Shown here one piece after another: positions 1-64,000 of a stretch of 64,000 bases of DNA. The DNA lies in contig NW_015622547.1 of the NCBI RefSeq assembly GCF_000835495.1, positions 3,658,001 through 3,722,000 of the forward strand, in the 5' to 3' direction. Below the pieces are notes generated by a model. The model was given only the letters and a program-made list of their open reading frames with translations, made no database searches and was not told the DNA's origin. The stretch comes from Cladophialophora immunda. Lineage: Eukaryota > Ascomycota > Eurotiomycetes > Chaetothyriales > Herpotrichiellaceae. How positions within the stretch are numbered: position 1 is the first letter of the stretch; every line of letters starts with the position of its first letter. The position numbers and the translations under genes were made by a program.

Positions 1-1477
1 CCGGGTCAGAGGTCGGGCATAAACCAACCACCAGCAGTGACAAATAATATGTGCAAAAGAAGAAAAGGATCTCGTTCCCAAGGCAATGAGATTTGAGTGA
101 CTGTGCCGCCTGTGAGTGAAGTGTCAGTGAAGATAAAGAGGGACGAGCGGGAGCCGCAGCAAAAAAAGCGATGGGCAGTCGCAATTCTCTTCACAGAGCA
201 GGCGCGACAGCAACCAGGAGACAACGAAGGAGAAGAAACCAGGTCATGCAAGAACGACAGACATCACCGGCGACTGCCAGCAACGACAATGGCAAGGACG
301 GATGAGGGGGAGCACAGGGGAAGATCAAGTGGTGAAATTCGAGGAGAGCTTCAACATGGTTCAATTCAGCCGCTGCCCACCACCAGTTGCGCATCCGTTG
401 GCTACGGAAAATGCGATCAATCCTGCGAGTCGCAGTCAGTAGTGGTAGAGTTCAAGGTCGCCTCCCGCTGCACGCTGCCCCGAACCTAGTCAATCGCAGG
501 CCCAAGACGCAAGGAAGTTGGAAGACGCGAGGTAGAATTGGGCCGTAGCGTGGTGGGAGATGGACAAGTTTCATGCATTGTCCATCAAGATCCCCCCGTT
601 CTTGACCCATGCCGTCGAACCGATAACGCAGGTTGCTAAGTCGCTAGAGGCGTGGGTGAATGGCCAGGATGCAAGATTGTGCGACCCGGCCTGTTATCTC
701 CCGCTATCTACTGGGCTTCCGAGGTGGTCGAGATAGGGAACTGTGGCGGGAGAGGTGGAAGCCCGTGGGCACTGCGCACTGGGCAGAGTACGAAGTACTC
801 GTATTGGTAGGTGCAGGGCCCCAGGCACCCCCGGAGAGTTTGTCCGGATTGTCTGAGGTACCTGAACAGCTTGGTTGGCTGCCCCCTCCTACGCCCGCCC
901 GCCGTAACCTGCTCTGCCCCCCCCCCCCCCCTGTTGAACTTAGCTCGCCGCCTCCCTACTTGTAATTGTAGGTGCTGGTCCTGTTTCTCGAAGCCATCGA
1001 GAACTCCTGTGCTACTTATCCTAATCCTGGACAGCGTGATAAGATTTCTGAAACATCTACAATCTCGCTTGACGGCGCACGTCATCCTCATATCGCCGCA
1101 CCAGCAGTGCTAATTTTGATAATGCCTGGTGGACGACGCCGTCGACGTCAGTGTTGATAGAGGACAATGGGTGCCAGTTCGGGAAAACTGCGGTTGACCC
1201 AACTCTGTACAGACGAGGAGGTATGTATGGGACCACCGGCACCCATGAGGATGTCTTTGTTCATGTGCATCGACTTTAACTTCATTAGAATCGCACAGTC
1301 GGCTGGGTATCTCGTTGCTCATTCATTGTCCTGTGGCTCCAAATTGCGCCACCCGAAAAACCTCGTTGTCAGCCCGCAACACCATGCTTGATCAAATTAC
1401 AGTGCCATGCTGTATCCCCAGTTGCCAGCCGCGCCGTCAATGATGCAGTCTCTTTGTCGCCGGAAAAAAAAGGAGTA
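1..1477. other. intergenic, no supported gene
   Basis: I see no convincing coding sequence. The short open frames lack recognisable motifs and overlap each other on both strands. The region holds a run of 15 C at 917-931. The part nearest 1478 is the 3' flank of the minus-strand gene that follows. Confidence 0.6.
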
Positions 1478-3359
1478 TTACACGACAGTCGTGCGTCGAA
1501 CGACAAACACTGCAACCTCCACACCAACATTTCCTGCAGTTTCCCGACTCTGGCGGATCCCATCAACCACTTCTCTGGCAAGCATGCCCGGTGTCACTTC
1601 AATCCGACCGCTTCTAGCTGGCATACGACCGCCACTTTTGTGATAATCCACCAAGTTTTGTCGTAACCGAGGCTGCTCTTGCTCAATATACCACTCTTTC
1701 CACAGGGCGCGGTCTAGTACCACCTCAGCCGTTTCAGCGTGAATAATCTGGTACCGACTTGGCAGACCCCGTGACGGTGCTCTCTGACTGAGAGCCTCGC
1801 ACATTGCCGACAGTAGGGCTTGCAGCTCCTCGAAGCTCTTCATACTCGAGACCGCTTCCATGCGGCCTAGTTGGATCGCAATGTCGGTGTAGAGGTTATT
1901 CAAAAGGATAAACTGCCGTAGAAAAGGTTCGATGACTGGCCCGATGTAACGGTTCGCAAATGTTTGCCCGCCCTGCTTCGTCGGGTAGATCAGTAGTAAC
2001 GACCCGTCATTCGAGGACAATTCAAGCAGCCGGTCGGCTAAATAGGATCGTCTGCTCAACGTGAAAAAGTCCTCGACTTCCCGGGGTGTGGTAGGCGGAA
2101 TGTACCGCTCCAAGATCGAAATCTGAATACTGCTTGGAGCTGCAATGATGTTCGAGGGCCGTGGGGCAACTGCACTGAAAGTGGCTGTCTGGGAGTGGTA
2201 CGCCGGAACCACGGCCGCATGTGTGAACACGGTGTGATCCTGGAAGTAGTCGTCACTCGGATAGTTGGTGTTGGGTGTCGCGGGAGGCGAGGCGGGAACT
2301 TCGTCCATGCTGATGGCTTGGAAATATGCGTGCGTGATTGTGATGTAGGGTGGGGAGGTGAAGTGGTTTTGGACATCTTCAACCACTCTGTCGTAGATTG
2401 GCCTCGTTTCGGTCGACCTTGGTTGAGATGGTAGAGCCTGAACAACCATTTGAATCTGTTGTGGACTGGTTGAGTCTCCGGAGGAAGAAACTGTACATAG
2501 ACCCTGTTAGCGAATATATCAAGTTTGAGTCGAGGAGCAACATACCAAGATGGTGGCAGGCTCGTTCGAGCCAGTTCGATCTGCTTGGTTCGTCCCGCGC
2601 CATGTTCGATGGTTCTGGCATTCGTATCTCTGATGGTCGGGACGTGGAACTAGTGCGAGGCTGGGTTTGTCTCTGGTTTGCAGAACCGCCTTCAACGTTG
2701 GATGCGGTGTGAACACCTCCACTAGAGCCTGTTTGTGACGGAGTCTCCCATTTGAAAGAGTCAAGATCCTCCGGGGGCGTAAGGGGTGGTACAATCCCAC
2801 ACGGTCCGTTGAGCACTTGTCCTAGAAACTGAGAGGGGTAGTACCAGCCATGGGTGGATAACGGTCCTGGGACGTGGATAGGAGCGGCAGTAACGTCTAA
2901 GAATGTTGGACGGTCTCCGTTCAGATCGTAATGGAATCCCTCATGCCTCTCTCTTCCCACCCGCGCCATAAAAGGCCCCGCGGCGTCGGAACTTCTGGTT
3001 TTATAGATGCTCGCAGGCTGGTCGCTCCGACCCAAGTCGTCGTCATGCCCCATATTGATCCCATCCAGTGACCCTAGTGACGATGACCTCCGTCGCGGCT
3101 TGGGCCGCAAAGTCCGTTTCTGACCCAATCCAATATCATGGTATGGTCTTTTCAGTCCCAGTCCGTCCAACATGGATCTTGCACCATTCCTGATACCATC
3201 TTCCGACTTTCCCAAAACTTCCACGACGCCATGAGTGACTTCGTCGCATCTCCCCCTACTTGACAGGCACAGGCCAAGCTCTTGTATTTGCACGACTACC
3301 GGTTGCCGTTTGGCGACAGTTGGCAAGCCATTATCCAGCGACAGAGGCTGGGAGGTCAT
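1478..3359 (-). CDS. conserved fungal protein of unknown function, two exons
   Basis: Two exons, 2546-3359 and 1478-2490, joined across a 55-bp intron (donor GTATGT, branch GCTAAC, acceptor TACAG). The phase is kept and the product is about 608 residues. The N-terminal half is polar and rich in Ser, Pro and Arg, with an RPKPRRRSSS-type basic patch and a PPLTPPEDLDSF motif, and is probably disordered. The C-terminal half is globular, with LERYIPPTTPREVEDFF followed by a segment containing GSLLLIYPTKQGG and YIGPVIEPFLRQF. I associate this pattern with conserved uncharacterised ascomycete proteins but cannot name a function. The ATG at 3359 is the first in the open frame; the frame runs further upstream only from a non-ATG codon, so the start is uncertain. 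Confidence 0.65.
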
Positions 3360-6300
3360 TGGCAGGGCTGATCTCGCACGCCCATGAAGATCGGCTGCCG
3401 GGAAAATGGTCAAGGGTAGAGACAACTCGGACAACCGTGCAGGGAGGCGTGTGGAATTCTCTGGGCAGGTTGCAAGTGAGAAAAGCCAATGCGGGAGCTG
3501 GGAGAAGTATTAACGAAGGACCGGAATTATTACAAGGGAGTAACAAGGAGGATAAAGGGCCACGCTCTCACAGCCAAAATGCTCTGGAGACCAGCCTTTT
3601 GGGCAAACGGAAACCAGCTGTGAACAAACAAAGAAGAAAAGACGTCGAGGAAGCACTCGGCTGTGTCGGGCCACAAGAGTCATGTACGACCAGATGTGAG
3701 GGTCCTTTTTTTTTCTCAGATGGCCTTGGGCGGGTGAGGCGCGGTCAAGGAGACCGGTGGGAGCACTTGCAGGTACAACACCGTAGCCTTCGCGCCATTT
3801 TTCGCAGGTCCAAAGTTACGTGGGCACTGGAACAGGCCCAACAACGAGCAAGAGAGGATTAGGCACAGGCATCTGGCTATGCAGAACATCGCAGTGGAGT
3901 GCCAATCCCTAGGATCGGGGTGGTCGAGGATGACAGTTGGCGTGTTCTAGACCCTCGTGGATCGTACGAGCCACATATCCGTGACAGGGGCTCCGTAGCA
4001 GAACGGGAAACTCTGTTGTTTAGCCCTGGCCTCAAATTCTTCTGTTCCAGCTGCGTCCAGCGAAGGACAGGTCGCTAAAGGAGCCAGTGGATCATCTTGG
4101 GCCGTTGCGCATGAGTCTTTAGGGTTTTTCCTCACCTGCGAGCCTGTGAAATAATAGGCTCGAGTCCCCTGTCGAGCTGCGCTCGCCGCGAACAGCTCCA
4201 GCTGGAGATCCATCAGGCACTTACCTAGGTTTACGAAGTACGGCTTGATCCAGACGAAGCTCGCAAGCTTTGGGCGGCATTTATTTCCTGTGGCTGGCCC
4301 GTGCTCAGGGAATTCCCATCCTGTCCATTATGCTCTTTTGGCCCAGCACGACTCGGCCTTGCATATCAGGCCTTGAGCCGTCATGAACCCGCAGCTTACG
4401 AGGACTTCGAAACCGGTGTCGAGGATGATTGTCTTGCCCCTACTGAGAGATGCTATTATTAAGCTCCAGGCCCCGGGAGCCTGTGGCTGTGAACCATCCT
4501 GTCTCGCCGTGTCTCATCCGGCTCATCTCACCAAGCCTTCCGCGAGATTTGGACTCACCGATTTGCGGAGCAAGGCTTTGGGGTTGGCGCTGGTGGCGCC
4601 GGTAATACGTCTGGTTCTCGTGGTATCAACCTGGACTTACAGTACAGCACTGTAGCTTCGACGAGCTGTTGTGATCTTGGCGCCTTGCAACACAAGTTTA
4701 TAAGGCACCATCTGCACAACCCCTTCGGAACATGCTACCGCTCTGCAACAGCCGAGCACTGGTAGCGTATCGCATAGACCGCTGTTTGAACCTACACTTA
4801 GCTGGATGGTGCCCGAACCCTACGCCCGCATCAAGACGATTGGGGGGAAAATTCCTCGGGCCTGAAATGTGTTCTCTGGTTGTCGATCAGGGGGGCCCAA
4901 TCTCCCCAGTCTCGCGAGATCCTGCGGACTTGGCAATGATCCGTCACGGGAGCCTTACACTCGGGCAGTCTTCAGCATCTCCTCGAATCATCCTTCCTCC
5001 TTGCACGGGCGGTGAAGGCAATATGGAATGTGTAGCGTTTCTGCAAGCGACTGCACGGACGGCCAAGGCATTTTGTCCATTTGCTGTGTACGCGTTTCAT
5101 CAACATGGGTCTTCTGCGCCCGTGCAGGTGAGGTCTTTGCTCCAGGACAAATGATCATAGTCTGCTGTCCGTGCTTTCTGCACCGCGGTGACAACTGGTT
5201 TGAGCACCGGTCAGAGCCGGCCCTCACAACCTCTGGGAGCATCCGTTCTGTCTTGCAGTGGATACCGCGTTTCATGAGTGAATACAAGGCTGAAATTTTC
5301 GGGGTTTGTTGATATCGTCGCCGATCATTCGCTGCCGAGCAACCAAAAACTCTTTCACACCATGGATCTCGGAAGGGACATTTGAATGCTGTTCATCTGT
5401 TTCAGAGCGAGTATTGTGAGTCATACTCTCTCGAGCAGTCAGGCTTGATCATGTACGGGGTACACGAGCGAAAGACTTCGATTCGCTCTTCAGATGGGCC
5501 ATCACATATTTTCCATGGCACGGAGGCATCCAACCTCGTCACCCAAGAACACAAATGGAATGGTCAGCTGCTTGGGGCTTGCGCTGCTTAAGGTCAAGTA
5601 TTTCGGGGGCGCCGCACCTTGGGGACGGGTTTGCCAGGGAAAATTGAAATATTCCTCCCTTAAATTGTCATCTTGTCATTCTGCCTGGACTTTGCGTGTA
5701 CGTCTTCAAACCCATTGTTGACAGCACATATTTGCATTAATCAAATATTGCGAGATGAGTGGAGGGGGGCAACCTTTTTGAGTTCTCGGTCGGGATGATT
5801 TGGCAAGTGGCGTATCGGCCTCTGGATGAACCGACACCACATTTCCCACAGAAGCAACAATGCTTGAGAAAGATTGACGACTAGAGATGGCATCCAGAGC
5901 CACGGGTCCGCATCACCGATATTACTCGACACCTAGATGGTCGTGAACAAAAAACAACAACTGGCGGTCAACAAATCATGGGCAAGGACGGCCAACAGCA
6001 CCCAGTGGCTGTCGGTGAGGAGTTGTCTTGACGACACGCCTTTCTCTTAAAGTTGCACTCCGACCGGATGATTGTGATACTGACTCGGCACATCGCTGTG
6101 AAGGCAGGCTGCTTCCATTCATGTTGACAAAAGTGATCTGCGCTGAAAACATGTGGGCATGTCGCGGGAAGTAGATGACGATAACTAGTTCGGATGGTCG
6201 TCATGATTCCCTTGGTTATTGATGGGGATATTGGTCCAAATTGTTTGCTCTCCTGTTTCATGTCCTGCGGGGTGTGCAATGTTCTGGAGTGATCCTTGTA

Positions 6301-7865
6301 GATGGAAGGCCTTATGACAGAGTGCCAAACTCTCTCCCAGGAAGAGTTCTCGAGTTCACTCTCAGCAACATGTCGAGCCGTTGCGGGTTCTTATAGGACT
6401 GGCCCTTGCAGTGCACCGGGTCGTTCGAGGGTTTCTTTGGGAGCAATGACAAACTGCCGATCATGTCAGTCGTGTTTATAATAGGCCACCAGGGAGGGTC
6501 AACCCGGAACCTCACTCTGATTTTGAGGCCTTAGTCCGCAGTCAGAGAGTCAGATCCGTGATCCCTCTCGCTGACCTCCCCGAAGCAGGACAAGGTGCCC
6601 CACACCATGGAGCGGCGGAAGTCGCCTCAGGCAATAGTATGAAGTAGACTTCCATCGAATGGGGATAGGACGAGAGTGCTTTTGGATCGTTGCGGCAGCG
6701 TTATCGAGGGAGCCGAGGTTGCTTCTGTCAGAGAGGATGCAGAGACCCACGCGAATCGGGGCCTTGAGAGAGTGGTCATTTGGTTTTATTTGCAACTAAA
6801 CTGATAATAGGGTTGAATCGACCATCAGGGCTGATAAGGCTGGCGGACGACCAGTCAAATGCGCCCCTGGGCAGTTTACAGGAGTCATGCATCGTGCATC
6901 CGATCTTTTGCTCTTGCTCTAACTGTCTCCCCCCTGGTCCCATCACCCGCTACCGCTGCAGCCGCCACCGTTGAGCAAGCCATCCCGTGCCATCCATCCA
7001 GTACGAGCAACGACATCATCCGTGCAGCAAGTCTTGCAGCACATCTTGCAGCGCAATCAAACCCCCGGCACATCAGAGAGTTGCTAGAGTTCGTCACAGC
7101 ACCGTGCAATATCACCAACAACTCGGACGGGATACACTGTGAGATTATTGCCATTCGGACTGGCACACCGTTCAGTTTAGGCCACCCCCTCTTCCCTCCT
7201 CACGCCGTCAGCGATGTCGAGGCGTCTCAAAATGAAAAAAAGGAGGATGTGAGAAACTCAAACTGCTTTTGCACATCTGCAGGGAATCAAGCAAGCAGCA
7301 AGGGTCGAAGAGATGGGCTGTCACTACTTCCCCCCCTGTTGGGTCGAGATAAGGTGTGTCTGCGTCTCTCTCCCCCCCTCCGTCTTACTCCCATGTTATC
7401 TAGTGAGTTGGTACGAGTATATCTCCCTTTGCCTCCCTACCTAGTAGTAGGTCGAACCCCCACTCGAACATACCGCCGTCATCCATGCCTCTATCTCTTT
7501 CCTCTCTCGCGCCGCCACTTGCCATGCGAGACCGTTCCCGCTCCACACCCATTCACGCGACCTGAACGTTCCCAATTTGAGCCAAATAAGACGCCAGGAT
7601 TCCCCATCCTTCGATCTATCCCGTCCTCTTCCCCGGTTTCATCTCCTGTAGAGTAAGCATCGCAGCTGCTTTTTGTTCCTGACATCCCTTTTGGTTGCTG
7701 CTAATCATGACTACTGCCCACTTTCCACGTGTTTGCTCCAAAACCCCTGCTCTCCTGGCCGGATGCTCTCCGATAAGACTATGGCTCACTTGCTAGCCAC
7801 CGACTCAAAACCTCGCGTTGACCATCTTCCTATCGTCCTGCTCACGAGGGCGAATCATCTGAACC
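3360..7865. other. long intergenic region and promoter of the pseudokinase gene
   Basis: About 4.5 kb with no gene I can support. A minus-strand frame ending at 3947 stays open for more than 110 codons with an internal ATG at 4213, but has no recognisable motif. From about 7180 to 7640 the plus strand becomes strongly pyrimidine-rich (repeated CCCCCCTC and TCTCTC tracts). That is typical of fungal promoter and 5'-leader DNA and fits the gene starting at 7866. The 265-codon frame at 6859-7656 lies in this leader and looks like chance. Confidence 0.5.
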
Positions 7866-10520
7866 ATGTCGTTGTGGACGGATGAGCGTGTGGACGAAAC
7901 GGTCACCTCCGCATATGTCCATTCTCATCTGCGCGCAGATGAACAGGAATATCTTCAGCGGCCGTTGTATTTTGGAGGGGATCTGACCGACGATACCTAC
8001 TTGGACTGGATCCTCACCAGAGCGAAACGCTTCTTCCTCATCCTGGTTGCCACTGGTGTGCCCGATCAAATCTTTGGCATCATCGATGACTCGTACGATG
8101 ATGAAGATCTACCCATCATTGAGCAAGCCGTCCCCGACCTCCGACTGTCCTATGAACCGGACAGGTCCTTGGACCGACGTTTCTACAAGAACCAGTTCCG
8201 GTTTCTGACGCGCATTGTGGGGGAAGGAGAGCATATCCGTTATGCCGATGAAGAGACAGTCCCGGTCGTCCCTCTCAGTTTGAAATCCGTCGTTCTTTCG
8301 TTCAGCCACGAAGGCACCGACCGAGTTCGGTTACCGTCCGACAATCAAAGGGTTTTCATTCGCCGCCGTATCATCCTCGAGGCTCCGCTGACGGAGGAGG
8401 ACATTCTGAATGAAATCGCCGCGAGCAGGAGACTATGTCACCAACATATCGTGTCAGTCTTTGGCTCCTATCTCCACCAAGGGGCGTTCAATGTCATCTC
8501 AGCGCCTGCGGCCGAATGGACTCTGAAGACGTTTCTCACCGATACTCCCAAAAGTTTTGGTGCTCTCCCAAAGCCTCGGCGACGACAAATTCTGATCAAT
8601 TGGCCACACTGCCTTGCCAGCGCTTTAGCCTGGCTACACGAGAACGGCGAATTTCATGGGGGCATTCGCCCCTCCAATATCCAGGTTGACGACTCCTTCT
8701 GCATCTCTTTAGGCCTCCTGGACGGAGACGGGTTGCTTCGCCACAGGCCTCGCCACGACGACATCGAGGCCTATCAGTACGGCCCGCCAGAGCGATGGAA
8801 GCGAGCGGTAACAGTGCAAAGCACTGGCTCTGCCGCCCTCTCGCTTCCCTCTGGCGGAAGGTCTGGCCGGAAGGTGGGTGGTAACTCGAGGTTGAACTCT
8901 GATGGCAAGAATACCGCAAGAAGCAGGTCGGCATCGTCCGGAGCAACTTATACATTTCAACCTACTTCAAGAGGGGGGTATGCAAGGCTTCGCTTGAGCG
9001 CAGCGATGAATCTTGACGCGCCACCCCAGCCTGGTGGCCGTGTTAGGGACGTTGGGTCGCCGACCGACAACAGATCCGTATTAACCCAAGATAAGGCACG
9101 ACCCGGCTTTGACCCGATCGTCCCGGGAAGGGCGCCATCCATTCTATCGTCTACTAGTTCCAATGGCAAGAATGCTCCCTCCCTCAACAACCCTATTTTT
9201 GTCGCGGCGCCGGAGGGCCGAAGTGCTGTCGTTCAGACTTGGCAGTCTGTGGAGCAGGACATGTTTGCGTCAGATGTTTTTTCACTCGGGGCTGTGATAA
9301 TGGACGTCCTGAATCTTCTCTGCAAACGTAGCTATGGCTCATTTTCACGACATCGATCTTCCAAAAATCGGATGGCTGGCCGTGGTGGTGGTTTGGCGGA
9401 CGCGAGCTTCCACGCCAACCTTGGTCAGGTCTTCTTATGGGCGCAGAGTCTCCAGAATGAAGCCGAAAAGAAGGCAAAAAAGAACGAAGGCCAGGTCTAT
9501 CATGCCGTCGGCCCTGTCGTGCAGCTCATTCTTCAGTGTCTCGAGCGCGATCCCCTCGCACGGCTGACTAGCGGTCAGCTCGAGCACAAATTAGGCGACC
9601 TTATCCGTCGCTTTGCTGGTGTCGATAGACTCCACTGTGCAGCTCAACAGAAAACTGAGAGCAAGGAGACGAGTAGAAACATTCCAATTCGGGAGAGGAA
9701 AGTGCCGGAGCGAGGACCAGAGAGCCACAGTTCAGGAGACAACCTCCGTCAGGAATCTCGAAATGCACGCTCCATCACAAGAGACCAAAGACAGCAGCGA
9801 GAACAGAACATTCTTCTGGATGCTCCAATGGTTCACTCGCCTGTCAGCCACACACCTCCCAGCATAACCACGACACCGGGAGCAACGTCCGTCAGTTCGC
9901 TTTTATCCTTCAATTTCGACGGCGTCTCCGACACGGTTGTGGCTGATAGTCCGCGCTCCCGTGATCATTCCCTCCACCGAAATGGTCGTCGCGCGGAGGC
10001 AGCTGCCCCTCCGAATCTGATACCTTGGTCCAATGAGCTGGACACACCCAGGCAAAAGCACTGGAATAATTGGCACAACAATGACAGTCAGGTGGACCCC
10101 AGACTGTCGTTTGGTGAGTCGATCGAGACAGGTGCATTCACCTACTTGAACTATAGCACGAGCGCGTCGTCAGATGAAGGTGTGAAGTACTTTCCTCGAC
10201 CACCTTCTGATCCACCAGCGAAACCACCCCCGAACCGAGAGTTGCCTCCAGTGCCATCCTTGCCGACAGGGTCTCGATCTTTGAAGCCAAAGCAACACGC
10301 AGCCGCTGTCAAGACATCCAGTCAGGATGTTGCCGTGCTCAATCATTTATCTTCTGCTGCTACCGGCGGGCGTCCACTGCGAGTTGACAGTCTTCCAAAG
10401 ACATTGGACCATGATGATGACGGTTTCCACGACAAGATTCGACAGATGAGGCATCCACACCCAGCGAAAGCGTATAGTCGGTCAAGGCAAGACCAGTTCT
10501 CTGTGCGAAGAGGTGTATAA
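7866..10520 (+). CDS. large protein-kinase-like (pseudokinase) protein
   Basis: Single-exon frame of 884 residues; the ATG sits in a good context (AACCATGT). The kinase fold is visible in order: a beta4/beta5-like stretch HQHIVSVFGSY near residue 193, the catalytic-loop equivalent FHGGIRPSNIQV at about 263-274, an alphaF-like SDVFSLGAVIMDVL near 469 and a C-lobe CLERDPLARLT near 560. Key residues are missing. The HRDLKPxN loop reads HGGIRPSN, so the catalytic Asp is Gly. The DFG position reads LLDGDG, and no VAIK-type lysine is evident. A low-complexity Ser/Arg/Gly insert (about 300-455) separates the lobes, and the C-terminal 290 residues are polar and proline-rich. I infer a scaffold or allosteric pseudokinase rather than an active enzyme. 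Confidence 0.75.
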   Translation: MSLWTDERVDETVTSAYVHSHLRADEQEYLQRPLYFGGDLTDDTYLDWILTRAKRFFLILVATGVPDQIFGIIDDSYDDEDLPIIEQAVPDLRLSYEPDRSLDRRFYKNQFRFLTRIVGEGEHIRYADEETVPVVPLSLKSVVLSFSHEGTDRVRLPSDNQRVFIRRRIILEAPLTEEDILNEIAASRRLCHQHIVSVFGSYLHQGAFNVISAPAAEWTLKTFLTDTPKSFGALPKPRRRQILINWPHCLASALAWLHENGEFHGGIRPSNIQVDDSFCISLGLLDGDGLLRHRPRHDDIEAYQYGPPERWKRAVTVQSTGSAALSLPSGGRSGRKVGGNSRLNSDGKNTARSRSASSGATYTFQPTSRGGYARLRLSAAMNLDAPPQPGGRVRDVGSPTDNRSVLTQDKARPGFDPIVPGRAPSILSSTSSNGKNAPSLNNPIFVAAPEGRSAVVQTWQSVEQDMFASDVFSLGAVIMDVLNLLCKRSYGSFSRHRSSKNRMAGRGGGLADASFHANLGQVFLWAQSLQNEAEKKAKKNEGQVYHAVGPVVQLILQCLERDPLARLTSGQLEHKLGDLIRRFAGVDRLHCAAQQKTESKETSRNIPIRERKVPERGPESHSSGDNLRQESRNARSITRDQRQQREQNILLDAPMVHSPVSHTPPSITTTPGATSVSSLLSFNFDGVSDTVVADSPRSRDHSLHRNGRRAEAAAPPNLIPWSNELDTPRQKHWNNWHNNDSQVDPRLSFGESIETGAFTYLNYSTSASSDEGVKYFPRPPSDPPAKPPPNRELPPVPSLPTGSRSLKPKQHAAAVKTSSQDVAVLNHLSSAATGGRPLRVDSLPKTLDHDDDGFHDKIRQMRHPHPAKAYSRSRQDQFSVRRGV

Positions 10521-11416
10521 CGACCACGTGCATGAAAAACATGGTTACGAAGGACTGTCCAGTGTGACCAGAGGTTGAATAGCCTCCGTTGGCATCTATC
10601 AACTCGGTCTCTTATGATTACTGTGGGCGTTGTTACGATTCCGTGACGCATATGCCACGAACCAAGCGCTGAACGATACCACCTCCTATTTGAGAGTCGA
10701 TTGTGCACGAGTTAACGCAAGTTTTGACAATTTCGGGTTGGCCACATTGCAAAGTTGGCACCTCGTTATCTGTACTACCACCTCGCCGACCTGGAAAGTG
10801 CAATCATTTTTCCGTCGGTGCGCAGTTGCTTACAGCCATTTTCCATCAGCATGTTCTCGCTCATCTGGTCGGGCAGACTCCAGGTATTCGAAATACAAAA
10901 AGCATTTGCATTTCCTAAATCGGTCGACTTTTTCGCTTGCTCTTGAGGGTCAGATTCCCTTTCTGTATCGATATTCGTCAAATGCAGCATCTACCGTTTG
11001 GAAATAGGCACGAAGCCAGCCACAGACGCCGTGGCCCTTTGATGATGAACGAAGGATAATGTATTTACTCGTGCGAGATACTTGTATGTAGATGGCCTGT
11101 TGGCACGTGATAGAATATTGGTTTCCAAAGCGGCTGTTTGCGTCACCGTAGCAATTCCTACGGTGCACTATAGACTTCTCCTGTGCAAGCATGAAAGCGG
11201 AAGTGAGCGATGAGCCACTATCAGTCCACCATTCCCTTGTTCTATAACAGCTCGTGCCAGCTATCGACCCTCGGAGCACTGTCGACACTGGTAATTGGGT
11301 CCTGGCTGTGAGTGAGTGAGCTTCTTCTCATTTCGAGCATCTGCGCCCGCCTAACGATGTGAAATCTTGACCAAACGCTGCCCACCTATCCTCCTGGCCA
11401 TCAGCATTCCATCGCC
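10521..11416. other. intergenic, no supported gene
   Basis: Holds the 3' flank of the pseudokinase gene and the promoter of the gene at 11417. The short frames seen here have no motif and no splice support. Confidence 0.5.
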
Positions 11417-12217
11417 ATGTCCGAGTCTGCGGTAGCCGAGACCTCATATTTCCACACTCTCACCGCGCGGCCCTACTTCTTTCCCCTGGAAACTCGCGAC
11501 AAGCGACTCGCAGACGTGATCTCGCGCCTGACAAAGCTGCCCGCCGAAATCCGATGGGACGTCTTTGCACACGCTTTCCATGGCAATCGGGTTGCCGTAA
11601 CCGCAAAGTCGGGCTGTTACTGCTTCTCCGATGCGACGGGCCCCTATCGTGCGGACCACCAGTGGCTGCTGAAGTCTGCGCCGCCGGGACAAGTGCGGCG
11701 TGAGGCACAGCGTGTCTTCATCCAGATCGCCATGTGGGAGCTTCATTGTCACCAAGCGCTGCACTCGTTCGTGAACAGGATGAAAGCCTTACACAGTTTG
11801 GACGACGTCCGCCACGTGCGGCTGAATGTCTTTGAACTCGAGTCAACATGGGAACTCAACCTGGACAAATTTCCCAATCTGCGGTCAGCGACGTTCGCAC
11901 CCAACCCCAAGGGCTGGACTATCACTATTCCGCACCAAGCAGACTCCGAACAGCTCTCGGATGCGAATGTTATGTTGAATGTATGGCGTGTTCTGGAATC
12001 GAGGGATGGATACGGTCCAGTTAAAGAGGCGTTCAAGCAGAAGACGCGCCCCTATAGCATGTTCTTCGTCTTCCCGATACGGTTCCACTTACCCGAAACA
12101 TCACAGGATGGATCTCCACGATGGCAGTTGAGCGTCTGGCGAGCCAATCTGGACACCGGAACTATCGAGCGGAACTGGCGGGAGGTTCACCTTGTTCAGG
12201 AAGCAACGCTGGATTAA
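11417..12217 (+). CDS. F-box-like / 2EXR-type fungal protein
   Basis: Single-exon gene of 266 residues; start context CGCCATGT. Near residue 40 it carries LTKLPAEIRWDVFAHAF, the LP-x-EIR signature of fungal F-box-like and 2EXR proteins. This is followed by a VAVTAKSGCYCFSDATGPYRADHQWLL-like block and a QVRREAQRVF element, the layout seen in many ascomycete paralogues of unknown role. There is no signal peptide or membrane segment. Proteins of this kind may act as substrate receptors, but nothing here shows the partner. Confidence 0.6.
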   Translation: MSESAVAETSYFHTLTARPYFFPLETRDKRLADVISRLTKLPAEIRWDVFAHAFHGNRVAVTAKSGCYCFSDATGPYRADHQWLLKSAPPGQVRREAQRVFIQIAMWELHCHQALHSFVNRMKALHSLDDVRHVRLNVFELESTWELNLDKFPNLRSATFAPNPKGWTITIPHQADSEQLSDANVMLNVWRVLESRDGYGPVKEAFKQKTRPYSMFFVFPIRFHLPETSQDGSPRWQLSVWRANLDTGTIERNWREVHLVQEATLD

Positions 12218-12489
12218 GACGTGTGTTTCAGCGATTCTTTTTTTTGGAGTGGGCGAACGGGGAGTCATCAGATTTCGTGCTGAAGTGGCCCAAATCATCT
12301 GCGTGCTTTTGTTTGAGTAGAGTTTGCCCGGATCTAAAGCGTCAAGAACCATTACTATTACCTCTACCAGAGTGAGAACCCTCTCTCGCTAGCTAGTTAC
12401 CATCTGCTGTCGCCTGCTGATTGGCTTACTGTGTTTGTGGCGTGTCCCGAGAGACCGTACTGTATACGCTCCCATTCACATATCATTTC

Positions 12490-13521
12490 TCAGTCTTGAC
12501 CATCCCCTCCGATCCTCGCCAACTCGCCCATCGTATACTCCCAGGTCTTCTGCTCGGCGTCCATCCCACTCCTCAACCTCTTCAGCTCCTTGTCCCTGCC
12601 GCCCTCGACGACGCTCGAGTCCGCATTCACGAGGTACACGCCGCTGCCCAAGACGCCATCACTGCCCTGCTGGATCAAAGTGCCCTTTGCCCGCTCGGGG
12701 TCCTGGATGCGGCGGAAGCGCCCGTTCGTCGCGGCGAAGAGGACCCGCTCGCCCGCCTCCTCTGCCAAAGTGTAGCCCACCAGCCTGAAGATGGGCGTCA
12801 GCACCCAGTCCCACAGGAAGGGGAGCAGGGCGGCATTGCTCGAACCAGGGAATGCAAGGCCCGGGCTGATCTGGAGGAACACGATCTTGTCGTTGCCGGG
12901 CTGTCGGGCCACGTGCTCGAAGAACAGCGTCGTCACGGCATCCGCTGTCGCTTCCAGCGGCGGCAGCAGCAGCGGCAGTGTGCCCTCTCCCCCACCGACA
13001 ACGACACAGGCTACGCGCGGCGACGCCGCCTTGCGTAGCAGCGGGAGCAGCGTGATCAGGATGCGCATGCGCGCGAGGTACCGGACGCAGGCGGCGCGGT
13101 CAAGGCTGTCCTCCGCGGGGGGAAAGTCCCGCGAGGCTCTCCTCCACCTCCCCAGGGACAGGAACGCATGCCCCGGCGAAGAGGGCGCCGTGATGATGAG
13201 CAGGTCCAGCCTGGGCGGAGCAGAGGCGACGATCGCCCGCGCGGCGTCCTGCGCGCACGACACCCGGCCCAAGTCCTCCGCAGTGATCGGGATGAGGGTC
13301 GCGGATTCATTGAGCCCCTGCGCGGCGGCGATGGTGGTGTCGACCCCGCCCGGCCCGCCACGCCCGACGACGTAGATGGTCGGCGACGACGTGTGGCGCA
13401 GCACCGCGTGCAGCGTCGCCTGCCCGATCCCCTCGGTGCATCCGACCAGCGCGCAGATGGGGCCGCTGCCGGGCGTGAGCAGGGAGGTGTTGTTGAGGAG
13501 CACGTCGGCGAGGGAGACCAT
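12490..13521 (-). CDS. short-chain dehydrogenase/reductase-fold protein with non-canonical active site
   Basis: Single-exon, GC-rich gene of 343 residues. It has a Rossmann nucleotide-binding motif VGCTEGIGQAT at about 26-36 (the family consensus is TGxxxGIG) and a beta-strand RVACVVVGGG where SDRs normally have the catalytic Ser. The following helix (EATADAVTTLFFEHVA) lacks the YxxxK pair. The fold is clear but the usual Ser-Tyr-Lys catalytic set is not visible. Related fungal SDR-like proteins occur near secondary-metabolite genes, but no synthase lies in this window. The strong antisense frames over this gene are shadows of its GC bias. Confidence 0.75.
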   Translation of the reverse strand: MVSLADVLLNNTSLLTPGSGPICALVGCTEGIGQATLHAVLRHTSSPTIYVVGRGGPGGVDTTIAAAQGLNESATLIPITAEDLGRVSCAQDAARAIVASAPPRLDLLIITAPSSPGHAFLSLGRWRRASRDFPPAEDSLDRAACVRYLARMRILITLLPLLRKAASPRVACVVVGGGEGTLPLLLPPLEATADAVTTLFFEHVARQPGNDKIVFLQISPGLAFPGSSNAALLPFLWDWVLTPIFRLVGYTLAEEAGERVLFAATNGRFRRIQDPERAKGTLIQQGSDGVLGSGVYLVNADSSVVEGGRDKELKRLRSGMDAEQKTWEYTMGELARIGGDGQD

Positions 13522-14420
13522 CTTGGTGAGTGAGCAGGATCTGGGACGGGGACGGGGACGGTGGTGGCGGTGGTGGTGGGAGCGGTAACCACTCTGTTAT
13601 AGAATCCTTAGGAAATCAAACCAGCGTTTGTCATCAATAAAGCTCCTCGACGACGGTTCCGGTGAGAATAGAGTCGTTGCACACCGTGAACAGACGACCA
13701 TGCAACGTCTGTCCAAGCATCCATCTCCTCGTCGGTGGGAGGTTTTGAGGATCTTTGTGGGGGACACAGCCGGGCACGGACGTTGATGGAGCCAAGTGAT
13801 TATCGATCCTCGAATATTACTGTAGGGAGACGCTGTCCATGCAAGGAATGGAATCAATGGATCTATCCGCACGAATAGATCTTCTCCGTCCTCGGTCCCG
13901 TCCGCTTAGCCTTCGTCTCCCTGCTCTACCTACGTAAACATTGCATATACATTATGCATTCACCCTTAGTGTGCATGTATACATTTTACACCCACATCCT
14001 TACCCACCATCACTCCGCCTCCTTTCAATTTGCAGAGTCTGATCCGCGATGGAGGCGTAGACGTTGAGTTAATACCACAACATCGAAAGCAAAGCTATAT
14101 GCATGTGCGTATGTGGGTACGTATCATCAGCACGCTGTGTAGTGCCCCAGAAGATAGGTAGTTGGGCATTGACGAGTCTGCCTTCTGCTGATCTTACCCC
14201 GGAAACAGGTAGAAATATAGCAGGTGCAGCACCGAGGAAGTAACCCGTCGTGACTCAACTTCCACCACGATGGAGGTATAGAGAACAAAATAGAGGGGAC
14301 GGGAGGGTTTAGCTGCTGTTGTAGCTTTGGGTGAAGCCTTCTGAGCGGCACTTCGTCCTTCTGGCGTGAAGTATTTCGTTCCCCGCGACGAAACCTTTGA
14401 CGTTCTCCCCAGTCCATCAT
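13522..14420. other. intergenic, no supported gene
   Basis: Lies between the SDR-like gene start and the 3' end of the HET-domain gene. A (GGTGGC)-rich stretch just upstream of 13521 belongs to the SDR-like gene's leader. Nothing else is recognisable. Confidence 0.5.
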
Positions 14421-15785
14421 TCAGGATACCTTGACTGAGACAGCGGCTGCGTTGTCGATGCGGCCGAAAAACACCCCAGGGGTGTACGTTTCCACCTCTC
14501 CGCTGTAGCGAGCAAGCCCCGGCGCGCCAAAGCTCCATCGCACTTCAGTCGCGACCAAAATGGTGATGGATTGGTCGGTGGAGATCCGCTCGGATGGGAA
14601 AAAGAAACCATGCGTCGTGGTCACGCAGTCTGGACTGCCGGTGAAGCCCATGATTCGAAGGGCCGCATAGGCCGCTTCCTGGAGGGATTCCCCAGAGTCG
14701 ACAGAACCAAGTTTGCTCGCGGCAAGCCATCCTTGGATGACCTTCTTTCCATCCTCGTCTACTGGCGAGACCTCAAGCGGCAGCATCAGGTCTAGATATA
14801 AGGACCCAGACGCCTCATGAGCAGGCTGGCCCTCGCCGTAACAATGCCAAGGTAAAATGGCCGGGAGATCTCCTGACACCGGACGCCAGCGTTTCGACAG
14901 CGTCGAGTCTCGCTTTGCGGTGGAATAGATGAACGAGTAATCACCCTTCCTCTCGCATAGGGACATAAACGCCTCGCAAGGGTCCAGAGTCGGGCAGGAG
15001 CTGGCGCGCGCAGTGCTGATGGCGCCGATCATGGCATAGAAGTGGTCTTCGCCTCGGCGTTGAGTGCGACGATCCATGTTCGACATGACTTGCAGGGCAG
15101 AGCGTTCCTGGTACCCGGCGAGCATGTGCTCTGCAATCAGGTCCTCAAATGCGTCGAGACGCGGGTATCGCTGCCTCTTGTCGGCTGCCGTGGGGACCGA
15201 GCCGTCGAGGCGAGTCAGGGTGTAGCCAAGGCAATTCAGGAAATGGCTGCCTGGGATGATGATCCCGCGGGGCTCCTCGCATGTGATGTAGAGAGCCCTG
15301 CTGTTCGCCGCTTCCTGATACGTCCACGCCCTCGAAACCCATTCCTCCCTCTCCAAAGCATCGAGATGGACAGGGTCGACGCGATCGGAAGTGCTCATCT
15401 GTTCGAGCACAGGGCGTGCGGCCGTGGACAGGACGACAATGACTTCCTCGGCCCGGGAATAAATAAAGCCCATGCTCTCCAAGGTGTGGATTCTCTCCGG
15501 CGTGTCGACGGGCACGCAGAATGCATCGATCCATATGCGAGCGCAGGACGGGCGGTGGCTCACAACGGCGTTCAATGCTGGTATCGTCCGGTCGGAAATG
15601 TCATAACCGGGATGAAAGGGACTGCCTTCTCTTCCCTCGCCCCATGCATAGGAGACACAAGTGAATCGTATGTGCTCGGCATCAGGTGCATCCAAGTTGT
15701 AGGCAGCCAGTTTCCAATGACGCCCTTCAATCTCGATGGAGCCTTGTCCGCACTCGGGATCCTGACTAAGAAGGTACAGCAACAT
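14421..15785 (-). CDS. HET-domain (heterokaryon incompatibility-type) protein
   Basis: Single-exon gene of 454 residues beginning MLLYLLSQ. The three blocks of the HET domain are present in order: FTCVSYAWGEG at about 41-51, IWIDAFCVP at 84-92 and REEWVSRAWTYQE at 146-158. They are followed by the usual less conserved tail with a YAMIGAIS element. HET domains are cell-death effector or signalling domains of fungal non-self recognition, related to TIR domains. There is no attached NACHT, ankyrin or WD40 region, so this is the stand-alone architecture. It lies about 14 kb from the gasdermin/CHAT pair; a functional link is only inferred from the shared theme. Confidence 0.88.
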   Translation of the reverse strand: MLLYLLSQDPECGQGSIEIEGRHWKLAAYNLDAPDAEHIRFTCVSYAWGEGREGSPFHPGYDISDRTIPALNAVVSHRPSCARIWIDAFCVPVDTPERIHTLESMGFIYSRAEEVIVVLSTAARPVLEQMSTSDRVDPVHLDALEREEWVSRAWTYQEAANSRALYITCEEPRGIIIPGSHFLNCLGYTLTRLDGSVPTAADKRQRYPRLDAFEDLIAEHMLAGYQERSALQVMSNMDRRTQRRGEDHFYAMIGAISTARASSCPTLDPCEAFMSLCERKGDYSFIYSTAKRDSTLSKRWRPVSGDLPAILPWHCYGEGQPAHEASGSLYLDLMLPLEVSPVDEDGKKVIQGWLAASKLGSVDSGESLQEAAYAALRIMGFTGSPDCVTTTHGFFFPSERISTDQSITILVATEVRWSFGAPGLARYSGEVETYTPGVFFGRIDNAAAVSVKVS

Positions 15786-16424
15786 GGAGAGGGATTCAGA
15801 GTCCGCTCATATCAAAGAGGACGAGGTTTTGAAGGGGAATCTTGATCAACACACAGATTTCAGCATTTCAGGAATCAGCCAACAGTCCTGAATAGTTGTA
15901 GATGAGAGCCTCACCGACCCTTCATCAGGGCACCTGGCTTAAAGTGTGGCGCAGTATGACAATCAGAAGCCACAGCCACAAGCCACAATCCGACTGACAT
16001 CACGTGTTAGCACCTTACCACGTGAGAGAGGCTTCAACACAGACTGCGCCCGTGAGCGACTCGCTGACCTGGCGACCACACACCTGCACAGTAAGCATCA
16101 GATCGCTGGGGGAAATCCTGCCAACACAAATCGGTCAGTATACAAATGTAACTCCGTACCAAGCACACAGGCTTGACGCGTCACCCGCGATTTCCCACGA
16201 AGTTCAACCTGTCCCTCAGTGAGGAGCAACAATGAAGACGATCTGCCTCGGCGTGGAGGCCCCCTCATGGCGCCCTTCGCCGGCTAAGACGGCACGAGCC
16301 TCCGAAACGAGAATAGCACCAACGTCCCTGCAGACTCTTGCCGGCTGGTCGACTTCAAATTCTGCTCTTCGTGCCGAGAAGCGTTTGTCCTCTGTTGTCA
16401 ATATGTTTTGTCTTAGGCTGAAGC
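15786..16424. other. divergent intergenic region between HET gene and transporter
   Basis: Roughly 640 bp serving as promoter for both flanking genes, which diverge here. No TATA-like box or operator can be assigned with confidence. Confidence 0.5.
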
Positions 16425-17994
16425 ATGTCAATCGACCTCGAGAAGCCTGCGACGCCTATTAGCCGCCTCGAAGAAGGTCCGGCTGAAAAACACATCGTCG
16501 AGGACCACGGCGACCGCGAATTAGTTGCGGCATATGACAGTCCGTTCAATCTTCCGAGATGGCGGAAATGGGTCATTACCACGCTTCTGGCGTTGATGAC
16601 CACGGCCGTCACGTTTGCGAGCTCGGTGTGGTCGGCCACTATCACCGTAACGTCAAAGGAGTTCAACGTCAGTGAAACAGTGTCACTCCTGGGGGTGTCG
16701 CTTTATGTGTTGGGATTTGCTCTGGGTCCTATTGTTTGGGGTGCGTTGGCCCCTCTACATCCATTGAGAGTACCCTACCTATATGTTTTCGAGTGGTCGC
16801 GCTTCGTGCTGACGTGATGGTGTGGTCGTTGAAGGTCCCTTGTCGGAATTTAAAGGACGTCGGTTACCACTCTTTTCTGCCTTCTTCGTGTGGACACTCC
16901 TCCAAATACCGATCGGGGTGGTCAAGAATCTCCCTGCACTTCTTGTATGTCGCCTGTTAGCGGGCTGCTTCGGAGCATCGCCTCAGGTCCTGGTCGGCGC
17001 CACCTACGCTGATTTTTGGGAGCCAGCAGAACGTGGCGTCGCCACGGCCGTCTACTCGGTAGCTGTCTATGTCGGGCCTACTCTTGGCCCTATCTTTGGT
17101 GCCCTCATCACCGAGAGCAGCCTCGGTTGGCACTGGACAGGCTGGGTGTCCCTCATCCTTGGCGTTGTTGTTGGAATTCCAGCATTCCTCTTCGTCCCCG
17201 AGACATATGGCCCAACCCTCCAGGAAAGAGCAAACAAGAAACTCAACTTGGCTCAAGATTCGTCAGCATCGACCACACAAAAACTCAAGCAAAAGCCAGC
17301 ATTTTCGGAATTCGTCCGCAAGTACATGTTCAAGCCTGCAATCATGTTCTGTGTCGAGCCAATGCTGATGGTCATGGCGTTGTATATCGCCATCGTCTAT
17401 GGGATTCTCTATCTGACCTTCTTCGCATTTCCGTACAGCTTCGTTCAAGGCCGAGGTTGGGATCCCCGTACCGGGACACTCCCGTTTCTGAGCATCCTAA
17501 CAAGTGTGATCGTATCTTCGTACGGGGTTGCGGTGTATTCGAAACGATATTACCGTCCCAGGCTACGGGCTCGAGGCTCGGTCTTGCCCGAGGACCGCTT
17601 ACCATTGGTCATGCTCGGTAGCCTCATTCTGCCAATCGGCCTCTTCTTCTTTGCCTGGACTTCATCACGCAACATCTCCCCAGTCCCGCAAATCATCGCT
17701 GGGTTCTTCATCGGGAGTGGCATCATGCTCATTTTCACCAACGCCGTGGCGTTTCTGGTGGACATCTACCTTCAGTCCGCTGCCAGTGCGATGGCGGCAA
17801 GCACAATCGTAAGGAGTTTGGTGGCGGCCGGGTTTCCGTTGGCGGCATCACGCATGTACAGATCTTTGGGCACAGCATGGGCTACGAGCGTTCTCGGCTT
17901 TCTGTGCGTGTTGGCCATCCCCGCTCCGTTTCTCTTCTACAGATATGGGCGGAAGCTGCGCCAGATGTCGCGGTTTGCTCCAACGCCAGAGTAG
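16425..17994 (+). CDS. MFS drug:H+ antiporter, DHA1 type
   Basis: Two exons, 16425-16740 and 16835-17994, with a 94-bp intron (GTGCGT...GAAG). The join restores GPIVWGPLSEFKGRR, the conserved loop 2-3 motif of major facilitator transporters, and gives 491 residues. A cytosolic N-terminus (LEKPATPISRLEEG) is followed by KWVITTLLALMTTAVTFASS as TM1 and a full set of hydrophobic segments. A long central loop follows the first six (VPETYGPTLQERANKK). The order and motifs fit plasma-membrane DHA1 exporters of the polyamine/fluconazole type (Tpo1/Flu1-like). The substrate cannot be read from sequence. Confidence 0.88.
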
Positions 17995-19655
17995 CTTGCC
18001 CTGCGTGACACAATGCATGCAGACAGACGATGATTACACCGCACCCCTCCCAGAGGTGACGGTTTCAACAGCTTCCAGCCGCTTTCCACGCCAAAGTTTG
18101 GTTCTTCCAATGACGAGACCGGCGCACGCCCTAATACCAGCTAAACTACTTTTGTCGGGATAGATGAGGTACGCCGCAGAAATGACTGCTAGGACATCAT
18201 CCCGAAAGCAACTTGGCGCGGAAGATAAGCTTTGGGCAACAAATTGTCCCATTCACGGGTCGCTGGAAGGTATATTGTTTCTTCGGAAGCCTAGAATGGT
18301 TTTGCTTCCGAGTATATATACCTCTTCCTCCACCTGTGTCCGGGTTTACCTCCATCTACGCCGATGGACCTGATTCTTGTCAGGCATGCCCGATATATCA
18401 GAGAGCATCCGAGACGCATGCGTATATCCCCCAAGTTGGGCGCTACCCTATGGCGATTCAATTGAATCACATTCGTCTTTCTGTCGCCGGCTTACACACA
18501 CCCTTTCCGTGGCGTTCCTTCAGCAGATAGGTACTTTAACTTTCGAGAAGCGGAAGGAGACTCCAGATATCACTCAAGAAGCTGTCTGGATCCATTCAGT
18601 GGCGCTGTGTACCCTTGGAGAAATAGAAAATTAGCTGGTAGCCAAGAGGTAGGGCGGATTCAAGGAGTCGTGCCATCATCAAACTCGGACTCGAATCGTT
18701 CGACATGCGTATATCCCAATCAATCCGGCATCTACTATAGACACAGGCTCCTATGAAACACCACTCATTGGAAATCCAGCTCTCAGAATCCCGCTGTCTT
18801 TGTGGCGCAGGCGGGATGAGCTGAACGCGGGGTGTTGCGGGGTGTTGGCAGGTCAAGACGCCTCTTTCTTGTTGCGGTGAAGCGATGTTTGCTGCCCAAT
18901 CTGCTGTTTGTTTTACATTCCTACTGCACAGCCAAGATTCCTCGGAGCGAACCGAGTCGACAGCCGACGCTGCTTAACGCAAACAAGATCAAACGCTGCG
19001 ATGCCCATGCCCGTCAGCGACGAATCGGGCCTTGTGGAGACAGCTGTGTAGCCGGAGAGGGGCAGAGCTGCAGACAACTGCCAGACGAACTCGGTCAAGT
19101 TGTGTCCCCAACCGCTCTCAGGGCCTCTCGATCGAGCGATTTAGCCTTTGGAGGAGTGGTAGAGTCGCCATTCGTGTGACATGCTGCTGAAGGCTTCCCG
19201 CCCAAGGGATCTTCTACTCCACCGAGCTGAAAAATGCTTCAGCTAGCAATGTTTGCCCAACTTCCCATAGGGCAATGTTGACATCAAATCGCTGCACCGA
19301 CAGGAAGCCGTCATTCGGCTGTGCCGCTACTGGATGCTGTTTTTCGTGAGGACATCCAGAACGTCGTCGTTACACCAAGATCATCAATCATCACCAAGTC
19401 CGGTCAGTCTAGACAGGTCTGTGACATGTGTTCTTCCCCTCGATTGGCCTTGCGGCACGTCCACCCTTAGCTGCAAGCACAGAACATGACGCGACGTCTG
19501 AGTCGCTTCTGGCATCTGCCCGAGCGTATTTATCCAGCACATCCCCCCGCTACCGCCTCTGCGTACGCAGGTCTGTCTTCTAGTTGCCTAATTCCTGGCC
19601 AGCAGGTTGGAAGCAACGCAGGAAGCTTAGGTGCCCCTACGCGAATTCTGTCAAC
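17995..19655. other. intergenic, promoter of the Ppo oxygenase
   Basis: About 1.6 kb with no supported gene. An upstream in-frame ATG at 19584 precedes the chosen oxygenase start by 24 codons. The sequence between looks like leader rather than conserved protein. Confidence 0.5.
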
Positions 19656-22600
19656 ATGGAACAATTGCACAAATTACAGGCAACCATTTTTCAAAATGCT
19701 CCCACCGCTCCAGATGGGCGGACGGATGCCGAAGCTGCAGCCACGCCCTCGGTCAACCAGACGTCGCTACTCCACGATTTAACCCATCTAGGTCGGGAGA
19801 ACGCCGCGACAATGGTCCAGGCCTTCAACACAATGGTGTCGGGACAGCCTCTGAACGATAAAGAGCTGTTGCTCGAACATGGGGTGCACATGCTTCAGTC
19901 TCTCCCTCCCAACAGCGGGCTGGGCGCAAATGCCGCTGGTCGGTTCATCAAGATGCTATGGGACGACTTACCCCACCCACCGGGAACCGTAGCTGGCCCT
20001 ACGACGAGATACAGGAGGCACGATGGAGGCAACAATAACCTCTGGGACCCGGAGCTAGGAAAGGCAGGGTCAGCCTACAGCCGAAGTGTGCCGCCGATGA
20101 AACCAAAAGGGCCCAACTTGCCAGACGTGGAACTCGTCTTCGAACATCTGCTCCGGCGGAAAGAAGGCGAGTTCCGCAAGCACCCATCCGGGCTGAACAG
20201 ACTGTTCTTCTCCTTCGCCACGGTCGTCATCCACGAGTGCTTCCAAACTTCAAGGGACAAGAATTGGGTCAACGAGACGTCCAGCTATGTCGACCTCAGC
20301 ACACTCTACGGAAACACGGACAAAGAACAAAAACGGGTGCGGACGTACAAGAATGGATTGATCTATCCAGATTCGATCGCTTCCGAGAGGATCATGCTGA
20401 TGCCACCGGGCGTCATTGCTGTTCTGATGATGTTCTCCAGGAACCACAACCACATCGCCCAGACGCTCTTGTCCATCAATGAGCAAGGAAGCTATGGTCA
20501 ATGGGACAAACTGACAGAAGCTCAACAAAAAGAGTGAGTCCACCCTACGGAGATATCAAAGTTGGTGAGCTCGCACATCTGACCAAACACGACCACAGGC
20601 AAGACGAAGACATTTTCCAGCTTAGCAGAAACATCAACGTCGGCTTCTTCGCCTCTGTGGTACTGAGAGACTACGTCGCCGCCATCCTGAACACTCCCCG
20701 TGCCAATTCTGAATGGTCTCTCAATTTGGGAGAAGAGATCAAGTCTGGACAGGGAGGACGTGTGGAGAGAGGGTTAGGTAATGCCGTCTCGGTGGAGTTT
20801 GCGGTTCTCTACCACTGGCACGCGGCACTCAGCGCAGCCGACGCCAAGTGGATGGAAGATGTCATTAGTTGGAATCTTCCACACATCAAGTCCGTTGACG
20901 AAATGACGCCCCAGCTCTTCTGGCAGATGACAGGAAAAATCACCAAAGACCTATTGTCTAAGCCTGCTAGCGAATGGACATTTGGAGATCTAAAGCGCGG
21001 TCCGGATGGAAGCTTCGACGACGCCGACCTTGGCCGCCTCATCAAGGACTGCATCGAAGAGCCCGCCCACGCATTCGGTGCTAATGGGACACCGGCAAGT
21101 CTGAAGGTGGTGGATCTCATGGGCCAGCTTCAGGCCCGAGAGATCTTCAACACCTGCACGTTAAATGAGTGAGTCGGAACATATCACTATCGAGATTCTG
21201 CGTGAGATGACCACTGCAAATATGCTGACAACCATTTACTAGATTCCGGAAGTACCTCAACTTGACGGCGTATAAGAGCTTCTCGGAATGGAACGATGAC
21301 CCTGTAGTTTCTCGAGCTGCCGAGCTCTTGTACGGCCACATCGACAACCTCGAACTATATCCAGGTCTGCAGGCAGAGTGTACCAAGCCGCCGATGCCAG
21401 GTAGTGGTGTCTGTCCGGGTCAAACCACTGGACGCGGCATCCTGGATGACGCCGTAGCCCTGGTGCGAGGCGACCGTTTCCTCACCTACGACTTCAACTC
21501 CAATACCCTGACCAACTGGGGCGTATCTAAACTTGCAGACCTCCCAGGAGGCGCATACGGAGGCATTCTCGCCAAGCTCATCTTCAACGGCCTTCCAGGC
21601 GAGTTCACCGGCACGTCGACATATGCTTTGATGCCGTTCTATACCCCCGAGGCCATCAAAGGGATCCTCGAAGGCAACAAAGTGCTGGCCAAGTATGACC
21701 TGAAGAGACCTCCACCAAATGTGATGAGGCTCGTAGGGATTCACACTCAAGAGGGTGTCAAGAAGGCCTTTGAAGATCGCGAAACGTTCCACGTCATGTA
21801 TCAAGCCGCCATCCGCAACTGCACCGACGGGCACGAATTCATGATCGGCTGGGACGATCAGACGCGCCACGACCCACGTTCTGTCATCCTGCACAAGGTC
21901 TTCTTTGAAGAGAACTTTGAGCAGAATCTTACGCAGTACTTCCGAGAAACCGTCAGGAGCCTGATTCACAAGAGCACTCTCAAGTACCCCGACAACCGAA
22001 GGTCGATCGACATTGTCAGAGATGTGTGCAACGTCACGCCCATCATGTGGCTCGCGCGCCGCTTCGCCATTCCGATCAAGGACGCCGTCCACCCGCGCGG
22101 CCTGGTCACGATTCCAGAACTGTTCGACATCTACCTGGTCCTGTTCATGTACCAGAGCTTCAACATCCTGCCGGTCAACGAGTGGAAGTTGCGCGAGACG
22201 GCCGAGACGGTGGCGCCGATCCTGAGACAGATTTTTACGGCTCATCTCCGCACTCAGCGTGGTCTCACGGAGTACATCGTGGACTGGCTCGCCAAGGGTT
22301 CCGCGTACGAGGTCGGCCCCGACGCGGACCGGTTCTACCACGCCATGAACAAGACGGGATTGGATATTGGTGACATGGTAGGTGATTGTATCGGCATGGG
22401 CGCCCCTGTCGCGGGCAATATCACCCAACAAGCGTCCCTCCTCATCAATCTGTACCTCAGCGAGGGATACGAGCAGTACAAGGCGCGGATCGTGGAGCTT
22501 GCGCAGAAGGACGACGATGCCTCAGACAAGGAGCTTTTGGGGTTCGTGTTCGAAGGCATGCGCCACGCCGGTGTCGTGCCGGGCCTCCCTCGCGTGGCTT

Positions 22601-22992
22601 CCAAGGACGTCACCTTCGAAGACGGCGCGCGGGGCCCAGTCGACATCAAGGCCGGCCAGTACTTGCTCATCGCCACGTCCTCGGCCGCCATGGACCCGGC
22701 CGCTTTCCCCAACCCTGAGAAGATCGACCCGCATCGCCCCATGTCGTCGTATACGCTCCTGGGCCACGGGATGCACTACTGCTTCGGCGCCCGGCTGATT
22801 GGACCCGCGCTCGTCGCCACGCTCAAGGAGGTCTTCCGCCTGAAGAACCTGCGTCGCGCCGAGGGCAAGTTGGGCCGCTTCAGCGTCATCGAGCAGGACA
22901 TTGCGGGCGTCAAGGCCAAGATCTATCTCGACGCGAATGCCAAGGAGTCGCCCATCCCGACGACCTTGCACGTCCTGTACGACGAGGAGTAA
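19656..22992 (+). CDS. ppo: psi-producing oxygenase: fatty-acid dioxygenase fused to cytochrome P450
   Basis: Three exons (19656-20533, 20599-21168, 21243-22992) with in-phase GTGAGT introns give about 1065 residues, the usual size for the family. The N-terminal half is an animal-peroxidase-like dioxygenase with the distal histidine in VVIHECF (about His193), the SSYVDLSTLYG block and the radical tyrosine in YHWH (about Tyr364). The C-terminal half is a P450 domain with an ExxR-like EGMRHAG and the heme thiolate loop GHGMHYCFGARL (Cys about 996). The thiolate cysteine is intact, unlike in PpoC-type members, which favours a bifunctional PpoA/linoleate diol synthase-like enzyme. Such enzymes make oxylipins that tune sporulation. 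ATG 19656 (AACATGG) is preferred over 19584. Confidence 0.93.
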
Positions 22993-23836
22993 TTTCAGCA
23001 ATTCCCCCCCGAATGCTGGAAAGCGTGTTCTCGCCCTAAATTTGATGGGTATTGGGCGTCGTTCTGGGGTTTGGGTCTACGAGGGTGTGCTCCTAGCACG
23101 TCGAGGACGTTAATGGACTAAGGTGGACGAAGCTCATGAAGTAATGACCATGTAAGGGCAGCATTGGCAATCATCAATTGAAATAAGTGCAAAGATATCA
23201 CGAGCATTCTTTCATGTTTCTTCCCTTTGCCTCCAGGCGAGGCACACTCGATATCTGACTCACCTAGCACACAGATAGCTCTTCGCATTTCACAGCATAA
23301 ATGCCCCCCCCCCAACCCAAGCTTTGATCCCCGCCTCCCCCCTGGTCAGAACTAGTAAAATGCACTCCGGCGTGTGCGCTGTAGAGCGCAGGACACTTTG
23401 TCCGGGGGTCTCTCAATGGATGAGAGGGCCTGGGGGGGGGGGGGGGGCCGCGAAACGCTCTGCTGACCCAGGCACCACGCGAATCCGCCATGATCGTCGA
23501 CCTCGGGGTTTGTGTTCGTGTTCGTGGGATTGTCCGCAGTCATATCTCTCTACCCTGTTGCGTGTGAACGGGAATGAATAAGACCTTCAGAACCCTGACG
23601 TTTTATGAACTCGGATTCCAGGAGGGCGCTGATTTAAGTGTCGGGATCCCCCCGGGGGGCCCGGGGGGGGGGGGGGTTACTCTCCGTACTTTCCTGCTCT
23701 CAGGATTTCTCGTCCGCCAAAGTGAATGAGATTCCCGCACACCGGAGCCCTACTGATCCTCGTGAAGGTTGGGGGAACAGAATTGCCTGATTTGCCATCT
23801 GACGACTTTGGTTGGCCCTCTTGTCAAGTTTCGTCA
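22993..23836. other. intergenic with two long poly-G tracts
   Basis: No gene seen. It contains a run of 16 G at 23432-23447 and a palindromic CCCCCCGGGGGGCCC block followed by 14 G at 23650-23676. These are G-quadruplex-prone and also a place where assembly or read errors are likely. Confidence 0.6.
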
Positions 23837-25587
23837 TCAGGACCCATCTGCCCAAAATGCGTTGCCCATCTCCGAGAACGCCGCCGAAGAAAAGTCCATC
23901 GCGTCGTCGGCGCGGAGGAGCTGGCCCTCAGTTCCTTTCTGCGAGGAATCCACTTTGAATCCGCGTACCTCCATGGCAGCCTTGCGTCCCGGGTCACCTG
24001 TCTTCATTCGAGGCATGAAGCTAGCGATCCTGATCTCCCGGTCAGGCCAGATTGAGCGCGCCTCGCGATAGGCGTGGTATATTGGGTCATTGGTGGCTGA
24101 GGTGACTTGGTCTGCTGAAGGGTAGGCCGAAGCGGGTGAAAACTCCCAGTCCAGCTCCTGTTCCTGTCGCCAGCGTGACAAAATATCCTGGTATTCGATC
24201 AAATTCCAGGGCCAGAAAGCTCGCCCATACACTGATGAACCTGTCGCAATCATAGCCTCTCGGATTCTGCTCTGCTCAGAAAGCCTTTTTGAATCGGAAC
24301 CATGGTATGTGCGCAATAACACTTGGTCTTGTCTGTTCTTCAGATTTGCGACAACGAAGCTAACATAGATATGTCTATGTAAGATAGGCAAAACTTTAGC
24401 CGAACAGAAGAGGAAACTTACGTGTATTCATCCCTAGTGGTGGGGAGGGATTCATCTTCCGAAGCCAGCATTGGTTGCCAGATAGTTTCTGTGAATCCCT
24501 CATCGTTTGTTATTAGCTCAAATACCAATGGCCACCAGGGAGACAATCTGGGACAGTCATCCAAAGTGAAACCAAGTCGTCCGAGAAATAGGGCATTGAG
24601 ACTTCACAAAAACAGAAATCAGTAAAGATTATCCAAGGAATCCGCATGCCCGGGGTTGACTCACCCCCCAACACCAACGCCGCCGATAAGGTCAAATGCA
24701 TCACATGGTTTCAGGCCCGGGGTTGTCGCATTCATGAGGTTCTCCATAAAGTTGACCAGCGCAATCGGATCACAATCCGGTCCGTCTGTCAAGTTCAGTA
24801 GGTGCAAGAGCCGGCGAACCCAAGAACGCACCACCGAGTGAGAGAACTCTGACTGGCTTTGAGCTTTCAGACGATCCGCCTAGACTCCACGGCTGAGACT
24901 CAACAGTGAGATGCCCAACTATCCAAGAATGGCTTCAATGGATCACAACGTACTTTTGCGTCTGGCTCAAACTTCCGCGCGTACCGCTCCTTGCCGTTGC
25001 ACCGAACAAGGCGTTCTTGCGACTCGTCGAACCATCCGTCGAGCCTTGGTATAACTTCGTCGGTGATGCTGCAGATGGAGACAGCGTTGGCCTCACCGGC
25101 GTCGGTCTCGTCCAAGATTTCAGCCGGTTTCAGTTCAGGAGTGTCCACGAGGCCTGCAATCTGTTTCAATACCAGCAAGTCATCTTCGCCGGCTACCATC
25201 ACAGGAATCTCGCATGGCGGTATGAGCTGCTCTCCCTTTTTGAATTTTCTCACGAGCAGATTCCCATGATGTCGCTGCCTCGGGATCGCGCCAGTAGCTG
25301 TATGGCTCCTCGGAGGCCATGATATCTCGCAAGTCAGGTAAAAGCACCCTGCCTAATGTCGATTTCGCGGGCTCCAGACTCAATCAGCTATATGCCGCTT
25401 CTCGACACCCCGACGCGACGAATGAGCCGATATTCACCTGGATCGATTCATTCCCAACAGAAGGCCAGCTGGCACCGCAAATGTCGCCGACTCGATACGC
25501 CAGCTGGAATTTCCAAAGTGGTCTCGGGTGCGGCTCCATCGAGTTTCGCCGTCTACCCCAAGTGCGTGCAGCCGAAGAGGCGGGATA
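23837..25587 (-). CDS. patatin-like protein with degenerate active site, 5' end unresolved
   Basis: I find an in-phase chain of six exons on the minus strand: 25438-25587, 25254-25378, 24954-25153, 24665-24852, 24422-24601 and 23837-24374. The introns have GTGAAT, GTGAGA, GTACGT, GTGAGT and GTAAGT donors. Joined, the C-terminal part aligns by eye with the patatin (iPLA2-like) phospholipase fold. CDAFDLIGGVGVGG then LNALFLGRLGFTLDDC matches the nucleophile elbow region, SFVVAN...VLLRTY the next strand, IREAMIATGSSVYG the EAARATSAAP helix, and NDPIYHAYREARSIWPDREI the NNP...EA..LWP...I block. The serine of GxSxG is Gly, the oxyanion DGGGxR motif is not recognisable, and the catalytic DGG/DA is not seen. 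The first exon is unidentified. It may be a non-enzymatic paralogue or a gene in early decay. Confidence 0.6.
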
Positions 25588-25838
25588 CTGGATTTGTATG
25601 GCGGTATGCTTTTTGTATCATTCAATCACATGGAACGACTCAATCGACGATTTTCTCGCCCGCAAGGGTACAAGTGATGACTTTTAGCTTGCCGTCCACC
25701 GTGCGAATGGCAATCTAAGACTGGGGAAAATAGACCGGCAGGCTTGTCGACTTGAACGGCCACTATAAGGTGCCCATGAGAAGAAGAGAACCAGGCGTGA
25801 GAGTTTTCATAGCCGGCCTATTTGGCGGAAGAGGCTTA

Positions 25839-25878
25839 TCTCCTGTTCCGTGGATTTGGCACTTTTTTTCTTGGCACT
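25839..25878 (+). repeat. left terminal inverted repeat (40 bp)
   Basis: Identical over 40 bp to the reverse complement of 27828-27867, including a run of seven T. The match stops immediately after GGCACT. Confidence 0.92.
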
Positions 25879-25948
25879 AGTACGTCATTGTTTACCAACC
25901 TTTGTTTACCTCGCGAATCGATGTCTCTACCATACAATTATAGCAATC

Positions 25949-27790
25949 ATGAGGCGATCTACTAGACAGAAACAGCCAAAACGATTCTTTGACGATATAA
26001 CTGTACCCAGAGAACATGAACAGCCAAAAAAAGCAAAAAAATCGGCTCCGGAACCACTTGAAACGCGTCCCGCAGAACAGCCTCCACCACAGGAAGTTAA
26101 AGAACTCACCGACCAACCAACACCTCAATATTCTCCACCAATTCAGGTCCAATTTGTGCCATTCAACCTTCGCTGGATAGAGAACGATCCATTCTCTCTA
26201 TTTATGAAGTTCCTGGGCGAATCAAGTGTTATAGCGATTGTGAACGCGATAAATGTAAGGGCGACTAGCTTAATGGGGCCCCACCAACGTCGAGTGCGAT
26301 CCTGGCACCCGTTGAGCTCTGGAGAACTTCTCTGCTGGCTAGGAATTCTATTTTATCTAGCAAATTATACTGGCAGAAGAAGAGACTATCAGTGGGATCG
26401 ATTGCGTCGATTTATGTCGCAGGAACGGTGGGAACAGATCCATCGATTCCTGACCTTCAATATCGACACTATTCAACCATCACAAATCGACCAATCTTAG
26501 GGCTTTTTACGATCGAGATTAGAGCCTATCTATTCCACTGTTCGCGCTAATTGTTAGGCTGCGATTTATCCATCGTCCTGGCTATCTGTTGACGAGGTAA
26601 TGGTGCCGTTCTGTGGCCGTTCTAGGCACACCGTGAAGTAGAAAGGTAAGCCCATTAAGGAGGGCTTCAAGGTGTGGTGCCTAGGCTGTATAGGCGGCTA
26701 CTATTACGATTGGCTATTACATAGCCCTGTGGAAGGCGCAGAAGGCTGTAATCGCAGACGACCGATCGCGTTTGCGCGAGATGCCAAAGGGACCCCTATT
26801 ATGCTATCGGAGACCTTCCAAGTGCCAGTGGTACTCCTGAAGAGACTGAAAGACCACTATCCTCACCGCAAATGGCTAGTGTTCCTGGACAATCTATTTC
26901 TCAATCTTAACGTTGCTCATACGTTACTAGCCCTCAACATCGGCGTAATGGGCACGACACGCAAAAACTCAAAGGGCCTACCTGAGAAGTTGCTCACGCT
27001 TAAGGACCTCAACCAGGCACTTATCTATGGAGGATACGTTGCAATCGTCAAGGAGAACGTTCTATGCTTTGCCTGGCAGGATAATAACATTGTCCTGGGC
27101 ATTACCACAGCGTTCTCGCTTGATAAGGTCGGCGACTTTATCGTTCGCGACCGTAGACGACCAGGAGATGCCTTAACAAACGCCAGGATCGCCCTACCAG
27201 TGTTCGGCGATGAATGGGTTAAACCACTACCTATTCCGCTCGCGATCGACGCCTATAACCACAGCATGAATGCTGTCGACGTGGCTAACCAGATCCGATC
27301 AGGATTCAGCTGCCACTGACAATGTGAGCGCCGTAATTGGCGCCCACTAGCCTGGTGGTTACTAGATGTGTGCCTGACCAATTCTTTCGTTGTCTGGCGT
27401 TCCAGGCAGTCTCAATCTCGCCGTAATCGCACCCACTTACGCGAGCAGTTTAATCAACAATTGATCGATTCGCTCCTTATGAAAGGCACTGAGCACGAGG
27501 TAGAGAGGCGTCCAACTAGGAGGAGATGTGCCTGGGGCTCTCGACACCCTGAGGACTGTCAACAGGGCGCCAATGAGCATAAAACAGAGCGTCAACAACG
27601 TCGCCGTCGTCGCCAGAACGCTCGGCGGCCTGCGTTGGCCGAGATAACTAACGGATCTCGCGCCACCAAACGCTCAAAAAACACGCAATTTGGCTGCAAT
27701 GCCTGTGGGGTGAATCTATGTATCAAAGGGGGATGCTTTCGTAAATACCATATAGATTTACATAGAAATTTGCTGTGGAATAGTATTTGA
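25949..27790 (+). pseudogene. piggyBac-family transposase with four in-frame stops
   Basis: A 614-codon frame from MRRSTRQKQPKRFF that never shifts but is cut by four stops: TAG at 26498, 26555 and 26639, and TGA at 27317. The domain order is a basic N-terminus, a PGBD-type N-terminal block (WHPLSSGELLCWLGILFY), then the catalytic core. All expected acidic residues are retained: VDEVMV (Asp codon at 26591), FLDNLFL (26888) and NAVDVANQ (27278). The C-terminus carries a Cys/His-rich tail (GCNACGVNLCIKGGCFRKYH) like the family's cross-brace zinc finger. Every stop could come from CAG or CGA by one C-to-T change. No active product is expected. Confidence 0.85.
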
Positions 27791-27827
27791 TGTCTAAATC
27801 TATCCCCGTGGTGGCATCGTTTTGCCA

Positions 27828-27867
27828 AGTGCCAAGAAAAAAAGTGCCAAATCCACGGAACAGGAGA
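27828..27867 (-). repeat. right terminal inverted repeat (40 bp)
   Basis: Reverse complement of 25839-25878 without mismatch. It is followed by TA and then unrelated flank. Confidence 0.92.
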
Positions 27868-27869
27868 TA

Positions 27870-28424
27870 GCATTTGTTTTCGGATGACCACAATTTACAA
27901 GGGGAGTCCGTACGGCGTTTCGAAGCACACTGGTTCTACGTGCCGTCCATTGACGTGCAGCGCGGCAGATAAGGGCAGGATTGCATTGCACTTCTTCGTC
28001 CGCTCGGGTAGATCCTTCAGCGGTTACTACATGAATAATGGACCAGGAGGAACCATACTCGTCTCCACAACACAAAATATCAAGTTTGTGACCGAGGCCA
28101 AAAACGGCACTAGCAGCACGGGAGGGAACATTTAGATACCATTAGTCAAAACCTTATCTCGCCTCTAAGGACTACCATCATCCCCCTGAGGACTGCTCCC
28201 TTTGTGTCGGCGGCAGAGTCGACAGGAAGCAGACTGCCGACCAGGATTCAATTCTCCCATCCCTTCTTGGACATGGAGTAACCCCGTCTGCACTCCATGT
28301 ATTATAGATAGGACCTCTTGATCGCGATGGGTGGTGAATATGGCCTCGATTGCTTTCAACCTCTCTAGACACTCGCGAAATTCCGAATGAGGCGACATGG
28401 TGGGTGGAGGATGGAAGGATAACT
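27870..28424. other. short intergenic stretch with an unassigned minus-strand frame
   Basis: Contains a minus-strand frame at 28165-28398 (77 codons, starting MSPHSEFRECLERLKAIEAIF) that reads like a coiled helical peptide ending in a CRLCRRHKG segment. It has no neighbours or family I recognise. It may be a remnant of a transposon-encoded protein. Support is weak. Confidence 0.3.
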
Positions 28425-28690
28425 GCGGTAGAGGAGGGGAGGATAGCTGCGCTGAGTGGAGGATGGGAGGATGATAGCTGGTAGCTATCTACCGCAGCTA
28501 TCAACCGCAACATCTATCATCCACCCACCGCAGCATCCATCATCCACTCAGCGCAGCAGCTACCTTCGCGTCCTCCACCTATTAGCTACGGTGGAAGACG
28601 GGAAGATAGCTGCTGCGGTGGATGGATGATGGATGCTGCGGTTGATAGCTGTTGTGATTGATAGCTGCGGTGGAGGTTGATGGCTGCTGA
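28425..28690. repeat. hairpin-rich repeat block with short inverted and direct repeats
   Basis: The motif GATAGCTGCGGTGGA and variants recur on both strands. Exact inverted pairs include CAGCTATCAACCGC at 28495-28508 with its complement at 28638-28651, and CTGCGCTGAGTGGA at 28447-28460 with its complement at 28543-28556. The block could fold into nested hairpins. It lies next to a GGGTGAG/CTCACCC-rich GC block (about 28745-28860). I read it as a decayed transposon end or a minisatellite. Confidence 0.6.
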
Positions 28691-29285
28691 GGGCTCGGTG
28701 AAAAAGTTGCAGTTTCGCCAAGAGGAGGTAAATCGACGCCCAGCTCACCCCGCTTACGGACGAGGGTGACGCCGCCCTGCGCTCACCCCGGTCGCACGCG
28801 AGCCAGGGTGAGGCCAGGGTGAGCCCGGTGACGCCTCACCCGTGTCTCACCCACCGTGGGGGCCGCGACGCCTCGCGCCTAGGCACCAAGCGCCCGCCCC
28901 TCGACTCGAAGTTCACCTAGGGGAGATGAACGCGGCTGCTGTGATTGGCCTTTCGAATGCACAGTCGTAAAAACCACCGTGGCTGCCAGCTCAGCCAGTT
29001 AAACGAGAGGACGGTTTAAAAGCGGCGTCGCTAATTCCACACTCGAAAGGCTACTATCTTGACTAGAAAGACCTTTAATCGTCTCAGCGTACTACCTGTC
29101 ACTTATAAATCCGAGTCTACTCGCCTTTACTATGAAGGGGATAGAAGATATATTAATAAAGAATCCCTTTCCCCGCTTTCGCGAGTTTCCCTTTCTTCCG
29201 CCTATCTCTCTCGACGCTACTATCTGTTCGCTCTGCTGTCAGTGCTGGAGGTTCACAGCAGGAAAAGCTGGTCTTCAAAGATAGC

Positions 29286-29513
29286 TTACTTGCCGCTGAC
29301 AGGCAGTGGTGGTGGTATAGCACTCTTAGCGTTCTGTTCTCTCTGGTGGATATCGAACTGGAGCTGTTTGTTCGCTGCACGGGAGATTCTCTCGTCTTCT
29401 CTCTCCTTGCGCCGTTTAGCCTGTTCAGCCAGCTTTATCTCTCGTGCAGTTACACGCATACTCTTACGCTCCTCGATTTGACGTCTTTTCTCAGCCTTCT
29501 CTTGGCCCTCCAT
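29286..29513 (-). pseudogene. probable C-terminal remnant of a Fot1/pogo-type transposase
   Basis: A 75-codon highly charged coiled-coil frame (KAEKRRQIEERKSM...KLAEQAKRRKERED...AANKQLQFDIHQRE) ending in IPPPLPVSGK. This composition, including the QLQ-DIH element, is what I associate with the C-terminal tail of fungal Tc1-mariner (Fot1-like) DDE transposases. The catalytic core is absent from the 1 kb around it, so only a fragment remains. It could instead be an unrelated charged peptide. Confidence 0.4.
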
Positions 29514-29632
29514 CTAGTGCCAGGTGCTAAATCTTAGCGCAGAACTACCTTTATATGCACCCCCCCCGTGCCTAGGTAAAGCTGTGTTTCCCTCGCGTCA
29601 CGGAGTTGTACGACTCTCAGACGAAGCCGGCT

Positions 29633-30532
29633 TTATGGTCCGTGTTCAGAATCCTTCGCCTCGCCGTCTGGGTTAGACGTCTGAAGAAGATCATACGCCT
29701 CCTTGCTCATCCCCGCAAGAATGAGATTGGCCGCGGAAACTCGCTTTTTGTCGTCCCCTTCGTCACCATCATCAAGGACCTCCTCCTCTTCTTCCTCCTT
29801 CCCCATACTCAACTGATGCCAATCTGCTCTGAGTTCCGACTTCAGGACAATCTTCGTTTTCAGCTGCGGGAACCATTTCGCATTCCATTCGAAATACCAC
29901 TCAGTTCCGATAACGTCATAGGCAATGGCGAAAACAAGCTTGTCGGTGATTTCGCCTTCCCTGCGGTGACCGGCGTTCTTCACAACAGCCCCGGACGCCT
30001 CCACCTTCGTGGCGTTGCCGTCAGTGGTTCCAAATTTGGCTTGCCCCGAATGGGAGCTGCGGTCCTTGGTGCTCCTCATCCACGTTGACTCTTCGCAAGT
30101 CAGGAATGCTGAGACCATGTAGGCTTTCCCGCCATTTTCGCGGACTAGCTGTGTCACCTCCTGCGCGAACCTGTCATTCTCCAGCAGTTTTCTAAACTTC
30201 CAGTCGTTTTGTGTCAGTGTGTAACGCTGAATCTGCGCCTTTAGCTCGAACGACTGAGTGGTATTGGTTTTGTTGGTATAGCTGAAGAGCTGCTCCAGAC
30301 GAGCTTTCAAGGTGGTATTCATCCCTGAAGTCATCGAGGCTGTCGGCTCCACAGCAATAGGGTCGGGGAGAAGATTCGGAAGGACTTCTGAGAGCACGAG
30401 GGGACTAGGTTCATCGAGGTTCGGGATGAATTTTCGGCCGGGGTTCAGTGGATTGGCCACTACTCGGCACATGAGCGACGAGACGACATTTCCGTGCAAT
30501 GGGTATGGTAGGACGAAGTATAGATTATCCAT
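29633..30532 (-). CDS. gasdermin-like protein (RCD-1/HET-Q1 type)
   Basis: Single-exon gene of 299 residues starting MDNLYFVLPYPLHGN; ATG context CAGTCATGG. The N-terminus VLPYPLHGNVVSSLMCRVVANPLNPG, a QRYTL...KFRKLL helical block and a DKLVFAIAYDVIGTEWYFEW strand fit my recollection of fungal gasdermin-like proteins, whose size (about 250-300 residues) also matches. A run of Glu/Asp at about 246-261 forms a linker, followed by a basic KKR and a 35-residue tail with one amphipathic helix (VSAANLILAGMSKEAYDLLQ). Known fungal members are held inactive by such a short tail until a protease removes it; the freed N-terminal part then makes membrane pores and kills the cell. The divergent neighbour encodes a CHAT protease, the expected partner. 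Family assignment is by eye and rests partly on context. Confidence 0.7.
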   Translation of the reverse strand: MDNLYFVLPYPLHGNVVSSLMCRVVANPLNPGRKFIPNLDEPSPLVLSEVLPNLLPDPIAVEPTASMTSGMNTTLKARLEQLFSYTNKTNTTQSFELKAQIQRYTLTQNDWKFRKLLENDRFAQEVTQLVRENGGKAYMVSAFLTCEESTWMRSTKDRSSHSGQAKFGTTDGNATKVEASGAVVKNAGHRREGEITDKLVFAIAYDVIGTEWYFEWNAKWFPQLKTKIVLKSELRADWHQLSMGKEEEEEEVLDDGDEGDDKKRVSAANLILAGMSKEAYDLLQTSNPDGEAKDSEHGP

Positions 30533-30947
30533 GACTGTTGTTTGGCACGCAGCGGCAAGCGGTGCTCTGTGGACTCTGGCGTGGTATGATTAAACGACAA
30601 GAAATTCAGAAGAAGCGCACTTCGAGTTCCCGTTGAGGCTCCGGCCGTGTCGCTGCAGCCTGCCCGGGGTCGGCGAATCGGCGCTCCTCCTTCTCCAACA
30701 CCCAACGACGACCTGCATTCACACAGGCTTTTGCACGGAGCGACCTGGACTTTGTAGCTCCATGGCTTACTTCATGGTGACTGTTACCCATTAAACCAGA
30801 TAACACCGCTGATGCCTTTTGAACGGAAGAACAAACAGCCCGAGCCTCACCGCCAGAGTCTTGACGTTCAACTCGCTTCGACGCTGATTCTCGCACCCAG
30901 CTCAAGACTCTAGACGCCGAGTATCTGTTCGGAAGAATTGAAGCACA
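30533..30947. promoter_or_regulatory. shared divergent promoter of the gasdermin-like and CHAT genes
   Basis: The two start codons are 415 bp apart and point away from each other, so this stretch must hold both promoters. Co-regulation is plausible but no defined operator can be seen. No longer open frame is supported. Confidence 0.6.
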
Positions 30948-33900
30948 ATGCAGACATTAACCATCACGGCACTCCAGTCGACTGGAACATCGAGCTGGAG
31001 GGTAGCAGTGTCCAGGGAAGTTTCATTCCAATATGATGCAACCGAAAGAGATGTTCACGATCCTTTTACCTCTGAACAAGAGCGTGAATGCCAGTGGTAT
31101 TTAGAGGAATATGCGACACGCAGTCCGTTTGAGGAAGGACGAGCACGGCGCTTTTCACAATCAATTGAAGAATATGCTCAAGATCTATTTCGCCAGCTTG
31201 ATCTGCGAAGCGTCCTATCGTTGCACCACTCTCCGGCAGACAGGCAGCCAGAACATCTCACGATCGAAATTGCCACCCTTGCAAATCCGAACCCAACTCT
31301 TATCAACCAAGCAGCCTTTCATCGGCTACATTGGGAACTCCTGGAAACTCCTGAGCTTTGGGATTCTTTCTTCTCAAAGGTGACAGTGGTGCGAAAAGTT
31401 CCCCCGGATCACACCCTTACGCCAGAAGCTTCATCGCATACTCCGCCACGTTCTTCAAATTTACCCGACAAGCAGACATACAATGTGCTTCTTGTCGTTG
31501 CGCGTGATTTGCGGGAGCATGACAACGATGCACTTCCGGACTCGGTTCTAAATGCACACCTTCGGATGCAACCGATCCTGGAGACTTTGACAGACAGGCC
31601 TCCACTGAGGGTTGAAGTCGTACGGCCCGGAACATTCGCCGCTCTGGAGCAGCACTTGCGGCACGCCACTCAACTCCACGGGCCTGGATATTTTGACGTG
31701 GTCCACTTCGATATGCATGGCATCGTGAAAATGGTCGCACAAGGCTCGCAAAAAAAGCTGTACGTCTTTTCCCCATGTCGCTAACGCTCAATCTCACTCA
31801 TATGTTGGCCACTGACTTTAAACAGATCCCCAAAAAGCTTCTTGAAATTTGCTCATCCTGACCTCAGCGGACGGCTTCAGCTTGTCTCAGCCTCGCGGGT
31901 GGCGGAGCTTCTCAATGACCATCAAATCGACAGAGTCGTATTGACGGCCTGCAAGACCGCGACAAGCGGAGACGGCATGGACGCAAACTTGGCCAAAACA
32001 TTTGTGTCGAAGGGCATGTCCGACGTCCTAGGCATGTCATTTGAATTCCTGAGCTCTGCGACGACTACGTTTGCCGAAACGTTCTACCGCTCAATCTGTG
32101 CTGACTTGACATCCTTTGCTGAGGCATCGAGCGAGGCCAGGGGAGCCCTTCGTGCCGATGCTCAGAGAGAAGCCAGATTTGGGATCATGGTCCTAGTGGT
32201 TGACTGGTATGTCCCAGTGACCTATGCGTCTACGGTTGATCGTAGATCATCTTACCCTGTCTGCGTGTCTTCCCAGTCAAACATACGGACCCCCGCAAGT
32301 GGAATTGCTACGAAACCGACGCCTGATGCGGCTTTGTTGGTTGGCCGTGAATTCGACGTCCTTCGACTGGAGGCAAAATTGGCAACTAATGCTATCGTGG
32401 CCATGGGCGGGCGCTCAGGCACTGGAAAGTCACGCCTACTGCGGCATCTTTCATATGTTTGGGAAGCTACCAGATTTGCGGACCGAGTCCTTTACGTTGA
32501 TGCGAAATTCGCTTCCGGTAATGGTCAAACTCTTCTTTCAATGGTAATCAACAAATTGCTCTGGTCTGGTGTTTCTTTGCCTCTTTCCGAAAGTGACGAT
32601 CGTATCCTCTCGGAAAATTGGGAATTCTTCGAAAGAACGGCCCTCGACGAACGGACGTCAACAATACTCGTCCTCGACAATTTGGACGATGCTCTTCGAT
32701 TGGTCGAAGCCTGCGACGCGAGTAATATCAACGAAACCATCCTACCGGATCTTCAGAAGTTGTTTAGCATTGCGCGTCGGGCGCCGAACACTTTGAGTTC
32801 CAGGAAAAGCCTGACCATACTGGTCTCGAGTCGTTGGATCGCAAGCCGATGGTGCAATCTATTCGAGATCGAGCTCCCTTACTTTCTGCTCGGCGGACTC
32901 CGTCTTGCATCGGCATTAAATCTTGCGCAGAAGATTCTTGGACCTCCTGTCAGAGAAACTCCATCCTTGATGGCCGAACGGGTTGATGCTTTGGAAGACA
33001 TTGTCAATTTGCTGGACCGATTACCAGGACCGTTATTTGTTGTCTTGCGGCAGTTCCACAAAATGGAAATGCCACTGGCTGAATACTACAACGCCCTTCT
33101 GTGCGGACGGCTTGACAGAAGACTTAAGCTCGGTTCCGAAACCGAACAATTCGAAGTCGGAGGGAGCACGTTCCTCTCGATGTTAACACCAGTGCTGGAG
33201 CCTCGTCTGATGAGCAATTGGTTTAGCATACCGGAACCAGTGGCACTGAGGACCTTTTATAGCTTGTCGGTCTTTTGGAACGAAGGCCCAGAATGGCATC
33301 GGTATACCGATCTGCTGGTGCAAACAGGGATCCTCGAGGGAATCGAACCTGCCTCGCCAACACACGAGAAGGATTTCCTGGAGAAAACGGGAAATATTAT
33401 TTGGCATCTCAAGGATCTTGACGGACTCGATTATGAAGGAAGCAGTATTACCTGGATTCATCCACTGCTTACGCTGAGTCTCCGGAACATGATTCAGGAT
33501 GCAGACCCAGCATGCCATTACCATTTACAAGATGCGCTAGGTCCATCAATCTGGAAAGGTCTCTTCGCGGAGCTACTCCACGGAATGCTTCAGCGTTGGA
33601 AGGCGAAGAATGCCGGGCACACTTCATTCGCAGGGCTTGCGCAATCGTCGAAGAGCGGGAGGCAAAACCTGGCCTTGTGCATAGAGGCATGCCTGCATAC
33701 GCCACTCCGAACCAACGAGTGGCCGCTCCAATATTTCAGCAGTTGGGTCTCTCTTTACCGCTATACGATGACTAGTCGCGAACAATCGGACTTCTTGGCG
33801 TCTTTGAGTAGGGCGTTGCGGAAGGTGGTCAAATTTGTGGACTCAGACGATTCTCCTGAGCTGAGAAACTGGCACTTGATTTGGACAATTCTTCATTGGA

Positions 33901-35204
33901 TCTATGAAATCGTTCGACCAAACATCTCCTGGGATGGCAATCAGAAGCAGGATGAGTTCGCCACCCGACACATCGCCATTGCGAAAGCGGTCTTCGCCAG
34001 ATCCAAAGCGTACTGTGCAAATCTCGAACCTATTCAAAAAGCAATCGCTCGAATCTACAGGCTCGAAGCTGTTATTTTACTCTCGCATTTGCAAATCGAC
34101 GACGCACAAAAGGCATGGGCCAGCCAAAATGACATCGAGGACAACCTCTACGGCATCTGTAAGGACGAAGACTTCCACCGTTTAGACCCTGGTCAGCTCA
34201 ATACCAAGCCTTGGGCACAAGCACTTCTGCATCTACGTCGTTTCCTCTGGCATCGTATGGTCAGCATGTTGACAGAGCCAGAGAACAATGCCAGAGACGT
34301 TCCACGTGAATTCTTCGGCAGGCTCATCGATACAACTTCCAAAGACTGGGGAGATATGCTGCCTGTTGTGGAGCGAATGGGATACCTGCCTCCCGATATG
34401 TCTTCTCAAACAGCTGTCAATTTGTTCATGTCTGGCCAAAGTTCGACTCCTGGAAAGCAACTCGATAGGCTCGAAGCATACCTAAGAGACGGGAATACAG
34501 AGAAAGCGCTCTCGACCTGCCAACTTCTCTTACAACCTGCATACGAAAATGGCGATTGGGGCCAAATCATCAAGTTGACCACAATGATGTTGGACTCCTC
34601 GCGAGATCTGATGTCGATCCCAGAAAAATGGTATCAACTGCACAGCATTGCCGCAATCAGCTCATTCCATCTCGGCAACCATCGTCACGCAAGCATAAAC
34701 TTCGCAAAAGCGGTACACATCCATCCGAGCGATTCGGTTATAGGAGAAGCTGAGAACTTCTTAAATGGCGATCCGCTCGCTCTTCTCAAAACAGGGCTCG
34801 GATCGGTTCCCCCTTCGGGCTATGCTCGCATCTCTATTGCCGTTGCGCTATACCTTTGGCTCCGGTGCGATGCCGAATCTGCAAAAGTAACCCTCAATCT
34901 ACTTTCACCATTTCTCCGTGCGACCGCGGATACAATCCAGGAGCTATTCACGGACATCCTGCAACTTCGCTCTACGATGAGCCAGTGGCCGTTTCTGGAC
35001 CTGCAAGTCATCGAGACCGCCCGAATGTTTGAAGAGATTGAAAGCATAGTGTTTTGTCGAGACGAGGGCACTGGGTGGAAGAATCCCTTGCAGAGAAATT
35101 GGGTTTACTTTGAGGATTCAATATGGCCGCTATATTATGCTTGGGAGGCGAGCAATGGGCAGGAAGCGGGCAAGATCCATCTGGGGCAGGGCAAATCAAA
35201 ATGA
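30948..35204 (+). CDS. CHAT-protease / STAND NTPase NLR-like protein
   Basis: Two exons, 30948-31759 and 31826-35204, with a 66-bp intron (GTACGT...AACAG) give about 1,396 residues. The N-terminal CHAT domain (to about 400) has LHWELLETPELW, then DVVHFDMHG with the catalytic His (about 257) and VVLTACKTA with the catalytic Cys (about 313), and ends in VVDWYVPVTY. A P-loop NTPase follows: Walker A GGRSGTGKS near 465, Walker B ILVLDNLDD near 552, an ILVSSRW sensor near 600 and LDRLPGPL further on. This is the STAND/NB-ARC layout. The remaining roughly 750 residues are helical with TPR-like pairs (for example EAYLRDGNTEKALSTCQLLL, AAISSFHLGNHRHASINFAKAV) and probably sense the ligand. A caspase-like peptidase under NLR control beside a gasdermin-like gene suggests it cleaves that protein. 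Confidence 0.85.
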
Positions 35205-36341
35205 TAGTTGCCAGGCAGTTGGGGGAAGTCATCGCAATCTAGACAGGTGGCTTTGAAGTTCCTTATTCTATTGATATCCCATTTTCAGGTCCCGTAGAGC
35301 AGCCTCCTGAAATACACTGATGTGGTGAGCTCCAATCATACATTCTCTGACGACGCCGGCTTGATTGAAACTCCACTCGACATTTGGATTGAGCCCATGG
35401 GCCATTGGAAATGGGCCTGTCCCACGTGTTGGATGTTACATGTCGTCGACAAGAATAGGCCGGCAAGAGAAGCCGGAATGTCGAGTCATCCTCACATGCA
35501 CGTTTCCAATGGGTGATTTGGTCTGGTCTGAGGCGACGTCTCGATCGAGAAAGTCGGCCTTGCGCAAACCCCCCATGTTGGAAACCGGTTGAGTGGGTGG
35601 CCACTGGCATGTTGTCCCTAGCGCCCGGCTCGAAGCTCAGAATCAGTAATCCAGTCCCTGATATGATTTACGGTGAGCGTGTTTAAAAGCGGCGCCGGCC
35701 GGGTGAGGCGCGAGGTGAGCTCGGCGTCGATGGAACTTCTCTTGAGCCGCCAAGACATAACGACAAGTTGATGTCGTTAAGTCTTGGCACGCAGCACCTG
35801 ACAGTCGCCAACAAGCGCGATCTCCAGTTTTTTTCTCTTTAGCTCTGGGAGAGAGGGTGAGAAAGTAATAATAGCAAAATGTGTGCAAAGGAGGGAGGGG
35901 ATTATCCTCATCTAACACAGTTGCCCGATCCACCCCACCAGCAACTGGCGCGATATTCGGCCTGTTTGCAAGAAGAAGTAAGGAGAACCAGGCACATTCG
36001 TGATGACAATGATGCCCTTCGGGCACCACGATATCGTCTCCTCGAAATCATCTCACCTATCAATTGTCTCAAGCGTAGAATACATAGCCACTCAAAGGAA
36101 CAGTGTTCTCAGAATGACGACTCACAACTACGCTCGCCAGACTACCTGTGTATACGCCATATGTAGCTGTCCAAGGCTCTCGAGAACTCTATCAGAGCGT
36201 TCTGTCTCGCGACAGGACACCGACGTATGTGTGTACAAAATGGCCAACTACATTATCCTTACAGGCACACGTCTTGAACTTGCCATGACGCCCACCAGAG
36301 GACACCGGCCAAGAAGCAACAACTGGATCCGCGGTCCATGA
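35205..36341. other. intergenic, no supported gene
   Basis: A 95-codon plus-strand frame at 35879-36166 and a 128-codon minus-strand frame at 35643-36029 overlap. Neither has motifs or splice support. Confidence 0.45.
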
Positions 36342-39077
36342 TTAGAAGAAATCCAAGGCGGACACACCTCCCCCCCTGTCCCCTGTAGGGCGTGCCACGT
36401 GCTGCCTCCACACCGTGTCGTGGGATATCTTTTCCTTCGAGCCACGAAGACCCAGAGACAGAGACAGACTCAGCCTCGAGGCCGACTTTGATTTCGATTT
36501 CGATTTCGATCTCGACCTCGGTCTGTCTTTCTTTCCCGCGGCGGCGGCGCTCGTCGTGGACGGCGCAGATGGGACTTTCACGATGGCGCCGCCGAGCTCA
36601 CCGGGCTGTTCCTCGGAGTCGACGCTTCGGTCCCAGCAGCCTGTGCATATATTGCCTGTCCTTCCTGTGCTACTGACATTATCATCCCTGCCGCCCTCTT
36701 CGACAGGTTGGACGTCGTGTCTGTCGGGTCTTGCAGCGCGCGAAGCGTCGTTCGGGCGTACTTTGGCCTTTTCGCGGATGTTCAGCAGCTCGGCCCATCC
36801 GATCAAACCGCCGTTCTCATCTCGTCCTGCAATGTCGGGTTGGAGATAGAAGGTGGGGCGTAAGGAGTCACTCGTTCTTGCTGGGCCATTTGGCGCAGGA
36901 CAATCACGAGCCACAAAATTGCCGCAGGCAGACGAGACAAGACTTGTAACGCGCGGTGCAGACCGGAGAGGACTCCGGGGAGGCGGCGAGATGGCATATT
37001 TTTGTTCTTCGGCGTTCTGACTTTCCCAATCATCATCACAGATGTATACGCTCCCATCGTTCGGAGCATGCCAGGTAGGCTCCCACGGTCCTATGCTCTC
37101 GAAAGGCACGCCCGGTCGGTGTGGCCCCACCACGACTTCCTTGTTTGGATCCTCGTTGCACCAACACCTCTCCTCCCGTTCCGCAGTAATGGGAGAAATA
37201 ATACCGTCATCAGGGGCCAGTGGCGAAAAGGGGTAAGTTCCGGGAGAAATGGGCGACACCAGTTCGTGGATCGTGGACCGGTCAGGAGTAGGAACGTTCA
37301 TCCCGTGGTTGTAAGAATGAGAGGCGGCTGGTTCCCAGTAACTAGAGGCCGAAATCGACACTTTTCTAGGGGGTGTTTGTGCCGGATCTGTTCCATGGCT
37401 CCAAACTGGCGTCACTGGATATTGGAGAACAGACGGAGGAACGGAATCCACTCCTTGTGTCCTGATTTGGTGTGCTAAGTGCCTAGCACGTAGGCGAGCT
37501 GCTCGTAGGGAGTTCGATCTGCTGAGGCCTCGCTGATGATATAGGGGGTTGTCGTCTGGAAGAATGATATCAGCACCCACCGCTTGGCAAACTGATTGAA
37601 GAGCGCCGGGCGGGGAGATATCTCGAGGGGCGCGTAGTCGCTTCAACGAAGGGAAGCCGTTGTGGGAGATTGAGAGTGCAAGCTGCATGTTTGGCATCCG
37701 CCGTCCAGCTTCAGAAGCATAGTTCGGGGGAGAGGCTTCTGGCGACTGGGATGGAATATCCCAATGGAGAAATTTCAGAGACCCCGAGGCAAGGACTGGT
37801 TGGAACAGCACTCCCACTTCCTTGGGCCAGGACGGCACGACATCAGTTTGCAGGATGGTGAACTTCCACAGCCGACTCAGGCTGGCAAAGATTTTCGACA
37901 GCGTCAGTAAGCTGGCGACATTCTGATGAAGCAGACTCAGCCGCTCAATCTGCGCCGCATTGGGGTTCGCCGCCCACTGCATCAGCCCTGCATCAGTGAT
38001 CCCTGAGCACTCCTCCAGGCGTAATGTAGTGACCCATGGCGGCAGTGAGAGCAGTGTCACGTCATGAAAGTCGTCGGCGTCGAAGGAAGATATGCACAAG
38101 TTACGCAAAGCCGGTAAGGAGTGGAGAACGCGAATGACCAACTCGTGCTCGATCACCCCGAGGCTACCTGGTGAGCAGAGCATCAGCGTTTCGAGGTGTT
38201 TCCACCGCCGGTGGTAAAGTTCGAACTGGTAGGTCTGATATCCATCCAGAAGACCCGGCGGTAGTTGGGTCTGACTTCGCACACTGACGTCTTCATTCTC
38301 GGCGATGATCCAGACATGCTGCCGTAGCTTCGTCCGCGTTGACAGCGCGTGCGTCAGCCTGTCAAAGGTGTGATTGTAGAATGCAACGAATCCGGTCAAG
38401 GCTTCCAGGTTGGGACATTCCATGACCACGGACGCCATCGTGCAGAGGTAAGCATCATACTCGGGATTTGGACTCCCACTGGCCAAATAAATTGGTGTAT
38501 GAGGATCTGGCACGTGTAGGGTCCTGACCAGAGCGGCGAGGAGTGGTCTTGAACGAAGCGTAGACCGCAGACGTATCAAGCGCGCTGCTCGCGAGACTCT
38601 CCATTTCCGAAGCATCGAGGGATCGTCCTGGCCGACGATCTGTATATTGGTGTACCTAGACTATTGAGGAGGAGGATGCGAGGGGGATGGGCAAACTCAC
38701 AGTATTCGTTGTGCGTCGGAGAACCATGCCTTGCACGTCAGCTGTGCTGAACTCAAATCCCTCATGTAGCATGTTGAGCACGATGGAGATCCAGGACTCA
38801 TATGGAGATACCTGAGATGATCTAGGACAAGATTGAGGATCGATGGTGGAATTTTCTTCCAATTGACTGTTGATGTTGATAGCGCGAAGCGCGACTTGAT
38901 CCTATGTCGTGGTGTCGACGAGGGTCTCAAGGACGGCAGCGATTGCGTTCGCGTCGCTGGCGTACTACCTTGCATTTGCTTGATATATCCAAATGACAAT
39001 AGCTGAGCTTGGGACACCAGAGGAGAACATGAATGGTCGTAGCGATCATATTGGGCGTCCTTTGGTCGTTCTTCCAT
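36342..39077 (-). CDS. F-box protein with leucine-rich-like repeats
   Basis: Two exons, 38701-39077 and 36342-38655, separated by a 45-bp intron (GTGAGT...TCTAG); 896 residues. The F-box spans about residues 72-130: VNWKKIPPSILNLVLDHL, then DLSSAQLTCKAWFSDAQRI. Across the splice junction it reads LYTNIQIVGQDDPSMLRKW, the usual sequence after a fungal F-box. The middle has leucine-rich segments (LETLMLCSPGSLG, LRNLCISSFDADD, VTTLRLEECSGITDAGL) that suggest an LRR solenoid for substrate binding. The C-terminal 350 residues are disordered, ending in an Arg/Ser-Lys/Ser run. It probably acts as an SCF ubiquitin-ligase receptor; the target is unknown. Confidence 0.78.
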
Positions 39078-39779
39078 CGAGTGCCAGTGTATGCATCAAC
39101 GCAGCTTAGATGGCTCGAAATAAGAAAAAGATATGAGCTCTTCAAGTCTGCTTGAAGTCTTTCAGCTTCACCGAAACGTGAGCCACCGTTTCATCTGCTA
39201 ATGGAGCACTTTGAACGTGTTGTTTGTCTATGCCATCAAAGGAAAAAACCTCCCCGATAGGGGTTCACCAGAAAACCGCGGTTGCTAATTGGTATAGGGT
39301 CAAATAGATACCAAGGCGCGTAGATAAGGAAACATCTATCTATGGAAAGGCAGCAAATATAACCATGGCCGTGGCGAACGGATACGAAAGTTGGATGTTG
39401 GACCATGAATTCGGCACAAGAAACTGGGAAGCCATCTCGGTCCCGGCCAATAAGAACTCAAAACATCAGACTACAGAGTTTCAATGCCAGGTTCGTCGTC
39501 GTCGTAGTTCTTATTGGGGCGCTTCCGATATAACTGTGCTGCAGGAGAGTCAAGTGTAGTCGACTACATACAGCCAGAGGGCTGAATAGCGGGACAGGTT
39601 TGGCCACGACGGGACAAATCTGAAGAACGGCAACGCAAAGCCCCGTCCAATGGGTTATAGTTGGACTGCCAGGGAACGGCAATCATCTATCTGAGGACAT
39701 TCTCCTTGCTTGAGTATTGTACATGCCATGTTCTGCCATGAATTCTGGGAAAGGCCGATTGGAAAAGTGCCTGGTTGGA
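39078..39779. other. intergenic, no supported gene
   Basis: Carries the promoter of the F-box gene and the 3' flank of the proteasome gene. No further feature seen. Confidence 0.5.
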
Positions 39780-41362
39780 TTATGCGTAGAAATTAACCCT
39801 GCAAAATCTAGAGTCAGTCTTCCTGTAAGTGGCAGATGGGGATCATGAGAACGCACGTGTCTTTCTTCTTTGCTTGCACCTCCGCAATGGCTTCCACATA
39901 TGCCTCGTGATTTACTTTTGATTGTCCCTTGCGAAGCGCAATCATGCCTGACAGAAATGGTTAGCGATCTCGCCAGAGCGGGACGATGAACGAGGCGGAC
40001 GACTTACCTGCTTCGACACAGACGGCCTTGAGCTGCGCACCCCCAAATTCATCCGTTGACCGCGCCAATTCATCAAAGTTGATGTTGCCCTCGTCGATGG
40101 TCATTTTGCGTGAATGGATCCGCAGAATCTGCGCTCGGGATTCCTCGTTTGGCAAGGGGAACTCGATCTTCCTATCCAATCGACCAGAACGAAGCAAGGC
40201 AGGGTCCAGAACATCGACTCGATTCGTGGCGGCAAGGACCTTGATTCTTTCGTCTGAAGCAAAACCGTCAAGCTGGTTGAGCAGTTCCAACATCGTCCGC
40301 TGTACTTCCCGGTCACCGCTCTTTTCCGAGTCGAAACGTTTGGTACCAACGGCGTCGAGTTCGTCGATGAAGATGATCGACGGAGCCTTCTCCTTTGCGA
40401 GGGCGAAGCAGTCGCGGACCAACTTGGCACCATCACCTATGAACATCTGCACAAGTTGGGGGCCCGCGAGCTTCAGGAAGGTCGCATTTGTTTGGGCGGC
40501 GCAGGCTCGAGCGAGAAGAGTCTTACCCGTGCCAGGAGGCCCATACATCAGTGCACCCTTTGGCGCTTTGATGCCGAGCTTCTTGAACCGCTCCGCCTCT
40601 TTCATCGGCCAGACCACCGCTTCCACGAGCTCTTCGATCTGTTTATCCAGACCACCAACATCAGTGTACTTCTCCGTCGGTTTCTCATCAACCTCCATCG
40701 CCTTCACTCTGGAATCGTATTCAGCGGGCAGGGTATCCAGGACGAGGTAGGAATCCTTGTTGACTCCAATAAGATCGCCGGGTTTCAGTTTGTTGTGGTC
40801 AACCAGGCCGATCAGAGGCAAGAAGATGGTCTGACGAGTGCTTGTCTTGATCACTGCCGATTTACCCACTCGCGTGGCGTCGAGGTCAATGTTGGCGCCT
40901 TCTTCAGCTGCTTCAGCTTCGACGTCGAGGTCAAGGAGTTCGACAACGTTGCCCACGAGGTATGGTAATTGCCTGGACACGCTTCGTGTTAGCCACAGCT
41001 TTTCGGCTTGATGCAACCAGACATGTCCCTGAAACTCACCGATTTTGCTCGATCTTGTCCAAATTGTCCTTGATCTTCTCCTTCATCGTGCTCTCCTCGT
41101 GCTTTAACCGCTGGAACTCGCTCTTGAGGATCTTCATTTCGTTTTCGAGTAGTCGCCGCCGGTTGATGATGTCTCTGGTACTTGACTGCAGAATCTCGTC
41201 ATCAATGTATTGTTCTTCCTCATCCTTTTTCGAGTCTGCATCCTTCATCTCAGCATCTTTAGCATCGCCGTTGGACGCCGGTTTCTTGTCCTTGTCATCG
41301 CCCTCCTTTCTCTGCTCCTTCTCATCGCGCTCCATGTCATCGAGATCCTCTAACGTCGACAT
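39780..41362 (-). CDS. RPT5: 26S proteasome regulatory ATPase Rpt5
   Basis: Four exons (41040-41362, 40008-40972, 39857-39947, 39780-39798) give 465 residues. The N-terminal coiled coil ([21 protein letters not shown]...) and OB region ([15 protein letters not shown]) are followed by the AAA+ domain with Walker A GPPGTGKT, Walker [10 protein letters not shown] and the arginine-finger region [14 protein letters not shown]. The helix [12 protein letters not shown] crosses an intron. The last exon is only 19 nt and encodes VNFYA, the C-terminal HbYX-type tail (Phe-Tyr-Ala) that docks into the 20S core and opens its gate. Rpt5 unfolds ubiquitinated substrates within the 19S base. Length is slightly above yeast because of an acidic, lysine-rich N-terminal stretch. 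Confidence 0.96.
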
Positions 41363-42765
41363 GTTGAGAGTTTCTGGATCGGACCAGGAATCGGTGCTGT
41401 TGGATGATGATGTAGAGATCGAAAGTAAGGGAAATAGGTTGAGATTCTAAAAGTCAAGCGGTGTGTTGAAGGTTTTATGGGCGGTTGAATTGATTACAAT
41501 CCTCCCGAGTCGAGATGGAAGCTCGCAGTTGAGGTTGGAGAGTCGCTGCGGCAAAACCGCGGCTGCAGGCTTGGCACCATTCTTACCGCGTCACTCTTCG
41601 CAGCCTGACCTCAAGCACCTACTCTGTACGAGGTACATACGTGAGAACCAGCCTTCTTACCCTGTCCTTTTCAGCTCATCCTGCTCCGATGCCATGCCTC
41701 CCTATGCAATTCGTCTACAATACCCAGACGGAATCCCTGATGATCCTGCATGAGCACACGAATCCCATTCTACCAGTGCATGCAAGGAAGGAATATTGAT
41801 GACAGATTAAATTCTATTGGTACTTTTTTTTCTTTGCAGTCTTTTTGGAAGCGAATGAAAAAGCGCCCATTGCAATCTATCAGGGGTATATGCCTTCCGA
41901 GCATCAAGTCTCGGCCGTTTGAATAAAAAAGACGACAGCAAGGTCCATGACAACGTCAACCGATGTGTCCTGTGTTTCCTTTTTTGCCCAACACCACCAC
42001 TACCCGTACTCCGTACAGGGTGCCTCTGTGGTTTCGTGCAGCAGACTCTTGACCGTGAAAGGGCCTTTTCGGGCCCAGTTGGACAGCCGTGTAGCACATT
42101 TCAACCTCGTTCATTGGACCCCCCACCTCGTTTCACATGGCTAATTACAAGAATGACGATGCAGCAAACCTCTGTGACAATCCACCATCCTCCGCGATGC
42201 CGTGCTATGCAAGCTCTGACGCAAGCCATGATCCGTTGGCATCCTTTTGTGTCAATTGAAGTCTCATAAAAACACGGTGTAATAACTGTGAAACAAACAA
42301 AGTCTTTGAATGGAAGAAAAACAAGCCCCTGTGTGATGCCCCTTGTGCTGATGAAAACCTGACGCCAGCCCGATAATAAGCCCTCTCCCGAGTCGGAACT
42401 TTTGGTGACTTTTCCTGCCATGAAAGCGCCGCCCGGGCATGCCCATCGTCAATGTATAGTGAAAAGAAAGCTTGATCTATTCTTAGGAGAGTTGCTCGCT
42501 TTAGATGCTGAATAACGAAAGACAAGAAAGTGCCGGTCGTAAAAGGTCGTTAGATTGGGAAACTCGATTAGAGAAATTTTCGTCGAGGAGGAGCAGTTGA
42601 CCGGAGCTCCGACAAGCATGACGGGCCTGATCCTCGCATAATCCCGATTTTGGTTCTTTGAAGGCGAAAAGGTCGATGATGGTAAAAACAATACCGAACA
42701 CCCCGGTATGATTCAAGAACTTTTTGAGCCGGACCCGGATCGCTGAACGCTGGAGTTTGAACAAG
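41363..42765. other. intergenic, no supported gene
   Basis: Promoter of the proteasome gene on the left side and 3' flank of the cyclin gene on the right. The short overlapping frames near 42100-42690 have no motif. Confidence 0.5.
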
Positions 42766-44188
42766 TTAACCCACCACAGTTTGCATGGTGTATCCCGGGT
42801 GATTGAAGTAGTAATCCGAGTGTTTGGCATGGAGACTGCAGCCGCAGTTGGGTCCGTGAGAAACCCAAGTCGGCGTCAGACCAGATGCATAGCCAAAGGT
42901 CTGAGCATACGTAGGCAGTTGATTGCGCTGAGCAGTGTATGCCGATGCACTCTCAGAGTGGTACTGCTGGCGCCCATATGCGGGAGGAGCGCCTGGTGTG
43001 AAAGCCCAAGAAGCATTGTAGTAGTCTGGCGTGGGCGGGCCACTGTGCGGGGCAGACGGTGGTGAGTATTCCGAAATATACGCACGAACCCAACGGGTAT
43101 CGTACTGTGAGCCTTGTTGATACTGAGGTGGAATGGGACCCTCGGGGGACATCAGGGGTTGATTTTGGACGGCATGATGGCGATGAAGATTGGTCTCGAT
43201 GGGGGCGAGCTTTTGCAGCTCCTTGACTTTGGCCAGCTGGGCTTTTTCTTCGTAGGCATGCCAGTGCTCTACCCACATGAAAAAGCCTTCCTCTTCATCG
43301 TACATCATACCATGGATCTCCCAGTTGAAGTCCGTCAACCACTGCAGTTCCATCATGTTTAGCTCGTGCACTGGAATGCTGCTGACTTCGGCCCAGGAAC
43401 GATTCTGGAAGGTGTTGTCGTCGAGGAATTTGCTCCCGAGGAGGAGGCAGGTGGTGAGCATGCGGTAGACAGTGCCAGAAGAGGAGGTTGATTGTCCACG
43501 TTCGTTCACCTGCTTCATCCGAGAAGCCAAGTAAAACAGCCCGAGCATGATCGTAGAGCTTGGCAGGCGAGTAGACGACAGAATTTGAGACACGTATTTG
43601 CGGAACTGGGTTGTTGGTGCGGACTCTGGTGTTACACTGTGGCAGAGGTTAGAATCGGGCATTTTAGACCTGGATCTGCGGTACTCACAGTTTCTGGGAT
43701 ATCTCGGCCACGAAGCTGGACATGAGGTCCATATCATAATCCAAGTGTTGCGCGACACCCCCTGTAGGCTTTTCCTCCTTAGGCTTCGACTCGGTGTGCT
43801 GTGCTCCATAATGTGCAGGGAAATGATCTACAGCCTCGGTGACACGGATGGGTGGGAGAATAGGCGCTCCGACGTGGTTTGCCCAGTAGGACGAACCATG
43901 CATGTGGTAGGGTTGCGGATAGGGATATTCTTGTGACGGGTGAGCATGCCCGATTCGCGAAACCTGTCCAGCTAGAGACGGCTGAGCAGTGTAGGCTGGC
44001 GGAGGCTGATATCTATCGTTGTAGTCTCTGGATGAGAGCGATCTGCGTGAGTGATAGCCTTGCGAAGGATAGAAGCCTTGGTCAGACACCGCACTCAAGG
44101 GTGTGAGATAGGTGGTCTGGTATTCCGGAGGCGTAGGGGGAAGTCGTGGGTGTTGGGCAGCTGCCCCCCAGCTGTGGTAAGAAGGCAT
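42766..44188 (-). CDS. Pho80/Clg1-type cyclin
   Basis: Two exons, 43689-44188 and 42766-43636, with a 52-bp intron (GTGAGT...CACAG); 456 residues. The N-terminal 160 residues are Pro/Tyr/His/Gln-rich. A cyclin box follows: FVAEISQKLV, TRLPSSTIMLGLFYLASRM, YRMLTTCLLLGSKFLDDNTFQNRSWAEVSSIPVHELNMMELQWLTDFNW. This is the pattern of PCL-type cyclins, which bind a Pho85-like kinase. A long Tyr/Pro-rich tail (PPSAPHSGPPTPDYYN) ends the protein. The overall layout resembles fungal Clg1-like proteins. It probably directs a Pho85-class kinase in nutrient or polarity control. Confidence 0.85.
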
Positions 44189-47100
44189 GCTCGGTTGGGG
44201 AGGTTGAGCAGAGCAGACAAGCCGTGGGCCCTGGTACCGTTAGAATTCCAGTATTTATCGGGTAGAGAGATCCGTCCTCACCGTCTGCTTCCGCTGAGTG
44301 CGCGGCCACGCCCTAGGCGTTGAAGCCGGAGCTGAAAAGCTGGTGTTTTAATCCCACTCAAAAGCTGGTCATGGATGGAGGCGGTATTCTTGTCTTATCA
44401 AACGGTATGGTCGAACAATGTTATCGCAAACGAATGGAAACAGCGATGAGGGGAGCCTGATCTATCAGACGTAGTCGTAGCTGTTCCGGCGGATGACGGG
44501 TTTGACGATCGTGGGTGGTGGTAGACAGACAGGAATGTCTCGCGGATTAATCTAGGTTGAGCAACACTCGAATTCGGGTGACAAGACTTAGTGAAAAGCT
44601 CGTCGATCGGGCTGGAGTTTGGTGCCTTGCAGGGTGGAGGGCGGCGACGTAGAATGAGTCTCGTTCGGGAGGCAGCCTGCAGGCGCAACGAGTCAGAGAA
44701 CGAGAACACACGGATAGAAAAGGCAGGGTGCTCGATTTCGATATCAAGTGTTTGCTTCTTGACAGTGAGAAACCCTTTGAGGATGGGAGATGATCATACC
44801 AAGTGCTGTCACCTCGGTGCGTGATGGCTCTCCAAATCAATCAACAATGCACTGCTACCGCGAAGAAGCAGCAGGTTCGATGTTGGGCGTTTGTTTGAAA
44901 GGAAGTACAGGCACGGAGGGAGGGTGTTGTGACGGAGAATTTGAGCGTGGACAGACGGGTGCGCCCCGAATTTGGCAGCACACAGCCACTAGGAACGGCA
45001 AAGACAGGAGCGCGCAAGCAAGGCCAGGAAAAATGGCTCTGACGGGGCTCGTGACTCGCAGCTCAGCGTGGTCGTTGGTCAGAAAAACAAAAACCTTCCA
45101 ATCTGGCCACCAAGTCACAAACGAAATGGTTTGAACGGTGCCTGGGACGACGGGAGGCTTGCGAGACGTAGTCGGTATGGCGAAGCAGGCCCAAATATCG
45201 GTAGCCTGGCGACAGTGGTGCCGTGGGAAATTGTGGCAATCAAGCTGACCGCAAGGAGTCGTCACCCAGGAGGTTCACTTTGAGGCAGGACGTGGGCCCG
45301 GGCCCGAAATTACCAATTCGAAGGGCTGGGTGGGAATATCCTGTCGGACCGCCGAGAATAGCAACGGTGGCTGCACCAACGAACAACGACTCAGACCGTC
45401 GGTCTTTGGGGGGGGGGGAGTTGGTGGACGGTCGCTGTTTGACGAGGAGGAGAGAGGTTTCGTGAAGAGAAAGATTTCAGGAGAGGAGAGAGGAGAGGGT
45501 TAGGATGGGAAGAAAAGGCAAAAAGTGAATTTGGCCCAGACGATGAATTGAGGTCGAAAATTTGAGCTGCAGCGGCCGGGAGAGGGGAGGGCCAGTGAAA
45601 GGGAAAAAGGAGTGGTTGAGGGAGACCCTGGGAAGAGCGCAGCGAGGTGCGAGTTGAAGGTGTGTGAGTGGAGGGCGAGGGAAGGGAATGGCGGAGGGAA
45701 GAGGGCGCGGGCGAGCCAAAGGCGAAACCGAGGATGGGCGCAGGACGATGGGCGACGCCAGGGCTCAAAGCTAGCTTAGGCTCGTTGAATCTGGGCTGGG
45801 TTGGGTAAAGGCGGCTGCAGCGAAGAGGAGTCGGGAGGGCAGGGAAAAAGCAGGAAGGGGAGCGGCGGATCATTCGTCAGAGCCCTTCTGGAGGGCCACC
45901 CACAGGCACCCACAGGCACCCCAGCCGCCCATAGGCCCGTTGAATGGCCACGCGGGACTGCACGAGGGGATTTTGGCCCAGTCAGAAGACCCCCGACCAA
46001 GCCAGGGAAGACCAGAATAATGCAGTCGGGGGGTGTGGGCTGACTTGCTCGTGTGTGCTGCTGGCGACGAGGAGGTGACGATCAACGTACCACTACGCAC
46101 TATCTACAGTTCCCTGATCGCTAACGCTTCTATGAGCCCTTTCTGCTGTGGGCGAGCATGGAGTTGCGGGAGTCACGGACGGCTGCTGGGCGTCAAATCT
46201 TGAGGTGAGTGATATCCCATGGGCTTGTTCGTTCTAGCAGCAGCAGGGACCAAAACAATTCACCACAGCGAACGAGCCATTAATAATTGAGAAGCCGCTA
46301 GGCGCCAAACAGGACTAGCGGCTGCTAAGAGGCCCCAAGTGGCCCAAAAGTTGGGGTCAGGCCTCGATCAGGTCGCTGCATCTCTCTGCGACGTTGAAAG
46401 CCACGCCGCAGCCAATGACAGGAACTGGTGCTCAGTCTGTGCTCAGTCTGCGCTCAGTCTGCACTTATTCGACTGCGTTTCTCCGGTCCGTCCGAACACC
46501 GCCTTGGCCTTTTTTTGATTTTGCAGTTGCTCTGCAGTCTGCGCCCCTCGCCCCCCTTACGAAGATCCCCAGTGCAACGCTCGAGACCGGCGATGGTCAG
46601 CACTGACGACACCGGTCCAGTGCCCTTGTTCCTCAACCCCCATGTATTCACCTCTCCTTCAGCCTTCAGCTGCGCGATGCAGTTTCAGAGTACGGACCAT
46701 CAAATTGCAAGATGACCACTGTTGATGCGGTGGCTTGGTGTGATCGACAAGACACTCAAAATGGTCACGACTCCGCTGACTGCTGGTAATAATAATGACT
46801 GATCTGATTGTCAACCATACGACTACTGGGTATTCCGTACTCTCTATACGAACGGTTCATCCATCCTCATTAGTAGGAGTTAGGCACCTCTCCCTCGAAA
46901 CTTTCCCCTATTGTGCCGCTTGCCACTTTCAACCTGACGACATTATTTGTGCACAGCATGCGAGGGCCAAGAGTGACTCGCAAGAAGAAAAAGCCACCCC
47001 GCGTCACCGTGACGAGGTGTGAGAAGATGAATATGCATGCATGGTTTTGCCCCCCCTCCAACAGTGACCCATTGTTTGCCGCTGTGGCTCTCACTTCAAC

Positions 47101-48312
47101 ACGTCAAGTCATTGGCATTTCCTGTTTCATTTGGGCCCCAACGTTGATGCCTATTCTCCTCACCCACCTGCACACTCCTCTACCTCATGTGTGCACCTGT
47201 GTAAAATGCCACTAGGCGCCATCAAGCATCCAATATGTGTGCTTGTAGGACCAAGCACCGCTGACCGACATTGCCCCGATCCGCTTCAGGAAGCAAGGCC
47301 GCCACAACTTACTCCTTAGTGCTGTGCATGCCTCGACGTTTCCATTTCGAACACGGCTTGGTTCTTACGTACGACGACATCATCGTGCGCCCGCCCCTCA
47401 CGTGGTCACAGTGCCAGCGCCCCCAAAGTGCAGCTGAATAAGATGCCCGTGCTCTATCAATGGAACACCACACACAATCCGGCCCATCGGCTGTGTCTAG
47501 CTCTGAATCATCTTCGATAATAGCCTTTTGTGGGAAGAGAATACGGAGGGAGCCTTTAGCCTTGAGCACACGGTAGCTTCTCCTGCATTTCTTGCTCCCG
47601 TGCCTCGAGAAGAGTGCGGTTTGCCGCGGCACAAAATTTTCGGGGGTCACAGCACGCCAGTCGATGCCTCGACGAGAATGGGTTGCATTCGAGAGAGGCC
47701 ATTGGTCCAACAGATCGGAAGATGCCCAGGTGAGTCGGGATGGGGTTGAACACGTCCAATCATAATCCTAACGATTCTCTCGTTCAAATCACCGCCGGAA
47801 ATCGGTCTCTTGCTGCACTCTGCCTCGAGGAATTCTGGAGCTCATCATTAAACACGCCCCTCTTCGTTTCCCCGACTTCGACCGATTTTGAGTTTGGAAC
47901 TTCCAATACGCATCCATTCCCACGCGCACAGACCGGGAGTTGCAAAGCCCCTGGACCCTGGGACCCACTGTTGTTCCAGTGGCCGTTGCAGGGAAGCATG
48001 GTTAGCATATGGAGGTTGGATCGGATCCAAGCAATGGAAGGCTGGAGTCTCTGGTCTCAATTCCTTCCAAATCCTTTCCTCGCTGCCGAGTCTTGTGTCC
48101 AAGCTCATCCTTGAGAACTTCGGCGTCTGATAAAACCCAATCCGGTTGCTGTTGCGTGCGGTGGTCCGACCGACCGAGGCTGTTTGTAGTGTCGTGTGCG
48201 CAAGATTTGTATCGGTGCTGGTGCGAATGATCGGAAGACGGAACCGGTTGAGATGTTCTCACAGATTGATTCCGCCGACAACGGTGTTTATGCTTTGCTC
48301 CGCAACATCATC
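44189..48312. other. long intergenic region, likely extended promoter/leader
   Basis: About 4.1 kb with no supported gene. From about 45420 to 45880 the plus strand is purine-rich (GAGAGGAGAG tracts), so the minus strand is pyrimidine-rich, as in promoters and leaders of highly regulated fungal genes. It lies upstream of the cyclin gene, which fits a long 5' leader. Two minus-strand frames, at 47309-47710 and 47848-48108, could be fragments of a decayed gene but show no family motif. Confidence 0.45.
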
Positions 48313-49968
48313 TCACTTTGGAAACCATTCAAAGGATGGCAACAGGCGTGCTCTGAGCCCGTCTTCCCGTTCTGTATGCCACTTTCCCCGCCATTCAGCT
48401 TCGCGTGATCTGGCTTCTTCAAACGCGCGTAGACAGTCGGCGGGAAGTTCTTCGAGGATGCTCACTGGGATAGAAGAGAGGCTATTACCTTCCTCGGGGG
48501 TACCAGGCGTCCCGTACCAGGACTCTGGTGCCGATTCGAGACACAGGTCATGGATTCGGAAGTTTCGTCCATACACTGGGTCGAGGTGAGGTAGCCGCCC
48601 TGATTTCTCCAGGGCTTCAGTGTCCTCTTGATCGTCGACAATCTCCCATCGTGCATGAGTTGGTTGCATATGGGCGGGGTATTGCATGACGTTGGTATGT
48701 ATGTCGTAGACGCCATTGATGTTTTCCAAGCGATTTGCCGTCAATTGCGCGTTGAATCGACTGAACCGACCGAGTTAGTTCGGGTTTTGGTCTCTCGAAA
48801 AGTTGGGTACTTGCCTGGCTTCCCTTGCATGTTCCAGCATCCAGTTGTCGCTTGTTACCATGATCTTTCGCCGCTTGGCCTCCTGCGCCTTGGCAAGGGG
48901 AAGAGGGACACTGGGCGTGTTGGTGTGGTAGACTGCACTGGCACCATGCCATGCTACATATTGATTCCGATTGTAAGGCTCTCCGGGAGGTGGCAAGCGA
49001 TCTTCTGGGACAGCCACCTCCCCTTCGACATCACCACGTTCCCGTGCTTTCTTGGTCTCGTAGTCATCAACTACCTTTCTCCCTCCGATGACAATCCTGG
49101 CTCCAAACTCTCGAAATACAGACCGAGCCGTCACCACTCCAATTGCGCGACCTTTATACGAGTGAGGGATCAAATCTCTTTCGATGAGATCCCGCTTTTC
49201 ATCGTCGTCAATGATGATCTTGTAGAGATGCCTGTGTTTCTGGAAGAAAAGATATGAGTCGCGAAATCCAATGCAACGTGCCGGTTCTGTTGACAGCATG
49301 TAAAGTCTGTCGTCTCTGCCGAGAATGGTGAACGTTCGCACCCGATATTCTCTCCCGCCGAGCAAACAGCCATTCTTGTCAACCTTTTGTTCGCCTTCCG
49401 GATCTTCGGGCAGTAAGACTTCGTCATTGACAATTTCCATTGGATTCCCATCGTCGTCGAGAGGAGCTTGCTGTGGTCGTGACCCTCCAGCTCTGTATTT
49501 AGCCCATCTGCCACCCCTGTGACCTCGGAAACCGCCTCTTCGCTTCGGAGTGGCAGTTTCAGAAGCAGCATCGTTATCTCCGTCTTCCGATGCTGTAGTG
49601 ACACGATGCTTTGGAGGCCTGCCCAGTCTGCCTCCTCGACGTCCACGCGGTAGGGGAGGTCGGCCGCGGCGAGGAGTCGCCGATCGAGACGGTTGCTCTG
49701 ACCCTCGTGAGGGAGTCGGTGCTTCTTCTGCATCATTCATCCCATCTTCCTCATCATCATTCTCTGCATCTTCGTCGTCATCTTGTGGTGTAGGGGCTTC
49801 TGCAGGTGTAGCATCTGGCATGTCTTCGTCTTCGTTGTCGGATATGTTAGGGATAGGAGTTCCTTGCCCAAGTTAGCAAATGTGATCAAGATAGAAGGAT
49901 TCATCAGAAGGACACTTACGCATCGAAGCTTGAGCAGCTTGCGCAGCAAGACGTGGACGCCGAGCCAT
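48313..49968 (-). CDS. chromatin-remodelling complex subunit, Rsc7/Swp82 family
   Basis: Three exons, 49920-49968, 48815-49862 and 48313-48760; 514 residues. The short first exon encodes MARRPRLAAQAAQASM. An acidic and then AT-hook-like Arg/Gly-rich region (RRGRPPLPRGRRGGRLGRPPKHR) precedes the conserved core: GGREYRVRTFTILGRDDRLYMLSTEPARCIGFRDSYLFF, DLIPHSYKGRAIGVVTARSVFREFGARIV, and then NWMLEHAREASRFNAQL and GVYDIHTNVMQYP across intron 2. This core defines the Rsc7/Swp82 subunits of RSC and SWI/SNF remodellers. Intron 2 uses a GC-AG boundary. It acts in the nucleus in nucleosome remodelling; which complex cannot be decided from sequence. Confidence 0.9.
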
Positions 49969-52718
49969 TGTGTTGACGAAACCCAAATCGAACTATACGA
50001 TAGCGATCTTTTCGTCTTGAAGGATCTCCAACTTGCGACTTCAACTTGCAACAAGCGTCGAAAACGCGCCACGCGAGTCAACCATTCATCTTGGCGCATA
50101 TGGCGGGCTACAAAGACAACTAGTGCAACTACGGTCGACCTCTTTTACGCTTCGCGCCAGGGCTGAAAAAAAGGTCACACAGATCACGGCATTCTCAATA
50201 GGTCGCTGGTATTGCTTCTCAATGCCACCTCACTTTGGACCAAGATGAGTAACTTATCCCAAAGCTTTCGTGTATTAACTCTCAAGCGAACAGAGGATGC
50301 GAACGGCATATCATTACAACGCTCCCCAGTCGCAGTCTCTGTGATCACTGGGACTTTTGCTTTTCAGCCTTACCACCAAGTGTACGACGATCGTATCTTG
50401 AGTTACACGAGTTACACAACATCTTGCCGATGTCTTTCACATCCTATTCCACAGCAGCTGGTCATCTGCACAATCTGACCCCAGCCATGCCCTGAATAGA
50501 AAGTCCAGCTCAACGGAGAAGGTCGTATGCGCCGATTACTGGACGGATATCGCCCTCTCCCGGCAAGCCAGCGTAACTGGTTCTGGACTCTTGGTCTTTC
50601 ACCAACTGATGGGACAGAATGAATTTGGTTCAAGGTCGAATGCCTTGTCGGTCGAGGGTGAACACCCTTTGGGCGATACTCCATTAATTGATGGGTTATA
50701 CAGAAATTTCTGAAATGAGCGGGTCAGACAATCAAAAGAAATTTCCACTCCAAAAAGGATCCCCCATGAAGCTATGGAGATATGCGATAGCCTACCAGGA
50801 TAACCGAGCCGGCCATCGCTGTCCAGATGCGTTTGGAGCTACAGGGCAGGGCATATGACATGGCGGGGCTTCCGAGACGTTGCATGTGCTGGGTGCTGGG
50901 GCGCTTAGTCGCTGCTGGTTGAACAGGATTTTGGGGACACTTGCAGCTGACCGAGAACCGCCAAAGCCACATGCAAATCAATCGCGGCTACTATTCTTAT
51001 TGCCTGTGAGTCGCACCGACGCTGATGCTTGAGCAACGAAGCATATTGCTCAACAGTTTTCCGAAGAGGCATTCAGCTGGCCAAGACATTTCCTCCACAG
51101 CTTGTGTTTGACCAAGACAGACATGAGGACGCTCGAAAAGGCATGAGTGTTTAAGTTCCAGGCCAGGCGGAAGTCAGTAGGATCCTCCATGTGCCCATCG
51201 CCGTGCCCGCTATGCCGCTGTGCCCATGAGCGATGACGTCGTCTGCTCTTCTTTCTCTCCCCATATCTTCTCGGTCCACCGCTCATCCACTGGTACACCT
51301 GCAGATAACCAGGCATGGACGAGCACGACGAATGCCCTGGTCTCGCCGTCTGAGTCGCCGTATACTTGTATGTCTGTGTCGTAAGCCCTTGCTAGCTTGG
51401 TCGAGCACAGCCTGGCCCTGAGTGGCACATGGTGTGTTATGAATTGGTAGGTTTCTGATGGTGCCCGCTCGCCGCAAAATTCCCACAGGCGAAAAAGGGC
51501 TCACCGATAATCGAATCAGTATGACGGATCGTAGAACTGAGGGGCGCTTGGGCCCCAGCCTGCTGTAACTTGACGCCTGGGTCTCCCGTCACCCAGCGTC
51601 AGACCCCGGAACTTGTCCTTGATCTTGGAGTTGGCCGCCCCCGTAGGCGTAGGCGGCATGAGCGGTGGCCACAGGCCACAAGCATGACTCTCTGTACCTA
51701 GCAGGAACCTTGGGAAGCCTCTGGCCGCCCTCTCTACTATTTGACTTTGGATGCTGCCACCAGCTGCCATTTCTTAAATCCCTTTTTCTCTGCCTCGTCG
51801 AGCTTCTTTTCGCTGGGCTGCCCAACGACCTCGCTCTGCACATAGTTTTGCCATCATACCACTTTCTGCATCCCGCTCTCACTCCATCTCCGTGTTTCCC
51901 TTGGACTTCCACCCCAAAAACCTTGAGTCTTCGCCCCCCAGAAGAGGACCTGGGCCTGCCGCCCGCCTACTTTTCTCCAAGTCACACTTTTTTGACCTTT
52001 CGCCCTGCAACTCGATTATATCACCCACCGTCCTCCCGTTCCTGACGAGCTTGCCGTCGTTATCTTTGACCTCTACCACCAAATCGCCACCTCAGATCCG
52101 AAATTTTTCATTCGAGTCTCACCCTTCACTGAAGGTCCGGATGGCCGCTGCTCAGAGTTAAAAGTCTCTGCAAACCAGCTCCGAGAAAGCCCTGCGATCC
52201 TTGCCGACCGATTTTCCGATTTTCTCCAAATTCTGCAACTCTTCCGTCACTCGTCCTTCCAGCCTGCCGTCCGGGAATCTCAGGAACCAAAACACCCCTC
52301 CCTGCACGGGTGAGTGCGGCGACATTTAGCCCGACACTTCACAAACAAGAGTTGGTTTGAAAGAGGAGGAAAACCAGAGTGGAAGGCCGCCAACATGGCG
52401 CAGACTGGAGTCAACCCACATGCAGCTGCAGCTGCAGATCTGTTGAGACAAGCCATGGCCCAGAAGTATGTCCCGATCTTTTCCCTTTGAGCAACCAAGT
52501 TTCGTGTTGGGAAAGAGCTGTGTATGGCTGGCCATGTGGATGGCGGGGTTGATTCCTACCCCAGCCTCGGTTTTGAGGAGTTCCAAACAAATTGGGGCCT
52601 GGTCACCTTGGCCTCTTAAAAGACCCATGACCTTGTGAGTCGAGTCTTCGGGCTCACGGGTCATGGAAAGAAATACATTGTGTGCCCGACAGGCGAGCAG
52701 GACTCAGAGGCAGCTACC
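49969..52718. promoter_or_regulatory. divergent promoter region and leader of the Sch9-like kinase
   Basis: About 2.7 kb between two divergent genes. From about 51750 to 52290 the plus strand is pyrimidine-rich, as in a fungal leader. At 52395 an ATG begins a protein-like stretch MAQTGVNPHAAAAADLLRQAMAQ followed at once by a donor-like GTATGT. No acceptor before 52719 restores the kinase frame from it, so it is either an upstream ORF in the leader or a first exon whose partner I cannot find. Confidence 0.5.
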
Positions 52719-55482
52719 ATGTTCCGCCCGCTCGGTTTGGGCTCTGGCTATGCTGCAGCTGGAACGTCGTCATCGTCGAAGAATTCTCTGCTTGGACGTG
52801 CGAATCCTCTGAATCTTCTAGCTAACCTCCCGAATAGCAGTGCGAGACACGAAAACCGAGAGGACTTTCACGATCAGATTGGATCGAATTCACCCACGCC
52901 CTCAGGTGTAGAGACACCGCGTCCAGACCTCCACGACAAGCGACTGCCGGGGATAATACACGGGTATTTTGGCCAGGTGGGTAGAGATCCTTCTCAGCGT
53001 ACACCGTCACGGTCATCTCAAGCTGCCACAAACCCTGAACCTGAAACCGATCAACATGACATGGGAGAGCCCGCAAAAGAGAGTGAGAGGCGGCGAAGTT
53101 CGTCTGCTTCGTTGGGTTCTATGGTGATGGTGGAGCGAGAACAAGCTTCCATTCAAACACCGCCACCGGATGAGCCGCCTGAAGAGTCTGCACCACCCGT
53201 CTCAGATGGTGGCACTTCTCAATTACCACCCACGCCAATCTCGTCCGCCGCATCCGTGGTGCATAGGGATGGCGAAGTGGCAGAGAATGGCGGGTCCCTC
53301 CTAGATGGTGGTATAGCTTCCATCACGCAGGCTTTGAGGAATTTCGTGCTTCCCAAGTCTGTGTCCGGGGTGAAAGACCGCCGCCACCAGTCCTTACCCG
53401 TTTCAGGTGTCACTAAAAGCACCGTTTCGGCCGCACATATCTCAAACCCTGCATCGTCCACGCATTCTTCGAGACCACAGAGCCCCAAGTCTCCTTCTCC
53501 AAGTCATGCTAAGCTACCACCGTCTGCAATTTTAAAAGGGTCAGATGAGCTAACTTCCAACGTGGCCGACGGGCCGCGTGAAAAGAGCACCCCTCCTCAT
53601 ACCCCTCGAGCCTTGTCCCAAGAAGATCATCGGCGGGCCGATACTCGGTCGCCCCTTTCGAGCGCCAGTACCACCGTCAGTGAAGCAAATTCTCAAGTCG
53701 AGAAGCGATCTCTAGCCAAAGATGAAATACCCAACAGCACGCCAAGAGGCAAGCTCTCCATCAAGATTGCGGAAGGTCGGGACTTGAAGCCATCATTTGA
53801 TCCCTACGTAGTCTGCCAATTTGAATGGAATGAGTACGTGTCCAAAGGGCCGAGACATGACAAGATGGATGTCGACGTTGATGACCGGAAAGGTCCGGTT
53901 GGTCAACTACAGTCAGTCCGGCGGACTGACAGTGACATGGGAAAGCCAATGGCTATTCCCATGAGAAGTCGCCAAAGCAGCACGAATGGAGATGGCAGAG
54001 TCAGCGATCCCCAGTGGGATCACGAAGCCATCTTGTAAGTGGTTCAATGGTATACCCTGTTCTGCGTTTAACTGACTGCTTTTAAGCGACGTCGTCAGCG
54101 ATCAATCAGAATTGGACGTGACGGTCTACGACCGCCACGCAGAAACATTCCTGGGGCATATTCGATTATGTTTAAAGTTGACAGAGCAAAATCCCACCCT
54201 GGAAGGCTTTTTCAAACTGGAACCCCGTAGCCCAGAAGACCATGATATTACCGGCGAAATTCACATCCGAATGCACTTTTCTCCGGTCGAAAAGAAACAT
54301 GTCGGTCCGAACGATTTCCAGATCCTAAAGCTGATCGGGAAGGGAACCTTTGGACAAGTTTATCAAGTCCGGAAAAAGGACACCGGCCGCATTTACGCCA
54401 TGAAGGTCCTGTCAAAGAAGGTCATAATCCAGAAAAAGGAGATCCAGCACACCATAGGCGAACGAAACATCCTGGTTCGAACGGCAACCACAGAATCGCC
54501 TTTCATTGTGGGCCTCAAATTCTCATTCCAAACTCCTACCGATCTTTATTTGGTCACCGACTTTATGTCAGGAGGCGAGTTGTTCTGGCATCTTCAAAAG
54601 GAAGGCCGATTCAAAGAAGACCGAGCCAAATTCTACATTGCCGAGCTTATTCTTGCCCTCAAGCATCTGCATCAATCCGACATCGTCTATCGAGATCTCA
54701 AGCCCGAAAACATCCTCCTCGACGCAAATGGGCACATTGCACTGTGTGACTTTGGTCTCTCCAAGGCCAACTTGGCACAGGACGACACTACCAATACCTT
54801 CTGCGGAACGACCGAGTATCTAGCTCCTGAAGTGTTGCTCGACGAACAAGGCTACACCAAGATGGTAGACTTTTGGTCCCTCGGCGTGCTCGTGTTTGAA
54901 ATGTGCTGTGGGTGGAGTCCATTCTATGCGGAAGACACTCAGCAGATGTACAAGAACATCGCATTCGGCAAAGTGCGATTTCCGAGAGATGCCTTGAGCA
55001 CCGAGGGTCGAAACTTTGTCAAGGGACTGCTGAACCGCAATCCCAAGCACCGACTTGGCGCCCACGGAGATGCGGAGGAACTGATGCAACATCCCTTCTT
55101 TGCGGATATTGACTGGGATGCGCTTGGCAAGAAGAACTTGGTGCCTCCTTTCAAGCCCAAGTTGGCGTCAATCGCCGACACCTCCAACTTTGACCCCGAG
55201 TTCACCAACGCCCTCAATACCTCGTCTTCTCTGAATGCCCGCGCAGCTGCTTTGGCTGCTGGAGCTGCACCAGCATCGACGCCGTTGTCACCCACCATGC
55301 AGAACGCCTTCCAAGGATTCACGTTTGTGGACGAGAGTACCATGGAACAGCAGTTCGGCGGGGCGCGGGATGCCGAAGATCATCGGGTCGATGACAATTT
55401 CCTTGCCCGGACGAAGACGCTCGAGCACAGAATGAGCGGTGTACAGAAGACGGGAGAGGATGGCTTCTTTTTCGAGGAATGA
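52719..55482 (+). CDS. sch9: AGC protein kinase with C2-like region, Sch9 type
   Basis: Two exons, 52719-54034 and 54087-55482, with a 52-bp intron; about 903 residues from ATG 52719. A Ser/Pro-rich N-terminus is followed by a C2-like segment (GKLSIKIAEGRDLKPSFDPYVVCQFEWNEY...TVYDRHAETFLGHI) split by a disordered insert. The kinase domain begins at FQILKLIGKGTFGQVYQV, with catalytic Lys about 545 (YAMKVL), YRDLKPEN Asp about 642, DFG about 660 and T-loop Thr in NTFCGTTEYLAPE about 676. The AGC tail has a turn motif STPLSPT and a hydrophobic motif FQGFTF. C2 plus AGC kinase is the Sch9 layout: a TORC1 and PDK1-regulated kinase for nutrient sensing, growth and stress. The true start may lie upstream. 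Confidence 0.93.
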
Positions 55483-55848
55483 GGCACGAGAAGCGATTAG
55501 GCGCCTATGCCGTTGTTGGATACCTGAGCCCGAGGCGCGAACCACTCCAGGCACAGCGTTCCCAATGTGGCTCGCTAATCCCGCGCACAGCTGCGCGTCG
55601 GATCCGGTGATAATACCCAGAGGGGGAAAGGGACAACCAAAAAGCCACCATACGTTCTTAATGACTGTCTGTGCATAGCGTTGCTGATGCTCGTACATGT
55701 TTTGACGCGGGCTTGACCCGGCATGGACGATTGCATACCCACAAACAAAAAGCAAAACTGTTTTAATTTTCTCGTTGTCATTGTTTTCCATGCGCTACGT
55801 TCTAACGACTCGGGGGATTTATTGGGCTATCATGACCTGGCGAGATCA

Positions 55849-55890
55849 GATGAGATTGAGATGAGACGAGATGAGACGAGATGAGACGAA
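55849..55890. repeat. tandem repeat of ATGAGACGAG
   Basis: Three consecutive near-perfect 10-bp units at 55861-55890, preceded by two diverged units. Confidence 0.8.
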
Positions 55891-56148
55891 AAGGGATTTT
55901 GAGCAAGTGACAAGAATCCCGACGACCCCAGTTCCAATTTGACACGGTTTGGGCGGCGGCCCTGCCTGGAGAGATGGATGGTACATGGCTTCCTTGCCCT
56001 TGAGGAAGCAAGCAAGCATGCCTGTATGTATGTAGGAGCCTGAGCTGACTCAAAAGGGAAAAGGGGGGAAGAAAAAGCAACAAGAAAAACAGATGACCCA
56101 GACGTCGTGGTGGTGGAGGAAAGAAACATGGCACGAGATGAGCAGATC

Positions 56149-56178
56149 AGAGCGCGAGCGAGAGCGAGAGCGAGAGCA
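56149..56178. repeat. AGAGCG-type hexamer microsatellite
   Basis: About five units of (GAGCGA) with small variation. Confidence 0.7.
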
Positions 56179-56720
56179 AGTGCAAGCAGATTGAAACGGA
56201 ACTGTAAATCAATCCTCCCCAATTTTTTTTTTTTTGAGAATCGATAATCTGGGTGCTCCATTCCAATTTCTTACCCTTCGCTCACTGGGTCATGCATGTG
56301 TTGTACTTGAAAGGTCCTGCTACGGCAGGAACGCATGCTCTGTACCTAGGTACCTAATCATATTTATTGCGAGTGACCGCCAGCTAGGTCGGGTCATTGC
56401 TCATCTGGATGCTCGGTACAGGACCGGTCGAAGAGCCGACTGCTTCCTCTCCTCTGTCGAGCTGCGGAAGATAGAATGGAAAGGGACTGCTCGGTCTCGT
56501 GCAGCCCACGCATTTGCTTCTTGGATCTCATGCGCCGGTTCGGGTCGAGATGCCCGTATTCATCACCCCGAACGCTTTCCTGCCTTGCCTGTGCATTTAA
56601 ATTCCCCTCCCATCGCTCGGAAGAATGGGTTCTCTCATAACTCATACCGGCATCTCGTATTTCTGTACCTTTGCCCCTCCCCCCCCCCCATTAACACCAT
56701 AGCCTAGGTTCCAGGTCTGC

Positions 56721-57293
56721 TCAGGTCCGCCCATGCGGAGCGTCACCGGGGGTGGAAGTAGATGTGGGCGTTGAAGTCGAGGTCGAGGTCGACCCGGAGA
56801 CCGTGCCCCTCTGGTCCGTCCCGACGGGAGGCTTGCCGGTCTTGGCCGCCAGGCGCGCGTCCTCGTCGCTCATCTTGTCGAAGCCCTTCTCGGCCATGTG
56901 CTTTTGGCCGAACACGGTCCCCGTGGCCGCCTGGAGGGAGCCCGTCACGCCGTGCACCGCGCCCTTGATGTCGCCGAGGATTTTGTGCGTGGAAGGCGCG
57001 TGCGGCGCGGTCGACGGGTCCGATGAGGTGGATGTCGCGCTAGTACCCTTGCCGGTATGCCCCGGGGCGGTGCCCAAGGTAGGCTCGGTGGTGTTTGGGT
57101 CAGAGGTCATCTTGTCGTGCGTCGTGGGACCGGGGCCGCTGTGGATGTCGGGTGAGTGCAGGGAGGGGTGATGGGTTGGGTTGTTGGCGTGGTTGTGCCG
57201 GTGGGGGGAGTGCACGGTGGGATCATGGGTTGCGCCGTGCTGGTGAGAGGAGTGCGGGTGGTGGTCAGGGTGGTGGTGGTGATGAGAGGACAT
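56721..57293 (-). CDS. small histidine-rich protein with CsbD-like core
   Basis: Single-exon gene of 190 residues from ATG 57293. The N-terminus is strikingly His-rich (MSSHHHHHPDHHPHSSHQH and further HxH pairs), which could bind metal. A Thr/Ser-rich linker leads to a conserved-looking core KILGDIKGAVHGVTGSLQAATGTVFGQKHMAEKGFDKM with PVGTDQRGT. This GDIKGAVHG...GSLQA arrangement resembles short CsbD-like stress proteins found in many ascomycetes. The tail is a Ser-Thr-Pro repeat (STSTSTPTSTSTP). It has no signal peptide or membrane segment. Function unknown; a stress or metal-handling role is only a guess. Confidence 0.6.
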   Translation of the reverse strand: MSSHHHHHPDHHPHSSHQHGATHDPTVHSPHRHNHANNPTHHPSLHSPDIHSGPGPTTHDKMTSDPNTTEPTLGTAPGHTGKGTSATSTSSDPSTAPHAPSTHKILGDIKGAVHGVTGSLQAATGTVFGQKHMAEKGFDKMSDEDARLAAKTGKPPVGTDQRGTVSGSTSTSTSTPTSTSTPGDAPHGRT

Positions 57294-57861
57294 ACTTCGA
57301 AGGTGTCTCTGTGAAAATGATTGAGGTGGTTGTCGGTTTTCTCGTGGGTAGAGGTGAGGAGGATCAGGAAGCAGTGACAAACAGAAGTGATCCGGGTGAT
57401 TGAAGGAGCCTCACTTCAGCCTGGTGTACAGAACATATGACATCCGTTCGCCTTTCTGTTTTCATTGATTGATGCCGTCGTTGTTGTTGCCCCGTCGAGC
57501 TGTGCAGATGAAGAGGTCGATGACGTACATCTCACGTCACAAGTTTCCAAGCACGTGCAAGAGGTATTTCTCTTGGTGCCAGCTCCGGCCAATGAGAATT
57601 GAGGCAGCCTCATTGCTCGATACCGCCCAACATTCTTCAAACCAAAACTGCTACCAGCCAGTGCAAGCATTCACCTGTGTATTCTCAAGGATTGAGGATC
57701 CTGGCGCTGATACTGGTCGTGCCTTCTGCAGGCCCGATGCCAACACTATCGAAGTCGAGCAGTTCAGCTGCCGAGGCCGTAGCTCTGGAACTGATGAACA
57801 GCGCTGGTTTTTCCACGGCCATATATCGAGCCTTGTCGATCAAAAGGATCGCCTTCGTCCA
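57294..57861. other. intergenic, no supported gene
   Basis: Promoter side of the His-rich gene and 3' flank of the zinc-finger gene. The plus-strand frames that run through here into 58065 are antisense to the last exon of the zinc-finger gene. Confidence 0.5.
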
Positions 57862-59183
57862 TCAAGGGCTCATTGGAGCGAGTGTCCATTTCGGCTGTGT
57901 AAGATCTATTATGGAGAGTGGAGTTGCTGCAGCATCCTCAGTCTCTTCGAGGGATTCATGAGAATAATGCTCCGGATTGGAGTCAAACTGACGATCGTAC
58001 CAGTAATTGGACCTGTTCCCCCATCAGCTGTGTTCCAAGGTCGTTTGACAAGGACTCACTGTTGAATTAGAGTGGCTGCGCTCTCCTCTGGATGCATCCT
58101 CTTAATGTGAGTCCTGAAGTGGACTAATAGACGAAATTCCTTGTCCGGTTTTGAACAGTCTTTGCCGAAGCACATGTAGGACCGGGCGTTCCTGTTGTTA
58201 ATGTTGTGAACGCCATAGAGATGCCTGTCCAGGTCCGCGCCGCTGAGGAACCCCTTCTGCACACGAGGGCAGCCTGGAAATGTGCATTTGTGGTCGCGCT
58301 TATGACTGGTGGGAGACATATCAGCAGTGACGCGGGAGTGCCATTGCGGCGGGGGTTTGTACCTCAATTCTGCACGAGTTCTCGCGCGGTAGCCGCAATC
58401 AGCACGTTTGAGCTCTGATGATCTGATCGTAGGCCCTGCGAGGTGAACCACCCCACTTGGGGTCGACCTTACGGTTTGTCCAGCGTGTTGCGCTCTAACC
58501 TCGGGCTCAGGGGTCTGTGTTTGTCGTGAAGACAGCTGTCCATCGGCAGAGAGGGCGTCATCCGGCAGAGCCCAAGAGTCGGCTCGCGGTGCACTGAGAG
58601 GAGGATCATCGGCCTGTGGCAGGTCCTCGAGACTTTGAGGGGAGATTTCACGTTTGACGGGCAGAGCGGGACTGTTTAGAGGTTCTTGAGCGGTGAAACC
58701 AGTTGAACCGGACTGTCTTCTGATGGTGGATGTTTGGCCGATCAGATCAGACCATGCAAAGTCTGGCAGGCGGCGCTCGGTCACTATGAGGCGCTCAAAG
58801 ACACAGTCATCGGGCACCGAGCACTGCAAACAAGACGCGGCTCCTGGCTCTACATGGCATCTCATCGCCCGTCGTCTGCAAGGTTGGCAGCGGGCATCGC
58901 CCAACAGTTCGGTCACTATCGCTGGCCTGGAGATTTCGATGGTGGAATGGTCGTCTCGGGAGGGGCGAGGGTCTCCTCTGGACGAAGTTGGAGGGGGCTG
59001 GTTGTTGATTGGGGTTGGCATGGGGTGGCTCCTTGAAGATTGTCGTCCTTGAATTTGCGCTGGTATAGAGATGCAGGGAAGCTGATTGCCTCTGTAGAGT
59101 CGAAGAAGAAACCTCGTATTGTTGCTACGTTGCGAGCTGGGTTGTTGATGCTTGGCTTGGCGCCTTGAAGCCAGGATCGTCAT
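57862..59183 (-). CDS. zinc-finger protein combining a Cys-rich Zn2Cys6-like cluster and C2H2 fingers
   Basis: Two exons, 58060-59183 and 57862-58012, with a 47-bp intron (GTGAGT...AACAG); up to 424 residues. Joining them extends the protein past an apparent stop at 58056 to a tail ending LTQPKWTLAPMSP. A Cys cluster CQPCRRRAMRCHVEPGAASC-LQCSVPDDC (C-x2-C-x6-C-x8-C-x2-C-x5-C) resembles a fungal binuclear cluster. Two C2H2-type units follow near the C-terminus: CTFPGC...HLYGVH, and CFGKDC...HIKRMH. Pro/Ser-rich spacers separate them. It probably binds DNA as a regulator. ATG 59024 (MPTPINNQ) is an alternative start, giving 371 residues. Confidence 0.72.
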
Positions 59184-59374
59184 CAGATTGTCTATGGTTC
59201 ACCGTAAAAAGGTACGGTGGTGCATACATCCCAGAGCTGCGACTAACGGACCGACGTCAACAATTTTTCCGGTCCAGCAAGACATCAGACTGCTCTTCAC
59301 ACCCTGATATAACGACTGATATGTAGTCTCCCATCAACACATCCTCCCACCTCTTACAGGAAGATTCAGTCACC

Positions 59375-59922
59375 ATGCCCACCCTGTCCGGCCGCACCAG
59401 GCCGATCGAGAAATTCGCCGCCGCCGCCGCAAAGTGTTCCGTCGAGGTATGTGCGCCGCTACAGCTGTCGCCCTTTGCGTTCATGAATCCTATGCCCGTC
59501 TTGAAACGCATCACCACAATCACCGAGAACCCCAAGTGCTGAGACGGTTGAGTGAGAACAGGCCTCCGTGTACGGCAAGTGCATCTTGGCAGACTACCAG
59601 TCGACGTACCAGGACATGTGTGCCAAGGAGTTTCTGCGCTTGAAGGACTGTTATCTGGTAAGTCCCGACGAGGTCGTCATCAGCCCGTTTTGCATCACGA
59701 TATTTGGTGGCCCATGCCTATTAGGGGGGAAAGAAAGATCGGGTTGTGCCTGGAAGACTCGACTAGAGCAATGCTGGGATCGTTCGATCAGGGGGTGCTT
59801 TTCTACAGGACTCCTCTATCTTTCAATCTTCTCATCAAGAATCTCATTCATCCGTTCCTTCTTTGGCAGACATCTAGCTAATTCTTTCTTCAACCGCGCA
59901 GAGACACGCAAAGAAGTCGTGA
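59375..59922 (+). CDS. twin-CX9C mitochondrial protein, NDUFAF8-like
   Basis: Three tiny exons, 59375-59446, 59562-59657 and 59902-59922, all joined in phase 0 (donors GTATGT and GTAAGT; acceptors ACAG and GCAG); 62 residues. The protein MPTLSGRTRPIEKFAAAAAK is followed by two perfect CX9C motifs, C21-C31 and C44-C54, and ends YLRHAKKS. Twin CX9C proteins are imported into the mitochondrial intermembrane space by the Mia40 relay. The size and sequence around the cysteines resemble NDUFAF8 (C17orf89), a complex I assembly factor. The last exon encodes only seven codons including the stop, so open-frame searches miss the gene. Confidence 0.8.
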
Positions 59923-60068
59923 CATGCATGCTCCATGTTTTACACTTTCTTTTCGTATCCTCTTGGCCGGATCTACGCCCTCTTCACCCGGTCTTGTCTT
60001 TCTACAACAAATGTCATAAAAATGTCATCTTCATGCTCGTCATGGTTTTCCAGTCGAAATCCATCTGC

Positions 60069-63000
60069 TCAGAGCTTCAGCAATCTCAACAAAAAAGTCG
60101 CCTTCTGCACCTCCTGCACCTCCTCGACAATCAAATCGGCTCCGCCGTTGTCCCCGTTCACGATCGGTCCCTCCACCTCCGTAACAACGTGATGGTCCAC
60201 CGGCCGTCTCAGCGCCTTCTCAATGAAGGAGCTCTGTTGCTGAAACACCTGCGCCAGCCCAATATTGTCTGGGTCTTGCTGGACTCTGTACTCCATCTTG
60301 ACATCGTCCGTGGGTTTCAGGTTCGCCTTCTTTCGGAGTTGCTGCACTCGGTTGATGATCTCGCGCGCGAGACCTTCCTGTGCCAGTTCCGGGTAGATAG
60401 CCACATCGAGAATGGTCAGGACGTCGTTATCGGTATTCGTTTCTTGGTCTTTCGAAGTTTCGTCTTCTTTGAGCGCGCGTCTGACCACCAAATCCCCTTC
60501 AACCAATTCGATCCCAGCCACGGTGAGCTTGCCCTCGGATAAATACGTCTTGCAGTCATTGCTGGTCACATCCGGAAGTGCCTTCTTGACTTTTTGCATG
60601 TCTTTCTTCAATTTCTTGCCAAGAACAGGCCAGTCCGCAGTCACGCTGTACTGTACGTTGTATTTCTCTTCGTCTGACGACAGGACCAAGTCCCGCACAT
60701 TAAGTTCTTCCGTAATGTATCCTTCAAGCGACTTGACATCGTCCAGGTACTGCTGATCTTTGTGGATGACCACGAGCGTCTTCAGTGGCGTCTTCAGGCC
60801 GATAGCTCTTCTTTCTCGTGACTGTCGGGCAAGTTCAATGACCTTTTGCATCCGTCCCACACGTCGTTCCACGACCAGATCGAACAACTCCTGTCTGACT
60901 TCAGGGAACGCGAGGAAATGAACGCTTCGCATATCTTCACTGTGGAGGGACTTTGGTATGTATGGAAGGAGTCTGGTATAGATGAGGTCGGCAATGAAGG
61001 GCGTGAAGGGTGCGAGTCCACGAACGAGTGTAAAGAGGACGTCAAAAAGGGTGTTCAGGGCATGTAGGGTATCATCCACACCAAGTTCACCCTTTAGTCT
61101 CTTCCGGTTGAATCTGATATACCAGTTCGTCGTCTCATCAATCAAGTTGAGCAGGCCTGGCACGACCGTGTACAGTCGATAAGCCGCCATCTCTTCGTTG
61201 ATATATTTGAGTAAACTCTGACAGCTGGCGAGAATCCATTTGTCCATGACGTTGGTGTTCGTCGTGTCCATTTCCGGGTTGAACAAGTAGTCAACACCCT
61301 CCACCTTTTTCAGCAGTTCCACTTGCCCTTCGAAGAATTTGTAACTGTTCCACAAAGGTAAAAGAACCTTTGCAACAATCTCCTTGACACCTGACTCTTT
61401 GAATCTCAGAGGTTCAGCTCGCACAACGGGTGAATTGATCATGTACAGCCGCAGAGCATCTGCACCGTACTTGTCAATCACCGTATTAGGATCTGGGTAG
61501 TTCTTGAGCCTTTTGGACATTTTCTTGCCATCCTCTGCGAGCACAATACCGTTGACGACACAGTTCTTGAAGGGCAAGACCTTCTTCAAGTGAATACCTA
61601 GAATGACAAGGGTATAGAACCACCCACGAGTCTGGTCGAGACCTTCTGCAATGAAGTCACCAGGGAAAGTTCTCTCAAAGTACTCTGAGTTTTCAAAGGG
61701 ATAGTGCGCCGAGGCGTATGGCATGCTTCCAGACTCAAACCAACAATCGAACACCTCTTCGACCCGGCGGAGCACGCCATTGCCTTTCTGGCTCGGAATG
61801 GTGATGTCGTCCACACTGTCACGGTGGAGGTCTGTGATCTCGCCTTTGTAACCACTGAGCTTCTTCAGTTCTTCTATGCTGCCGATCGCAACAACTTCTG
61901 AATAGTCCTCACTCGCCCACAGCGGAATGGGGGTTCCCCAGTATCGATTTCTCGAGATATTCCAGTCACGGGCGTTCTTGATCCACTCCGCAAATCGCTT
62001 CTCTTTCACAAAATTGGGAACCCAATGGGACTTCATGATGCCGTCAAGCATATCTGGAATGATGCTGGGCACCTTATCATTTCCAGCAATGTTGACAAAC
62101 CAACCCGACACAGCACGGTAAATCAAAGGCGTGTCTGATCGCCAGCAGAACGGGTACTGATGGGTCACTTGACTGTCCCGGATGAGACGTCCGGTCCCCT
62201 TCAGATGTTTGATGATATGCTTGTCTGCTTCCTTCACATGCTGACCCGCAAAGTCTGTTACCTCTTTTGTGAAGCGGCCTGTATCGTCGACGGGGTTGGG
62301 AGGGAGGTGCTCGTGGCTGATGATGCCATTCTCCATGGCGACTCGGAAATCTTCTTCACCAAAAGCTGGTGCTTGGTGGACAACACCCGTACCATCATCA
62401 TCCGTAACATAGGCAGCGTTGAGGACTCTGAACGCCCGGTCCTTGAATTCGTCATAGAAGTAGTCAAAGGGCGGGAGATACTGTTTGCCTTTCAGGTCTG
62501 AACCCTTGATCTTTTCTAGAATCTTGAATTTGGCCTTCTTGGGGTCTTTATACAGCGTCCGCAACAGCTTTTCGAGCATGATGAATTTCCGACCGGAGTC
62601 TTGATCCAGGAACTTGATGTACTCAAAATCGGCATTGACGGCCAAGCCAATGTTGGAGGGCAAGGTCCAGGGAGTGGTTGTCCAAGCCAGAAAGCTGGTT
62701 TCAGGATCCTCAAGTAGCGGGAAGGCGATGACCACTGCAGGGTCTTGTGCCTCCTTGTAGTTGGACTGAGCTTCGTGCTGACTTAGCGGCGTGCTCAGTG
62801 CGGTCGAGAAGGGCATGACTCTGTAGGAGCGGTAGACCATGCCCTTGTCGAACAGCTGCTTGAAAACCCACCACACCGACTCCATAAAGGTAGGATTCAT
62901 GGTCTTGTAGTCGTTGTCAAAGTCAATCCACCTTCCCAGCCGGTCAATGGTCTCTCTCCACTCGGTCGCATATCTCATGACAATGGCTTTGCACTCCGCG

Positions 63001-63332
63001 TTGTATTTTGCGATCCCCATCTCTTTCACTGCCGCTGGTCCAGAGATGTTGAATTTCTTGTCAATCTCATACTCGATTGGCAGGCCATGTGTGTCCCAGC
63101 CGAATCTCCTCTCGACGTAGTAGCCCTTCATAGACCAATATCTTGGAATGATGTCTTTTATGGTGGAAGCCAGTAAGTGGCCGTAGTGAGGCAAGCCGGT
63201 CGCAAATGGCGGGCCATCGTAAAAGGTGTAGGGTTTGTTGTCTTTGGAAAGGCGCAGTTGGGTCTGGAAGGCGTCAATTTCCCGCCAGCGTTTGAGGGTA
63301 GCCGCCTCTTCGGCAGCAAAATCGACTGCCAT
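60069..63332 (-). CDS. ILS1: isoleucyl-tRNA synthetase, cytoplasmic
   Basis: Single-exon gene of 1,087 residues, close to the yeast Ils1 length. It is a class I synthetase charging tRNA-Ile with isoleucine. The HIGH motif reads HYGH at 49-52 inside FATGLPHYGHLLAST, and the KMSKR motif is exact (GKKMSKRLKNYPDPN, about residue 600). The editing (CP1) domain lies between, with WTTTPWTLPSN and the later GWFYTLVILG. WILASCQSLLKYI and WYIRFNRKRLKG mark the anticodon-binding region. No mitochondrial presequence is visible (MAVDFAAEEAATLKRWREID), which supports the cytosolic enzyme. It is convergent with the twin-CX9C gene, with about 150 bp between them. Confidence 0.97.
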   Translation of the reverse strand: MAVDFAAEEAATLKRWREIDAFQTQLRLSKDNKPYTFYDGPPFATGLPHYGHLLASTIKDIIPRYWSMKGYYVERRFGWDTHGLPIEYEIDKKFNISGPAAVKEMGIAKYNAECKAIVMRYATEWRETIDRLGRWIDFDNDYKTMNPTFMESVWWVFKQLFDKGMVYRSYRVMPFSTALSTPLSQHEAQSNYKEAQDPAVVIAFPLLEDPETSFLAWTTTPWTLPSNIGLAVNADFEYIKFLDQDSGRKFIMLEKLLRTLYKDPKKAKFKILEKIKGSDLKGKQYLPPFDYFYDEFKDRAFRVLNAAYVTDDDGTGVVHQAPAFGEEDFRVAMENGIISHEHLPPNPVDDTGRFTKEVTDFAGQHVKEADKHIIKHLKGTGRLIRDSQVTHQYPFCWRSDTPLIYRAVSGWFVNIAGNDKVPSIIPDMLDGIMKSHWVPNFVKEKRFAEWIKNARDWNISRNRYWGTPIPLWASEDYSEVVAIGSIEELKKLSGYKGEITDLHRDSVDDITIPSQKGNGVLRRVEEVFDCWFESGSMPYASAHYPFENSEYFERTFPGDFIAEGLDQTRGWFYTLVILGIHLKKVLPFKNCVVNGIVLAEDGKKMSKRLKNYPDPNTVIDKYGADALRLYMINSPVVRAEPLRFKESGVKEIVAKVLLPLWNSYKFFEGQVELLKKVEGVDYLFNPEMDTTNTNVMDKWILASCQSLLKYINEEMAAYRLYTVVPGLLNLIDETTNWYIRFNRKRLKGELGVDDTLHALNTLFDVLFTLVRGLAPFTPFIADLIYTRLLPYIPKSLHSEDMRSVHFLAFPEVRQELFDLVVERRVGRMQKVIELARQSRERRAIGLKTPLKTLVVIHKDQQYLDDVKSLEGYITEELNVRDLVLSSDEEKYNVQYSVTADWPVLGKKLKKDMQKVKKALPDVTSNDCKTYLSEGKLTVAGIELVEGDLVVRRALKEDETSKDQETNTDNDVLTILDVAIYPELAQEGLAREIINRVQQLRKKANLKPTDDVKMEYRVQQDPDNIGLAQVFQQQSSFIEKALRRPVDHHVVTEVEGPIVNGDNGGADLIVEEVQEVQKATFLLRLLKL

Positions 63333-64000
63333 GTTTGCAGAGCTGAAGCTGGGGACGAGTTGGTGGGGGGTATGAGGGTCTTTTCAAGAGGCGGAGTGAC
63401 TCAATATTCAATACAAATCTTGGCGGCGAAACGCGAGGCTCCGGCGCCGCTTTTAACCACCGGGTGACTCAACTCCCACCCCTGTCCCTTCCAGGGCAAT
63501 CCTGCCACCAGCTCATTTTCAATATGGCCGGAGGTGGAAGACGGCCATGTAGCCTGGGGTGCTCGTCCATAAAATTCACCATATCCGGCGAAGCAATCTT
63601 ACCCTTAGCACCCAGACTAGATGGTATGGCTACTCCAATATGATCTGGACTTTCTATGGACACCATGTCCAAGTCAATGGGTTGAACTGCGCATGCCGGA
63701 TGTCCATTCCATTTACGCCGCGATGAATTCACCTTCTCATGATCTAGCCTCAGGGACCGGTCTGACGCCCTCAACCCAGCAACTTCCAGGATGCCTGGAG
63801 CCTCGACACGGCTGAGTTTGTGCCTTACGATCATGATTGCGTGTGCCAAAGCAGGGTACTGTGGAGCTGTTCCTCCGTATCCTGCGGAGGACAAATTTCC
63901 CAATGGGCCAGACTTTAGCGCCCAGAACCGAGAAGTCTAACGTCCCGGTAGCAACAGGACAACAGGAGATGGGCCCGGATAGCCCTTGGAGAGCCGTTGG
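63333..64000. other. promoter of ILS1 and unassigned flank
   Basis: Upstream of the synthetase start. A minus-strand frame of 144 codons (63469-63903) has no recognisable motif. Confidence 0.5.

Follow-up and report, generated by a model that had tools for sequence, protein, structure and literature searches.

The window analysed here, a stretch of 64,000 nt, lies within a 4.11-Mb contig of the 42.2-Mb genome of Cladophialophora immunda (Herpotrichiellaceae). It contains two divergently transcribed genes, a small one for a gasdermin-like protein (P0001) and a large one for a CHAT-NTPase, with 415 bp from start codon to start codon (Table 1). The gene pair of the initial annotation is real, both gene models are supported, and the interpretation offered there is upheld in its essentials, with a correction on RCD-1 given below. 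P0001 is encoded by a single ORF whose product starts with MDNLYF. The CHAT-NTPase gene (ATG at 30948, end at 35204) has one intron, for which an alternative frame-keeping acceptor at 31837 is also possible, and encodes 1396 aa; its product is matched at 100% identity by PV07_11971, a public Cladophialophora immunda protein. The intergenic region may be a promoter shared by P0001 and the CHAT-NTPase gene. No RNA family reached its gathering threshold in the window, and no tRNA was found there.

Table 1. Features of the divergent gene pair (window positions) and paralogues of the CHAT-NTPase (positions on contig C2).
Feature	Position	Strand	Basis
P0001, gasdermin-like gene, 299 aa, intronless	29633..30532	-	ORF, homologues, profile match, fold
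P0001 acidic linker, residues 246-261 (EEEEEEVLDDGDEGDD), candidate proteolytic-release region	29750..29797	-	Translation, alignments; cleavage role inferred
P0001 short C-terminal tail, residues 262-299, candidate inhibitory segment	29636..29749	-	Translation, alignment; role inferred
Divergent intergenic region, 415 bp, possible shared promoter	30533..30947	.	Gene coordinates only
CHAT-NTPase exon 1, residues 1 to about 270; HFDMHG at 253	30948..31759	+	Identical to PV07_11971
CHAT-NTPase HG histidine, residue 257	Codon 31716-31718	+	Translation
CHAT-NTPase GT-AG intron, 66 bp, between His and Cys boxes	31760..31825	+	Gene model
CHAT-NTPase exon 2: TACKTA at 311, NTPase region, long C-terminal region without clear Pfam match	31826..35204	+	
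CHAT-NTPase Cys313 of Cys box TACKTA	Codon 31950-31952	+	Translation
CHAT-NTPase P-loop GRSGTGKS, residues 466-473	32409..32432	+	Motif and translation
CHAT-NTPase paralogue	C2:3230336-3231952	minus	E = 2.0e-48
CHAT-NTPase paralogue	C2:4497011-4497628	plus	E = 4.2e-18

Several other features noticed in the window lie on the P0001 side of the pair. An ORF with a HET (heterokaryon incompatibility) domain is located about 14 kb away (14424-15806, minus strand; Pfam E = 1.9e-12). Successive plus-strand ORFs at 19584-22989 match haem peroxidase and cytochrome P450, an order that we take to resemble that of psi-factor producing oxygenases. A DDE_Tnp_1_7 transposase match, presumably piggyBac-like, lies at 26642-27316 (+), about 2.3 kb from the gasdermin-like gene. 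Short parts of the stretch 26500-29600 are matched on several contigs, and positions 28488-28674 form an imperfect palindrome with 80% identity to its own reverse complement.

The large protein matches the Pfam CHAT family over residues 179-386 (E = 1.3e-15; profile positions 81-273 of 289). The motifs HFDMHG, TACKTA and GRSGTGKS, which we take to be the His box, the Cys box and the P-loop, are intact, as the initial annotation had stated, and ILVLDN at residue 551 is presumably a Walker-B-like element; the assignment of the catalytic His and Cys is likewise our reading of the motifs. From about residue 440 onwards the protein matches AAA_16, AAA_22, NACHT and nSTAND1, all under the curated Pfam cut-offs (AAA_16, 22.0 bits against 32.6; NACHT, 16.4 against 26.7). 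Judged by these matches, it carries a recognisable NTPase domain, apparently of the sensor (STAND) type. Since every NTPase match is under its cut-off, we leave the exact STAND clade unassigned. Beyond about residue 700, in the C-terminal half, the best Pfam match has E = 0.17, and no TPR, WD40, ankyrin or LRR repeats were matched by Pfam at E up to 1, a result with which divergent repeats are compatible.

A database search with the CHAT-NTPase scored 7992 candidates and lists 39 with E ≤ 0.001, the query among them; 19 of the 39 combine a precomputed CHAT domain with NACHT or AAA_16. Named relatives among the matches listed come from ascomycete fungi, from Pluteus, a basidiomycete, and from a Caldilineaceae bacterium. 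The best match in a PDB sequence search with the protein was not significant (E = 0.47). A PADLOC match to mad8 was rejected, being limited to residues 455-502, the P-loop region.

A search of the whole genome with the CHAT-NTPase found the protein itself and two others at E < 0.001, which share 31% identity with it over 581 residues and 27% over 461 residues. A fourth match (E = 0.02) is confined to residues 441-501. Both paralogues match the Pfam CHAT family, and introns between the His and Cys boxes occur in them too; the splice sites of these two genes, CHAT2 and CHAT3, were picked by hand among several candidates. All three sensors retain the His and Cys boxes, and two of them the P-loop motif, CHAT3 (L025:3163-6302; G000:C2, near 4496163) having no GxxxxGK[S/T] motif.

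Each paralogue adjoins a divergent ORF on the opposite strand that is similar in size to P0001 (P0045 and P0046). From start codon to start codon the distances are 391 and 686 bp, the former with the second Met of the small ORF used as start. PV07_03828 (305 aa) has P0046 as its first exon, and its last part is encoded 3' of P0046. A search of the genome with the CHAT family identified seven places, including the window gene and its two paralogues, which make up this group. At the other four, five profiles run over the flanking stretches detected no gasdermin-like ORF at E < 0.1 (best 0.42). Two of these four are strong CHAT matches 3 kb apart on opposite strands (G000:C3:3754656, plus, E = 2.2e-36; 3758429, minus, E = 4.4e-32); they are unmatched by the CHAT-NTPase protein and have no gasdermin-like ORF nearby at E < 0.1.

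We assessed the kinship of the three small proteins with profiles that omit the target, searched against six-frame ORFs of the window and 11 further stretches. A profile of P0047-P0049 recovered the P0045 ORF (E = 1.5e-9) and the P0001 ORF (E = 7.8e-5); with P0045 added, and still without close relatives of P0001, it reached the P0001 ORF at E = 6.7e-8. A joint profile of the P0001 and P0047 families found P0045 at E = 8.8e-13. The profile of the P0001 family alone found P0045 at E = 5.4e-4 and the third small gene at just E = 0.23. Across the five profiles, the only ORFs to pass E 0.1 belong to the three small genes, the final exon of the third included. Whole-genome searches with single sequences link P0046 to P0045 (5.3e-5), P0045 to P0046 (3.7e-4) and P0047, besides its own two exons, to P0045 (5.2e-5). 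In these searches P0045, P0046 and P0047 do not reach P0001, nor does P0001 reach them. Taken at the level of sequence, the profile matches indicate that P0001, P0045 and the third small gene are homologues. All three CHAT-NTPase genes found in this genome at E < 0.001 have a divergent gasdermin homologue, and the adjacency, for which the initial annotation had looked to related genomes, recurs within the same genome at both further CHAT-NTPase genes.

P0001 itself is a single copy in a genome search with its own sequence, and four database homologues (jgi, ena and lgn sources) share 55-78% identity with it. Its Met aligns with the start in three of the four; P0003 starts at the aligned Met21. 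By these alignments P0001 is a conserved frame. One database relative of the gasdermin, P0005, carries a C-terminal Ribonuc_L-PSP fragment (E = 5e-7) and is perhaps a merger made by gene prediction.

No Pfam family exceeds its cut-off in P0001 (best, Trans_coact, E = 0.11). The best NCBIfam match is NanU (E = 0.012; 14.7 bits against a cut-off of 425), and PADLOC and a single-sequence PDB search returned nothing useful or over cut-off. A PDB search with a profile of the close P0001 family alone found no gasdermin, and neither did one with P0046 alone; P0045 has as its best Pfam match Paralemmin (E = 0.0018), under cut-off. With profiles that include the paralogues, RCD-1 ranks best of 177,635 PDB sequences (E = 0.0062 and 0.021), and a profile-profile comparison with shuffles also points to the gasdermin family.

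The AlphaFold2 model of P0001 is of low confidence. Ranks 1-7 of a Foldseek search with this model are all gasdermins, as are ranks 1-11 with VIA-align, RCD-1 first; RCD-1 is absent from the best 50 Foldseek matches and takes first place only after VIA-align realignment. An earlier AlphaFold2 model, from five close sequences, was unusable (mean pLDDT 29.9). As far as a low-confidence model can indicate, P0001 would have a gasdermin-like N-terminal fold, which agrees with the resemblance that the initial annotation had seen in the 299-residue protein. Because the paralogue profiles lead to RCD-1, the model fold matches gasdermins and the adjacency to a CHAT-NTPase recurs, P0001 is probably a gasdermin-family membrane-pore protein, with pore formation predicted.

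The tail of P0001 after the acidic linker comprises 38 residues, and six of its positions (N269, L270, M275, S276, D281 and L283) are invariant in the five-member P0001 family. A cut inside the linker would release a computed 4.0-5.7 kDa. An acidic stretch near the C-terminus is also present in P0045, P0047 and P0049; it was not seen in P0048, which stops before that point. The linker could be the cleavage region and the tail an inhibitory segment. In the alignment, the P0001 tail has little in common with those of P0047 and P0049; such differences would fit a separate substrate for every protease.

We consider it likely that the pair is a two-gene fungal pyroptosis-like module, in which the CHAT protein cuts and releases the neighbouring gasdermin. 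The CHAT-NTPase would be a cytosolic sensor whose C-terminal half senses a signal, the presumed trigger. Its STAND-type NTPase would drive oligomerisation, and assembly would turn the N-terminal caspase-like CHAT domain active. The protease would then cut the gasdermin near the acidic linker (about 246-261) and free a tail of about 38-53 residues. Finally, the freed N-terminal domain is predicted to oligomerise in the plasma membrane and perforate it, so that the cell or hyphal compartment would die. Read this way, the pair would amount to the complete sensor-protease-pore unit proposed initially.

The same biochemistry could serve allorecognition. The pair would then be a heterokaryon incompatibility locus, at which forms of the sensor or the gasdermin differ among strains, conspecific non-self acts as the trigger and unlike strains die on fusing; we regard this as unlikely. 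It gains some plausibility from the HET-domain ORF in the same window and from a precedent in the eurotiomycete Aspergillus fumigatus. One idiomorph of hetB in that fungus is predicted to encode a CHAT protein of 1,327 residues, according to an excerpt of PMC11138114, and incompatibility is under gasdermin control in Podospora (het-Q) and Neurospora (rcd-1), according to PMC12881547. According to a proposal in the same text, however, broader cell-death pathways existed first and gave rise to the known gasdermin incompatibility systems (PMC12881547), and the layout alone is therefore no pointer to allorecognition.

It is less likely still that P0001 is not opened by its neighbour, being activated without proteolysis in the manner of RCD-1 or by another protease, with the CHAT protein acting on a different target. 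Cleavage of P0001 by the CHAT protein is a prediction, and RCD-1 needs no cleavage: the initial annotation had grouped it with proteins activated by proteolysis, whereas passages of PMC12881547 describe its activation as a meeting with its other allelic form. In contrast to RCD-1, described in PMC11760362 as devoid of an inhibitory C-terminal domain, P0001 keeps a conserved tail after its acidic linker. The divergent gasdermin homologue beside three of three CHAT-NTPase genes also argues against independent activation. Finally, that P0001 is no gasdermin, and instead an unrelated effector or inhibitor co-segregating with CHAT-NTPase sensors, would fit the lack of Pfam families over cut-off, the failure of its close family to find a PDB gasdermin and the poor model, but is very improbable given that profile search, shuffled profile-profile comparison and fold search converge on gasdermins.

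Within the pyroptosis-like module reading, the three pairs could form a small repertoire of insulated lines, each sensor matched to its own gasdermin through the differing tails, and the pair without a P-loop motif might be triggered otherwise than by NTP-driven assembly or be relayed from a sister pair. We offer this as speculation and rate it as doubtful. The sensors of the three pairs share 27-31% identity over the matched regions; insulated lines, if true, would be a natural system to read out protease-substrate specificity and sensor cross-wiring. The locus adds, from a black yeast, a gasdermin family that is invisible to Pfam and was recognised via the adjacent gene. The same layout is present three times in a single genome, and three natural pairs make the sensor ligand and the specificity for the own gasdermin testable questions. 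The general picture of fungal gasdermins is unchanged by this pair.

Our literature search found no paper combining 'Cladophialophora immunda' and 'gasdermin'; for 'Chaetothyriales' and 'gasdermin', the matches listed contain PMC10197012 alone, with Chaetothyriales in its reference list only. Among known systems, Neurospora crassa RCD-1 (PDB 8jyz, 8jyx, 8jyy) is the top sequence-profile and VIA-align match of P0001, which differs from it, as RCD-1 is portrayed in parts of PMC11760362 and PMC12881547, by the acidic linker, the tail and the neighbouring protease gene. HET-Q1 of Podospora anserina is indeed activated by proteolysis, as the initial annotation held. A piece of about 5 kDa, similar to the one computed for P0001, is removed from its C-terminus by HET-Q2, a subtilisin-like serine protease (excerpts of PMC12881547). 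The partner here is a CHAT protein, and the two genes are neighbours, unlike the HET-Q1 and HET-Q2 genes, which are idiomorphs at one locus (PMC12881547, same excerpts).

Bacterial gasdermins (PDB 7n51, 7n52, 7n50) are the top Foldseek matches of the P0001 model, and none is among the matches listed in our PDB sequence searches. Like P0001, they are short-tailed and adjoin a protease gene, going by passages of PMC12881547 and PMC10197012; they differ from the present pair in being anti-phage systems.

The nearest counterparts are the fungal two-gene clusters, CHAT-NLR/gasdermin pairs being already in print. PMC12881547 and PMC10197012 give about 80% of fungal gasdermin genes as clustered with protease genes. 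For about 19% a CHAT gene is found within 10 kb, and the protease partners include dozens of NLR or NLR-like proteins that carry CHAT (PMC10197012). NLRs of fungi that carry CHAT and S8 protease domains adjoin gasdermin genes (PMC9815663), and for a Podospora CHAT-TPR protease, activation of its gasdermin has been demonstrated (PMC12881547). As here, these clusters combine a small gasdermin-like gene with a large CHAT-protease gene, and a subset has the CHAT-NTPase sensor fusion of the present pair (PMC10197012, PMC12881547, as excerpted). The present pair differs in having no recognisable TPR, WD40 or ankyrin repeats, in a gasdermin family invisible to Pfam and in an activation that is predicted; it is a fresh example of a described cell-death module.
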